Assembly (NCBI RefSeq): GCF_000764305.2
Contig: NW_025939125.1
Span: 62,001-126,000 of the forward strand
DNA: 64,000 nt
DNA from: Hyalella azteca
Taxonomy: Eukaryota > Arthropoda > Malacostraca > Amphipoda > Hyalellidae
Reading direction: 5' to 3'
Below, piece after piece: positions 1 to 64,000 of the stretch. Each line of letters starts with the position of its first letter. Positions within the stretch are counted from its first letter, which is position 1. The translations under genes were made by a program, and so were the position numbers. The notes beneath the pieces are model-generated. The model did no database searches. It was not told where the DNA came from and saw nothing but the letters and a program-made list of their open reading frames with translations.

Positions 1-930
1 GTAGTAGAACAACGACCTGCAATAAGGATAACTCGTTGTTACAGGTCACATCAACGTTTCTTGTTAGCATATCATTCTAAGCTTCGTAATGATTACCGGG
101 TATTTTATGGTCTTGGTTATTTTAAATTAACACAGGTTAGGGCAGTCTTATAGTGATTTTAATATTAAATATTCAAAAAATGACTCATTAAATGAGTTAA
201 CGCTAGTGTTTTACATGTCCATATCACAGCTTTGGCAAGTTATCATGGCACTCGTTTTAGCACGCTATTGGTAACGACACATTCTCATCAGGTCCAATAA
301 CCTTAACCTTAACATTAATAACGAAATACACAATGTATACACTTAAAGACAATTACTTCCATATTGATAGCGAGTGCAGGCTTTGAAATAGCATCTAAAT
401 TAAAATAATAATGGAATATTTTTTCGTTATACATGAGTGACTTAGGTCCACGTTTCTTGCATCATTGCATTATCATCATCAAAATTTTCGATTTTCGACT
501 GCAAAAATTCAGCTCCAAAATAAAAGTGGAAAGCATCCCGCTCTGAAGCCCTTATAGACCACAATGAAAAATCGCCAAAAGAAAGAAATTAATTAATATT
601 TCTTTCGACTCGTTTCTGAGCCAAGCAAAAAAAGCATAACATCAACTCTAAGCCATCGTTGTCTTCTGGTGACGATTAACTGCACCTGGAGGCCTCTTGT
701 AATGTTATTTTATGCAGTGTCAACATTTAGGCTCTTCAGAAAAAGGGTGTGAGGTTCAGTGCGGAATACCCAAAGTGGAACAAGTTCAGAAAATATTGGT
801 AGAGAGGTCAACAAGACCAAAGCCTGATTATGGCTGTCCAAGTAGCGAGGAGACGAGAACGGTCGAGAAAAATTACGAGTAGAATAATGCGTTGAGTGGA
901 GCATTCTCCGCCCTGACACACGCGGCGCAC
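1..930. other. Intergenic, nothing recognised
   Basis: AT-rich sequence downstream of the receptor gene. I see no supported coding region, RNA gene or mobile element before the 40-bp minisatellite begins at 931. Confidence 0.5.
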
Positions 931-1240
931 GGAGAACGTCCTACCCTGAACGAGTAGGATGTAGGCGCTCGGAGGACGTCCTACCCTTAATGAGTAGGAT
1001 GCAGGCGCTCGGAGAACGTTCTACCCTTAATGAGTAGGATGCAGGCGCTCGGAGAACGTCCTACTCTGAACGAGAAGGATGTAGGCGCTCGGAGAACGTC
1101 CTACCCTTAATGAGTAGGATGCAGGCGCTCGGAGAACGTCCTACTCTGAACGAGTAGGATGTAGGCGCTCGGAGAACGTCCTACTCTGAACGAGTAGGAT
1201 GCATGTGCTCGGAGAAAAGCCTACCCTGAATGAGTAAGAT
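931..1240. repeat. 40-bp minisatellite, about 8 copies
   Basis: Units start at 931, 971, 1011, 1051, 1091, 1131, 1171 and 1211 with an exact 40-bp period and few substitutions. Each unit begins GGAGAACGTCCTACCC and holds an inverted pair TCCTAC/GTAGGA that could form a small hairpin. It lies about 200 bases beyond the likely 3' end of the receptor gene and is GC-richer than its surroundings. Confidence 0.9.
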
Positions 1241-1438
1241 GGGTGGCTGTAAGTAGTAACAGTAGGAGTAAGGTGGCTGTATAAGACCGACCGCATGGGA
1301 GCCTGCGTAGGAAATTCGAGGCAATAAGGCATGGCTTCTCCGGAGGCGATCAGAAGTGGCAATTGGCTTGGACCTTGTTGTTCTTGGTGGTCTCTGAGAC
1401 CCATTTAACCCGATACGCCACTATTTATACATCCTTTT

Positions 1439-1444
1439 TTTATT
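1439..1444 (-). promoter_or_regulatory. Possible poly(A) signal of the GPCR gene
   Basis: AATAAA on the minus strand about 217 bases after the stop codon, within an A/T-rich stretch. Its position is reasonable for the 3' end of this transcript, but AT-rich DNA produces this hexamer often. Confidence 0.4.
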
Positions 1445-1660
1445 AATTTATATTATTTATATCTACGTTTATCTGAAATGGCTTACCACGGCAGCATGCA
1501 ACAACTTCATCCAGATCTCATAAGAAAATTATTTCACGGGGTGATAAATTGATCACGGTATGAGTAGGAATCTTAATCGAGCCCTAGATAACGCATTCAT
1601 GGGGGAAATCTAACCGCTTGTCCAAAAAAATTGCAAATCACTGATCAAATTCAAGTCACT

Positions 1661-2606
1661 CTAGACTGCATCAGCTTTTTCAATATTTGCGGTCGATGTT
1701 CCGTTGATAGTCGTGTAGGAATTTTTCCTCTTTATCCCTGGAGAATCCAGCTGATGTTCACCCTCCGTAACCTCTTCCGTTTCACCAATATCGTTCAAGG
1801 GCGACAATTCTTCTACGCTGATAGCGCTCAATTTATCATGCAGACTTTTCATGCTGGAATGAGCACCATTTGCCGTTTTCTTGTTTTCTGGTGTTTTGCC
1901 GTTTTCCAAGTATGACTCCGACGGCGAATATGAACCACTAAAACCGAGAGGGGAACATGGCATGGAAGTGAAATGTCCGTTTCCAGAGTCGTAAGACAAT
2001 GGAGTGGGAGGTGAAGCCGTCTTCAATGAACTTTGAGATCCTCGTCTTGGAATATCAACTGGAGGAGTCGCCAGAGGCAAAACTTGGCCTTCCAGTACAA
2101 GCGATTCATCTCCTACAGACGATGATCCACGCTCAGGGATAGCTGAGAGTCGACCAGATCTTGGGTAAGCTAACCCTCCACTCATAGCATCGCTGTCACG
2201 CCGTGTGGAAGTATCTTTCTGCGATCCTTTCCTGCTTTTGGTGGACACATTGTTAGTAGGAACTGTAGGCTTGGAGGTGGTGCTGGGCGTCTCCCAAGGG
2301 AACATGTACCCTTTGTGGCGTCGCCACGAAGGTACCAACTTGGACAAAACTTCGAGGTATGCATCGCGGTATTGCCGGTTCATGAGCACATATATGAGGA
2401 CGTTGACACAGTACTGCACCCAGTACAGGATGTGCACGATGAGGAAGCGGTTCGGGTCCTTAACCGTAGGGTCCTTTGCGTGCACCACCATCACAGGTAC
2501 GCTGCACACCATAATCAGCACGAATATGATGAAGATTGTGCGTGCAACACGCATATCTCTTCGGCTGGTGGACAGTTTCTGACTCAGGTTCGAAGAGCGG
2601 CGGGCG
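1661..2606 (-). CDS. GPCR exon 9: TM6, TM7 and long cytoplasmic tail, stop codon
   Basis: 946 nt including the stop, residues 369-683. The acceptor is TTTTCATTTTCAG|CGCC. RRDMRVARTIFIIFVLIMV opens TM6; CSVP (403-406) stands where CWxP is usual. TM7 reads HILYWVQYCVNVLIYVLM, with NVLIY (437-441) in place of NPxxY, then NRQYRDAY begins the membrane-parallel helix 8. The remaining ~225 residues are Ser/Thr/Pro-rich, include SPSESY-like runs, and end in KADAV. A C-terminal valine of this kind could be a PDZ ligand, but the -2 position is Asp, so this is only a possibility. Confidence 0.92.
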
Positions 2607-5600
2607 CTGAAAATGAAAATAGTTTGAGCAACTCGGATTTATTTATTTTCTATTAAATGGCAATTGATAATTGGGATTATATTGATCAATTACTCTACTC
2701 AGATTAACAGAGAGCATATGTATGCTGTCAGCATATGAATGCTGATAATGCTTTTATCAGCATATGAATGCTGATAAAAGAGCATTTCGGTTATTAAAAG
2801 TTTAACCATGATTATCAATTTAGCAAATTTGGGTTACGATCGAGCCGGCAAGTGATAAACAGGGCAACTTGAAGTTTAATAGGTTCCCGAAGCTCGCCAG
2901 AGTGCGGAACAAAAGCTTATTCGAACACTATAAATATATAAACTTTCATATACTAGAGGACACACATTAATGTACAGGGACCACTATTACATGCATTGTC
3001 ATGCCTCATGCAGCACCTTCAATGTAAATGGCAGAGTAATTTGTACAACCATAGATACTACGGACACGTTCACCAACAATGCACTAATGTTATTTTCTAC
3101 GAAAGTCCATAAATGAAACTAGAATTATTGTAAGAGTTACATGATTCGCTGATAAAATCTGTGAGTGATGATTAAGAGGGATGATGAGTGAATCCATGGA
3201 AAAATATACAACAATTCAAACAAGTGCAGCACGTCACACAGTAAATCGTAGTTGTTACGTACAATTTCAGCTCTGATCAGGTTTAGTGTTAATTCATCAG
3301 ATAATGTTATTTAAGCTTGAAAAATTCAATCAAATATTTGTTTTCACGATATGATAGCCCTGAAAGAGATGAAATTATGAAGATAGACCACAAAAGAACC
3401 GAAAATTTAACGACCAGAAGTAATTTCTTAATAAATATGCAAAAAAAGACATCAACGTCTTATTCAAGGAAAACAAATCAGCTCGAAGAAAAAATGCAGA
3501 AAAAGTCGTGTTAATAAAACGTACGAAAAGGAAGGAAACATTTAGGTTAATGCGGACGAAAAAATACAGTTGCACATCAATTAATCTAATTCTTGTGTTG
3601 CCTGAAGATACAATTGAAAAAGAATGTTCTTTTACACCGTATACACTGAAAAATTAGTGGATCATATTATCAAAATAACGATACTTTCTGCACGTAGCAC
3701 TGATACACCCTTATTCTGGGCTAAGAAGTGTCAATATACCGCAAAAAAGGGGACAAAAAGTGCATCGCTACTTGGACAAAGTCACCTCATTTCTCTGAGT
3801 GTAACGTAGTTTTATAAGGAGTATCGCGGAAAGTAGAACACAGGACGGTTCCATGCAAAAAAATAGATACTAAAACATAGGCGCATTCTAAGGAATAAAG
3901 TTTTTTATTTATACTCTGCACATTAAATACAGAAAAGTTACATCTATTGTATGAAAAGCTTTGAAATGTGAGCACTGCAATTGTAATGCAATGAAGAGGA
4001 AAACATTTAATATCCCACGTTAATGAAATAAAAAGTTTAAAATCTTCTCATCTACTTCATTAATAATGATTTTAAAGCAACGAGTTACATTGAAGCCAAA
4101 AGCTCTAAAGAATTATAATTAACGTCCAATGAACCTATTAGAACTATACATCGATAGGCTGACTTATAGAATATGAGAAACTTTTTGAAGTTCACAGACC
4201 GTTTGGAAACTAAATGCAAGCCTGAGATGCGTCCACTGTGGAAAAAAAATAACAAGAAAGTAACTATAGATAAGAGGGCAAATATCAATTCCAATACCAA
4301 TATTTTATCATAAAGAGTGCATTAATTTACAATCAAATCACGCAACAAGCAAGTAAAAAACGAAATTACCTTATCTTATTTACCTTGATCATTCATTCAA
4401 ACAAATATTCGGTAAAATAACTAAATAAATAGCAATTAATAAAAATATAAAATAATTAAGAGGTTTCCATGACATATTTTCCAAAATAAATAAAAGCGTT
4501 TGTTTGTAACGCGAGGTTTTAGATGGCTTTGTGGAATTCTTCCGATCGAAATCGGTCAATGAAAATTATTACTTATATGTAAGCTTTATTCACTAAAAGT
4601 AAATAAAACAACTTGCAATAATGAAATAAACCAAATAAATTTATCGAAAGTGCGTGAATGGTTAGGAAAGCGTATGAATTTAAAAATGTGCATGAGGCAG
4701 ACCTCCAATAGTTGCACAGTCTGATTGATCATTGGATTTCCTGCACTTTGAATGGGCTATATAATGGGGTTCATTATATAAACAATAGCTCTTCAAAATA
4801 AAATTGTTTAAACTTTAATGAGGCATTACCGTAACTCACGAAGCTACTGCAATCTTGTTTCTGTAACCATCAAGTTGGGTTTTTTCGAAAAGCGGGGGCG
4901 TTAGTTGGCGAACGATTTAAAATTTAATAAAAACAGCGGTCTTCGAGGGCATCTTTTTGAAAACCAATTAGATAGTTAAATTTACAAAGAAATAAATTAA
5001 TAATCTCCATTTATTAAAATCAATACCGTAATCTATGTGAAAATTTCAAACAATGAATCGCATGAAGAATGAAAAATGAAATGAATTTTTTTAAATTATA
5101 TAAATAAGTTGTGAAAAATTTAATAAAATATAAAAACGAACAATAAAATGAACAATTTCACTCACAATGTAGCCCTAAAGCTTTTATCCGAAACCATTCG
5201 CTTGAGGCCCTTGAAGCTCGCGGATGACAGCCTACGGGGGCTCTTCAAGGGGCCGTCCTCCGCAGGGTCTTCCTTTTCCTCCTGCTGGGGTTCAGGATCC
5301 TGCTCGACCCCAGTGGCTGCTCAATAACATAAAAAACATATTATTATAATAATATAATATAGTAGATTCAGCTTGAAATGAGCCAGGCTGGCCTGTCAAC
5401 GATAAGTTATAATATAATAAAGTGGCAACAGCTTAGATTAGGAAAGGTTGGCCTTTCGCCACGCCTGTACAATACACAATAAAAATTTCTGGTGAGTAAG
5501 GCCTTCGCAAAATAAATTTCTGGAGAGCAAGGGCTACGAATACATTATTTGTCGACAATGCCTGCTTAGAATAAATTCATGCTCAACAATGGCCATAAAA

Positions 5601-8600
5601 CTAAATTTTTTGTTGGCAAGGCCAGCTAAGAATAATTTTCTAGTCATCGAGGGCGTTGCAAAATACATTTTTGGCAAGCAAGGCCTGCACAACATAAATT
5701 ACGGGAGATGAATGCTGACCAATTTTGGTGAGTAATATGACTGGTAAACACAAATTTTTATTGAACAATATAAATTTGCCGTGAATAGGAGCAGTACGGA
5801 TAAAATTATTTCTATTTTTTTATAACACGAGGAATATGAAATGAAATTTAATCGTTTGAAAGAATATGAACAGAAAAAAATACAAATCAGTCTTCATGAT
5901 ATTGCAAAATTTTCTTATTTCTTTCTAATGACAGTTGTAGAAGTGAATTTTTCATAACCATTAATTCGGACGGTAGTAAATCTTCTTCCCTTTTTCGTTC
6001 TAAGTTGAACGAAATTAGCAACACTAATTTGTCATAATTAAATTAGAAAATATATGCAAAACATCATCACAGTAAAAACGGGACAAAATATGTCACATTT
6101 AATTAATGATTAGGAAATAATCCCAAATTATTAATATAAAAATTGGCTTACCTTTATCCGGCGGTGGCGCCCGCTTCTTCGCGGTAGCTCGCGACACGCG
6201 ACGAGAGCTCAGCTTCACCTGCAATGCCAACACTGAGATGTATAATTTTATGGTGAAAGAAGTCGTCTGCGCAAACTTTGCTACAAATATTTCATCCAAA
6301 AACTCAAAATTTCAATTGTGTAACCAGTTCTTTAATATGGGCGCAAATGGCACTAAACTGTTTGGTTAACGTCAGCCACGTGAACAACCAATAAGGGAGC
6401 CTAGATTTGCACTAAAAATGGTCAACCATGTAATTGGTCATTCATTACGATAATTAAATAATAAGTTATCGTAACTAATTAAATCAAATAAAATAGTAAA
6501 AGATTACATACTTTCCAAAAATGAGCTAACTAAGGCAAAATATAACATGCAATTGTTTCGTAAACGGATTTACCAAGCAATATTTAATGTAAGGCAGGTC
6601 AGTGCGTAAAAGAAGTTCGAAGCCTCAAATACATTGCAGCCGTACGGAAAAATGAGAATTTCTAATAAAAATTTAATGCTAATTATTTCGAAATAATTAA
6701 ATATTGCCAACTATTTCCGCAATATTATAACTATTATTTCTTCATCTTTTTCCTTTTGGCAGAATAGAAACATGCATGGACGAAAAAGAACATATAGTCT
6801 AGAAAATGTCTATATGTCACCGAGGCAATATTCTACAGCGAGAAATCACCGAGGCAATATTCTACAGCGAGAAATCACCGAGGCAATATTCTACAGCGAG
6901 AAATCACCGAGGCAATATTCTACAGCGAGCGACAAGCAATAAAATAATATTATTATGATAACTAATTATCACATATAAATGAAAGCCAGCAAAATAAAAT
7001 CTACAAGGACGTTACAGGCACAAAATATAACAATAAATATAACAATGAATAGAAGCAGGGTTGGGGTAAAACAAAACGACCGAACAAAAACATTCGGACA
7101 CGCATGACATGTCAATAAGTACTAAATATGGGCGCTTCAAATAAGGCACACTGCAGGGAAAAGGTATTGGAAAATACGCGCTAATTTATGGAAAACATGA
7201 CGGTTTAATAATAAATATGGATCGAGTCAAGGCATACTATACAGAGAATGGCTTGTTCATTCATATAAAAAAGTTGAGGCACACAGGACGGGGTAAACGT
7301 AAATGTGGTCCGGTCGAAGCACACTCAATTTCAGCGCATTATTCGATTTCATCCTGATCGGTTCAATCAAGTTTAATCGAAACACTTGTACAAAAATACA
7401 TGCAATTTTAACTGGACTAGCATGCCAATTTAAATAAATGGCAACAGAATTGCACAATTGTCTAGCGCACTATATAAACAGCGTCATAATTTGCACCGAA
7501 GAATGTACAAAAATAATGCGACAAAATGTATATACAACTGAAATTCAGAAGTCTACACAAATTATAGAAAATTTAGCAAGCTGCTGAAAAATAAAATACA
7601 ATAAAAGGGTACACATGGCTAAAAACATAGATTATTTATATTACGGACGGATGGGAAGCAACGTAAACATAAACAACGAACAGCTGATTGAAGTCTACTT
7701 GAAGACGAAACTGGCATAATATGGGAGATAAAATATAAATTGCGGAACACACAGGACGTAAGCACATGAAATAGGATAAATAATTGTATAATTGTTAAAA
7801 AACTTCAAATTGTTACGCTAGATCATGCCCCATGCAACGAATATTGCAACATCAGAATACCGCCGCCGGTTGAGCCTTGCTGGCGCCGAAGCTGGAGTTC
7901 CGTTTCTGCAACCTGCGGATGCGCTTGCGACACCTCCGCATCAGCTTAAAGTGTCATCATGAAATTATTCGAAACATATCATTTATTTACTAAGTCTAGA
8001 TTTATGAGATGATAGAGTAACCGTTTTCCTACGATAAATGAGCTGTCGTCAACGCCTATCGTATTCTACGCCAATACCCTTGTCCCGATTAAGAAAAAAG
8101 GTTTATAAGATTCAGAGTATTCTACTTTAATGTTAAAGATGGATATCTATGACAATCTTTTTGTTTTGGAGTAAAATTGTTCAATATTTCAGTGTGAAGG
8201 ACACAACATTCGGTTGTCAGATGCAGTCATTACAATTTTTGCAGCGTCAAATCAATGAATGTTTCGTTGATCACCCACTTTGACAAAATAATTTCTATTT
8301 CATTAAAAGGCAAACGTGATGGTTGTTTGAATTTAGGTTGAAAATCGCATCAGCTTTTCATTTACATCGGTGTTTAGGGACAAGTTAACCCTCTACCGCC
8401 GTATGTCACTCTCCGGAAACATAAATATCAACTTAAATTATACGTAAACTATTGAGTGCAGCAACCTGAGGACGTTTATACGCAACAGATAACATTTTAA
8501 AGTTGTCGTACGTGGAGGCAACCATCAGTGCAAGTCATTTTGCGCTCACTAGAACATATCGTTTTTGGGAAGTAGACTTGGGACAATATTGCTCCGGTTA

Positions 8601-11600
8601 CTCTGATATGACTTAGTCATATCAGGCGGGAGAGGATTAAGAAGTCTCCTTATGTTATTATCATCAAATTCCATAATTTAAGACCCTGTGAAATTCATGA
8701 GTTGTTCTTGTATCCTCCGATAATCACACCTTAGTCCAACATTTAGTGACTATGTTACATGTTTATGTAACGTAAGGGCTACAAAAAATACAAATGAATA
8801 CACAGTTATTTTATTGTGAACATAAAAAAAGAAAGAAAACTTTCTTCCGTCATTACAACAATCACTGTTTCATTTCACCATTAGCCAGACGTGCCCTAAT
8901 TTAGCACACCGAAGATCTTAAATCACAATCAATCGCATCCAAAAGGCGATAAAAGTATTAAAATCACTTGTTTGCTTGAATCGCAAGTTAACCAGGAATT
9001 TAAAAGCAAAGAAAATACCACAAAAATTCACCATATCTTTAATTATTATTAAAGATATGGTGAATTTAATTTAATATATATGGTGAATAATAATATCGAC
9101 GCAACGTTCAGTGGTGGACGGCCATTCGACCCTAGGCTATTCTACCTCGTGTCTGGGGGGTGTGGAGCTCAAAATATTCAAAGCAGAAAGGGACGCCTGT
9201 CGGAGACCACCACTGCCGTGCTTCGAATGGACTATCATGATTCCTTCCCTGAAGAACGTAGCCGACAACAAATCTTGACTGTAACGTTATCAGCCGCACG
9301 CCACCGGACAGATCACATCCATTGAATTAGATCAATCAGCTTACAGGAAAATAAGCCTGGCGTCGTATGGCCCAGCGTCGTCAGCCAACACGCGAAAAAC
9401 TTTTACACCACCCGGACGGAACGCGCCGGAGCCGTCCGTATCTGTCCCGTGTGTCGAATCAGCCCACGGTCGAACGGCCACGCGTCATACGACGATAAAT
9501 TTTGGAACAGAACTATGCTATCTGGAACCTAACCCCAATGCTGTGAGCTAAAAGTGACGGTCTGGTGGTGCACGGCAGGATGCATGCAGTTCCACTGGCG
9601 CCCTGGGCTGGTTGGTCACAGTCCGTTGTCCGCAAGTTACAGTTCGAGCTAAAGTCAGGGTATGAAGTGATGATTCGATGCAGCGTTCAGTGGTGGACAA
9701 CCATTATTCTCTGGGCTGTTCGCTTCAGAATAAGGTGGCGTGAAGCTCCTAATATTTAAAGCAAGATGATGTAATGGGCTGGTTACTAACGGCAAGGTTA
9801 ATCCGCGGCTGATTGGTTGTCATCCGGAAATATGCTAGGCGTTCCTGTTAGGGCTGATTGGTGCACAAATTTGGTGGTGCACGGCTGCGTACCCTCTTGC
9901 TTTAGCAGGAGATTCTTGGATTAAAGTTATTATTTCGGAGCCTATATGTAAATACACAAGTTAACAACTTTAATAATAGTGAAAAAATGTCGAAAACAAC
10001 AAAATAAAAAAAAATCTCCGAAACAACGTACATAGCAAGGAAAGGCAGAATCCAAATAAATTGAGAAAATAATTTTAATTACGGCAATCGGGAAGCCTGC
10101 CGAAGACCACCACTGCCCTGGATGTAATGGACTCTCATGACTCCTGCCCTCCGGAACGTAGCCTTCAACACTTCTGGAAAATCATTTATTTGTGTTTCTA
10201 GGACTGAACTTTTCTGAACAGAATTTTGTGGTTTGAACTGACGATGGAGCTGGACTCCGAAACGTTTTCTCTTATAAAGATATGGTGAATTTTTGTGGTA
10301 TTTTCTTTGCTTTTAAATTCCTTGTTAAAGGCGATAAAATAACAAAATCTGCAATGAAAAAAAAATACAAATATAAATGACAAATGGATGAAGATAACGA
10401 ATACGAATCTGCAAAGGACTCACCATGATGAATTTGAATACTTAATAGGTTGACTATGAATGAATCACAATCCGCAAATGGCTCACCATGATGAATATGA
10501 ATACTTAAAAGGCTGACTATGTATGAACGAATCCGAATACGCAAAAGGCTCACCATGACAAATATGAAGACGTAGAGTATGACGATGATGAAGATAGGAG
10601 CGATGGCTTCAATTCGTATAATCCATTTCCGAGCCACCAAAGATGCCCTGTCGTTGCCCATGTCGCACTCCATCGTCAGGTTGTTGTAGCTGTAATGCCC
10701 GAATTTCTGCGAAAAAAATGAAAATAATGACAACCCACTATTTGTTTAGGTGAATTTCTAATCATATTTCCGATTATTCAACATATTCGTAATTGGTGTT
10801 AATAAATTCTTTGGCCTTTGCCCTAAATAAATTAATAATAAATTAATTAAATTAAATAATAAATTCTTTGGCCTTTGGCCTAAATGAACACAATAATTAA
10901 TGATTTTTACAATCCAATATACATATGTACGTACTTTGGAGGAGACTTTTCAAATCGTAATTAAGCTAATAAATTTATAATGAAAGCTCTGAAGAATATT
11001 TTCCATTTTGAGTGAAACATGTAGAACATTGGATGTTTTTTTCGGAAGGAATTGTTTGACCTTTCATAAAACTGTCTTGAATAATAAAAATTGGATACGT
11101 AATATATGTGCGTTTAATTGGCTCCATTTGACTTTTGTGAGAGTTCTTTATTTTTCAAACTGTTTTTTCAGAAGTCTTTTTGCCAACGTAATTAAGATTC
11201 TCAAAAAATATCACCTTTGCAACTAGAAAACGAAAAATGTTATTCGGAAAAGCTCACATTACATGATCTTAACTACAAAAATGTATTTTCTCAATTTCAT
11301 ATTCAATGATACGAATTCAAAGGAAGTAAATTTAAGTTGATTGTAGCAAAATTACTTTATCAAAATGACATAAGCGAAAGCTTTTCGGGATTACGAAACG
11401 CGGTGACGCAATAAAATTTAACGCTAGACTTCGGTTATGTCGCGCTGGCGTCAGCATATCTCCCGCGTGATGGAGCTCATGACTTTATATGACGTTTATG
11501 ACTAGATATGACCGTCATGACTTTGAAACCATAGCACAGATATGACCTCTTACCTGCTCATTGACGGAAATTCGTCCGGTTATTGCACACTTATTACCAA

Positions 11601-14600
11601 CTGAGATTTAATTGAATTCGACTGCGAGGCATACGAGATGTCATAGAGGGGGCAAATCAATTGAATATTGATTTGCCCCGGAATATTTTGATATTTTATT
11701 TGCCCCGATATTTGGAATATTTTATTTCACTCTTCCTAATCAAAAGGACCTAAATATTCCAGGAAATATTACAAGGATCTTTTTGGTCAGTTTACTCACT
11801 GCAAAGACAAGCGAAAGAGAGGAAATTATGTTTTATATACTCATCCATAACACTTAATTATAATTTTTTATAAAATAATGCATATCCCATCACAAAGCTT
11901 CCCGTAACTCACCTGAATGGCAGGCCATCCGAAGTAAGGTCATCACCCCAACCACAGTGGAAATCTATCCTAATATTCACATAATAGCGATAGAAAAATA
12001 ATAAATAGCTCGTCCGACATACTGCGTAATACTCAAATAATATTCACAGAAAAATTATTACTCTTACTCACCCTATTACTCACCTAAAAAATATTACTAT
12101 TACTAATGTAAATTACTCACCCCCATTGCGGTGGGTATCTTGAGGGCAAATGAGTACACCCAGATAATTGCGATGTAGACACCCACCACGACGGGGGTGT
12201 TGATTTTCCTGTACAGGTTCATGCAGGACACCGCCACAGCTCTGCACAGCGCAACACAGAACCAGAATGATGAATAATAATTAACTCAGAAAAAATCAGA
12301 GTGGGATTTTTTCATGATGGCGATGACATTTTTGACGTTTTGTGGGTCTTCCTGAACCTGTTTATCCCAGAAAAAGTGCTAGAGTCAAGTGCTGAAAGTG
12401 TATCAATTTAAAGACAAAATGACCCATTAAAATTTTGCTTGTAACTACTGGAAAATACGAACAGTAACTATCACAAATATATATTTTAATACAAACATAT
12501 CTTAATCACACAATCTGTATGAGTGTAATCCTGAATATTATGATTATGCCATACAATTTCTAAGCTGGAATAAAACTGTTATTCATCTAACTTTGTTGAT
12601 GATCTGAAACCTGTGGTTCATTTGCTTCCTTAATTCATCTAAATATTTAGATGGATTCGGAGCACAATTAATTGTATCAAATAATTTATCTCGAAATTGT
12701 TTGCATAGGATTAATTACAGTAATTAATAAATTAATAATCACTTAACTACTGTTCAAATATCAAGAGTTCGTTTAGTATTCCCACACTGTGAAGGTAATA
12801 TCAATTTCAAATATTATATTTTTAGGTTATAAACGTCCTGGCAACTGTTAGTAATTCATAATCGTAGAACCATAAATGCAAGATAATAGTAATTCATAGA
12901 TAAAAATGCAGAATTTTCACTGACATTTCTTCACTATAAAATCATTTCTGAGGAAAATATGCACCAACTTGCCTCATGAGCGCGATGGCGAGGATGGTCT
13001 GGAGTTCGATCTGCGTGAGGGAATACCGCATCACCGCGAAGTAGTTACATGCGCTGTCCGATAACAGGCTTGTGTCTGTGAGCATATAAACAAAATATAT
13101 TCTAAAACAGCAATGAAAGTTATATAAATTAAAAATATATTCATATAATTTTACTATAGATGTTTTTATTACTTAACCTTCACAGCTAAGTAAAGTAGGC
13201 GCTTGTCTACATGCAAATAAAAAGTTCAAATAGATGGTAAAATAGCAATGAAAGAAGAAGACGTTTTAGTGATATTATACTAACGACATTACACATGAGT
13301 CACCAATCAGCAGAAAATACAATAAACTCGCCTCACAGAAATGTACCAACAGAGTAAATTAGAATATAAATGTACTCACTGAAGAGCATGAGGCAGCTGT
13401 ACTGTACTCACTGAAGAGCATGAGGCAGCTGTACTGTACTCACTGAAGAGCATGAGCTGTACTGTACTCACTAAAGAGCATGAGGTAGCTGTACTGTACT
13501 CACTAAAGAGCATGAGGCAGCTGTACCTGTCTCTTATACACATCTAGATGTGTATAAGAGACAGCAGCTGTACTGTACTCACTGAAGAGCATGAGCTGTA
13601 CTGTACTCACTGAAGAGCATGAGGTAGCTGTACTGTACTCACTGAAGAGCATGAGGTAGCTGTACTGTACCTGTCTCTTATACACATCTAGATGTGTATA
13701 AGAGACAGGCTGTACTGTGCTCACTAAAGAGCATGAGGCAGCTGTACTGTACCTGTCTCTTATACACATCTAGATGTGTATAAGAGACAGGTACTGTGCT
13801 CACTAAAGAGCATGAGGCAGCTGTACTGTACTCACTGAAGAGCATGAGCTGTAGCTGTACTGCTGTCTCTTATACACATCTAGATGTGTATAAGAGACAG
13901 GTACTGTACTCACTAAAGAGCATGAGGCAGCTGTACTGTACTCACTGAAGAGCATGAGGCAGCTGTACTGTACTCACTGAAGAGCATGAGGCAGCTGTAC
14001 TGTACTTACTAAAGAGCATGAGGCAGCTGTACTGTACTCACTGAAGAGCATGAGCTGTACTGTACTCACTGAAGAGCATGAGGCAGCTGTACTGTACTCA
14101 CTGAAGAGCATGAGGCAGCTGTACTGTACTCACTGAAGAGCATGAGGTAGCTGTACTGAGCACCAGACAGCGGCAGCACAGACACGCAGAAGAGCAGTTC
14201 CACGACGGCGAGGTTGACGACGAAGGCGGTGGCTGTGGTGCGCAGACTGCGGCTCATCGGGAGCGCTACTATCGTCAGCAGGTTGCCTGCGATCAGTAAA
14301 CATCGTCAGCAGGTTGTCAGCAACCAGTAAATATCGTCAGTAGGTTGTAATCGACCAGTAAATATCGTCAGCAGGAAGCTTGCAACCCCAAAATATCGCC
14401 TGTAACTTGCGTGTGGTCACCACAAGCCACGTCTAAGTTTTGTTAGGAAATGCTTTTTGCCCAATTTGTCAGCAACTTCTTTATTCGTCAAGACTTAGTG
14501 AAATTATCAATTAATCTAATTGGCCATTGTCAAGCCCACACATTGTTTAAATAAAACGTTCACGATACTTTTCAATATTAAAGCGTGACTCAAAAAATTA

Positions 14601-15875
14601 TTTTCTGTGTGAAAAGTGGTCGCTCTTTCATAATTGTAGCCTCTTCTTACAATTTTCTTAGTTTAGTTTCTTACAATTCAAATGGTCGATAGAAGTTTAC
14701 AATAAGACAATAAAAATTTAAGTAATTAATCCCAAGAAATGGTATCAATATATAATAAAGTTTCAGTGTTGCCGAACACAAACACATTAAAGTAAGAAAG
14801 ATGCTCGAGTTTCCCGTGAAATGGGCCGTTCGTTTGTTCAGTATTTCTAGACGTCCATCAAGGATGTTTGCGAACAAGTTTTACGCCAAAACAAATCACG
14901 AATCTGCTTGTTTTCCTCAAAACAAAGACCAGCAAATGGGAGATAGCTTATAGTGACAGTAAAGCCGTATTCTCGTGAACAAAGTCTTCTCACAAGCCCA
15001 TATCTTCTTTGGCCAGGTCGAAGCTTTTCTTGCAGGAAAAGAAACGGAATATTGTAGGACTTAAAAAAAACTGCTCACAGGGGCATAAATATTCGGGTCT
15101 CACCAGGTCCGATTATGCACCTAATTAATTTGTCATGAATAATATAATAATGCGGAGGAAAATTAGTAATAAGAATTCAGAAAATACTGGTCTTCATAAT
15201 GTTAATTATGGAGTTTTGCTGCTAATTATGATATTGGATGTACTATCATGATCATAAAAAATTGCTATAAGTAAATTTGCGTTCTAATTTGGTCGTAAAG
15301 AACGCGACAGAGTCAAAGACGGGTGCAGAAAAGAACTAACAGCAGCCAAACACCATACATGATTTTGGGTTCAAGTTTCAATAATGTATCACTGGTGTTG
15401 AAATTGCGCCAAATTTGCAGGGAAAGGCGAATAAAAATGAAATCAAAATGTATCAAAGGATTCACCAATCTGAATATTGAAAAATTATAAAGATGACAAA
15501 TCTAAAATAAATACATATTTTGTCAAGGCTCTTCAGAATAGTGTGTCGCCTTTAGCGTTATTAATATGACAAGCAAAGCTATGAAGACATCATGTACTAA
15601 CCGACGGCACCAAGAATTGCGATGATGAAGGCACATGCGGCAGTGAAGCCGAGCATGTGGTAGGGAAACTGCGTGCCCATCACTGCCTCTATCATTCCGT
15701 CATCGTCCACATCGGTAGCGTTGATAAGGGACACAGTAGCGTTGAAACTTTTATTAAATTCCGTTGTTTCGCCGCCATCACCGGATGCCCCCGCCTCTTG
15801 TGAGGCGGAAGGGTAGGACTCGAACACCGGTCCGCTCTCGTACAAGTAACTCATAGCTTTTGTAATGTCTGCCAT
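1661..15875 (-). CDS. Class A (rhodopsin-like) GPCR, Moody/Tre1-like, complete, 9 coding exons
   Basis: Joining 15875-15602, 14286-14134, 13075-12973, 12241-12121, 10706-10554, 7944-7861, 6218-6152, 5316-5166 and 2606-1661 gives 2052 nt, 683 residues plus stop, with every junction in phase. Residues 1-70 are extracellular with N-glycosylation sequons at N41, N45 and N52. TM1 is about 71-95 (GN at 92-93), TM2 111-133, TM3 154-176 (C152 before it), TM4 196-213 (W204, P213). Loop 2 has C231 and sequon N226. TM5 is 246-268 (P254), intracellular loop 3 about 269-386, TM6 391-411, TM7 421-443 and the cytoplasmic tail 444-683. The GPCR fold is clear. The closest subfamily I can name from the TM2 and NRQYRDAY segments is Moody/Tre1-type orphan receptors, known in flies for glial barrier and germ-cell migration roles; this is a judgement by eye. 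A melatonin- or GPR84-like receptor is the alternative. Confidence 0.9.
2703..2785. repeat. Palindromic hairpin cluster
   Basis: AGCATATG...ATGCTGA motifs occur three times. The inner part CTTTTATCAGCAT, a four-base spacer, then ATGCTGATAAAAG forms a perfect 13-bp stem. Lies in GPCR intron 8; function unknown. Confidence 0.6.
3642..3803. mobile_element. Inverted-repeat element family A (MITE-like), copy 1
   Basis: About 162 bp. The right end, reverse-complemented, reads TACACTCAGAGAAATGAGG then TTTGTCCAAGTAGC; the left end TACACTGAAAAATTAGTGG is an imperfect mirror. An interior TGATACACCC corresponds to the family core GGGCGTATCA. It has no coding capacity, as expected of a non-autonomous element. 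Confidence 0.6.
5166..5316 (-). CDS. GPCR exon 8: intracellular loop 3, acidic then basic Ser-rich
   Basis: 151 nt, phase 1 to 2, residues 319-368 plus two bases. The acceptor is TTATTGAGCAG|CC and the donor ACATT|GTGAGT. It encodes an acidic stretch (EQDPEPQQEEKEDPAEDG) followed by a basic Ser-rich stretch (SPRRLSSASFKGLKR). GC content is far above the flanking introns. Confidence 0.85.
5317..6151 (-). other. GPCR intron 7
   Basis: Intron made largely of a degenerate 31-bp tandem repeat (5480-5745) plus AT-rich sequence. No other feature recognised. Confidence 0.7.
5480..5745. repeat. Degenerate ~31-bp tandem repeat, about 9 copies
   Basis: A motif like AAATTTCTGGTGAGCAAGGC recurs every 28-33 bases (near 5491, 5524, 5555, 5583, 5613, 5643, 5674, 5703 and 5728) with many substitutions, indicating an old array. 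Confidence 0.7.
6152..6218 (-). CDS. GPCR exon 7: intracellular loop 3
   Basis: 67 nt, phase 0 to 1, residues 297-318 (VKLSSRRVSRATAKKRAPPPDK). The acceptor TTGGCATTGCAG|GTG and donor AAAG|GTAAGC are both good. It is basic, with Ser residues in RxxS-like settings that could be kinase sites in the cytoplasmic loop (inference). Confidence 0.8.
6219..7860 (-). other. GPCR intron 6
   Basis: AT-rich intron holding a young 29-bp minisatellite (6817-6932). Nothing else recognised. Confidence 0.65.
6817..6932. repeat. 29-bp minisatellite, 4 perfect copies
   Basis: Four identical units beginning TCACCGAGGCAATATTCTAC at 6817, 6846, 6875 and 6904. The lack of divergence points to recent expansion, so length is probably variable between individuals. 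Confidence 0.93.
7861..7944 (-). CDS. GPCR exon 6: start of intracellular loop 3
   Basis: 84 nt, phase 0 to 0, residues 269-296, beginning LMRRCRKRIRRLQKR. This is the highly basic segment expected just after TM5, where G proteins contact the receptor. The acceptor (CTTTAAG|CTG) and donor (GCGGCG|GTATTC) are both weak, but the GC-rich stretch, amino-acid content and phase fit. Being a multiple of three with phase 0 on both sides, it could be skipped without a frameshift. Confidence 0.72.
7945..10553 (-). other. GPCR intron 5
   Basis: Contains the exon-5 junction repeats (10378-10560) and a 1.3-kb region bounded by 48-bp inverted repeats (8994-10323). The stretch from 7945 to about 8990 is AT-rich with nothing recognised. 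Confidence 0.65.
8994..10323. mobile_element. 1.33-kb region bounded by 48-bp inverted repeats
   Basis: 8994-9040 (AGGAATTTAAAAGCAAAGAA and on) is repeated in inverse orientation at 10276-10323 almost perfectly, with weaker similarity extending outward. Inside, GTTCAGTGGTGGAC occurs at about 9107 and 9683, and AGACCACCACTGCC, its inverse, at about 9203 and 10107. It lacks a recognisable transposase. This is either a decayed non-autonomous DNA element or a nest of several. Confidence 0.55.
10378..10560. repeat. Tandem repeat of GPCR exon-5 end plus its splice donor
   Basis: A 63-67-bp unit recurs starting near 10411, 10474 and 10541 (GCAAA followed by CTCACCATGA), with a fourth very degenerate partial copy before it. 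Read on the minus strand each carries the end of exon 5 and a donor (ATG|GTGAGC or GTGAGT). Divergence between copies is moderate, so this array is older than the exon-2 one. Confidence 0.8.
10554..10706 (-). CDS. GPCR exon 5: extracellular loop 2 and TM5
   Basis: 153 nt, phase 0 to 0, residues 218-268. The acceptor is TTTTTTTCGCAG|AAA and the donor GTCATG|GTGAGC. It encodes the second extracellular loop with sequon N226-L-T and C231, which is expected to bond with C152, and TM5 with P254. The donor and the last ~20 exon bases recur twice in the intron at 67- and 63-bp spacing. The first position is chosen because the others shift the frame relative to exon 6. Confidence 0.9.
10707..12120 (-). 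other. GPCR intron 4
   Basis: AT-rich intron. Near exon 4 it holds two extra GGTGAGTAA strings (minus strand) at 12064-12072 and 12076-12084. Nothing else recognised. Confidence 0.65.
12121..12241 (-). CDS. GPCR exon 4: end of TM3, loop 2 and TM4
   Basis: 121 nt, phase 2 to 0, residues 177-217. The acceptor is GCTGTGCAG|AGC and the donor ATGGGG|GTGAGT. It carries Arg177 in the position of the DRY arginine, in the context M-R-A, and TM4 with W204 (VGVYIAIIWVYSFALKIPTA) and P213. Two more GGTGAGTAA strings lie 37 and 49 bases further into the intron, so this donor is also repeated, although without exon sequence. Confidence 0.88.
12242..12972 (-). other. GPCR intron 3 (GC-AG)
   Basis: AT-rich intron that starts with GCAAGT and ends GCTGTGCAG on the minus strand. 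No other feature recognised. Confidence 0.65.
12973..13075 (-). CDS. GPCR exon 3: TM3
   Basis: 103 nt, phase 1 to 2, residues 143-176 plus two bases of codon 177. It follows CTCACAG| and carries the conserved loop-1/TM3 cysteine (C152), followed by a Ser/Thr-poor hydrophobic helix ending ILAIALM. Its end is best read as ATGAG|GCAAGT, a GC donor in the strong consensus context of GC-AG introns. This choice joins AG+A to give Arg177 and keeps the frame through exon 4. A GT four bases further on would break the phase. Confidence 0.85.
13527..13564. other. Nextera mate-pair junction adapter, copy 1 (artefact)
   Basis: A perfect 38-bp palindrome made of the 19-bp Tn5 mosaic end CTGTCTCTTATACACATCT followed by its reverse complement. 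This is the known circularisation junction of Nextera mate-pair libraries, not genomic DNA. Confidence 0.97.
13671..13708. other. Nextera mate-pair junction adapter, copy 2 (artefact)
   Basis: Second perfect copy of the same 38-bp double mosaic end, inside the 32-bp array. Confidence 0.97.
13753..13790. other. Nextera mate-pair junction adapter, copy 3 (artefact)
   Basis: Third perfect copy of the 38-bp double mosaic end; flanking repeat units are cut at arbitrary points, as expected for unrelated fragment ends. Confidence 0.97.
13863..13900. other. Nextera mate-pair junction adapter, copy 4 (artefact)
   Basis: Fourth perfect copy of the 38-bp double mosaic end, joined to truncated repeat units on both sides. 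Confidence 0.97.
14134..14286 (-). CDS. GPCR exon 2: end of TM1, loop 1, TM2
   Basis: 153 nt encoding residues 92-142 (phase 1 to 1). The acceptor is GATCGCAG|GCAACC and the donor CTCTTCA|GTGAGT. The core is LRTTATAFVVNLAVVELLF, where the usual TM2 Asp (position 2.50) is Glu. Both edges of this exon lie inside tandem repeats: the last 22 exon bases plus 10 intron bases form the 32-bp unit repeated below 14134, and the acceptor with the first exon bases forms a 31-bp unit repeated above 14286. Reading on past the donor hits a stop at 14066-14068, and extensions of 32 or 64 nt shift the frame, so only the outermost donor preserves the protein. Confidence 0.9.
14271..14400. repeat. 31-bp tandem repeat containing GPCR exon-2 start and 3' splice site, 4-5 copies
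   Basis: ATCGTCAGCAGGTTG starts at 14271 (inside exon 2) and recurs at 14302, 14333 and 14364, with a degenerate unit at 14395: an exact 31-bp period. The first unit holds the true acceptor; two of the others have lost the AG at that position. Confidence 0.88.
14401..15601 (-). other. GPCR intron 1, remainder
   Basis: AT-rich, no feature recognised beyond the 31-bp repeats adjoining exon 2. Confidence 0.6.
15602..15875 (-). CDS. GPCR exon 1: start codon, extracellular N-terminus and most of TM1
   Basis: Coding exon of 274 nt (residues 1-91 plus one base). The ATG sits in a favourable context (ATCAATGG), and an in-frame TAA lies 21 bases upstream, which fixes this as the first possible Met. 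The N-terminal domain is acidic and Ser/Gly-rich, with three N-glycosylation sequons at residues 41-54 and no obvious cleavable signal peptide. The donor reads GTCG|GTTAGT, phase 1, and joins exon 2 to give GAVGNLLTIV at the end of TM1. No repeat flanks this donor, unlike those of exons 2 and 5. A 5' non-coding exon may exist upstream but I could not identify one. Confidence 0.88.
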
Positions 15876-18738
15876 TGATGAACTTTGAATAGTTTAAACT
15901 TGACTATTTTACCAAGTGATACGAGTTATGCCAATGCTTGTGTTAAAATGACATGTTAGCCTAAATATATTCAGTTTATGCACACATTTGAATGATTACA
16001 CACTATATATACATAGATACCAATGCCGGTCCTGCATGGATCTAATCAAGTCTGTGCGCAGCAACATTAAAATTCAAACTATTCAAGTATTGACGGGTTA
16101 CCAAATCCAATTAGTGCATTTACTGTCATGTTTTTGTTACAGTAATAAAAAGAAAAATCCTAGATGAGGCCTAATTTTTCCAACTCAGCCATCAGGACAT
16201 TTGAAACAGTTTTTAAATCTGAAAGACAGAACTACACAGTTAGATTTTGTGTAAGTATTTTCAAAACGTAACTCCAACATCCGCACATCTTCAACAATGT
16301 GGAATTGTTATAGAATAAAGATAATGAATAACTATTTTAGAATAAAAAATTCGCGAATTCGAAAAAAAATTCAATCATCCATCTGATTTAAGTGCAACAC
16401 AGCAAACCAAGGTTTGAAAACATGAAAGATTACTGCAATATATAACGATATCAAATTGATCATTCCATAAACGATTAGTAAATCAATAAAATTAACAAGT
16501 TCCATCATATGTTCATCCGCTCTAAAATTTATACAATATTATATCATAAATTTTGCCAGAAAATAATGTAATTTACTGAGCAGGATAATTCGTGCGATGA
16601 ATGGTTGAGGAATGAAAATGTATAAATAGAGAATTGCTGACACTGAAAAAAAATAATTAAATGATAATATTGAAAGATCAATTTACAAAGACTTCTTAAG
16701 TGCTTCCATGCATCAAGTTCCAGTAAGTTTTCTAGCCAACACTGCGATACTAGACAATGAAATTTAAAAACTAATTTTCCACTATTAAACCAGCTTTATA
16801 AATGAGGTAAAAAAACATCGTGTGTCTGTTAGAAAATTAATTTATGAAAAATCGAATTTATTTTAGTCAATTTCATTATATGGTAAAATATATGTATAAT
16901 TTAATAGAAGAAATAATTGCATTAACTTTCATTAGTTGAATTAAATGGGCACTGAATTCTTACGGTTCGCGCATATTCCAGCATTAACAATTTACACGGT
17001 AATGGTTCAGCCGTCGTTTTTTTTGTATGTATTTTTACATGAAAGTATGTCAATTGATTAGAACTAGAATAATGTTCAACATATAATAATATATAATATA
17101 ATAATGTTCACTATAATAATGTTCAGCCGTCATTTCTTTTAGTGCGATTGAACAAATTATCTGTCTATTCATTAAAACTGGAATATTGTTCAATATATAT
17201 CAACTACAATCACTATTAATTCTCTCATGCACATTGAGCTCTTTTCATTTCAAAACCACACAATTCATGAGAATATGAATACTGAAATAAAAGTCAAAAG
17301 ATTCTTACAACGCAAATGATTTCATTAGTAAAACGTACTATACCACTAACTTCACGGGAAAAAAATTAGCGCCAGAGGCCAGACAGATTTTTTTTTCTAA
17401 CTTGCAAGCGACCGGAGCGTTTCATTAAACATTTCATGTATTGGCACTCCACACCAAACGATACTAGAGGGAGAAATTCAGGCATTCACATCACAGCACA
17501 TTGCTCGAGGCCCAATGCAATTATGCTAATTTTTCACAGCAACACCAATTAATTTTTAAGGTACATCCGGGGGCAATTTCAATGTTAATGGTTTGTACAA
17601 TGAATAAGAAGTGAGGCGGCAATACTCAGTAATTAACTGACATGTGCAATAAGGTAATTAGAACAACTCAGTCAGTTTAGGAGACGTTGCGCATTTGTTA
17701 AAGTTACACCTAAAAAGCTCGGAACTAAGATCATTTTTTATTTCCCTTTTTCTCTATCCAGCTTTTCAGTTTTTCAGGATCATTTTTATATTGACAAGCG
17801 ACTAAATCAAGGGTCCAAAAAGAGACCAGATATAGACCCCTGGGGTCGAGGACATAACAAAAAGGGTCGATAAATTCAAAGGGGTCAGCAATGGGTCGAT
17901 TAAGGGAAACACTTAACGTTCAGCATATACAAGTGAATTTTTTCCATTATTACCTTATACCAGTGAAGACTACTTATTTCTTTTAATGTATGTCTCAAAA
18001 GTGCATAACATAGTGGTGTGCATAACATGAGATTCGTTTGATTCAAGATTTTTCTTTTTATTTGGCAGATGAGAATGAATGTCAAATAATAGTTCCAATG
18101 AAGTCAATAATGGCTTCATATTTCATTCCTATTTTCGCATATGTATATATGAAGAGGGTTCATATAAATACAAATATCCTATAAAAAGGTGGACTGGTAA
18201 AAGTTTCCGTCCTAAATAGACCACCAAAAAATAAGATAATTTAATATATAATTGCTTTCATCTTTACTATTAATAATAATTATCGTAATGGGCAACCTTC
18301 ATAGTGAGTGCAATTACAACATGAGAGCATTTATGGCCAATTTTTGAGATTGCATCATAAGAATAATTCTCAGTAACAAGTTTGTAGTTGAGTAGCGAAT
18401 TGTTAACGAACATATAAAACAAAGATACAAATAAATTAAAACTTTTGAACGAACGTCAGTCACTGAAAGTGAAAACTGAAGTCTACGTCAGATAAAATAA
18501 CAAATAAATTGATTTGTGAGAGAAGACAACAATGAGTTATTTTGGTCGGTCGGCGTGCGGAAGGTATTGGAGGGGCCGCCGAAAATTCGACCATAATTTT
18601 AAGCGCGGCATGGCGGGGCGAAAAACAGCAATGACAGCTCAGGCATATAAGAAACATGGCCGGACTTGCAAAGATAACAGGCATTTAGCGCTGCCTTCAT
18701 GAACAAACAAATGCCTTCACCTCGTATTTTGCTGCCGA

Positions 18739-18920
18739 TCGTATTTTTATAAATACAATGTTCCATTTATTACTTATTACTCGAATATATCGTATTTTTA
18801 TAAGTACAATGTTCCATCTATTAGTTATTACTCGAATATATCGTATTTTTATAAATACAATGTTCCATCTATTACTTATTGATCGAATATCTATTACTTA
18901 TTGCTCGAATATATATGTCT
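18739..18920. repeat. 51-bp tandem repeat, about 3.5 copies
   Basis: CGTATTTTTATAA followed by TACAATGTTCCAT starts at 18740, 18791 and 18842, with a shortened fourth unit. The period is 51 bp with few substitutions. Confidence 0.85.
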
Positions 18921-19988
18921 TTACACTCCTTATTTCTGAGAACACGCAACATTTAATACCAACTTACTAGAATACTTTACGCAGACAAGCTATTAACTTG
19001 AAAGACAATCCACTCAATCTGTGCAAGTTTCTTGAGTAAAATATTAATGTTCAATATAAGGCTGAATAAACTCGTATACCACTGAATTCGAAGTGAATAT
19101 GCTATTCTACCGCGCATTTACTTCATTGTTATCAGTTGACAGTTAAGACAGATTTTAATTAATAAATAATGAATTCTGAATAAACGAACAATTAGCAGAA
19201 CACCCTTGACTGCATGCAAATTTCATTATTTGCATACAAAAACGACGCATGAAACACTATGTAATAAATACAAAATTTAATAAATACTTATTCACTCTCC
19301 ACGTGATTTAAAATGAAGATAAATTACTGCCATGCAGCGTGCGTGCAGAGCTTGCAGTTGGTAAACTGTACGTGACAGAACGAGGGCAAGCGCGAACTAT
19401 CCTGACATGCAGTGAAGTGCCAAAAACCTCAGTGCCACCACGAAATAACTTAATCACTGCAACTGCGAAAAGCTTAATGAGTGCCACCGCGAAATAAATT
19501 AATCATTGCCACTGCGAAATGCTAAATCACTGCCACTGCGAAATAATCAGTTTCACTTAATCAGAGAATTAAATAAAATCATAATTAAAATAAATTATAG
19601 ACCTGCCCCGGCAGCCTTTCAGAGTGGGCTTATATACATAAGCCCACCCTAGCCTCTTCACCACTTGAATTACAAAACTGTCATTGTATTGGGGTAAAAA
19701 CTTTCATACTTACACTAGAACTGATCGTTATTCCGCAAAAACAAAATCTATTGTTGGTGATGATGACGATGAGTCATTATTGATGATGAGAATAATAGAC
19801 GAAATCGAACCTGTGTCACATGTTCACTAGAACTGATCATCGTTACACAAAAACAGCGATTCCTATACTTCAGAGAATAACGGTCACGCTTCATTGCTCG
19901 TATCGGAATACCGAGAAAGCGTTACAAAAATAACCAGTAAGTAACACGTCAGGAATTAATTAGACGCTTCTGAGAACGTGAGAATTGG

Positions 19989-20281
19989 TGTTACAGTTAC
20001 ATTAATGTTACAGTTACATTGCTGTTATAGTTACATTACTGTTAAAATACATTTGGGTTACAGTTACATTAGTGTTACAGTTACATTACTGTTACAGTAA
20101 CATTACTGTTACAATTACATTGCTGTTATAGTTACATTACTGTTAAAGTACATTTGGGTTACAGTTACATTAGTGTTACAGTGACATTAGTGTTACAGTT
20201 ACACTAGTGTTACAGTTACATTAGTGTTACAATTGCATTACTGCTACAGTTACATTAGAGTTACAGTTGCATTAGTGTTGC
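19989..20281. repeat. 17-bp tandem repeat with ~101-bp higher-order unit
   Basis: Units like GTTACAGTTACATTACT repeat about 17 times. A variant block beginning GCTGTTATAGTTACATT recurs at 20021 and 20122, so six units were duplicated together. Confidence 0.88.
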
Positions 20282-23200
20282 AGGCACTCCTAGGATGGCA
20301 CTCTTCAGGTGCCACACTACAGGTGCCACTCGTGACGTCTGTGATGACAAGTCACCGTTTTTTTCGTACCCGTGAATCAGTCGCGCGGGCAGTGAACCTT
20401 TGTACACGCATTTAAGAACAATTAGTAGCGGGAAATTCCAACGAAATACTATATTGAATATTTAGAAGATGAATGTTCTGAGTAATATAGAAATTAATAA
20501 AATCTCATGGACCAATTTTCATGCTAAAAAAATGAAACCGACGAGTTTTTAAACAGAAGATAGAAATTCCGACGTCAGACAACTTTGTACAAAAATTTTA
20601 TGCCATTTTTTTCGTTCAAGTATAAAACTATTGAGTTTATTCATTTGAAACTCTTTAGGTAAAACCTCAAGATAAAAAAATAAACTAGAGCCCATACTTG
20701 ACGGGAATATTTATCGAAATAATTTATACACTGTCTGCATGTTTTTGTAATAAAGCAAAAGCATTTGCGGTGTTTGAATGTAAATAAAGATACGCGCCAG
20801 AATGAATCTAATCAGAATATTATCAAACATCTATTTTCCTGGTATTGCAAAAGTCGATCTGCTGAAGTTCTGAATGTCAATAGATAATACCAATAGTCTT
20901 ATGATGTGTACGATATATACTATAGTCAACGTATAGTTGAAGTGCGACGTCTATTTAAAGTTTCAATATTAAGTTCATAACAAGAAAATTCTCACATATC
21001 GCCAAGATCGTTCAATTTAAAAAGGAGTGCAATTAACCCACTATTAAAACCTGCAGCAAAAATATTGGCATAAATTTAATTATGCCTAAAATATCAGATG
21101 AGGCTACAGGAATATTTTTAGCTAACCGGTCATTTTTCCGGACATATATATACGATGCATTAATAGGAAGTCTATGTCGTGTGATAACGCAAAAAGTTTA
21201 CGAGAGTCTTAATTTTGGAAGACAAATGAACAGCACAAATCTATCTAGCGGTAAAGTATAATTTCCTAGGTGTGACGTGAACGTAAGTAATGATCATGAG
21301 AGCCGACGCCTAACGCGCCGACAGCTGGAAATCTACTCAATTCGATCTAAATGGGAAAATGATTGGTCAGGATTACGCGTGCACGAACTAGCACGAAAGT
21401 TATACAAGCAAACTTTTAGTGACGACTGTTTTTTTAGGACGAATAGTTTAAAAATACTCCACAGTTGGAGATGTACAAATTGTAGTTGAAGTTGATGATG
21501 CATGAAGTTCCGTCAAAAAATCCAATTAACTTTTATGGACAGATATTTTCAAAATAAAGTTTGAGAAAATATTTACGAAATAAGACTATATTTGAATGAA
21601 ATTAAATCTATAAATTTTACAGGGGAGGTAAATTAATTTTAAATAACGGTTGATCTAAAGCGCTTCAAGAATTTATAACTTATTTCAACAAGATAATTAG
21701 CATTTCAGATTTTATCCAATTTAAAAAACGAAAACATTTGAGATTGAAATCGTAAATTACATATTTTATCCGCTGCAAAAACTTGAACAAGTGAGAGCCA
21801 GAATGAATCAAGAAGTTAACTAAAACATTTATTTGTTACTTTAACAACATTTATTATACTTCCTGGCAGTACACTTTGGATTTATAAACCAATAATTCGA
21901 TGAAAACATATCTGCGCAGAACCATGGCTCTCAGACTATATAAATATATAGACTATATAGACTATAAAAATATCAGACTATATAGACTATAAAATTCGTG
22001 CCTTTTAAAAATGTTGATACGTGTCCACATAAATACAAACATCCATCAACTTTTCCAGGAAAAAACTCTACACTTCGCACCACATTTTCATTTCAACAAA
22101 AGTTTGTTCAAGAAACCAACCCAAAAGTTGATTTTACAACCACTAAGCCCGCGCAAGTGTCATTTTCGGCGCAAGGCGGTGCCCAGTATGCCGGAGAATT
22201 CAACGAAATGCTTGGCATCAGAGGCCAAAATTTCGGACAGTCGCCAGAGCAAATCCCACATACAGGGCGCCTGCCAAGTGCTTGGCAGTCGAATTGGGAG
22301 TGTACTTGGCACGCGAAGCTTGGAATCTTCCAGCACGAGGATTATGTTTATCTTTGCAACAAGATTTCCCTAATAAGGTTGCCCTCAAAAAGAAAAATTG
22401 TAAACATACTCGGATCTGATTTAGCGATATAGATGCTCATAATACAGAAAGTAATCATTGCAATTTACGCAATTTTCAACAACAATTTTCATATTTCTAC
22501 TATGATTTTGTAGTTGTAACGGGTTTCTAGCATTAAATAAATTTGTAAGTTCGAAAAACCCAACAACAAAAATCACATTATGTGTAAAATTTTCGTTTCA
22601 ATAATAACAATTACACCATATAATTAGCTATTAATTGAGCGTAAACCGAAGTTTTTAATCAACGGATATCACTCAAGAAGCAAAGTTCACAGATATTGTT
22701 TACGACGAACGAGCACATCGACAAGGCGGGAAAGCTCCTCCATAAATGGCAGACTTCCAATAAACTCGCGGGGTTTACGTTTCTGGAAAATAAGACTGAA
22801 TATTGGAGATATACTGAATATACTGATATCTTGGAGATACATATATATACTGAATCTTTGAGATATACTGAAAGCCAATACGCTTCCATTTTTTACATAT
22901 ACCAATAATGGATACATGAATTACAAACTAAGAACTCACATGGTTTCTCCAAAACCCCTAACAATATCACACAATAATTTTCAATCCTAAAATAATAACC
23001 GTCATCAACTACCTAATGTCATACATTATGAACGTTACCAAAATTTATTTTCAAATAAAAACTACGCAGATGCAATAAATTAACTCGGTTATTAATATTT
23101 GATCATCTTTATTATGACCAATTTGACCAGGAAAAACGGCACTTAAGGTAGGCTATATATAAGAAAGACGAGGCACCTATATATATATATATATAGAGTG

Positions 23201-23649
23201 CACCTCATAACCGCAAGAAGTTGCGTAAAGTTTACGACCCTTAAAAGTAAATCAGTTAAACAGGTTATTAGAAGTTATAAAGTTAAAAAGGTTTACGACC
23301 TTTACATTTATTAAAATTTAATGACTTACCGATGTTACTAAGTCAACAGAATTACTACCTATAGAAAATATACAATTATTAAAGATAATAATACAAGTTA
23401 TAATCAGTAGACATTATTAAAAAACAAATTAATAAATAATTAATTACAATAATTCATTTTTAATTACAGAGTATTAATATTATAGATAGATAATAGATAA
23501 TATTAATTACATAGTAATTAATAACTATAACAATTTTACAAGCATCTCATTACAAATATTTAAATTCAATGAGTTGCCCATCTTTATAAATCAAAAGGGA
23601 GTCGTTCCTACACAAACGATTAAAAAAAATTCCAAGAGATTACGACCTT

Positions 23650-23754
23650 CACAAGTTATAAAGTTTGAAGAGATTACGTAGTTTACATGTCAAAAATTAT
23701 TAAGAGTTTAAAACATTCACAAGTTATAAAGTTTGAAGAGATTACGTAGTTTAC
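23650..23754. repeat. Two exact direct repeats of about 40 bp
   Basis: TTCACAAGTTATAAAGTTTG and the following 20 bases occur identically at about 23650 and 23715, in an AT-rich region with related weaker copies near 23220-23300. Confidence 0.75.
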
Positions 23755-24988
23755 GGAAAACAACATCAACAAGCTGTCAAGTTTCCGGGATTTACGAGCT
23801 GACTCAAGCTATTCGTTTAGACTAAAGATGAAGCCGTGCAATGAATAATTCTTCGGTACAATGGAACTAAAATATGGCAGTGATTTTCACAGAGAGTAAT
23901 AATGGTTAGAATACATGATACTTATTTAACAATCTTTCAATAACTAACAATGCCATGCGTTTTACCGGTCTAAAACACCTGTCTTTTCTAGTGTACGTTT
24001 AGCTCCTCGTGTTTTCTGGGATTAATTTTCTATTACTCAACTTTCATAATAATTACGGTGAAAACAAAACAATATTATTAAGAAGATAATTACCGAGGAC
24101 GACGATAGAGCAATCGTTGTTACTCAGCTTCCATCGACTAATAATTACGATCATAACAAAGCAATATTATCAAGAAGACAATTGCAGAGGACATAGATAG
24201 AGCAATCGTTTATTTAGTGCCCGGTTGCGCTTAGAGGGACACGCGAGCGAGGGGAAAGCGTTTGGGGAAAGCCTCGTGATTGCTAGCGCAGACAAAACAA
24301 TCTTATATATAAAGTATCAAATGAAATTATCAACAATGTATCGCATAGTATCAAATAACATTATGATGACAAAAGCGAGAAAATTGTGTCTTAGGTGCAG
24401 ACAAACAATATTTATTTATAACAAACAGTGCCATATACTGGAGGATGAAGGCGCCTGTTCCGAGAAAAACGTGAGCATTTATATGTACAATTAAATAATG
24501 ATATATAGAATGAAAGAAAATTTATGTACTGCTGTTGCAAGCAGAACTTAATTTCTAACAGTAGAATTATGTTTGAAACAATATTAGAATTGTAGAAGTA
24601 AGAAAATAAGCCGTTTTTTGTGCTTTTTTGGTTTTGTTAAACTAAACTTGGAATATTGCAGCCTTTATTTCTATCACTACTTCACTAGCAAAAACAACTT
24701 CGAATTCTGAAATCTTATTTTATGTTACATTCCCATATGCCCACGTGCAACAGCTAGATTAAGATTAGCAATTAAAATTTAGAAGTGTATCAAGATTGGA
24801 GGAGCAGTGAGTTGCGGGTTCGATCCCAATTTCCTGCAATAGTTCTGGTCAAATCGGCGAGGAGGACGGGCAATTATGCACAACAAAATTGGAGCAGTGA
24901 ATTACGAGTTCGAGACCACAACAAGATGTGAATATTCTCCGATGTTAAGAATCGACGACAGGTGTAACGACCTAATGAACGCCGCTTT

Positions 24989-25072
24989 AATATATTATAA
25001 TATACTACTAACATCGAAGAATATAATATACTACTAACATCGAATATATTATAATATACTACTAACATCGAA
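24989..25072. repeat. Short AT-rich tandem repeat, 3 copies
   Basis: ATATACTACTAACATCGAA occurs three times in a row, preceded by variable TATTATAA runs. Confidence 0.8.
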
Positions 25073-25762
25073 GCTCCAGCACGTATTTAGTTGAAGTGAA
25101 ATGATTTGTCTCTCCGAAAACCTTGTTTGGAAGATCAAAGACATACGTTCGTGGCTAACAAATAAACTTCATGTGGACTTACGACGAAGGGAAATAAACA
25201 TAGTCTACTCTGAACTGACATCAAACGATTATCTAGATTATTCTCTATCTGTATACATGAATGAGCCGTGAAGCTCAATCAACAGCGTAGCCTAATGGGT
25301 TAGTTGTAGCTAGAAATTATATTAAGTTTGCATGCCATTATATGGGTGAACGTATACAATATACCGTAGTTAAATGTGAAGCAGTTTAAATACTAATAAG
25401 GTGACAGGCTACATACTTGCAGAGTTTGCTCACATACATAAAGAAAAATTTAAGATACTAAAAAACAGTATATATATATTTGTTTTGTTTCGTATAGCTT
25501 AAGGCCTATGAAAGTTAAAACGGGAAATTTTTCCATGAAGAAAAATCATAATTTTGAGGGTCGGGTCCAGGAAACGCCGAAATTTAGCCCACCTTTATTC
25601 ACGTATAAATTTATTATTATTGTGTTATTCGCGCATAAGAACCAAAACAAAACATATAAGTGAAAGTGTGAGGATACGGGGAATTTGCGTGTCCTGATTG
25701 TCAACTTGTAAGAAAACAAGTCAGATTCCATTGAACACTATAGGACTCCCAAATGATTTAGA

Positions 25763-26050
25763 GAAATGGAGTATAGCAATGGAGTAAAGTCATGGAGTAC
25801 AGTCATGGAGTAGAGTAATGGAGTAGACTCGGTATAGTAATGGAGCAGACTCGGTAGAGTAATGGAGTAGAGTAATAGAGTAGAGTAATGGAGTAGAATA
25901 ATGGAGTAGAGTAATTGCGTAGAGTAATGGAGTAGAGTCATGGAGTGTAAAGTCATGGAGTACAGTCATGGAGTTGAGTTATGGAGTAGAGTAATATTGT
26001 AAAATTGGAGCATATAGTAATGGAGTAGTATAGATAATGGAGTAGAGTCA
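25763..26050. repeat. Degenerate 10-13-bp repeat (ATGGAGTAGAGTA)
   Basis: Over twenty imperfect units of the type AGTAATGGAGTAG, some forming longer irregular blocks such as AGACTCGGTA. Confidence 0.85.
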
Positions 26051-26526
26051 GCTATTACTCTCAGTAGGCAAAGAGTTAAGACACAATCCTTAAAATACAC
26101 AATACTTCTGTTTTATTAAACACAAAAGACGATATCGCGTAATCGGGATACACGAACTGCCACATTACCGCCTCAATTTCAAATTCATCGCTCCCGCGAT
26201 CTCCAGGTACAAATGTTTAGGAATCCATTAACGTAAACACACAACAAAAATAGAAGTTTTCTTGGATTGTTGCATGCTTCGCTCGACTTTGTGATCGCCG
26301 TTCGTCTCCAGTGTAGAGATCTATAAACTCAACGAAGGTAATGAATGAAAAAGAGCGACATATAATTAATTCTTCAAGAGAATCAATCAATTATCGATTG
26401 AGTAAGCTCCATCAGCGTCTAAGAGCTGTTTATTTGCTCGTATTATATTCGTGGCTTACATAACAAGTGATAATATTCTCACAGGAAACCCTAACAAATT
26501 CAGAAAATAATTCTCGACATTAATAG

Positions 26527-26693
26527 GAAAAAATATAACATAGTATCACTGCAGTGAGTGACAGAGAGCGCATTTTCTCGTCGAAGAAAACGTGAAGTCA
26601 CGGACGGACAGACAGACAGACGGACAGACGGACGGGCGGACATGGCTATATAGCACAATAGCGCCTTTTTTTCATAAATGAGAAAATGCGCTA
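26527..26693 (-). mobile_element. Repeat family B element, copy 1 (~167 bp)
   Basis: On the minus strand it begins AGCGCATTTTCTCA, has a (GTCC/GTCT)n tract in the middle, then GAGAAAATGCGCT, an inverse of the start, then about 40 further bases ending in GTTATATTTTTTC. It matches 34338-34504 in inverse orientation along its whole length. Confidence 0.75.
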
Positions 26694-28520
26694 AAGAGTC
26701 GATAACATTTCATTAAAAGTTAAATTATAATATGTTATTAGAAGTATAATGCTAACGTCATAGAAGTGAAGGAATCTTTTGACTGTTAATACCAAATTAA
26801 AAAAAATCGTTTGAAAATCTCCATAACTTGAAACATTTTTGCGTGATACAATTTAAAAAGTCAAACAATAATTGATACGAATACAGAATGCAAGATTTTT
26901 TCTGTGCTAATAGTTGAAAGAGATTGATGGGCAAATTCATGTGATGCAGTATTGATTGGACAGGAGCATTTGCGATTCTCCATTTGCCCACCAATCCCTT
27001 TATTGTTGAACGACGAAGGTATAATTTGACTAAAAAAACAATGGAAAATTCATCACTTAACACATAAAACCATATTAAAGAATAATTCATTGTAGAAATT
27101 GTCTTGACAACTTTGGGCAGGAAAAATTGGCAAGACAAGCGCACCGTAAGCTTATCTAGATTCAATTTTCGGTAACAATCATTCGCCACATTAATAAAAA
27201 CTAAAAATAAACAAGCTTATTAATGCAGGAATGTACATAATTTCAGTTAAAAAAAGTTTAAGTTATTCTTTGCAAATTATTGCAGTCCCTATCCAATTAT
27301 ACCGTCACTATTCACTAGATATTCATGACCACCCAAACATGGCTGCCTAATTGATCGTAGTCAAAACACTTCATAGAAGACCAAGCAGTTGAATTTCTGC
27401 CAAGCAAATTTTCATGCATGCGCTTCTGCCGAAGAGAAATAATTTCTTAAGGTCGAAATTCCACTTAGATTGGAATTTATTTCCTCCTTCATAGACGATG
27501 GATGCAACGGGTTATACTGAAAACGATGAAATTCTGCGGACAAATTACGTATACTCGGAAAAGTATAGACTGGTGGTCCGTCACTTCAATAACAGGTTTC
27601 GATAAAGCATAGATCAAATTATAAAATATGAACCGAGGCGTTGATAAATAATAAGTGTATATAAACTAGTTTGAGTCAAAATAACTAAGATGTTTGAAGT
27701 GCCTGCAGCTCAATTTGGTCGCCGTTTAGTCAAGTGCCACTAATTGGAACTGTTGAACTTATTTGAACTAAAACATAGCCCCTGCGTTGGGATACTTAGG
27801 ATAAGGATAATATCAGTTATAATAGTTATAATATTTCGACTCAAACTGGGAAAGTTTAACGGTGTTCCTACTCGAGAAACACACATTCTTAGCTAACTTC
27901 TGCAGTTCAAGTTAAGTTTTGTAAATCAAAGTTAAATTAATGTTATCGTTAATTTAAATCAAAACTGTGCATCAAGAATTTGAAAGAGCTAAATATACAT
28001 GAAAGTATTAACGCTACAAAGATTTTGTGATTAGCATATCCCATATAAGGCATACGTTTTTTTTAGCGCCGAGCTTTTTCACAACTTGCAAAACTGGAAA
28101 TCATGTCAATGTTTCGACTACGAGACAAGCCGACTCAGAGATAAAGAAATGCGTTTTAACTTATTATTTCTAACAATCAATCAAGTTGACTTAAACTTTG
28201 CAAGTAAGTCACTACAAGTGATGTAATGTCAATGAACATCGATCATAAAAAATCATTTCAAATTAAAATCCCCCTTAAATTCATTGGGCATATCAGTAGT
28301 GCGAGTTATATAAGCGCGACGAAGTCAAGAAAGTCCGGATAGGAAATCCCGTCAAAGATAAACACATCCTATGGAGCAGTCCGCAACTTCATCCGCTGTC
28401 CAAGGACTCGTAGAAATAACGCACGTACATACTGTAGTTTCTACGTACGTATCTGCGATACGTAGAACCCGATCATCGTTTGGCTCCGGTAGGCCCATTG
28501 TTCGTGGAAAGACCATCGCT

Positions 28521-28790
28521 AATCCACAGATAATCTGTCTGTAATTCTAAACTGAAATACGCCGATGAGCCATTGGTAATCCTAAACTTAAATGCACAGA
28601 TTAGCTAATGGTAATCCTAAACTTAAATGCACTGATAATCTGTCGTTAATCCTGATCTGAAATGCACATATAATCTGTCGGCAATCGTAAACTGAAATAC
28701 ACAGATAATCTGTCAGTAATCGTTAATTGAAATACACTGATAAGATATCGCAAATCTTGAACTGGAACGCATAATTTGACCTATTAGAGT
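28521..28790. repeat. 35-bp degenerate minisatellite, about 7 copies
   Basis: GATAATCTGTCGGTAATC followed by CTAAACTGAAATGCACA-like sequence repeats with a 35-bp period (landmarks 28541, 28576, 28611, 28646). Confidence 0.82.
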
Positions 28791-28923
28791 AGTGTCACCA
28801 ACATATTAAGAAATATAGGTATTACTTCCTTACGTTCACTCAATTTATAAAACCAAAAGACTTTACCAAACCTTCACACTTTCAGCCAGTTAATTTTCAT
28901 GAATTCAAATGATTTGGCAAAGA

Positions 28924-29408
28924 AATAATATACGTTTAAAAATTACTTTTTAAAGACAACTTTTCCAAAGAATCCAGTGTCTCCAATCTTACAGATATAC
29001 AATGAATTTTTCATCTAATTATCGAAAATTAAAAAAAATTAATTTTTCAATTTTTTTTAATATATACATTTTTTAATATGTAATTTTTTCAAAATTATTT
29101 ATTCTGTTAATTGATTTATCCATTGCCTCTGATTTCACACAAGTGTGCAAAATTTCAGATCAATTAGACAGGTGTGTCAAATCTAAGTGTGTCAAATATC
29201 AGTTATAAGATTTGTAGCTGACAAAATTATGTTTTCAAATTTTTTAATATTAAAAAAAATAATTTTCAAAATCATTTATTTTGGCATTTGATTCATGCAT
29301 TGTCTTCAACTTTACACAAGTGTGCAAAATTTCAGATCGATAGGATAAGTAGAAGTGTATTAAATTTCGATTACAAGATTTGTAGCAGACAAAAAGAGAA
29401 GTGTTGTA
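28924..29408 (+). repeat. ~500-bp interspersed repeat, direct copy 1
   Basis: Starts AATAATATACGTTTAAAAAT and ends GAGAAGTGTTGT. It contains two related internal blocks around GTGTGCAAAATTTCAGATC. It lacks the GACA tract of copy 2. Confidence 0.8.
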
Positions 29409-29410
29409 AT

Positions 29411-29922
29411 AATAATATACGTTTAAAAATTACTTTTTAAAGACAACACTTCCAAAGAATCCAGTATCTCCAATCTTACAGATGTACAATGAATTTCTTA
29501 TCTAATTTTTGAAAATTCAAAAAATTAACTTTTCAAATTTTGTAATATATATAATTTTTTAATATATAATTTTTTTTCAAAATTATTTATTCTGTTAATT
29601 GATTCATGCATTGCCTCTGACTTCACACATGTGTGCAAATTTTCAAATCAATTAGACAGGTAAAAATGTGTCAAATATCAGTTTAAGATTTGTAGATGAC
29701 AAAATTCAATTTTTTTAATATTGAGAAAAAAAATTTACTTTTTAAAATTATTTATTTTTACATTTGATTCATGCATTGTCTCCAACTTTAAACAAGTATG
29801 CATAATTTCAGATCGATAGGATAAGTAGAAGTGTGTTAAATTTCGATTATAAGATTTGTAGCAAACAGACAGACAGACAGACAAACAGACAAACAAGAAG
29901 TGAAGTTAAAGAGAAGTGTTGT
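29411..29922 (+). repeat. ~510-bp interspersed repeat, direct copy 2 (left arm of an inverted repeat)
   Basis: Same start and end as copy 1, in tandem with it, with an added (GACA)n tract at about 29867-29895. It pairs with 30100-30622 as an inverted repeat around a 177-base spacer. Confidence 0.82.
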
Positions 29923-30099
29923 AAAATAGGAATCAAACTAAGAGGCAACCGTGATAGCTTGAACTCCAACCGGCTCTATTCTATTATCTTTATATTTTTT
30001 AACCAATTACCCTTGCTTACATTGCTTACAAGTACTCTAACTCTCTTAACGAAGGGTTCAAAAGCAAAAATTTATATACTGTACATCCAGGCCCTTTTC

Positions 30100-30622
30100 A
30101 CAACACTTCTCTTTAACTTCACTTCTTGTCTGTTTGTTTGTCTGTCTGTCTGTCTGCTACAAATCTTGTAATCGAAATTTAATACACTTCTACTTATCCT
30201 ATCGATCTGAAATTTTGCACACTTGTGTAAAGTTGGAGACAATGCACGAATCAAATGTCAAAATAAATTATTTTAAAAATGAAAAAAAAAATTTTTTCAA
30301 AATTAAAAAAATTGAAAAATAATTTTGTCAGCTCCAAATCTTATAACTGATATTTGACACACTTTTACCTGTCTAATTGATCTGAAATTTTGCACATTTG
30401 TGTGAAGTCAGAGGCAATGCATGAATCAATTAACAGAATAAATAATTTTGAAAAAAAAATCATATATTAAAAAAATTTATATATATTAAAAAAATTGAAA
30501 AGGTAATTTTTTTAATTTTTGAAAATTAGATGAGAAATTCATTGTACATCTGTAAGATTGGAGATACTGGATTCTTTGGAAGTGTTGTCTTTAAAAAGTA
30601 ATTTTTAAACGTAGGTATATTA
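30100..30622 (-). repeat. ~520-bp interspersed repeat, inverted copy 3 (right arm)
   Basis: The reverse complement of copy 2 along its length, beginning ACAACACTTCTCTTTAAC and ending near GTAGGTATATTATT. No coding potential. Together the arms would form a long hairpin in a transcript. Confidence 0.82.
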
Positions 30623-30838
30623 TTAATAAAACATTCCCTCCCGTTATGGTAATGGCATGTACAGAAGGCATGAATATAAGCAAACTCAACAGTAATAAAG
30701 AGAAAAAAATTATACAATTCATAGTAATGAACAATACAAATGACAATGTGTTGTTAAATTCGGAGTCGGGACAAAAACAAACAAAAAAAAATGACCGGGT
30801 GAAGCAGTTTCTTGGCAGTGCACCCAGAATCGTGTTTC

Positions 30839-31009
30839 TACATTATAAAAAAATTAATGGGTCCTATTGTCCTAATAGTGACCCACTTTCACACGAGCAG
30901 AGAACAGACGTAGCATTGATACGTCGGCCAAGGTGGGCGAGGACGACCCACGTAAAGATGAAAAATGCATCGATATTTGGACAAAATCTCACTCATTTCT
31001 CCGAGTCTA
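30839..31009. mobile_element. Family A element, copy 2
   Basis: About 171 bp. The right end GATATTTGGACAAAATCTC followed by ACTCATTTCTCCGAGTCTA and the left end with AATGGGTCCTATTGTCCTAA fit the family ends. The interior TGATACGTCGGCC corresponds to the core. Confidence 0.65.
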
Positions 31010-31213
31010 TAATGGTGGGTGTGATGGAAACGACTGTTGACCTGGCCCAGGTCGTTCATCATGTCGGGCCCTCCCCCCTTCACGTCTCTTTTCTCTAATG
31101 ACATCGTTGTTTGCGCGGCCAACTGAACAATTTTCCCTAGCCAGAATATCTTACTATAGGGCACTTCTTAGCCTCTTAGGCTTCCCTCTTTTACTGAATT
31201 GTAATTAAAATTT

Positions 31214-31448
31214 TGAGCTTATTATTATAATAATTTGTGTGCAGTATAATAATTACTTGAGCTCAGTATAAAAACAATTTGAGCTCAGTATAATAATGAT
31301 TTGAGCTCATTATAATAATAAGTTGAGCTCATTATAATAATGATTTGAGCTCATTATAATAATGATTTGAGCTCATTATAATAATAATTTGAGCTCATTA
31401 TAATAATAAGTTGAGCTCAGTATAATAATAGTTTGAGCTCAGTATGAT
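31214..31448. repeat. 22-bp minisatellite with GAGCTC in each unit
   Basis: GAGCTC recurs at exactly 22-bp intervals: 31259, 31281, 31303, 31325, 31347, 31369, 31391, 31413 and 31435. Units read GAGCTCATTATAATAATGAT followed by TT. Confidence 0.92.
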
Positions 31449-33749
31449 TACTATGATATTGACGTATGAGCGCATTTCTTTCACTAATATTTGTTTGGAC
31501 ATTATATTTTCTTTAAATGTTATAACATTAATTGGAAAATTAACCTAGTATTTAAAGTTCAATGTTAGCAACAGCATTATTTATCAAAAATTCAAACAAA
31601 ATATCCAATTTCTATAAGTGATCAAATGGTTTCGGTTTAAAGTTTCTTGTCTAGCGTGAATTATTTTTACTATAAACTGATAAGATTCTAATTAGTGGTA
31701 TTGATCATTAAATTGCATCAATAATAATCTTCGCTTCAATTATTAATTAAAACCGCTAAAGAATAAATGCAAATAATTTATTACTATTCTTGCTTCCAGG
31801 ACAAATTTTTCATGACCAATTTTTGCCTGACACTAAAAAAAACAATTCGTTGTTAATTCGGCATTCAGATTTTAATATTTTTGGCGTATATTATCCTTTT
31901 CGTTGTTGATTGTACCTTATCCTCTTAATTTTTTAATTTTGATGGATCTGGTTCCAAAACGCTACCGTTGAAAATATCATGATTTTGCTTGGCATTCCTT
32001 TGCTTTTAAAATAATTTTAACCAAGCGAATTAAGCAGATTAATGATAGTAGTAGTAATTGAGAGCAATATTTAAACTTGCTAGTATAAAATCGTATTTTA
32101 GAAGATATTTCAAGACCGGCGTTTCGATTGACACTTCAAAATGCAGCCATTTGTCAGTAATAAATAACAACAGGAGCATGACTAGTGCCTGTTGTACATT
32201 TATAAGTCTTAAGAGTAGCAGCAATATATTGACGCCAGACTGTCAGTCGGTGACGTAACGGCTTGCTCGTAAATTCTCCGTATAGAACTCGCACACATAT
32301 TGCTAGTTGCAGCGAAGGAAAGTCTACCAAGACGTTGAAAATAAGAATATTGATTAATTTTTGAGTAAAAATGCGTACAGGTACAGATAAAGTTATTTAT
32401 GTAGTAATATGGGAGTTTTTTTAACGATACTAAATGCGTAAATTAACTTTTTCAAGGAGGCAGTTCTTGGCACTGTTTTTAATGATAGCCTACATTGATC
32501 AGCTGTTGTAAGTACAAAAATTAAACGAGGTCACTAAAAATTCTCTTACTCTTATGAAGAGTCTTGAAAATAGTGAATTCATTGCGACACTAATCTGCTC
32601 GCTCGCCTTCATTTAACACACCATACTCACTCAGGCGTGGAAATGTTCTTACAATTTATTGGGTCACTGGAGATGAATGAACGGCTGTGAATTTCTAACG
32701 TACATGCATAGCAGTGGGTCAAACTCACTGACGATCGGTAACATCGAGCAAAGTTTCGAATATGTTTTGATGTGATAGGAATAATTTTAAACGTGATAGG
32801 AATAACAGGCTTTGAATGGTTCGTTGTCACGATGTATAACGAAAAATTCCGGAAATTTACTTTAAAATACTTTAGATCGAAGCAGCTCTACTTGAACAAT
32901 CCGTTTTTAAAAGTAGTGGCGAGGACGAAAAATTCGCTGCTATTGCGGTGAGTTTGCTGGCATTATGCAAGTTATTTTTGTAAGATTAGCCCAACGACAA
33001 AATTATGTTTGAATTGTTAACAATTATCCTAATGCAATAAACTCAAGCCATACAAACAGCCCCAATTTTTAATCTAGTGCCAGCCTTTAAAACTTATTCA
33101 TGAATCACCACATTTTATTTTTGTATCGGATGAGAAAGTGAATAAATGATAGATAGAAGTCAAACCTGTTCGCATTTAATTATTTCACAAAGGCATTATG
33201 AGAAAATTTCAAGTATTTATTTCCAAAAATGACCGGTTTAAAAGGGAAGCAAAAGAACGGATGGCAGGATACTGAAAGAATTTCAGACGGAGGAGGCAGT
33301 CACGTTTTTCCCGGATGGTTGAAGTTCTGATCGGACTGGTGGTCAATAGTTTTTTTTAATTGAGAAAATAAATTTCCTATTTCCTCATGATTCATTGTAA
33401 AATTTTTTTCAATGAGCGTCAAGTAATAAATTATTCAATAAAATAGCATAATAAATAAACTAAAGCCATACTTTACACTCACCTTACTAAAAATGAATCC
33501 TTCTGATTCTTTTAAACTTTATTGAAAATTTTCTTCAATAAATCCTTAAAAGAAACGTTCTACTAGCAGTCTCACATTTCCAAGAAATAAAAGTGACACA
33601 CAGCAATCACTAAAATCGCAAATTCCCCAATTTCATTATCAAGCTCAAACAATTTCCGAACAAGGTCGCGATAATGCAATATACGTCAGGCGCAAAGTGC
33701 GACCACCCATCGATCTCAGCACGATCAATTTACGCTATCTGTGGCCCGT

Positions 33750-33939
33750 GCTACTCAGGGAAAAAAGTGAGACTTTGACTCAACATCGACGCACTTCTTG
33801 GCTTCGTGCGGGTCATCCTGACTCGGTTTGGCCCCGCCAAAGGGCGTATCAGCACTACGTCCGATCTCTGCTCGTATTTTGAATAAGAAAGTGGGCCACT
33901 ATTTGGACAATACGACCCATTCATTTTTTCATTCAAGTA
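33750..33939. mobile_element. Family A element, copy 3
   Basis: About 190 bp, from ACTCAGGGAAAAAAGTGAGA to CATTCATTTTTTCATTC. The interior GGGCGTATCAGCACTACGTC is the clearest form of the family core. Confidence 0.65.
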
Positions 33940-34160
33940 ATCGATGCGAGCAGAATAATTTGAAAATTATGAAATATCATCTTTATAGTAAGAAGAAATA
34001 GGGAAATAACAAATAAAACTATTATTTATTACAAAAACATTCATCATGCTTCACACAAAGACGTCATCAGAACCTATTATCAATTAATGTATACATTAAT
34101 GATTTTTCCGCCTTCCAATTGACAGCGAATGTTAACATCGAGTTGATATCATTGCCGGTG

Positions 34161-34520
34161 AATCCACAGAGAAATGAGTGCGACTTTGTCCAAATAGAGA
34201 TGCAATTTTTGCCGTTGTATAAGTCATCTCAACCTATATATAGTTTGGCTCGGCAAAAGAGCGTATCAGTTCAATGTTTGCTCTACGTTCGAGCTGTAGA
34301 AAGAAAGTGTGTCTCTATTTGGACAAGATGACTCATTAGCGCATTTTCTCATTTGTGAAAAAAGACGCTATTGTGCTCATGTCCGTCCGTCCGTCTGTCT
34401 GTCTGTCTGTCTGTCCGTCTGTCCGTCCGTGACTTCACGTTTTCGTCGACGAGAAAATGCGCTCTCTGTCACTCAAGGCAGTGAGTACTGAGTTATATTT
34501 TTTCTTCTTTTTCTGAGTGT
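34161..34520. mobile_element. Family A element, copy 4, split by a family B insertion
   Basis: The left end (CAGAGAAATGAGTGCGAC, TTTGTCCAAATAGAG) and body run to GACTCATT at 34337. The family's right end (TTTTTCTGAGTGTAC) then resumes after about 34504. The gap is exactly the family B element. Removing it restores a normal element of about 190 bp. Confidence 0.7.
34338..34504 (+). mobile_element. Repeat family B element, copy 2, nested
   Basis: Begins AGCGCATTTTCTCA, has a (GTCC/GTCT)n tract, then GAGAAAATGCGCT, and ends GTTATATTTTTTC. It is the same length as the copy at 26527. Its clean boundaries inside a family A element define the ends of the family. Confidence 0.75.
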
Positions 34521-35307
34521 ACAACAGTTATATAGGCACCTACGTATGACGTCATACGATCAGCTTGCACCTCAAGGAGAATGAATGCACCACATGCGGC
34601 AGCACGATCAAGCCTTTAATAGGCCTTTAGAAATACATATAAATGCCTTATTGAGAACTGAGAAGACAAGTTAAGGCCAAACTGAATGAAATATGTTCTG
34701 TAAATCAAATGATTTAAAGACATTAAAACGAATCACATTACATGGCGGCACGAAAGGATAATTTAAAAATATATAAAAACCTGGCAATTCAGCCTATGCT
34801 GGCTGGGTTTTATTTTTATCTTCCAATTTATCCCTTGACCTTCAATACCAATTAGCCAACTGCAATATAAAGGCAGAATGGCATCATAAAGACCTTTTCA
34901 AAGTAGAAAATTATTTCCAATATTATTTGCAGATATACTTTGAAGTCAAAGCTCATTCATGCCTTAGGCGATCACAAGAAAAACGCATAATCTGATTGAT
35001 AACAGAAAGTAAGAACTAAGTAATGATCGCATAGAACATTTTATAATCTGGCTTTTCAATCGGAATCGGATTAGGGGGGCCATGATAAGATGAAGATAAT
35101 AATTTTTATTCGTTATAATTGCAATCGCGAGCTTTCTTCGCAAAATGGAGAGTTCAATGAAACCGTTTTAATTTTAGAGGTCGATTGAAGGAAGGAGCTT
35201 AGCCAATTATATTATATTTATACAGGAGACGTTACGATTTCATTGCCAATTACTTAGGTAATGCCAAGGCTAACTGGGATAGTTCTTCGAAAGACTGTAA
35301 CGAATGC

Positions 35308-35484
35308 TATACTCAAAGAAATGAGTGAGATGTTGTGATAGTGAAGCACTTTTTTCCCTTATGTGGGTCATCCTGACCCAGTTTTACCTGAAAAAAGGGC
35401 GTATCATTGCTACGTCTGCTCTGTGCTAATGCTGAAGGTAAAAATGTGTTATTTGGTCAATATGAGCAATTCGTTTTTTCTGTA
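35308..35484. mobile_element. Family A element, copy 5
   Basis: Begins TATACTCAAAGAAATGAGTG, holds AAGGGCGTATCATTGCTACG in the interior, and ends with ATTCGTTTTTTCTGTAGTA. About 177 bp, without coding capacity. Confidence 0.6.
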
Positions 35485-38400
35485 GTACGAGAACCAATGT
35501 TCCAACTGAAGTGAATTCTCACCGGCACTGTCAAAATAACGTTGTAAGAATCATGCGGACGAAACCACCAAAATAATCATGAAATAAAACTTTTAAACAT
35601 AGCTGTGATATATTTGTCTGGGTGTTGAGAGGCTTTGGAAAATTAATTAATAAATATATAATGCACTTTTTTAGTTTCACTCGATTAAAATTTACAGAGA
35701 GATTGATTTTCGTGTTGGCTGTGCATTTTGAATTATACCGAATATTCTAGCGCATAATTAAAAACACACAAACACAAAAGATTTGATCAAATAATTTCAA
35801 CGACGTTTACAAGAGCTTTTTTTACCTACGCTAAAAAAAGATTCTAGTTTGTTGCATTCAAAGTTTCAAACTTGGTACGTCCCAATAAGATATGCATCGA
35901 AGTAAAAAGTGAAAAATGCACGACTTTTTGCAGTTTCAAAACTTGACTAGTGAAGCTTGAAATTAAAAGAAATAATTAAAATAGCGAAAAAATGAAAATC
36001 CGTTAAACCTTTATGCTGTCTTAATCAATCGCATTTTACTGGTTATTTTCATAATCTGTAAAATTCATTGTATTTCAGACCCATTCGAATGGGTCATCAG
36101 TGTGCCATACGCAAGCGTTTCTGCTGAACTTGACGAGCGGTCAATCGAACAAGATTGTCTCATTAAATAAATTTTATCGTCAACGGGTAGCTCGAAAACG
36201 ACAAAATTACATGCCAGGCCATGAATAAATTTGAGAAGACGGTTACATCAAGGGCGTCCTTTTATGCGAGGATTATGATTTTATTTTATTTTTCTTTGGA
36301 GGGTTGCGATAAATAGTTTTTACGTCAAAATTTAAAATTTGGGTAACTTGTTCCAATTTTTGGTCATATTTTTTTTTAATTTTTATAAAATTAAGAATTA
36401 ATAATGAAAATTAATAATTTTTTTACTATAATTAGCCCGATGGCGATATTTGAAGTGGATGCTATAACCGCAATCGGCAAATGGTTTTTCGTTAATAAGC
36501 AAACACCCTAAGAAACGTCGGTCACGGTCAGTGCCGTAGTGGCTAACCTTAGTAACCTAAACATTACAAGATCCTAGTGCCGCAGTCTGCCTGCGTGTGC
36601 AATTTAAGCCATCGTGGCATTTATATACACACACAGATTCAAGGAAATCAGCATAATTATACCGATGTCGGGGTAATCTTATCCAGAGAATACCTCCGCG
36701 CAAACTTGGCTCACAAACAACAGCCTAGGTACGTAGCCTATACAGTATGTGATTCGACACCATCGCAGAATAAATAGTAAAATAATGATAATAATAATAG
36801 CTGAAACTAACTTTCTTTCACCATAGAATAAGGAACAAAATCTTTTCATAAACAATATAATTTCCTGTAAAATCATAAAAATACGTTACCAATATTATCC
36901 ATTCCGAGATCAGTCATTTCTGATACAAAGTTAGAACGCGGACGAAGACACTTCGGTTTGCAACATCCACTGAATTCATGGAATTGAAACGCGTACATCT
37001 CGTTCAGTATTAAGGAGAGCTTGGCTCGTGAACTTGCAATCACGGAAATTTTCAACACTTTTAAGAATGTAATGCCACTTCATAGTCAGTATACATCATA
37101 CATGTTACAATTTTAAAGGAGTTTTCACTTTGTGACAACATACACATGCTGACATGCACGATAGTCCACTCGAAAAGCATCAGAAACTAAGGACTAGTTG
37201 CGCGGCTCGGCGTTAATAGCGAAACAATAAGTGAACGCAGGCATACGCGTACGATTTCGCAATGGCAGCAAGAAACTTAACCATACATTCGTTTTCTTTT
37301 GTACAATTAAAAATTATGCTATCACCACTCAACCGTCACCAGTCTTCAGAAGTTTTCATGAATCAATATCAATCAATATCAAATGCTTTTGTGAAGCAAA
37401 GAACTAATGAATATTTTTGAGAGTTTCAGTCCTAAGATTTTGAATTTCTCGCATAGATTGAAATCATTTCGGGAAAATAGCGTAACAAAAATTAATTTTA
37501 AATGAAACAATTAACAAACGAATTTAATAATACTTTGACAAACCAAACACTTAGTTCTCTAAGAAAGGAACAGAGTAAACTGTTGAGATCCAATGTTTAC
37601 GAATCAAGAGACCGACAGAAATCGCAGTATTTGAGCACCAGCGTCGACTACCTCACCAAAGCAACTCCTACGTGCTACTGAAGGAACGCGCCATGCCGCC
37701 ATCAGCTATCAAGCCTGGGCCGACGACTGCCGAGTGCAGACTGCAGTGAAGCCTGCCGCTTACCACCGACTGTCTGTATTGTGGTAAACTTAAAATCCTA
37801 TAGCGGCGATTTCAGGAACACTTAATGTATGGTAATTTTGAGCTCACCTAACATGAACCGATAAAGTTACATCGTAATTGTTTTGGAATAACTAATCAAA
37901 TATACAGGGTAGGTAATGAGAGTTGCCGTCTTTGGACTAAAGGTTATTCGTAAAGTACAAGTAATCTTTTTTATTTCTTTCTTATATTACCCGTGGCTCT
38001 CAGGCCCAGTAGTTAATTAGCGCCGAATTAATTCTAGATTAGGCGTTGATAAAACTGCAACATTGCACGGTTCAGCCAATCCGCATTCAGGGTGAAACTA
38101 AACCTGCAATATGCCAATGAAAGTATTTAGGCTGCTGATAAAATAAATATTCCCAGCGTTATGCTTTAGAAACAAAATCGGACAGCATGGATCATTCAGT
38201 GTTACGGAATTTCCAAGTCTGGATATAGCGTGACTTTTTGGCAACATAAATGCAAGACGAGGAGTAATGAGCCTATTTTTTGCGGCTGTTGCGCATCGTT
38301 TCGACATAGATTGCTCATTACGAATGCAAGATTATGAAAATTTAAGATTTATGCGGTTTTCTGTCGAAACGCTAGCTGGAAAAAAATGAAGCTCCCTAAG

Positions 38401-41400
38401 ATGAATGAATGGTGCAGTTCAAAAAATGAAATCGGAAAAATGACGATTCTTTGAAATGAATGAATGAAAAGTGAGTATTTATGTAATTGAAGATTACATA
38501 AATTTCCATTCCAGTACGGAGAAGTGGTAGAATAGACATAGTCTTGCCAATCACCGCAAATGTGAGATGAAAAAAAAGATGGTGAATTTTAATATTCAAC
38601 CGTAACTTCCGATAATTATCGTGATGATAGGTAAAACTTGAAAAAGTTATCATTGTAGAATAAATCATAATAAATCTAAATTACCTATCATTATTCAAGT
38701 AACTTGAAAATTAATTTATAGCACGCGATCTAAGAACCAAATTAGTCAACATCCTTACCCATGGTTGAAATAATTTCAATCATGATCCTTACCACTCCTG
38801 CCTCAATTAGTGAAACATAACTCTAAGTGCACCGAATTTGTTACTTTCATAAGGGAGCACAGCCGTGCACCACCAACTTTGTACCTGAATCCAAAACAGA
38901 AAAAGCCCTGAATAAAAAAAAACAGAATTCAATAATTATAATGAGTCCATTAATTGAAACCCGAATCAAATCGCCTTACCCTGAAGGTAGCGTATGAGAC
39001 GCAGCGGCGACTTTGCCTTCATTGATAGTAGCAGGAACGTATCCAACATCACACATGTTCCTTCTATCAATTTATATCCTTTGAACGTATTCATTTGCAC
39101 CATGGATCAGTATCGTTTCCAATTCGTGTATTCATGAATGAATCCGCTTACAGCATGGTTCATGCCAGCTTCCAATTTGTACCCTTTTGCATCATGGTTC
39201 AAAATAGGTTCCAATCCGTACGATGGTTCAGTATTACGTCACCATCTAGACTCCTATCAATTAGTTTACCTTTGTTATTGTGTTTGCATACTGTAGGCAC
39301 AAGTTCAATTTGAGATATACTCTCCATATTTGTATTGCATTGGAACGGTACAAAAACCTTATGGAGTGTCGCCTTTGCTCATGTTCAAAGCTACGTCTCA
39401 CCGGTGGCTCAGGTTACCTCAGATTTACTTTATTAGATTACTAATAATATGTTAAGAGTGACGCACTCGATCGGCGTATTATAGAGTACCGTATTCATCA
39501 CCTGAGTACATTCATTATTTATTATCAACCGCGCCATAATGTTTCGCGACAGACGTATTTCCTAGCAAATCGATTGACCGGCATAACAGCATGGTCGAAA
39601 AATAGTTGCTGCACTATGTCTACCAATCGACGGAAAATTAATTAGTTAGAAGACAAAAAAACAATTTCAGTAAGGGAGTCTTCTTAGTAGTGATTACGAT
39701 GTTGAAGGACAATAAAAGAACAACACGTGATCAAAATTTTTTTAGAATTATATTGCAGCGAATATCTCTGAAATGTAATCACGTTCCCTAGAGTCGTTTT
39801 GAGGACACAAGACAGGGCTGACATGCATCATCACTACATAATAAATATATCCGCTTGAAACATCAACTGTTAAAGGGAGTTAGCAAAGGCAAAAAAAAAA
39901 GAGTCCCGCATTATTGCCTTTTGAACGAAACTCCTATGCGTCCTCGGTACACGGGAATAATAATACGAATAAATTATACGCCGTCACTACTCTCTTCCCA
40001 CACTTAAATCCGACGCATTTATACAGATTATACGGCAAATGATGAAAGAATATGAACGTCCAGGCGAAAGAACGTCCGCCTCTGATAAGCATTATTACAC
40101 GCGGTGTCGTCTCGTGGTCTGTACCGTGACACGATACGATGCACTGTATGGTATCTCGCACAAAATTTAAACGCTTTTCGACAGCCATTATGCTTTTACG
40201 CAAGTGATAGTCACATCCCACAAGGTATCTGACGTTGAAAAACGTTGACTAAACGTTGTTTCAACTCTTAATCAGCGTTGTTTCAATGTCGTTTCTGATC
40301 GAGCCCGAGTCGTGACAGGCGAGCTATCGGACCAGTCATAATATAACCAGACAACTTTACCTGTCACAACCGCTGTCTCATGCAGCAACAAACCCAGTCA
40401 CAGTAGCTTCATGGTATTGACACTCCACATTATAATACAGAAACAAGTTTATTTTTCAAGCTTACCGCGACTTTTACAAGCAGTTAACCACATCGGCATA
40501 TGCTACCCCAAAATGAACCCCTGTGCGAGACAACGGCCCCAGAACGAGGAATAACAGGATTTAATTCAATATCCTGCAGTCGTTCCACGGAAATTGTATA
40601 GCAAAACAGCTTCAATGAAGGTATCGTATGAAGATTTTCCGCCGTGAGAAATATCAAGAAATGCAACGCATCATAAACCACACTAAAAGCCCGGTGTGAC
40701 TGCAGTACGTTAATCAATACGGCTGTTGTCACTGGCAAGAACAAATGAATTTTACGGGAAGACCTAAAAAATTCACCTGAAATTCGGTAGCTCATCGGAA
40801 ACACAAGAGAGATGCGAATACGTACGTTTATATGAATATCGCACAAAATTATATTTTTCTAAATTCAGCCATTTTCTACACAACTTTAGAAATTAAGAAG
40901 AAACAACTTTAGGCGAATGTCTGATAGATGGTCTTAAAGGAAGGCAACATAGAGGGAAAAAGCAGTGGCATAGCCTTAGCAGTGTTGCCCAGCAATTGGA
41001 GAGAGGAAAAGTGACTTTGTAACAGCAAATTGAAGCTGAGTGCCTGTGTGCAAGAAGCTGCATGAATAATAGACGCTGTATGTATGAAAGAAATGTCGTA
41101 TGTCAGCAACCATATGGTTGCAGACCGTATGTTCAGGAGGTTGCCACGTTTCTGGTATCAACTGGAGCGGTTCAGCTTATCTCGGACATGAGGCGTTTTT
41201 CAGTTTCGGCGATCGATAAATCAAGAGAATATTTACATATACTTTTTGCGATACCAAGGAGTCTTGTGAAATTTCGATGCAACCAGCAAGCGACGCTATA
41301 TCAAGCGCTACTCATTGGCTATCACAGCACGAGAGGTAAAACCATTAAAAGAAATGACGCTTTAAGTTTTGAGCACTTCATTAAATTTCGAAGGCCAAAA

Positions 41401-43011
41401 TATTGTTCGGCTACTTAACACAAGATCCCAGTCAAATTAATTGATAATGTAGGAGAACGTACCACTAAGTTCAATGCACCAGGGTAATTACCGAAACTTT
41501 CACGCACAAAAAATTCAAAAGATCGAAAACTCGCAAGCAGAACCTTCAAGATGATCTAGTCGAAAGTTGTGTGCTAGAAACGCGGCGAATTTACAAGAAA
41601 CTATAAACACTAGATATGATTGCATTCAAAGCTACAAAGTATACACATTTGAGGAATTTCTATAACAGGTACCTGATTAGTAGTGCTACAGTTCCAGGAC
41701 CAGAAATTCAGAAGGATATTTGTATTACTGTAAAGTAGAATGATTTAGTTGTGTGATCTTGAGACATCTTGATTACCCGCGGAAAAATGAGCGTAGAAAA
41801 CAAAAAAGCTAAGCATTTTTTTCTTTTAGAGTGACTGCCAGAAAACCGGGATGAAGTATCTACTGTACAAGCAACTCACAGTTAAAATTTATCTCTGCTG
41901 ATTTCACAGTGCGGGAAATTTTTTAGTGCGGACCAAGTTTCACAATGGCAATAAATCACAACGAAAAAAAATTGTCTATGAATTGCCTAGAAATCTAGTG
42001 TCATTGGAGTAGAAATGAAATTAGAATCATGTTCTCAGTTCACGGGATGAGAAAACAAATTATATTAGGTCGATGAGAAGAGCACACTAGAAAATTGTAC
42101 CACTCTATGCCATACTCAACCATACGTACAAATTTATACAAATTCGCCCATTTCTTGCCAGCCATAAGTATAAGGAAGGGATATAGCATTTAGAGTAGTA
42201 TAACTCACAGCAGTAGACGAACGTTGAGCTCATTAACAATAGGAGCTCTCTTTTTCAATGTTAGCGACAAGATTGCATTTTAGATCAGAAATTATCGTTT
42301 AAAAAATTCAATAAATGATGGCATAATGCCGGTAGTTAAGGAGGCCGAGATACTAATTAAACCAAAGGGAGATGTTACAGATGAATGAATCTTTTGACAC
42401 TGGAACAAAACTATTTACCGTGACTAAAGCCCTATTTCATACGCGAGAAAATTGATGATACACCGAATGTCTGATTCTAAAGTTCAAATGAGTGTGAAAA
42501 AAATTCTCTGCGTGGAGAACAAGTTAGTTTAATGCGATGGTTATTTCATTTTTAGAACAATTGTTGTAGCTGTGGGAACGTGAGAAAAGTTCACAAAGAG
42601 AAATGTTCGTTCAAATGACATTAGAAGAATATACAGCAGGATCAAAGGTAGCTTTGGCTGAAAGAAAATACAAACGACGACTGGTAAACGCCACATTAAC
42701 ACCTACCCTCGCCACATCCCTAACGGCACAGGAAAACGAGATGACAGTGCGTTGCTATACAGAAAGTAGGAGTTCGAACCACTACTTCACGCTAGTCGGT
42801 AACAAAAATACGTATAGTGTCACCTGGTCCAGACTCCTGCTACAGTTAAATTAGGCCTATAACAACATACCTTCAGGAAGATATTATTCATGAATTAATT
42901 AATGTACAAGCTACTTTATACAGCCCAAGCTACTATCACTAGTACCTGGAGGCGAACCAACAAGTCAGAGTCGCTTGGAGTCTTTCAGAATAATTAAGTT
43001 TCTGCCCTATC

Positions 43012-43181
43012 TTACACTATCGCTCAGAGAAATTAACGAGTCATATTGTTCAAATACTGACACACTTTCTGCACGTGGCACTGATACGCTTTCTACCCGG
43101 GCCAAACTAGTTCAGGATGACTCACACAAGACCGAAAAGTACATCACTATTTGGACAGTCTCACTTATTTCTCTGAGTGTA
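43012..43181. mobile_element. Family A element, copy 6
   Basis: About 170 bp. Left CTCAGAGAAATTAACGAGTC and right ACTTATTTCTCTGAGTGT are good mirror-image ends, with inward TTGTTCAAATAC and CTATTTGGACAG also mirrored. Confidence 0.7.
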
Positions 43182-43537
43182 GATGATTTACCACACAAAG
43201 AACACCTCGCGTGATCTCCTTGACGCTCAGTTGGAACTGTTCCCTTTATGGTTCAACTTTTAAAACAAATATTCACTTAATTTAAAAGGTGGATAGAAAC
43301 TCATTGCGAGTTCTCATATCAAAGAAATAGGTATCGTCTGTTAAATTTACTAATATTAGAGTTTATTAAAGCACAGGAAAAACGCAGACTTTACAATTTC
43401 ACATGACCAACGTGAACTAAAAAAAAAAGAAGCGTGAGTTGTTGAACGGAGAAACAATAAATAATCAATCGCGAACTCAAAATGAAACCAAAAATATAAT
43501 ACGACCAGAAATTCTTGCACATGACCACAGCAAGAAC

Positions 43538-43588
43538 GAAAGTGCATCGCTATTTGGATAAAGTCTCACTCATTAACCCGAGTGTATT
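43538..43588. mobile_element. Family A element, right-end fragment
   Basis: Only AAAGTGCATCGCTATTTGGA and the terminal CACTCATTAACCCGAGTGTA are present; the left half is missing. Confidence 0.6.
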
Positions 43589-45289
43589 TCTCTGCGTTAT
43601 GTAAACACGTGAACGAAATCTGACATTTTGTACAAATTTACTCGAAACGCTTTAAAATAATTATACAATATATGAACAAAGATTCCCCCCGATTTGACGT
43701 TGAGTTAGATGTTGATTAAGCACAACTTTTCTTCAATGAAAGTAGAAGATATAGTTTGTCTATACCATCAAGTTTATCAGCGGTTACGCCAATTAGACAT
43801 CAATCTTGCACAGAATTAGGTGGGTCATGTTAGCACGAAAATATCCACGAATGCCATATATTGAAAAACTGACTGATGGTAAATTTGATTCATGAATTGG
43901 AAGTGATTTGATCTAATAATACTACCCATCAGAAAATTAGAGCGTACATGTGTAATAAATCTGGATTTGATCGTCCAAGGATATACAGGATAAGTGTGAG
44001 CGAATGAAGGCATCCTCGAATTCGATCCTAAAGTCATGGCTCTGTTCAAAGTGGCCTGCAGACTTTTTTACCGTTCTCATATTCCCAGTTTTGTTCAATA
44101 ATATAATAACCAAATTAAATTTAAGATATCAGCAAGAAAACCATTAGCAAAGCTGAAACAGCTTTTCGACTCTGAATAGCTCAACGGAAACGAAAATAGA
44201 AACACTATGATCCGATTTAATCCATATAAATTGCAAAATAAATGTATGACAAATAAAATAGTTAAGATAACTTCGATGATTCAGTTCGCATTGTCACTGG
44301 TTCTACACTTACATTTCGCAAAACTCGGAGGTTATATTCACAGATATGAGACCATCGGGGGGGCTTTGAACTACTCAGTAAGTACCTACTCAATAATTCA
44401 CCCAAGAAGCGACGGCTCATCTCAAGATTGCGTTTTATTACGAGCAAAAATAACGTTCAAGACGTAAATATTATCGCTCAAAAGGTAATAAATGATACGT
44501 ACAAAGCACGACCAAGTCGACCTAAGAACCCTCATCGCACTTGGGAATTTATTTTCATTTGTCTACCGTAAATCTTGAAGGTTTTTCCCTTGAGGACGTC
44601 TGGAATATAATTAAGTGGTAAAAACCGAACATACAAAGAACATACACAGCATTCAAACTTCGTTCGCTAATTCCCAACTTCCACTAACCTGAATCAACGT
44701 TGGAACATAAAACAAAACAAACCAAAAGAACGTTCTTACATCAAAATGTATTAAGCCTCGGGAACGTACACGTTTTGCACATGTTAACATTGATTCACAA
44801 ACGAAAAAGTTTCTTCCTTGTAACTCCGAAGATAAAAGAACTTTTCACTGCTTCCAGTCCACCGTAGAAACACGACTCGTAGTTTAAGCGTAGATAATAC
44901 AGGCCTGCAACCTTACATCACAAGACACTGAAACGTTTGTAACTTTTCAATGAACGTTTTCACATGGACAACGAACGTTTTCGTAAAGTTCCATCAGTCC
45001 AACACCAACACCGAGCCTGCTCTCTAGCATCACTGAACTTGCGCCATCCTAATGTAATTCACGAGGCATTACCACACCAAGACAAATGACGAAACAACGT
45101 CGGGCTTCAGCATCAGATGCCTGGTCGGTACGTACCCGCAGCGGATGTATCCACAATAGCATAAGTATCATTATTATTATTATCATTATTAAAAATTCCT
45201 ACAGGGAGCGTGTCATCCTAATCCCCGTCATGAGTGGAAGCGGTGGGACTGCGGTGCAAAGCTTCCCCTATCTCGAGGTCCCCACTTAG

Positions 45290-45403
45290 TCACAGCTTCA
45301 GCTCGTTGGCAATCTTGCTGGCAATGTTCTTAAAGGCAATACTCGTGCCAGATATTCTCTTGAAACGCACGCCGCTCAAGCTCAGTCTGGGTAGCTTACA
45401 CAC
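45290..45403 (-). CDS. par-1: par-1/MARK last exon: end of KA1 and stop
   Basis: 114 nt: 37 codons ([20 protein letters not shown] to IANELKL) plus TGA. The acceptor is ATGTGCAG|GTG, phase 0. The sequence is nearly identical to the C-terminus of MARKs across animals, including the phospholipid-binding basic residues around RFKR. Confidence 0.96.
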
Positions 45404-48400
45404 CTGCACATCGAAGCACATATTAATTCTTCATGGCATAGAGTCGATAACAAGCATAGGGTGCAATAACTATACATTAAAATAGTTGTTATTGAACATG
45501 GCTCTTTGAAAGAAAAATCCGCAGAAAATAGCCATAGTTTTTATTTTAAATCAAGAGGATTTTCAGTAAGCAGACAATTCCCTTTAAACTTTTCTTTGAA
45601 AAAAAAAAATATTGCTACCCTGCCAACTTATCACGCGTTACTTAATGACTAAAACTCACCTCAATTTCTCACTGCACCATGGTGTCGTTTATATCAGGAT
45701 CCCTTTGTTTAATGTTATTCCTACCCAAGTTGCCAACATATGGTTCCGTATACCTACCTTTCTTGGGCTTGGGGGACGGAGGACGATGAAGGGAGCGCAT
45801 CAGCGCGACTATGGACCAGAAACTCCTTAACTCGACAATAATGCCATATAAGATGTCAACAACTTACCTTAATCTCCCACTGCTCCATGGTGTCACATTA
45901 ATGACATATATAATGCCCTATAAAATGACCAAAACTCGCCTCAATCTCCCACTGCACCATGGTGTCACATTAATGCCATATATAATGCCCTATAAAATGA
46001 CCAAAACTCACCTCAATCTCCCACTGCACCATGGTGTCGTCTATATCAGGATCCCCGTGTACACAGAGCAGCAAGAACTTCTCCCGCTGTTCATAATCAC
46101 AATGGTTGGCGTCTAATACCTGCGGCACACACACAACCATGCAGACCGTCATTACAAGGTGCCTTCCATAGGCAGTTAATGGATCTTAAACATCAATGAT
46201 AAACCAAGGCATGAATCATCCGAAAAAAAACTGTTAAAGAGAGTGGCCAGAGTTGTATAGTATTGAGGGAAGGAAATTTTGAACTCAAAAAATAAAATTA
46301 GTGATAATAATAAAAAAAATTATGATGCCAGTTACGGAGACTAAATTTAGGCTGAGGGAAATTATAGATTAAAAACGGTTCGATGGATTTTGATTTGAAA
46401 CTTGTTATATATTAATATTTGAAGTACGAAAAATTGCTGTAAAATGTAGGCAAATTCACTCGCTTCAAAGATATAAGGATAATAGATAAATGACCTGGAA
46501 TTTATGAAAACGCATATGCATCAGGGAATCAACTCAGAACACATCAACAGCGTTCTGGAAACGTCATCAGTAATAATCGCTTAATAATTCAAGATATTAA
46601 TCAAGGATGATGTGGTCAGAAATTGATCAATTTGTGATTACAAAAGGTTAGCGAGAACCAGAAATAGAGAAATAATAAATCACTAGCTAATGAACAATTA
46701 TTAAATTTGGATTTACCTAGATTCAGGGACTTCTGTTATAATTCCATAATTTCATGAGGTTAACTATGAATAAATTCATCAAGTATCGAGAAGAAATTAT
46801 GAAGCCAACATTTCGCTGGACGATTCACGATAATGTAACTTACATGTTAAGATACAATAATATATATCAATGCACACACATAACAATGTATATATATTGA
46901 AAAGTTCCTTTTAATATTCAACATAATTCAATAGATTAGTACGAGAGAGACAAGGTGGAGGATCAGAGGAATAACCCATAAGAAGAAGAGGAAAATTAAT
47001 CAGTGGGGTGGATGGGAACAACATGCTAATCGGAAAAACGTGCCAAACAGGAAAGGAAGAAGTGATAAGTTGATAACAACATAATCAATGAATTGATATC
47101 AATATAAGTGATGAATTGATATCAACATAAGTGATGAATTGATATAAACATAAGTAATGAAATGATGTCAACATAAGTGATGAATTGATGTCAACATAAG
47201 TGATGAATTGATGTCAACATAAGTGATGAATTGATGTCAACATAAGTGATGAATTGATATCAACATAAGTAATTAATTGATATCAACATAAGTTATGAAA
47301 GGATATCAACATAAGTTATGAAAGGATATCAACATAAATGATGATTAGACGTCAACAGAAGACCCAAAAAATTTCCCAGTAGAACATGATATTTAGGCCT
47401 ACCTGGACAGGAATTCACCCGTTACAGTAAAGATGATTGCAGGTAAAACAAAATCAGACCAAAATCACCAAATACTACAATAGGTTCGAATTTTACTTCT
47501 GAATATCAAACCTGAACTTACCAACAGGACAATTTCAGTGACAAAAATAAAAAATGAAATTTTTAGAATTCCGACTATGAATATGAGGCAAGCGTTATTA
47601 TAGCAAGAGAGTGAGGTGATGAAATGAGATCGAAAACATTTGTATGATCAAGTAAATAAAATCTATGAATATGAATAAGCTACGAATAATATTTCCCAGA
47701 CATAAGTGATATGAAAGCAGGTTAATCAGATTGGCGAAGCGATCGGGTCATTGCACGAACGTTATTACTTCGGACACGGAATTATGATGCGTGATCAGAC
47801 GGACTAGCATAGATGAACAAACTTTAAAACAAATGCGTTAAAAGGCTATTAAAAAATGAGATGAACTACATGATAACATGGAGATGAATTTGAGGTCCGT
47901 TAAGTCATTCGCAAATATGCTTATGGAAAATCAATACAAGAACCCAGAACATAAATACAAAATAAAACAGCTGTCACAAAAATATTCTCGTGTTTCAAAC
48001 AACCAGATGAAGCAGAAAAGATGAAGTTGTTGTCAGTCAAGTCACTCGCAAATCAACTTGGCAAGTCACCACATTAGCCGAGTTTTTATTCTAGAAGCGA
48101 AGTCGATCGTTGAAGCGAATTAATGATCGTTTAACGTAAAGAAAATTAACAATGACAGAAAAGGTTGAACAATCAGTCAAGGTGCTTGTAGTTTAATTTC
48201 AGAAACTGAGACAAAACATATTGAGCGTCGGAGATTGATGCTTTAGTTCAAGTAATACATTGAGTCGCTAATTTAATAGAAATTGAACAAAAAAAAAAAA
48301 AACACGGCGCATTATTAAATTTTAAGCCTGGTTCAAAAGGTCCGTAAGCACAATAAAAAAATTCCACGCACGGCGAAGGTTGCAGGGCAACTTTCCCGGT

Positions 48401-51400
48401 AAATGAATTGTACAAGACGTACAACCTAGGGACAATTTCATTACATAAAAAAAGGGAGTTACGGGTGACAAGTAAAGGTCAGAAACGCACCCCTCCTCCC
48501 ATACAGCAGGAAACTAGCGCCCAACAAAAATCTAGACCAACCACGATGCAGACCCAAGAAGGAACAACACAAAGCGAATCGCCCGAAAAAGCTTTGAAGC
48601 GTTGCATTTTCGTCATGACGAAAATATTTGGACTATTTCTTAAGTATCAATAAGCTTACAAATCAAATGGGATGGATGAATTAGTACGACAAAGGATTTA
48701 TATATCAATGAAAAATGTCAAACGGTATTAATTTGCTTAGAATCAAAATTTGCAGTGGTCATGAGGAGAAATTGAATCGCAGTTGACACTGGAGGACCAC
48801 ATAGGGTTGATAATGGGTTTGCCATGTGACTTAACAGAGACATGATTTATCAAGCCAGCCTATATCGAGTCAGCGGAGGTTTTGACAGCTCGTACCTAAA
48901 AGTTTTGGACAGCTGAGGCCGCCTAAAGCTACGCTGATGAAAGGATGTGCGCAAAGAAGGCCCGCTTGAAGGAGGATCGTTTGTAGGAGGAAGCTGTTGA
49001 TCTAAGGTATCAGAGGGCTGGCATTTCACGGAGGGGACTTCGAGGTGTGAAGGACGTGCAATTGAAGACCGATGTGGGTTATAGTTATCGGATGGTTGAG
49101 GTTGAGGCAGTATGTATCCGGTAGGTTGAGTTCCTGAAGGCTGAGGAAAGGGAAACACATAGCATGACAATTCGCAAATGCACCGCAAACCGCCAGCAAA
49201 AATGGAATTATGAGGTAACAGCAAGGACCTTTACCCTCAGCAGTTAACAGAGATGAGCAGCATCTGACCATAATTCGACGATGATTTCAAAACACTGGAT
49301 TAAGTTTATTCAATTCGGACTGCAATGAGCTAATGAGCGAGAACTTGATGAACAAGACCACCATCGAACAGGAAACTTGATAACTGAGAGTTCACTCGAT
49401 TGAAACATGAAGATCAATTAAAACAATTTGAAACCAGTGAGCGCTCGGTAGCTGGACAAGACTAGCATACAAATATGTTGAACATGAGTCAGGAAAGGTT
49501 AGACTAATTCGGGTAAGACTTAAGGAGCGATTTGGAAAAAATTTGTTAGTATGCTGACTATGCTCTTCTTTTCCATCCCTCATTAATCGGATATTTCCTA
49601 GACCCTATGCCACTAAAACATAACCCAAGAACAGTTGAACATATTTGTAAATTCCACAAGCACTAAGAACGTCGCAACAGTTTCATCAATAGGCCAGAAA
49701 TAGAAGCAATATCGATCAAGCAAAATGTCGAACCATCTCAGAGAACGCTGATCGAAGTAGAAAGTAGTGGATTAGTAGGTGAGAAAGTTGCCTACGAGAA
49801 GAAAAGAGAATGTACACTGAAAGTGTACTGGAACACTGAAACTGTACATGAACATTTGCACAAAGACATCAATCGTCATCCCAGAGTAGTGAGAATGGAA
49901 GCAGAAATGAAGAATCTCCAATCACCCGCTGAGAAACAGCACTCAAAAGAATCTTTTCATCATCTCTGCATTTACGATGTTTGGAACTCAAGAACTTTTT
50001 GAGACAGCTATTGTAATGATGCATTCGTGTAATATCAAGTTTCTTGCGCTTGACAGTGGTAAATTTCGGAGCATTTGGAAGCGATGATCAAGATAACTGA
50101 CTTATTTCGGCTACTAATAGATATTGTAACAGAAACACTACCTTTCATAAAGAAGTTTCAATCGAAAACAACGGTCGTGTTAAAAAAAAACTAACGTGTC
50201 AGGAACGTGACTAGTCTTGTCAAAAACTTCGAACCAAGTTTTATTAAGGAAAAGAGAAAAAATATAATGGTAGTCGAGAACATAAATGCAGTGAAATATA
50301 AAAAAATGTACCCGAGACTAACCGAAAATTTACAGCATGCGCGGGATAACTGAGAAGCAGGAAGGGGACATAAAAGAGGATGGAATTTGCAGTTAAGTAA
50401 CTTAGTTCGAAAAAAGGAAGCCGAATTGAATAAGGAATAAAAACAAGCTCTTACACAAAAGTACTTATAGTTTCATCATGAATATTTAAGTTTAAAAAGA
50501 ACTCAAAACTTGCAATAAATAACGAACGAGATACAATAAAGATTGAGTTTTGCACGTGTGAGGTAGGGTTAGTGCGTCACAAAATTCTTTTAATAGAAGA
50601 AGAGTGCGTCACTGAGCTCGATGACATGCGATGTTAAGTAAACATCCTTCGTAACTAGTAAGCCTATAGGACCCTATTTATTAACATAAAGACAACACAC
50701 TAAAAATTGAGGACTGCGCAAAACACCTAAGCCCGCCACACACGCCATTCACTATTACTTCCTAAATTACGAATCACGAATCTTATTAATTTGCACGATA
50801 ATTAATTATAGTAAAGTTTGAGGGTTCATGTAAACACTAAAGTTTTTGGTACATACATATTTGGTCGACAATTAAGGCCTCTAGGTCAAGTAAGAAAATA
50901 GATGACAATTTGGTCACGTTTATGCGTGCACTGGAATATACGTTGAGTTGGTTATACACGAATCGATAATGAGAACCATTAGACGGAAAGACGTTTAGGC
51001 AAATACGACAAGGTTGAACAAAATCTAAACAAAGAAGATCTTTAATACTTCTGACAAGACTAATCCAAGCATAAATATTCGGGATTTTATGTGAAATTTC
51101 TCACGTCATAGCTTTGGCATAGATTGAAGAACATAGCAACCATCACGGATTTACAAGTAGAAAAAAGAACGGAACCTTTTTCCGGACTCTTGTGTGCGGT
51201 AAAGTTTCGAGTATTGGAGAAAATTTACAAAGAATCGAAGGCTGAGGATAACGTGGAGAAGCTAATGAAATAATCGTGAAGTCTTGATTCATGTAGGGAG
51301 AACCATTAAAGAGACGCTTTAACTCCACTTAATAGTTAAATTTCGGGGTATTAGATGAGCTTAATTAATATACTTAATATACGATACTTAATAGAATTTA

Positions 51401-54400
51401 ATTACTTGTTGATCGATATAAAAGCTTCCTCGTTATAGCTAAAGTTACGCGTGTGTGGCGGGCGGGTTTCAGTGGGTTGATCAAGACGTCGTTCATAATA
51501 AACATCAAACCATCGAAGATTTATAATTATAAACGACGAAACAAGCAGAGAACAATATAATTATTGAGAAACTTGATTAGGAAAAGTGAAGAGCTGCTTG
51601 AATGACAAAATAACAAGTACGGATGAAATATGGTAGGTATGGGAGACGGAAGGCTACAGTCGAAGTAATAGGTGCCTAAAGGTAATGGTCTAGAATAAAA
51701 AGAACATAAATAGAGTATTATATACATATTTACAAGTCTATAAAATAAAGTAGAAGGAAAGTGTCAAGTTAGTAAGATGGTGGTGTTCAATTCAATATAA
51801 TAAAAGTAAACACGAATATAATCGTACCTACCACCATCAATCACCTCCTGGTAGTGGTGATTGTACACCAAAGTCCAGCACCACCACCACCACCACCATC
51901 ATCACGTCATCATCCTCTTGTTTCATGCCTAATTTCATCACTCTACACGAAAATCAACTACATCGTATCTTCATAACATGTTCCATAACAAGACGTAGTT
52001 TGGCACATACACGATTGAAATACGAATAATATTTTTGTTCTTCACAGAAATGTGCCACACTAGCGGAGTTTTCTATACAAATGGGTGAGGTTAAAACGAT
52101 AAAAACTTAGCGGAAGCGAAACTCGAAAAATTAGAGAAGTTAAACGTAAGTGGCGTTTCAAAAGATGAAACCTAAGAAAACAAATTTTTGGAAAAAATCC
52201 CTTCAGATCGTGAATGAGTTACACTCCGAAATCCCATCATTGTGAAAGCGCAAAGTATTCGAACTCAGAGCGAAGTAATATAAGATGTTAAGTCTAAAAA
52301 TCCAAGTCAGAAAAAGAAGAGAAAGTAGAATTAAATTAAAGGATAAAGTGGAGTGACAACAAGGTGAGAAAGTATTCAAAGTTAGAATAAAACTGATAAA
52401 CAAAAATAATAGATTTTAGTTACAAAATTAAGAGAGATATTTACCTACAACAAAGTGTTTATTGAAATAAACAATGTTTAACGAAGAGAAGGATTAGCGC
52501 AAACAAAGGCATTTGAGGGAGCCAAATTTAAAGAAGCGAATGCAAAACAGTGCGCAAGATGAAAAATTGGTTTGCAGCTTCAGAAGATGCCCTATTTAGG
52601 ACAGGAACTTAGAAAGGATCTGACCTTGCAAGCAAATATAGAGAAGCTTCATGCCAGAGAAGGGCCACATCTAACGATTAGTTAGTTAAAAGTAACAATA
52701 GGGGCCGTACTATCAAAAATAGTTTAGTAGCGTTCGTAACTACGGCAGCCAATCATTGACGGCTTCTCAAGCTAAACCCGCCAATCACAGACGAGAAATC
52801 GTCCGCTACGTGTAATTAGACCGTTACGTGTGCTTAGGCCGTTACGTGTGCTTATGCCGTTACGTTGCTTAGGCCGCTACGTGTGCTTAGGCCGCTACGT
52901 GTACTTAAGCGAGTTTTGAAGTACGGCCCCAAATTTGAAAAGCATGACAAATTCAACGGCGAACCAACAATTCAATCAGGTTAAGAGGGTTCTGGTAACA
53001 TAAAGGGCTTTAGATAATTTACGATTTATTCCATTGACAAAGATAACATGAAATTACTCGGGGAATTTGAAGAACAATAAAGATTAAAGTGACAGTTTAC
53101 ACGCTTCCCAAAACTTGAAGAAAAAAAAAACCTCGACGGTCAAATTCGTTCAGAGAAATTACCAAGTATGAATAATTATCAAAACTCGAGCTTGATTAGT
53201 GACCAACTGTCTATTTTTCAAAATTTTGAAATTTATAATGTCGGTATCTGTAGTTCTATGTTACCGTCCGATCCAAACTGTCCCAAAGCAAAAATGACGA
53301 ACTAATTTTGAACCATGACGACTGTTCACAAATAATTACTGAACTTTAAATCGGAGTAAATGGTTCTGTCCGTATAATAATATTATTATTATGTTCACAT
53401 CAGTCAATGAAAAAACATCAATGAGGTGGTTAACCAATGCAAAGCTAAGAGCACCATGACGTTTTTAGACTATTGTCATGTGTCATTGTACGTGAAGGAT
53501 GACTACACACTATAGTATGTGATGTCCATGGTATGCGATGTTAACGAATATGAAAAACGACCAAGATGAATAGAAGAATTTTTAATACCGACCGAATAGG
53601 TTAGTCGTGCTTCAGTGAAAACGTAATAGCAAATAATATATCAAATGAATGAAGGTTAGGTAAAGCGGTGTAGCATAGGAAACAATCTGGAATACAGGAA
53701 AAAAATGAACGTCAACAAATAAGTCGAATGTGAAATTGATGTATAACGAGCGATTGCTATCCTTGGTGAGGTAACCACCACATCAATATACCTGGCATCA
53801 ATAGTGGCCAATAATGAAAAACCACCTAACTATCCCAACGCATTTACATAATAAATTTAACGATCATTTCTTTCGGTGTGATGGAATGGCTTTGAGGCAG
53901 ATAGTACAATAACCTGAGTAAAGGTAGAATTGCGACTCGTACTTTATTCCTATGTTTTTAGACAACGCGAACCGTGAAACGCGTTTTATTAGATACAGCA
54001 TAACGATCGTATATGCAGACAGGGTTCCTTGTTAGTGTAGATGAGTAACAAGCTGCATCAGAAACAAAATTGTTAAGGCGAAAGAAGGTCAAACAAAATA
54101 GCAACAATGTTAATAAATGAGAAAAACCCAAATGCTCGAATACACGAAACCAAGGCCACCCAAAAGGGTAAAGCAAAATTAAATGCCACTTGTGAGACAA
54201 ATATGAAACCGAAGCGGAAACTCGTGACGGAAACAAAGATAAGATCGCGAAAAAAGGGGTTTATCCTAGAGCAACAAGGGAAATATATATACAAGATATT
54301 GACCATTTAGAGATACAAAAGAGCAAGCTATATTGATTACTTGTCTTCGCGCTAGGATGGTGGTGATGATGGTTGTGGTGGTGGTGATGGTGGCTGCGTA

Positions 54401-57400
54401 TTAATGGAGGCACGGCTACGGTTACACACGCTTGTAGGTAAACCACTTGCACAACCAAGCAACACGCCGAGGGTTGCAGCTTCTCGGGGTGTGGGCGTGT
54501 GGCTGGTTTAGTGGCTAAGGAGTGTAGCTTGAGCGAAGTGTAGGTGTGTGGCGTGTAACTTGTGATTATTGTTACGAGTATCGGTGTGTTGCGTGTGCTA
54601 AATTTTTTGTAAGTTGGTGTGTAGCGTGTGCTTAGTTATTTGTGTGTAGGCGTGAAGCGTAAAACATATGCTCATTATTTTGCGTGTGAGTGTATAACGT
54701 GTAAATTTAGCTTAGTGTTTTAAGTGTCGGAGTGTAGCGTATACATTTTTCTTATTAATTTCATTGCACCGAGTAACTTGTGCATCAGGAGACGACGAGT
54801 GCGTCGAAATAATCTGTAAGTGGAATCGCAGAATTTCGTGAAATTATAGGTGCGTTCGTTAAGTGGAGTCACCGACGGAATCTGATGATGCTGTTGAAAT
54901 ATTTGTGTTGGCCAGAGTTCACCATTGGGCACAGAAACAATGCGAGTTGCACTCAGAGGAATGAGTAAGATTTTGTCCAAATAGCGCTGCACTTTCAGCC
55001 CGCATGTGAGTCAGTCTGACGCAGTATCAGTGCCATGTCCGCTCTCTGCTTGTGTGAATGTGATCGGACCCAACCATTTTTCTCGGTGCGAGTCAAAAGT
55101 TCTGAGTGAGTGGCAGTGAAGTTGGAAGAGTGAAATTCGTATAAAACGAAACGGATCTCGGGGGAATTCGTAACGAGGTTGTTTGTTACGTTCGAGTGTG
55201 ATGATGCGAAGGCGTTGATTTCGATGTGATGATAACAGCAAGGCAGGTGTAGAGTCCAGGAAGAAGTTCTAATACGGTGAAGAGAGTTCAGTCTCGTGAT
55301 GCAAGCTCTCGCGTGAAGAACTCATCAGAAATCGAAACTCAATTGCAGGGGCAAATAGTAGGTCGGATTCAAACTTTTTCTTCGATTTCTCATCGAAGAA
55401 CAAATGCACTGTAGGTTCATCACAATTTTGGACAGGTTGACGCGCTCGATTCCAGGATCACTCATCTTTCGAGCTACTCAATACATTTCATCAAACATAT
55501 ATCGCTATTTTTTTCAGGTATAGGATAGATTTTTCAGGAGGTGAGGACTGCCACAAAACGACTCTGAGAATTGTCCTCGTTTCTTCATTATAATTTTCTT
55601 ATTTTTTCAATTTTCACTTCTTTTGCGGCTACTTGAATTGAGCTTCACCAGCATAGAACAACACAAACCATCAATATAAGATAGAAGACATCAATTTAAA
55701 TTATTGCATAAGAAAAAGCTCATGATTCCACATTTTTCATTGAAATACAATTGATGACATGGAAGCACATCAGACACGTACGAAACAAGTGCACCTGCAC
55801 AACTCCTAAGTACGAACAACATACAACAACGATGAGACAACAAATGTTCAGAGAACATTCCTCGCCATAATAGCGAGTTGAATTTCAGATAATATTCACT
55901 TCAAGCTGATAACTATCAGCTAAATTTCAGATCAATTGGAAATATACTGAAGGCCAAGTTGCTTCTAACAACTAAACACGAACTGCTGTCCCTGTGCTGC
56001 AAAAGCAAAAGCATGAAGACTGTTTTGATCCGAAATGAACTTCGTATGAATACCCAAGTTACTTCTATTCTTTATAAGGATTATATCTACATATTTATTA
56101 TTAGCAACACCTATTTTGACGGAGCTCATGCACGAGCATAATTCTAACCACGTGTGCGAGCACACAATTAAATTGTCAGTGATATTTAGAATGATATTAT
56201 ATTCCCGAAGCAACGCACTAGATAAGATACACTAATATCTTTATGATTTCTTCTTCAGATAAACCACGATCTTAACAGCATTATTATTATATTTATCTAA
56301 ACAGCTTTATTCAGACAATTTAGGCCAGACTTGGCTGATATAATCTATGTATTGGGTGCTAGGATTAAATTAATTAACCTTCATAGGCGCGAAGGTCGCT
56401 TGATATGTTCTGATTGATAAAAAATATGAAGCCTTTACAAATCGCGTTTTCGAATTCTTGTTCTCGTGTTGGCTCCTGAGGGTAACACAGAGATAGGAAT
56501 TAGCAAGTAAACATATGTCAACAGTTACCCACCAATAATACGCAAATATATACAAGTGAGGATGTCTTTCAACGATAGAAGGTATGGAGATGCATGCCAA
56601 AGAGATCGCCTCTTCCCTGAGAACTACATAGTAATGTCACAGATCAGGATCCGTACTATTAAAGATAGTTACGAGACCTTAACACCGTCCGCTAATTAAT
56701 GATGGCTTTTCAGGTTAAATCCACCAATTATAAACGAGCAAGTGATCGCTACATATAGTGTGCATAGACCGCTAAATTAGGCAGGTTTTGACAGTTGGTA
56801 CGGCCCAAGGATTTTCTCTATAGATAGTTAAGAAACACGACTCTGAGATCAGAATAATTATGGAGATCAGCTACAAACAGATCAAGGCGTCGGCAGTATG
56901 ATAGAACTAATACACGTCTGGCCACGGAAAAAAGCTGGAACGGAAAGAGCAGCGCCGCGAAAGAGATTTCGTTTCCCATCTATCTTGGCAACGAAGATAA
57001 ATCCCGTTAATTATTTCTAAAAATGTGCAGAGATTCATAGTTGGAAATCTAAATGAGCCGTGTTCAATTTATCAAAATGAAATGACATCAGCGAGCCACC
57101 AATTGAAGAAAGAAACGGAAAGTGAATTCCCTTAAATAGTCAGGGTGCAGGTACACAGATAAAGTGTAAGTGCAGAGAACAATGGAGCATTTATGTAGGG
57201 AATACCTACCACTAAGGAGGATAACTTCGCGTGTTACAAATTTCATAGTGCTACGTTTGCTCATCATCAAATAAGAAGTAAAAATCCTAACCTAACCCCG
57301 AGAATTCCTACTTATAATCACTGCTGGAATCGTACACGGTGCCCATACTATACTACTACGTGAGTAATATACTACGTGAGGGTAGAGTAATTACTATCAG

Positions 57401-60020
57401 TACATCTCTTGGAAAAGTGCAAACACAACATAGACTTGAACGGCCATCGAATAACGAACTCACAATGATCTGTAAACTTTGAAAACAAATTCACTTCACT
57501 ACAGTGAACACAATCCCTCGCAACCGTACTCAAGATCTACTCATTGTCGATACGCCGTTTCCTTTCAGTAAAGAATTCATCATTTCTGTTACATCGAGAA
57601 GCATTTCACAATGGTATGTTAGCTCTTCAGTAAACTTTGATAATATGTATTTCATTAGAATTTAATTCCACTGAACCATTCAAAGAAGACCATCAAGTAC
57701 GAGATTAGACCGACTACTACCGTCACACAAAAAGGGTACGAAAAAGAGACCAATATTGATCACCAACAGATTACCGCGTCTTCACTTAAAATCTTTGCTC
57801 GCGCTCACTACGACCTGGAATGTTTAAATTACGAAGAAAATATCGGCGACGGCAAATATGGCAACGGTCTCTCGGAAGTCGTAGCCAGATCACTCGTGTT
57901 ATTTCTAATCTTGTCGCACTATACAATATTTCTGTCACCAGATGGCACCACACTTGGAGTAAATTTCAACATGAGCATTGCATTCCAAGCCTACACAGTT
58001 GTTCTTACTTTCCAAGTAGCACACGCACTTCAAGTTTCAATACAAAATAATTTGATGGCATTTCTTGGCAACAAATCCTCCTCCTTTACTTATAAGTGTT
58101 CAAATAAAGCGAACCTCAGCAAATACCATAGAAAATTTTCTAAATTTCGCTAATTAACACAATTGACGAGAGGTCTCAATTTAAAGTAACATGGAGCGTA
58201 TCTGGTACTTCCCAGCACGAGTTCTATAACAAATTAACTGAACGGGTTACTTTTACACGATGTTGCCAGCCTAATAAATAACTCGTGTTCACTGAATGAA
58301 TTATATGTCATCGAGGGCTTCTCGAGGGGACTGTGGGTTCATGAGGTCTATTTCATCAGCGTCATCCCCCATCATGACCCCAGCCTCATATTCCGAGCCC
58401 GTCATCCCCACAACGGTATTCGAGGACCCGTTAAAAGAAGCTGTTGGCGACAGACGTCGATCTCGTGGCGACAAGTGGTACCCACGGGGGGACATCGGGC
58501 TTTGATCTGCAAATCTCGGTGACAGTGGGCCGTGATCTAGAGCTCTTGGAGAGGGGGGACCAAGGTCCACGAGACGGTGACGGTCACGGGGGGACAAGGG
58601 ACCGATGTCAGAGGCGTTATTGCGGTGCCTGTCGCGGGGATAGAGAGGACTCATGTCAGATCTTGTGAGCTCCAGTGGCGGGAGAGATCCGATGTCCCGG
58701 CCGCCCCCGCGGTGGCCACCGTCGGGAGTAACGCGTCCTGGTGTCGAGGGTGAATGCCGGTGAGGGTGGGTCGATGTGGGTGGAAGAGATGTAGGCTGAT
58801 AGGAGAAGGGGGCGTCCAGACAATGGGAAGAGGGGGAGTGGGCACGAGGGATGAGAGATATCGGGGCGTTGGTGAGTGGGGAAAGAGGGGACGACAGCAT
58901 CCGTGGGGAGAGGGGCGAGTTAGGATGATAGCGAGGAGAAAGCGGGGAACCGGGAGGATGACAAGGCGACATTGGGGAGTTGGGTGGAATTGGGGAGCGT
59001 CGAGATGAGGCACTCAAGTGTATTGGGGAATGAATGGTGAGAGAACGTCGACAGGGACTCCGTTGAGGCTGCGGGGAGCGATGCACCGCGAGAGAAGACA
59101 CGCTGGGGGAATGAGGCGCGAGGGAATGTGATGAAGGGGAAAGCGAGGGCGACTGCAGCGAGGGTGAGTGCGGCACCGACGCATGAAACGAAGCAGAATG
59201 TTTACGGTACGACGGTCGACGAGGGGCAGGTGCTTGGTCCTGGATGTGCTGCTGGAACAGCTGAGTGAGCTGCTCAATGCTGGGTTTGGGATGCACACGA
59301 ACAGGAGAGTTGCCTTCCATGTGTTGCGAGTGTTGCTTAGGAGGCTTCAGGGTATGACGTCCTGAAAGAGAAGGTGACAAACGTAGGTCGTGTGGAGGAA
59401 GAGTTTCCTTCGTGGGCAACTGCAACGTAAGAGCTAACTGACGCCTGGATACCTGTGGCGACACATGCTTGCTAGCAGCACCCTGCAGCTGCTGCAGCTG
59501 TAACAACTGTAGCTGCTGTTTCTGCTGCTGCAGTAACTGTTGTTTCTGTGACGGCATGGGTGAAGACAGCCTGTTCTGCTTCATGGCAAGTAATTGCTGT
59601 TGTTCCTCGAACGTCATCACCGGCGATGGTTGCGAATGACGATGATCAGAATGTGAAGACGACTCAGCGGACGAGGTTTTGTGTCTACGGGGCGGAATTT
59701 GTTGCACTTGGTATTGCTGAAGTGACTTATTCCTGTGCTCTACGTTATCTTGTGGCTCATAATCATCCTGCTGTTCTTTGCGTTGATGTTGTTCGTGTTG
59801 CAAGTGTCGGGGATGTGTGTACTGAGTTTGTTTTTCGTCTACGTGTTGAGTTTGGTGTTGTGTTAGAGAATGCATGGCTTTGGAAGTGTGTTGTACCTTG
59901 CGTATTTCAGCCATAATGTCGTTAGGGTCCCGAGAGGAGGTAGTTTTCATGCTCCAAGTGAAGCGAAGCGACCGTGGTTTGATTTGCTCCTCACCGCCTC
60001 CTGGGCGCGCCACCGACGCA
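45290..60020 (-). CDS. par-1: PAR-1/MARK Ser/Thr kinase, 3' end (KA1 domain), partial
   Basis: Three exons (60020-59897, 46119-46012, 45403-45290) encode the C-terminal KA1 domain. Exon 1 gives [20 protein letters not shown], exon 2 [20 protein letters not shown], and exon 3 the closing [20 protein letters not shown]. The C-terminus ELKL-stop is the standard MARK ending. All junctions are in phase. PAR-1/MARK kinases phosphorylate microtubule-associated proteins and polarity factors at the cell cortex; KA1 binds acidic phospholipids and restrains the kinase domain. Only the last 114 residues or so are here; the kinase, UBA and spacer exons must lie above 64000. An in-frame read-through of the first exon gives an alternative end (58301-59896). 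A 12-kb intron separates the first two exons. Confidence 0.95.
45652..46045. repeat. Repeat of the par-1 KA1 exon end plus splice donor, 4 copies
   Basis: The exon end (CTCAATCTCCCACTGCACCA on the plus strand) occurs in the exon at 46018 and again at 45946 and 45874 with an exact 72-bp period, plus a more distant copy at about 45666. On the minus strand the donors read GTGAGT (used), GCGAGT, GTAAGT and GTGAGT. The outermost copy carries about 45 bases of exon and has a TGA in place of the conserved Trp codon. Confidence 0.88.
46012..46119 (-). CDS. par-1: par-1/MARK exon encoding the middle of KA1
   Basis: 108 nt, phase 0 to 0, 36 residues from [11 protein letters not shown] to VQWEIE. The acceptor is GTGTGCCGCAG|GTA and the donor [24 protein letters not shown] differs slightly from vertebrate MARKs in the loop, while the core is conserved. 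The exon end with its donor is repeated three more times downstream with diverged splice sites; the proximal donor is the one giving the KA1 continuation in exon 3. Confidence 0.95.
47062..47345. repeat. 23-bp minisatellite, about 12 copies
   Basis: GATGAATTGATATCAACATA plus AGT repeats with a 23-bp period and minor variation (ATATC or ATGTC). Confidence 0.9.
48850..49140 (-). CDS. Possible alternative last exon of par-1, Pro-rich, 96 codons
   Basis: A frame starting just after a strong acceptor (GTGTTTCCCTTTCCTCAG|CCT) in phase 0 fits the phase-0 end of the KA1 start exon. It runs 96 codons ([20 protein letters not shown] and on to TRYRLA) to a TGA. It is Pro/Ser/Gln-rich and less AT-rich than its surroundings. 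An internal donor (TTTTAG|GTACGA) exists but would leave the frame out of phase with the next KA1 exon, so a terminal exon is the more consistent reading. I do not recognise the sequence and it could be chance. Confidence 0.25.
   Translation of the reverse strand, partial: PSGTQPTGYILPQPQPSDNYNPHRSSIARPSHLEVPSVKCQPSDTLDQQLPPTNDPPSSGPSLRTSFHQRSFRRPQLSKTFRYELSKPPLTRYRLA
51828..51915. repeat. CAC/CAT microsatellite with an adjacent inverted repeat
   Basis: TCAATCACC and GGTGATTG flank TCCTGGTAGT, forming a short hairpin, followed by (CAC)n and (CAT)n runs. Confidence 0.7.
52701..52930. mobile_element. Family C element with GGGGCCGTACT inverted ends, copy 1
   Basis: 230 bp bounded by GGGGCCGTACT and AGTACGGCCCC, perfect 11-bp inverted repeats extending imperfectly through TCAAAA and TTTTGA. 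The interior holds a short tandem array of GCCGTTACGTGTGCTTAG units (about 5 copies). It has no coding capacity. Confidence 0.75.
54349..54410. repeat. GGT/GAT microsatellite
   Basis: Imperfect GGTGGTGAT-type trinucleotide run, the inverse motif of the one at 51828. Confidence 0.75.
54480..54745. repeat. Degenerate ~50-bp GT-rich tandem repeat
   Basis: GTGTGTAGCGTGTGCTTAG-like units recur about five times with heavy divergence. Confidence 0.65.
54949..55091. mobile_element. Family A element, copy 7
   Basis: Begins ACTCAGAGGAATGAGTAAGA then TTTTGTCCAAATAGCG, and ends near CATTTTTCTCGGTGCGAG. About 143 bp, a slightly shortened copy. Confidence 0.6.
56647..56812. mobile_element. Family C element, copy 2 (diverged)
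   Basis: Matches the 52701 element at both ends (CCGTACTATTAAAGATAGTT, and GGTTTTGACAGTTGGTACGG) and in the middle (GATGGCTTTTCAGGTTAAAT), with a shorter internal array. Confidence 0.6.
58301..59896 (-). CDS. par-1: Alternative par-1/MARK C-terminus: 531-aa Gln/Pro/Ser-rich read-through tail
   Basis: This open frame continues directly from the KA1 start exon through its splice donor to a TAA at 58301. It is far GC-richer than the flanking introns and unbroken for 1.6 kb in AT-rich DNA, so it is very likely translated as a composite terminal exon. The first ~130 residues are His/Gln-rich, followed by a Gln-rich segment ([16 protein letters not shown]) at roughly tail residues 125-150. The rest is dominated by SP motifs with repeats such as GPLSPR and LSPRDR, suggesting a disordered substrate of proline-directed kinases. 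It ends in an acidic stretch ([15 protein letters not shown]). The product would lose nearly all of KA1 and with it the predicted membrane binding and autoinhibition. Short and long forms of PAR-1 are described in flies; whether they correspond to this I cannot say. Confidence 0.7.
59897..60020 (-). CDS. par-1: par-1/MARK exon encoding the start of KA1 (spliced form)
   Basis: 124 nt after the acceptor TTTTGTTGTAG|T, phase 2 to 0. It encodes [20 protein letters not shown] and on to NDIMAEIRK, and matches the MARK family residue for residue from KPRSLRF onward. The donor AAG|GTACAA lies exactly where the KA1 helix continues into VLDAN in the next exon. If this donor is not used, translation continues without a stop for 531 codons. 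Confidence 0.93.
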
Positions 60021-63000
60021 CTACAACAAAATATGCAAAACAACCACGTTAGTATGCAGGGAAACATTTACAGGGGAATCAATCATATAACCTCTAAACA
60101 AATGACGTTGTAATAACGTTGAATCAACGTTATTTCAACGTTAGATGCTATAGGTGGGTAGCAACAGATAACGTACTTACTTTCATAGGCCATCCTTGTC
60201 CCAAACACACGGTAAACAGACGTAAGAAGAGACATCGATTTCGTCCACGTACAGGGAGCGCGAGTTTTTCCAACGAATTAAGAGTACTTAGAAATAATTG
60301 AATTTTGAATAAATTTAAATGGGAATTTTTCCCGGTGATTATTAAAAATTATGCAAATTTTAGATACTTCAGATGCAAACTTTCGTCAGAGAAAACTTAA
60401 ATTATTAAAAAATTTTAGAAATCAAAGTTATGTTTACTTACCGCACGTAATTATCGTATCAAGCTTCTATTGAAATTAGACCGACCATCGAAGAAATTAC
60501 AATAAAAATTCTTAATAAGAATTCACCACTACTGCCGGTAATTGAAAGCAGTTATGTTAAGAGCGTAAAAGCCATAAAATATTGAATGATTTCATCAATG
60601 AATTGAACAAAACACGCGTCTGTTTTATGTGCTTCACATGTACAAGTGCGCTGAAGCTCTGCAGTATAAAATGGGCATATTTTCTACGTTACGAGCTCAC
60701 GAGAGGAGCGTTCTACCTAAACAAAGAATTTATTCAGATGCTTCAAATTGATTGTGTGATGTTCACAGGTGATTAACGCTCTAGGAATTTAACAAGTCTT
60801 AAACGTGGATTACTGCAAATGCAGGTGTTTAAAATCTGATATTATAGCCACAAGAGAACTGCGTTCATTTGATTATGCAGAAGACACGAATCTAGGTAAC
60901 GAAGATACCAAGATAACTATATATATATATATATATACTTATATAGTTGGTGTATATATATACCTACTGACTTTATATTCTACTTCGAAAGTAAAGCAGA
61001 CTATGTTTTTCTTACTTCCGACAGGCAAATATCAATGAAGTTATTTCTACAACGTTTTTCCGGTGAATTGACGACGTAACATAAATAAGCAAGACCAAAA
61101 AGAATGCGTACATCGAATGCGTCAGTAGTGAAGTATTATAGTCCAGTATTTATTATGATCCATGTTAGTCTCCTTCAAAGCTCGACGGGGAGGAACGTAT
61201 TTAGTTATCAACAAAAACGAAGAAGATTCAACGAAGGAAATAGTAAGGGGATGATGAGGAGATGGAAACTTAAAATAAATTTTTGAAGAGTATGAGCCAA
61301 TTCCAGAAAAGCTATTTTATACAGTACTAAAATAGTGTTAGTTTGCCAACCGCGAAAAGTGGAGAATGCCGAAAAAAGTCCAGAGAAAAATTCGATCAAC
61401 GGATATTTTTCATGAACACAATAGTTTTGAGTTTTAGTTGTAATTTTGTTTTGTTCAGTCAACTCCTGAAAGCATATGCAACAAGAAGTCAAATACACGA
61501 TAGTGAGGGAGTGAGTGAAAACGTGTAAGTCTAATTAAATCCTCAGGCTATAAATTATAAGCCTGTAATCTCTGACCAGTATTACGGGTTTCATTTACCG
61601 CCTTTCAGCTGCACTTCACAATAAACAATGTTACGGTTCACGCGTTTTCCAATCTTGTACAAAACGCCAAATAAATGTTGCATTTCATTAAAAAAAATTC
61701 TGATCAAAACCTTTGGCGCCCGAGGCCTATACTGAACGATTACTGATTATTCTTGCTCTTAACAGTCACGATTGTTCAACGAAGCCTGAATTGTTACGTT
61801 AACAATTGTTTAGCCCCACGCGCAACCGAATTATTAATAAGGAATAGGAATGCACTTGCCTTTTTCTACAAACATGCACACACACAAACTTCAACACACG
61901 ATCATAGTGAATACTAGAACACAGTAAGTCTTAGATTGAGCTAATTACCACCGATTCTAGGTTATATTAATCAACATCGAAAATTCAACTCTGATAATCC
62001 TACACGCAGCGAAATGATTGGTTCATTGCTCAAACAGTGACACACTTTACTACCTTCAGTACGAGCGTAGAGAAGACGTAACACTGATACGCCCTCGTGC
62101 TCGGCCAAATTCGGTCAGGAGTGATGATGTAAAAAGTGCATCACAATTTGGACAAAGTATCACTCATTTATCCGAGTGTGGCTATAGCGGTAAGTCAACT
62201 CCAGAAAGTAAGTAAACAAACAAGCATACGACCAGGCCGCTACAATCATCTAAAGCTGCAGCTGCTGGTAGATGTAGAAGTGGTAGTAGCAGGCAGATGT
62301 AGTGGTAGTGGTAGTAGTAATAGCAACAGCACTAAGTTCAAAATTTTGTGCTATTAGTTTTAATATTTAAACAAACGTACCTAGGAGGCTGCCTGGGAGT
62401 GGCTTCCAACTGACTGAAAATGAAGAATACAAGCAACAGGTCAAAAAATGGTAATCATGCTGTGGGTACAAAATAATATTATTAAAATTATAATTAATTA
62501 ATCAATTAAACTGCAGACAGCTCGTCTGCAGACTGTGGAATGCACACGCGGAAAAGCAGTGATGGGAACTCGAACATCCAGGAAAAAAACATAAGAAATT
62601 GGAGAAAATTCCGAAAATAGGAACTTCGTTGAAAAAATTAGGATTCTCTTTTCGGAAATTCGTTAAAAACGGAGATAAGGAGTGAATAAAAATCACGGAG
62701 AGGATAGAAATAAAAATTCTGTAGAATGATCAAAAAATAAAGTGGAGGTTAAATATCCAAACTTGGGAATGGATCTCGGGTGTAAATAAAGTTATAATGA
62801 ATATGATTACAAAATTACTTAGGGGGAAAAGATGTTCGTTGTAATAGAAAAGGAAAGGCATTTAATGAATGCAATGATGGATTTGAGACGACACCATTCG
62901 TTGGAAAAAGTTTGAGAAAATTGAATTAGGTTAACGCATGAATATCATAAAAAATTGAAGCTATATGGATACGGATTTCCATGCAACGTTCAATCGTTAC

Positions 63001-64000
63001 TATCTCTTAAGAACACAACACTGATTAATATAATGCAAACAAATATTGGCTGAAAAATTCTACAACTTCTAACCTTGAATTTCATTCAGTAATCGATTCT
63101 GATTCAGTAATTGTCGACAACAATAATAATGTTATGATCATCATTATGTTATGATTATCATTGGATTGTGATCACCTAAATAAGAAGATTGGAGCTAGCG
63201 TGAAAAGTTCAGATTAGGCTAATTAGTTCATTTTTGGTTATAAAAGCAGTTAGTTCAATATCTTGATCAATTGAGATTCATCAAAACATAAAGCAGCTTA
63301 TGCTGCGAACACAACGCATCGATTATTCAAATAAATCAACAGAATAATTCATATCATTCACCGAATGAATAACAAAATGAACCGAGAAGAAAGAATACAA
63401 GCTTTAGCGTGTACTTTAGCAGCCATTATCAGAGTGTTGATTGTGCACGTGAAGTGATTCAGTGCTAAGCAGCATTCTTATTTGAGTGTATCAGACGAAG
63501 TGATGAATGCAAACACCATAACATATTAAATGCAAAGTCACACATTTGCGGAAGATCAAACACCAGAAAAAAATAAATGACTTGAAGCTAGAGTCGTCTG
63601 AAGGTATTATTACCAGAATGTACCGCGACAAAAACGCTACCTTCACCCCAGTGATCTACAACTCGGCGTGACCGAGTGGTTAGGATAACCAAGATTGCAG
63701 AGTAAATAGAATTTGGATTAGAAACACGCAACTCGTTGTGAAAATTCTAGTCGAAATCGGCAAAATCGGTGGTTAAGATTCGGCGATAAGTCAACATGGC
63801 TTAATCAAAACTGACATCACTACAATTATAAATATTAGTCAACATCGTTAGGCTATCAAGAATGAACGGAGATATCTTCAAAACTTTCTTCCCTTTGTGC
63901 CTACGCGGACAAAATAAATATGCAGCCTGTATTGCTCCTGTGAGATGAATTTGATAAAGGCCTTAGAAAGATAAAAAAAAATAACCAGGTTTTTTTTGTC
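60021..64000 (-). other. par-1: Upstream par-1 intron, open at window end
   Basis: Since the KA1 exon starts in phase 2, an upstream exon must exist, but none with a matching donor was found here. Contents: a TA microsatellite near 60910-60960, a family A element, GGTAGT repeats at 62270-62330 and a tRNA-like fragment near 63660. Confidence 0.6.
62001..62180. mobile_element. Family A element, copy 8
   Basis: About 180 bp. The right end reads CAATTTGGACAAAGTATC then ACTCATTTATCCGAGTGT. The interior TGATACGCCC is the inverse of the family core. Confidence 0.65.

Follow-up and report, generated by a model that had tools for sequence, protein, structure and literature searches.

A tandem array lies across the end of coding exon 2 and the adjoining 5′ splice site of a moody-like receptor gene of Hyalella azteca. 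In the reading that we favor with good confidence, the array is an ordinary splice-site-spanning minisatellite, probably near neutral in effect, in which the order of the units was scrambled by the assembly and the outermost donor makes the receptor. All coordinates refer to the 64-kb window, by which we mean the whole stretch of DNA that was analyzed, and the features are collected in Table 1.

Table 1. Coordinates of features of the receptor gene, its tandem repeats and the embedded adapters
Feature	Position	Strand	Basis
moody-like GPCR gene, nine coding exons	1661-15875	-	exact protein rebuild; Pfam 7tm_1
31/63-bp repeat over exon 5 donor, GTGAGC from 10553	10396-10568	-	TRF
Coding exon 3, own donor GC (ATGAG/GCAAGT)	12973-13075	-	model rebuilding RefSeq protein
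Minisatellite (about 32 bp) as assembled, with 19 donor-like copies, over the 5′ splice site and the end of exon 2	13371-14158	-	TRF, donor list, block/unit parse
Adapter-free intron-side block, 5 donor copies, continuing into unique intron sequence	13371-13526	-	
38-bp mate-pair junction adapter, contaminant	13527-13564	no strand	exact match
38-bp mate-pair junction adapter, contaminant	13671-13708	no strand	exact match
38-bp mate-pair junction adapter, contaminant	13753-13790	no strand	exact match
38-bp mate-pair junction adapter, contaminant	13863-13900	no strand	exact match
Adapter-free block adjoining exon 2, with the real donor (intron from 14133) as the first of 8 donor copies	13901-14158	-	
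In-frame TGA, reached from any donor after the third	14066-14068	-	
Coding exon 2, 153 nt, last base 14134	14134-14286	-	exact P0011 rebuild
31-bp repeat over exon 2 acceptor	14270-14398	-	TRF

The receptor was assigned to the moody/Tre1-like rhodopsin class, as it carries a 7tm_1 domain (Pfam, 53.3 bits against a cut-off of 30.5) and many of its protein matches are named moody or trapped in endoderm-1. Exons in the window matched the RefSeq protein P0011, "G-protein coupled receptor moody isoform X2 [Hyalella azteca]," and a nine-exon model that used the outermost donor rebuilt 683 of its 683 residues, the RefSeq model itself having been built on this same scaffold and possibly leaning on homology rather than RNA.

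TRF reported the array as 788 bp long with a 32-bp period, and 19 donor-like copies (16 GTGAGT, 2 GTGAGC, and 1 GTAAGT) were found on its minus strand. The initial annotation had proposed that the repeated unit spans the end of exon 2 and its donor, which both the donor list and the exon rebuild confirmed; the unit consists of 23 exon and 9 intron bases, and the 22 plus 10 given earlier is another register, the choice between the two being arbitrary. The units run head to tail, fall within the 10- to 100-bp range of minisatellites, and have diverged: a unit parser, which read 18 of the 19 units and left out the 19th at an adapter edge, separated 8 core types, distinguished from one another by a 4-bp deletion and by substitutions. 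The array crosses the real splice site, as located by the exact P0011 rebuild, and its outer blocks adjoin unique exon and unique intron sequence. Longer repeats, with periods of 82 and 124 bp, were also reported by TRF, and the 124-bp period is internal to the exon-side block.

A genome search revealed no second haplotype copy of the locus, its 4 matches being the locus itself, two within its own array, and contig C1008. The last was 74% alike and was rejected as a second copy since it is a separate 30-bp minisatellite with no receptor exons among the listed open reading frames. The unit of that minisatellite (positions 1302 to 1810 of the fetched stretch; 74% over 168 query bases) contains the donor-like sequence TTCAGTGAGTA, and the resemblance to the receptor array is probably due to chance.

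Embedded in the receptor array, and overlooked by the initial annotation, is a 38-bp palindrome, CTGTCTCTTATACACATCTAGATGTGTATAAGAGACAG, which occurs there four times in exact form. The palindrome consists of two Tn5 mosaic ends of 19 bp, placed back to back, and a half-site search that allowed 3 mismatches returned 8 matches, all without mismatch, against a mean of 0.01 in shuffled sequence. We take the 38-mer to be the one that goes by the name of the Nextera mate-pair adapter. All four adapters of the window sit in this single array and split it, from the exon side, into blocks of 258, 72, 44, 106, and 156 bp with 8, 2, 1, 3, and 5 donors, respectively, such that 6 of the 19 donors lie within 13527-13900 (the inner three blocks) and 13 in the two outer blocks. 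The array keeps one orientation through all five blocks, and each adapter is flanked by array on both sides. One paper prints an identical 38-mer as a circularization adapter (PMC7357533), and another describes mate-pair transposomes that put on junction adapters (PMC5053417). Among the papers searched, the former was the only one that the 38-mer itself matched, and a peptide translated from the adapter matched none.

The same 38-mer was present in 5585 copies in the 519-Mb assembly, and its reversed control was present in none. At the genome rate, 0.0085 adapters would be expected in 788 bp, and the Poisson probability of at least four is 2 × 10⁻¹⁰, a value that is too small owing to adapter clustering yet shows a nonrandom spread. 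Clustering was assessed in 20 fetched stretches that held 26 adapters and were taken from the head of the list of adapter positions rather than drawn at random. There, 13 of the 26 adapters had an array to one or both sides, compared to 4.8 at random and a maximum of 11 in 2000 draws, and the other 13 had none on either side. TRF coverage was 0.37 to 0.38 within 100 bp of a sampled adapter, 0.26 at 101 to 200 bp, and 0.09 to 0.12 beyond. Direct 12-mers common to both sides were found at 3 of the 26 adapters and inverted ones at 0. With all four palindromes exact and 5585 scattered copies far above chance, the 38-mer was classed as a contaminant. It resembles the mate-pair junction adapter left in assemblies in being the same exact 38-bp palindrome, in numbering 5585 copies, and in gathering at tandem arrays, and no difference between the two was named. 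In two sampled stretches (L001 and L004), the adapter was followed directly by one N and a long, even tandem array (19 bp × 41 and 30 bp × 14), a combination that we regard as a sign of gap filling.

We conclude that the segment 13527-13900 is an assembly artifact and that the number and order of the units in the array are unreliable, because four adapters lie inside the array and the 38-mer is both genome-wide and clustered at arrays. The inner three blocks are fragments that the adapter links. The four adapters are spaced 106, 44, and 72 bp apart in order of position, closer than a single circle per read would allow, and joins through the palindrome must therefore have occurred. Untrimmed mate-pair junction adapters would have been built into the assembly, probably because a gap filler can link any two reads through the palindrome that they have in common. 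The outer blocks may be mis-sized too, given the internal 124-bp period that a looping assembler could make. The assembled letters nonetheless make a real minisatellite in the animal very likely, because the outer blocks are adapter free, the units are diverged, and the flanks are unique. Its count is another matter: the "about 19 tandem copies" of the initial annotation are true of the assembled file, which contains 19 donors, and are not shown for the animal, as four adapters lie inside.

The minisatellite would have arisen where exon 2 meets intron 2. The probable cause is slippage between an AGTACA in the exon and another immediately past the donor. Ahead of the unit, the exon reads CAGTACAG, and in the intron the donor is followed by GAGTACA; slippage from one AGTACA to the other would give a first duplication of exactly this unit. 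The original, outermost donor would then continue to make the receptor, and the downstream donor copies would act as intronic decoys that leave with the intron at splicing. On the simplest view, the inner copies are lost in this way and matter little. Stray use of an inner donor would be expected to yield an early-stop transcript of the kind removed by nonsense-mediated decay.

Several claims about donor choice held up in the rebuild. Only the outermost donor keeps the protein, as the 683-residue rebuild uses the donor at 14133 and donors 2 to 8 lead to early stops; the second and third donors add 32 and 64 nt as proposed, and the predicted TGA at 14066-14068 is present. With donor 2 the reading frame ends after 167 residues, with donor 3 after 173, and with each of donors 4 to 8 after 164, placing the stops at codons 165 to 174 with 6 or 7 junctions still downstream; the rebuild covered donors up to the eighth, and each of donors 9 to 19 would keep the same TGA in the exon. 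By the usual rule, a transcript with an early stop ahead of downstream junctions is a target of nonsense-mediated decay. Computed U1 pairing ranged from −5.2 to −4.6 kcal/mol and was identical for the 16 GTGAGT donors and nearly so for the others, and thus strength does not distinguish the outermost donor. Any favoring of the outermost donor would have to come from its position beside the exon body or from exon-bound factors.

Related proteins were consistent with use of the outermost donor. Among the 42 of 44 aligned proteins that reached the exon 2-3 junction, 32, P0011 included, had the same length there, 9 had one residue more, and 1 had one fewer; none of the 42 carried a longer insert. 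The read-through peptide was absent from 47 fetched proteins. A search with the 79-residue read-through translation returned 5 relatives at 70 to 86% identity, all without the read-through peptide, a weak result given that the search was limited by length and shared words. Moreover, two genomic relatives of exon 2 (P0007 and P0008) continue without the read-through peptide, and hence the array was not seen there.

Two further tandem repeats were found over splice sites of the same gene. In the repeat over the exon 2 acceptor, CAG was lost in three upstream copies and kept only in the exon-proximal working copy, whereas nearly all donor copies of the array are intact; three acceptor copies are too few to argue selection. 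In the repeat over the exon 5 donor, further GTGAGC/GTGAGT copies lie at 10486 and 10423, and RefSeq uses the first. A repeat at the acceptor of the last exon, which the protein had led us to suspect, was not there. Altogether, 3 of the 16 junctions of the receptor gene fall within TRF arrays compared to 1.14 expected, which is no enrichment of splice sites in tandem repeats, as a proportion of 0.15 of 9143 circular shifts along the window reached 3 in a test that was run after the three repeat-borne junctions had been seen. The count therefore fits the heavy tandem repeat load of the window, which is 7%.

One alternative, raised by the initial annotation, is a true ladder of about 19 donors, the length of which sets the nonproductive share and so tunes the receptor level. 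The near-identity of the donors in letters and U1 pairing fits such a ladder, as nothing in the letters by themselves marks out the first, and so do the early stops from all of donors 2 to 8 with 6 to 7 junctions downstream; the competition between nearby donors is regulated in other animals (PMC5585400). Against it stand the adapters inside the array, the agreement of the RefSeq protein and 31 relatives with the length of the outermost junction, the absence of the read-through peptide from the fetched proteins, and the two genomic exon 2 relatives in which the array was not seen. A real ladder of 19 near-identical donors is not supported with four adapters within it, and we regard the proposal as improbable; dosage tuning by repeat length has found no support so far and appears unlikely on the assembled sequence. 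More improbable still is an extended form in which a long, length-variable array raises the share of inner-donor, early-stop transcripts with its length and so sets receptor output, the AG loss at the acceptor being a mark of selection. If that were true, the acceptor loss would reflect selection against decoys on one side of the exon, with tolerance of donor decoys on the other.

The opposite possibility is that the whole array is an artifact, the animal having one donor around which a gap filler looped. The built-in adapters and the longer common repeats of two blocks (periods 82 and 124 bp) would accord with looping, but a one-unit loop cannot make 8 core unit types with substitutions and a 4-bp deletion. 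Both outer blocks, moreover, pass from diverged units into unique sequence, and adapter-free repeats of similar unit size cover two further splice sites of this receptor gene, and we therefore give this reading little credence. A variant of the favored minisatellite rather than its opposite is that the array of the animal exceeds 1 kb, longer than assembled, such that both ends of circularized fragments lay in it. We consider this variant possible but less likely than not. All four adapters have same-orientation array on both sides, and mate-pair protocols remove short fragments (those below 1500 bp in PMC5053417), as a longer array would predict. Short circles can escape removal, however; a single circle cannot yield adapters 44 to 106 bp apart, so that palindrome joins are needed anyway; and direct 12-mers common to both sides accompanied few of the sampled adapters. 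We conclude that a minisatellite of ordinary kind, disordered by the assembly, best accounts for the array.

Two papers (PMC2812944 and PMC4974935) already describe minisatellites that lie over exon-intron borders and duplications that cross a splice site, and the receptor array is a further case of such border minisatellites, plus a contaminated assembly. Internal tandem repeats at exon-intron boundaries of human segmental-duplication genes share units of about 30 bp, the border position, and possible effects on splicing; RNA supports changed splicing in many of the human cases and copy numbers vary (PMC2812944), whereas the receptor array comes from a contaminated assembly. Border-crossing tandem duplication (the Rogers model; potato RdRp, PMC4974935) likewise copies a splice signal. 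Unlike in the potato case, the receptor copies are donor only, with no acceptor, and stay in the old intron, and no new intron was seen. Among the matches listed by literature searches, none of which was aimed at moody in Hyalella by name, no paper concerned this locus.

The main value of the locus is as a warning on repeat counts in this assembly. A repeat count or order near any copy of the 38-mer is suspect, there are 5585 such places, and that many leftover adapters are enough to affect many gene models and repeat counts. The genuine part is a donor with many copies next to the original and a protein that is intact all the same. Should long reads and RNA bear the array out, it could offer a test of how the spliceosome chooses among near-identical donors.

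Two smaller observations concern other donors in the window. In the region 12060-12125, the exon 4 donor GTGAGT is followed by two further GTGAGT within about 60 bases, where TRF reported no array. In addition, a 72-bp repeat at 45838-46038 is a candidate carrier of a donor.
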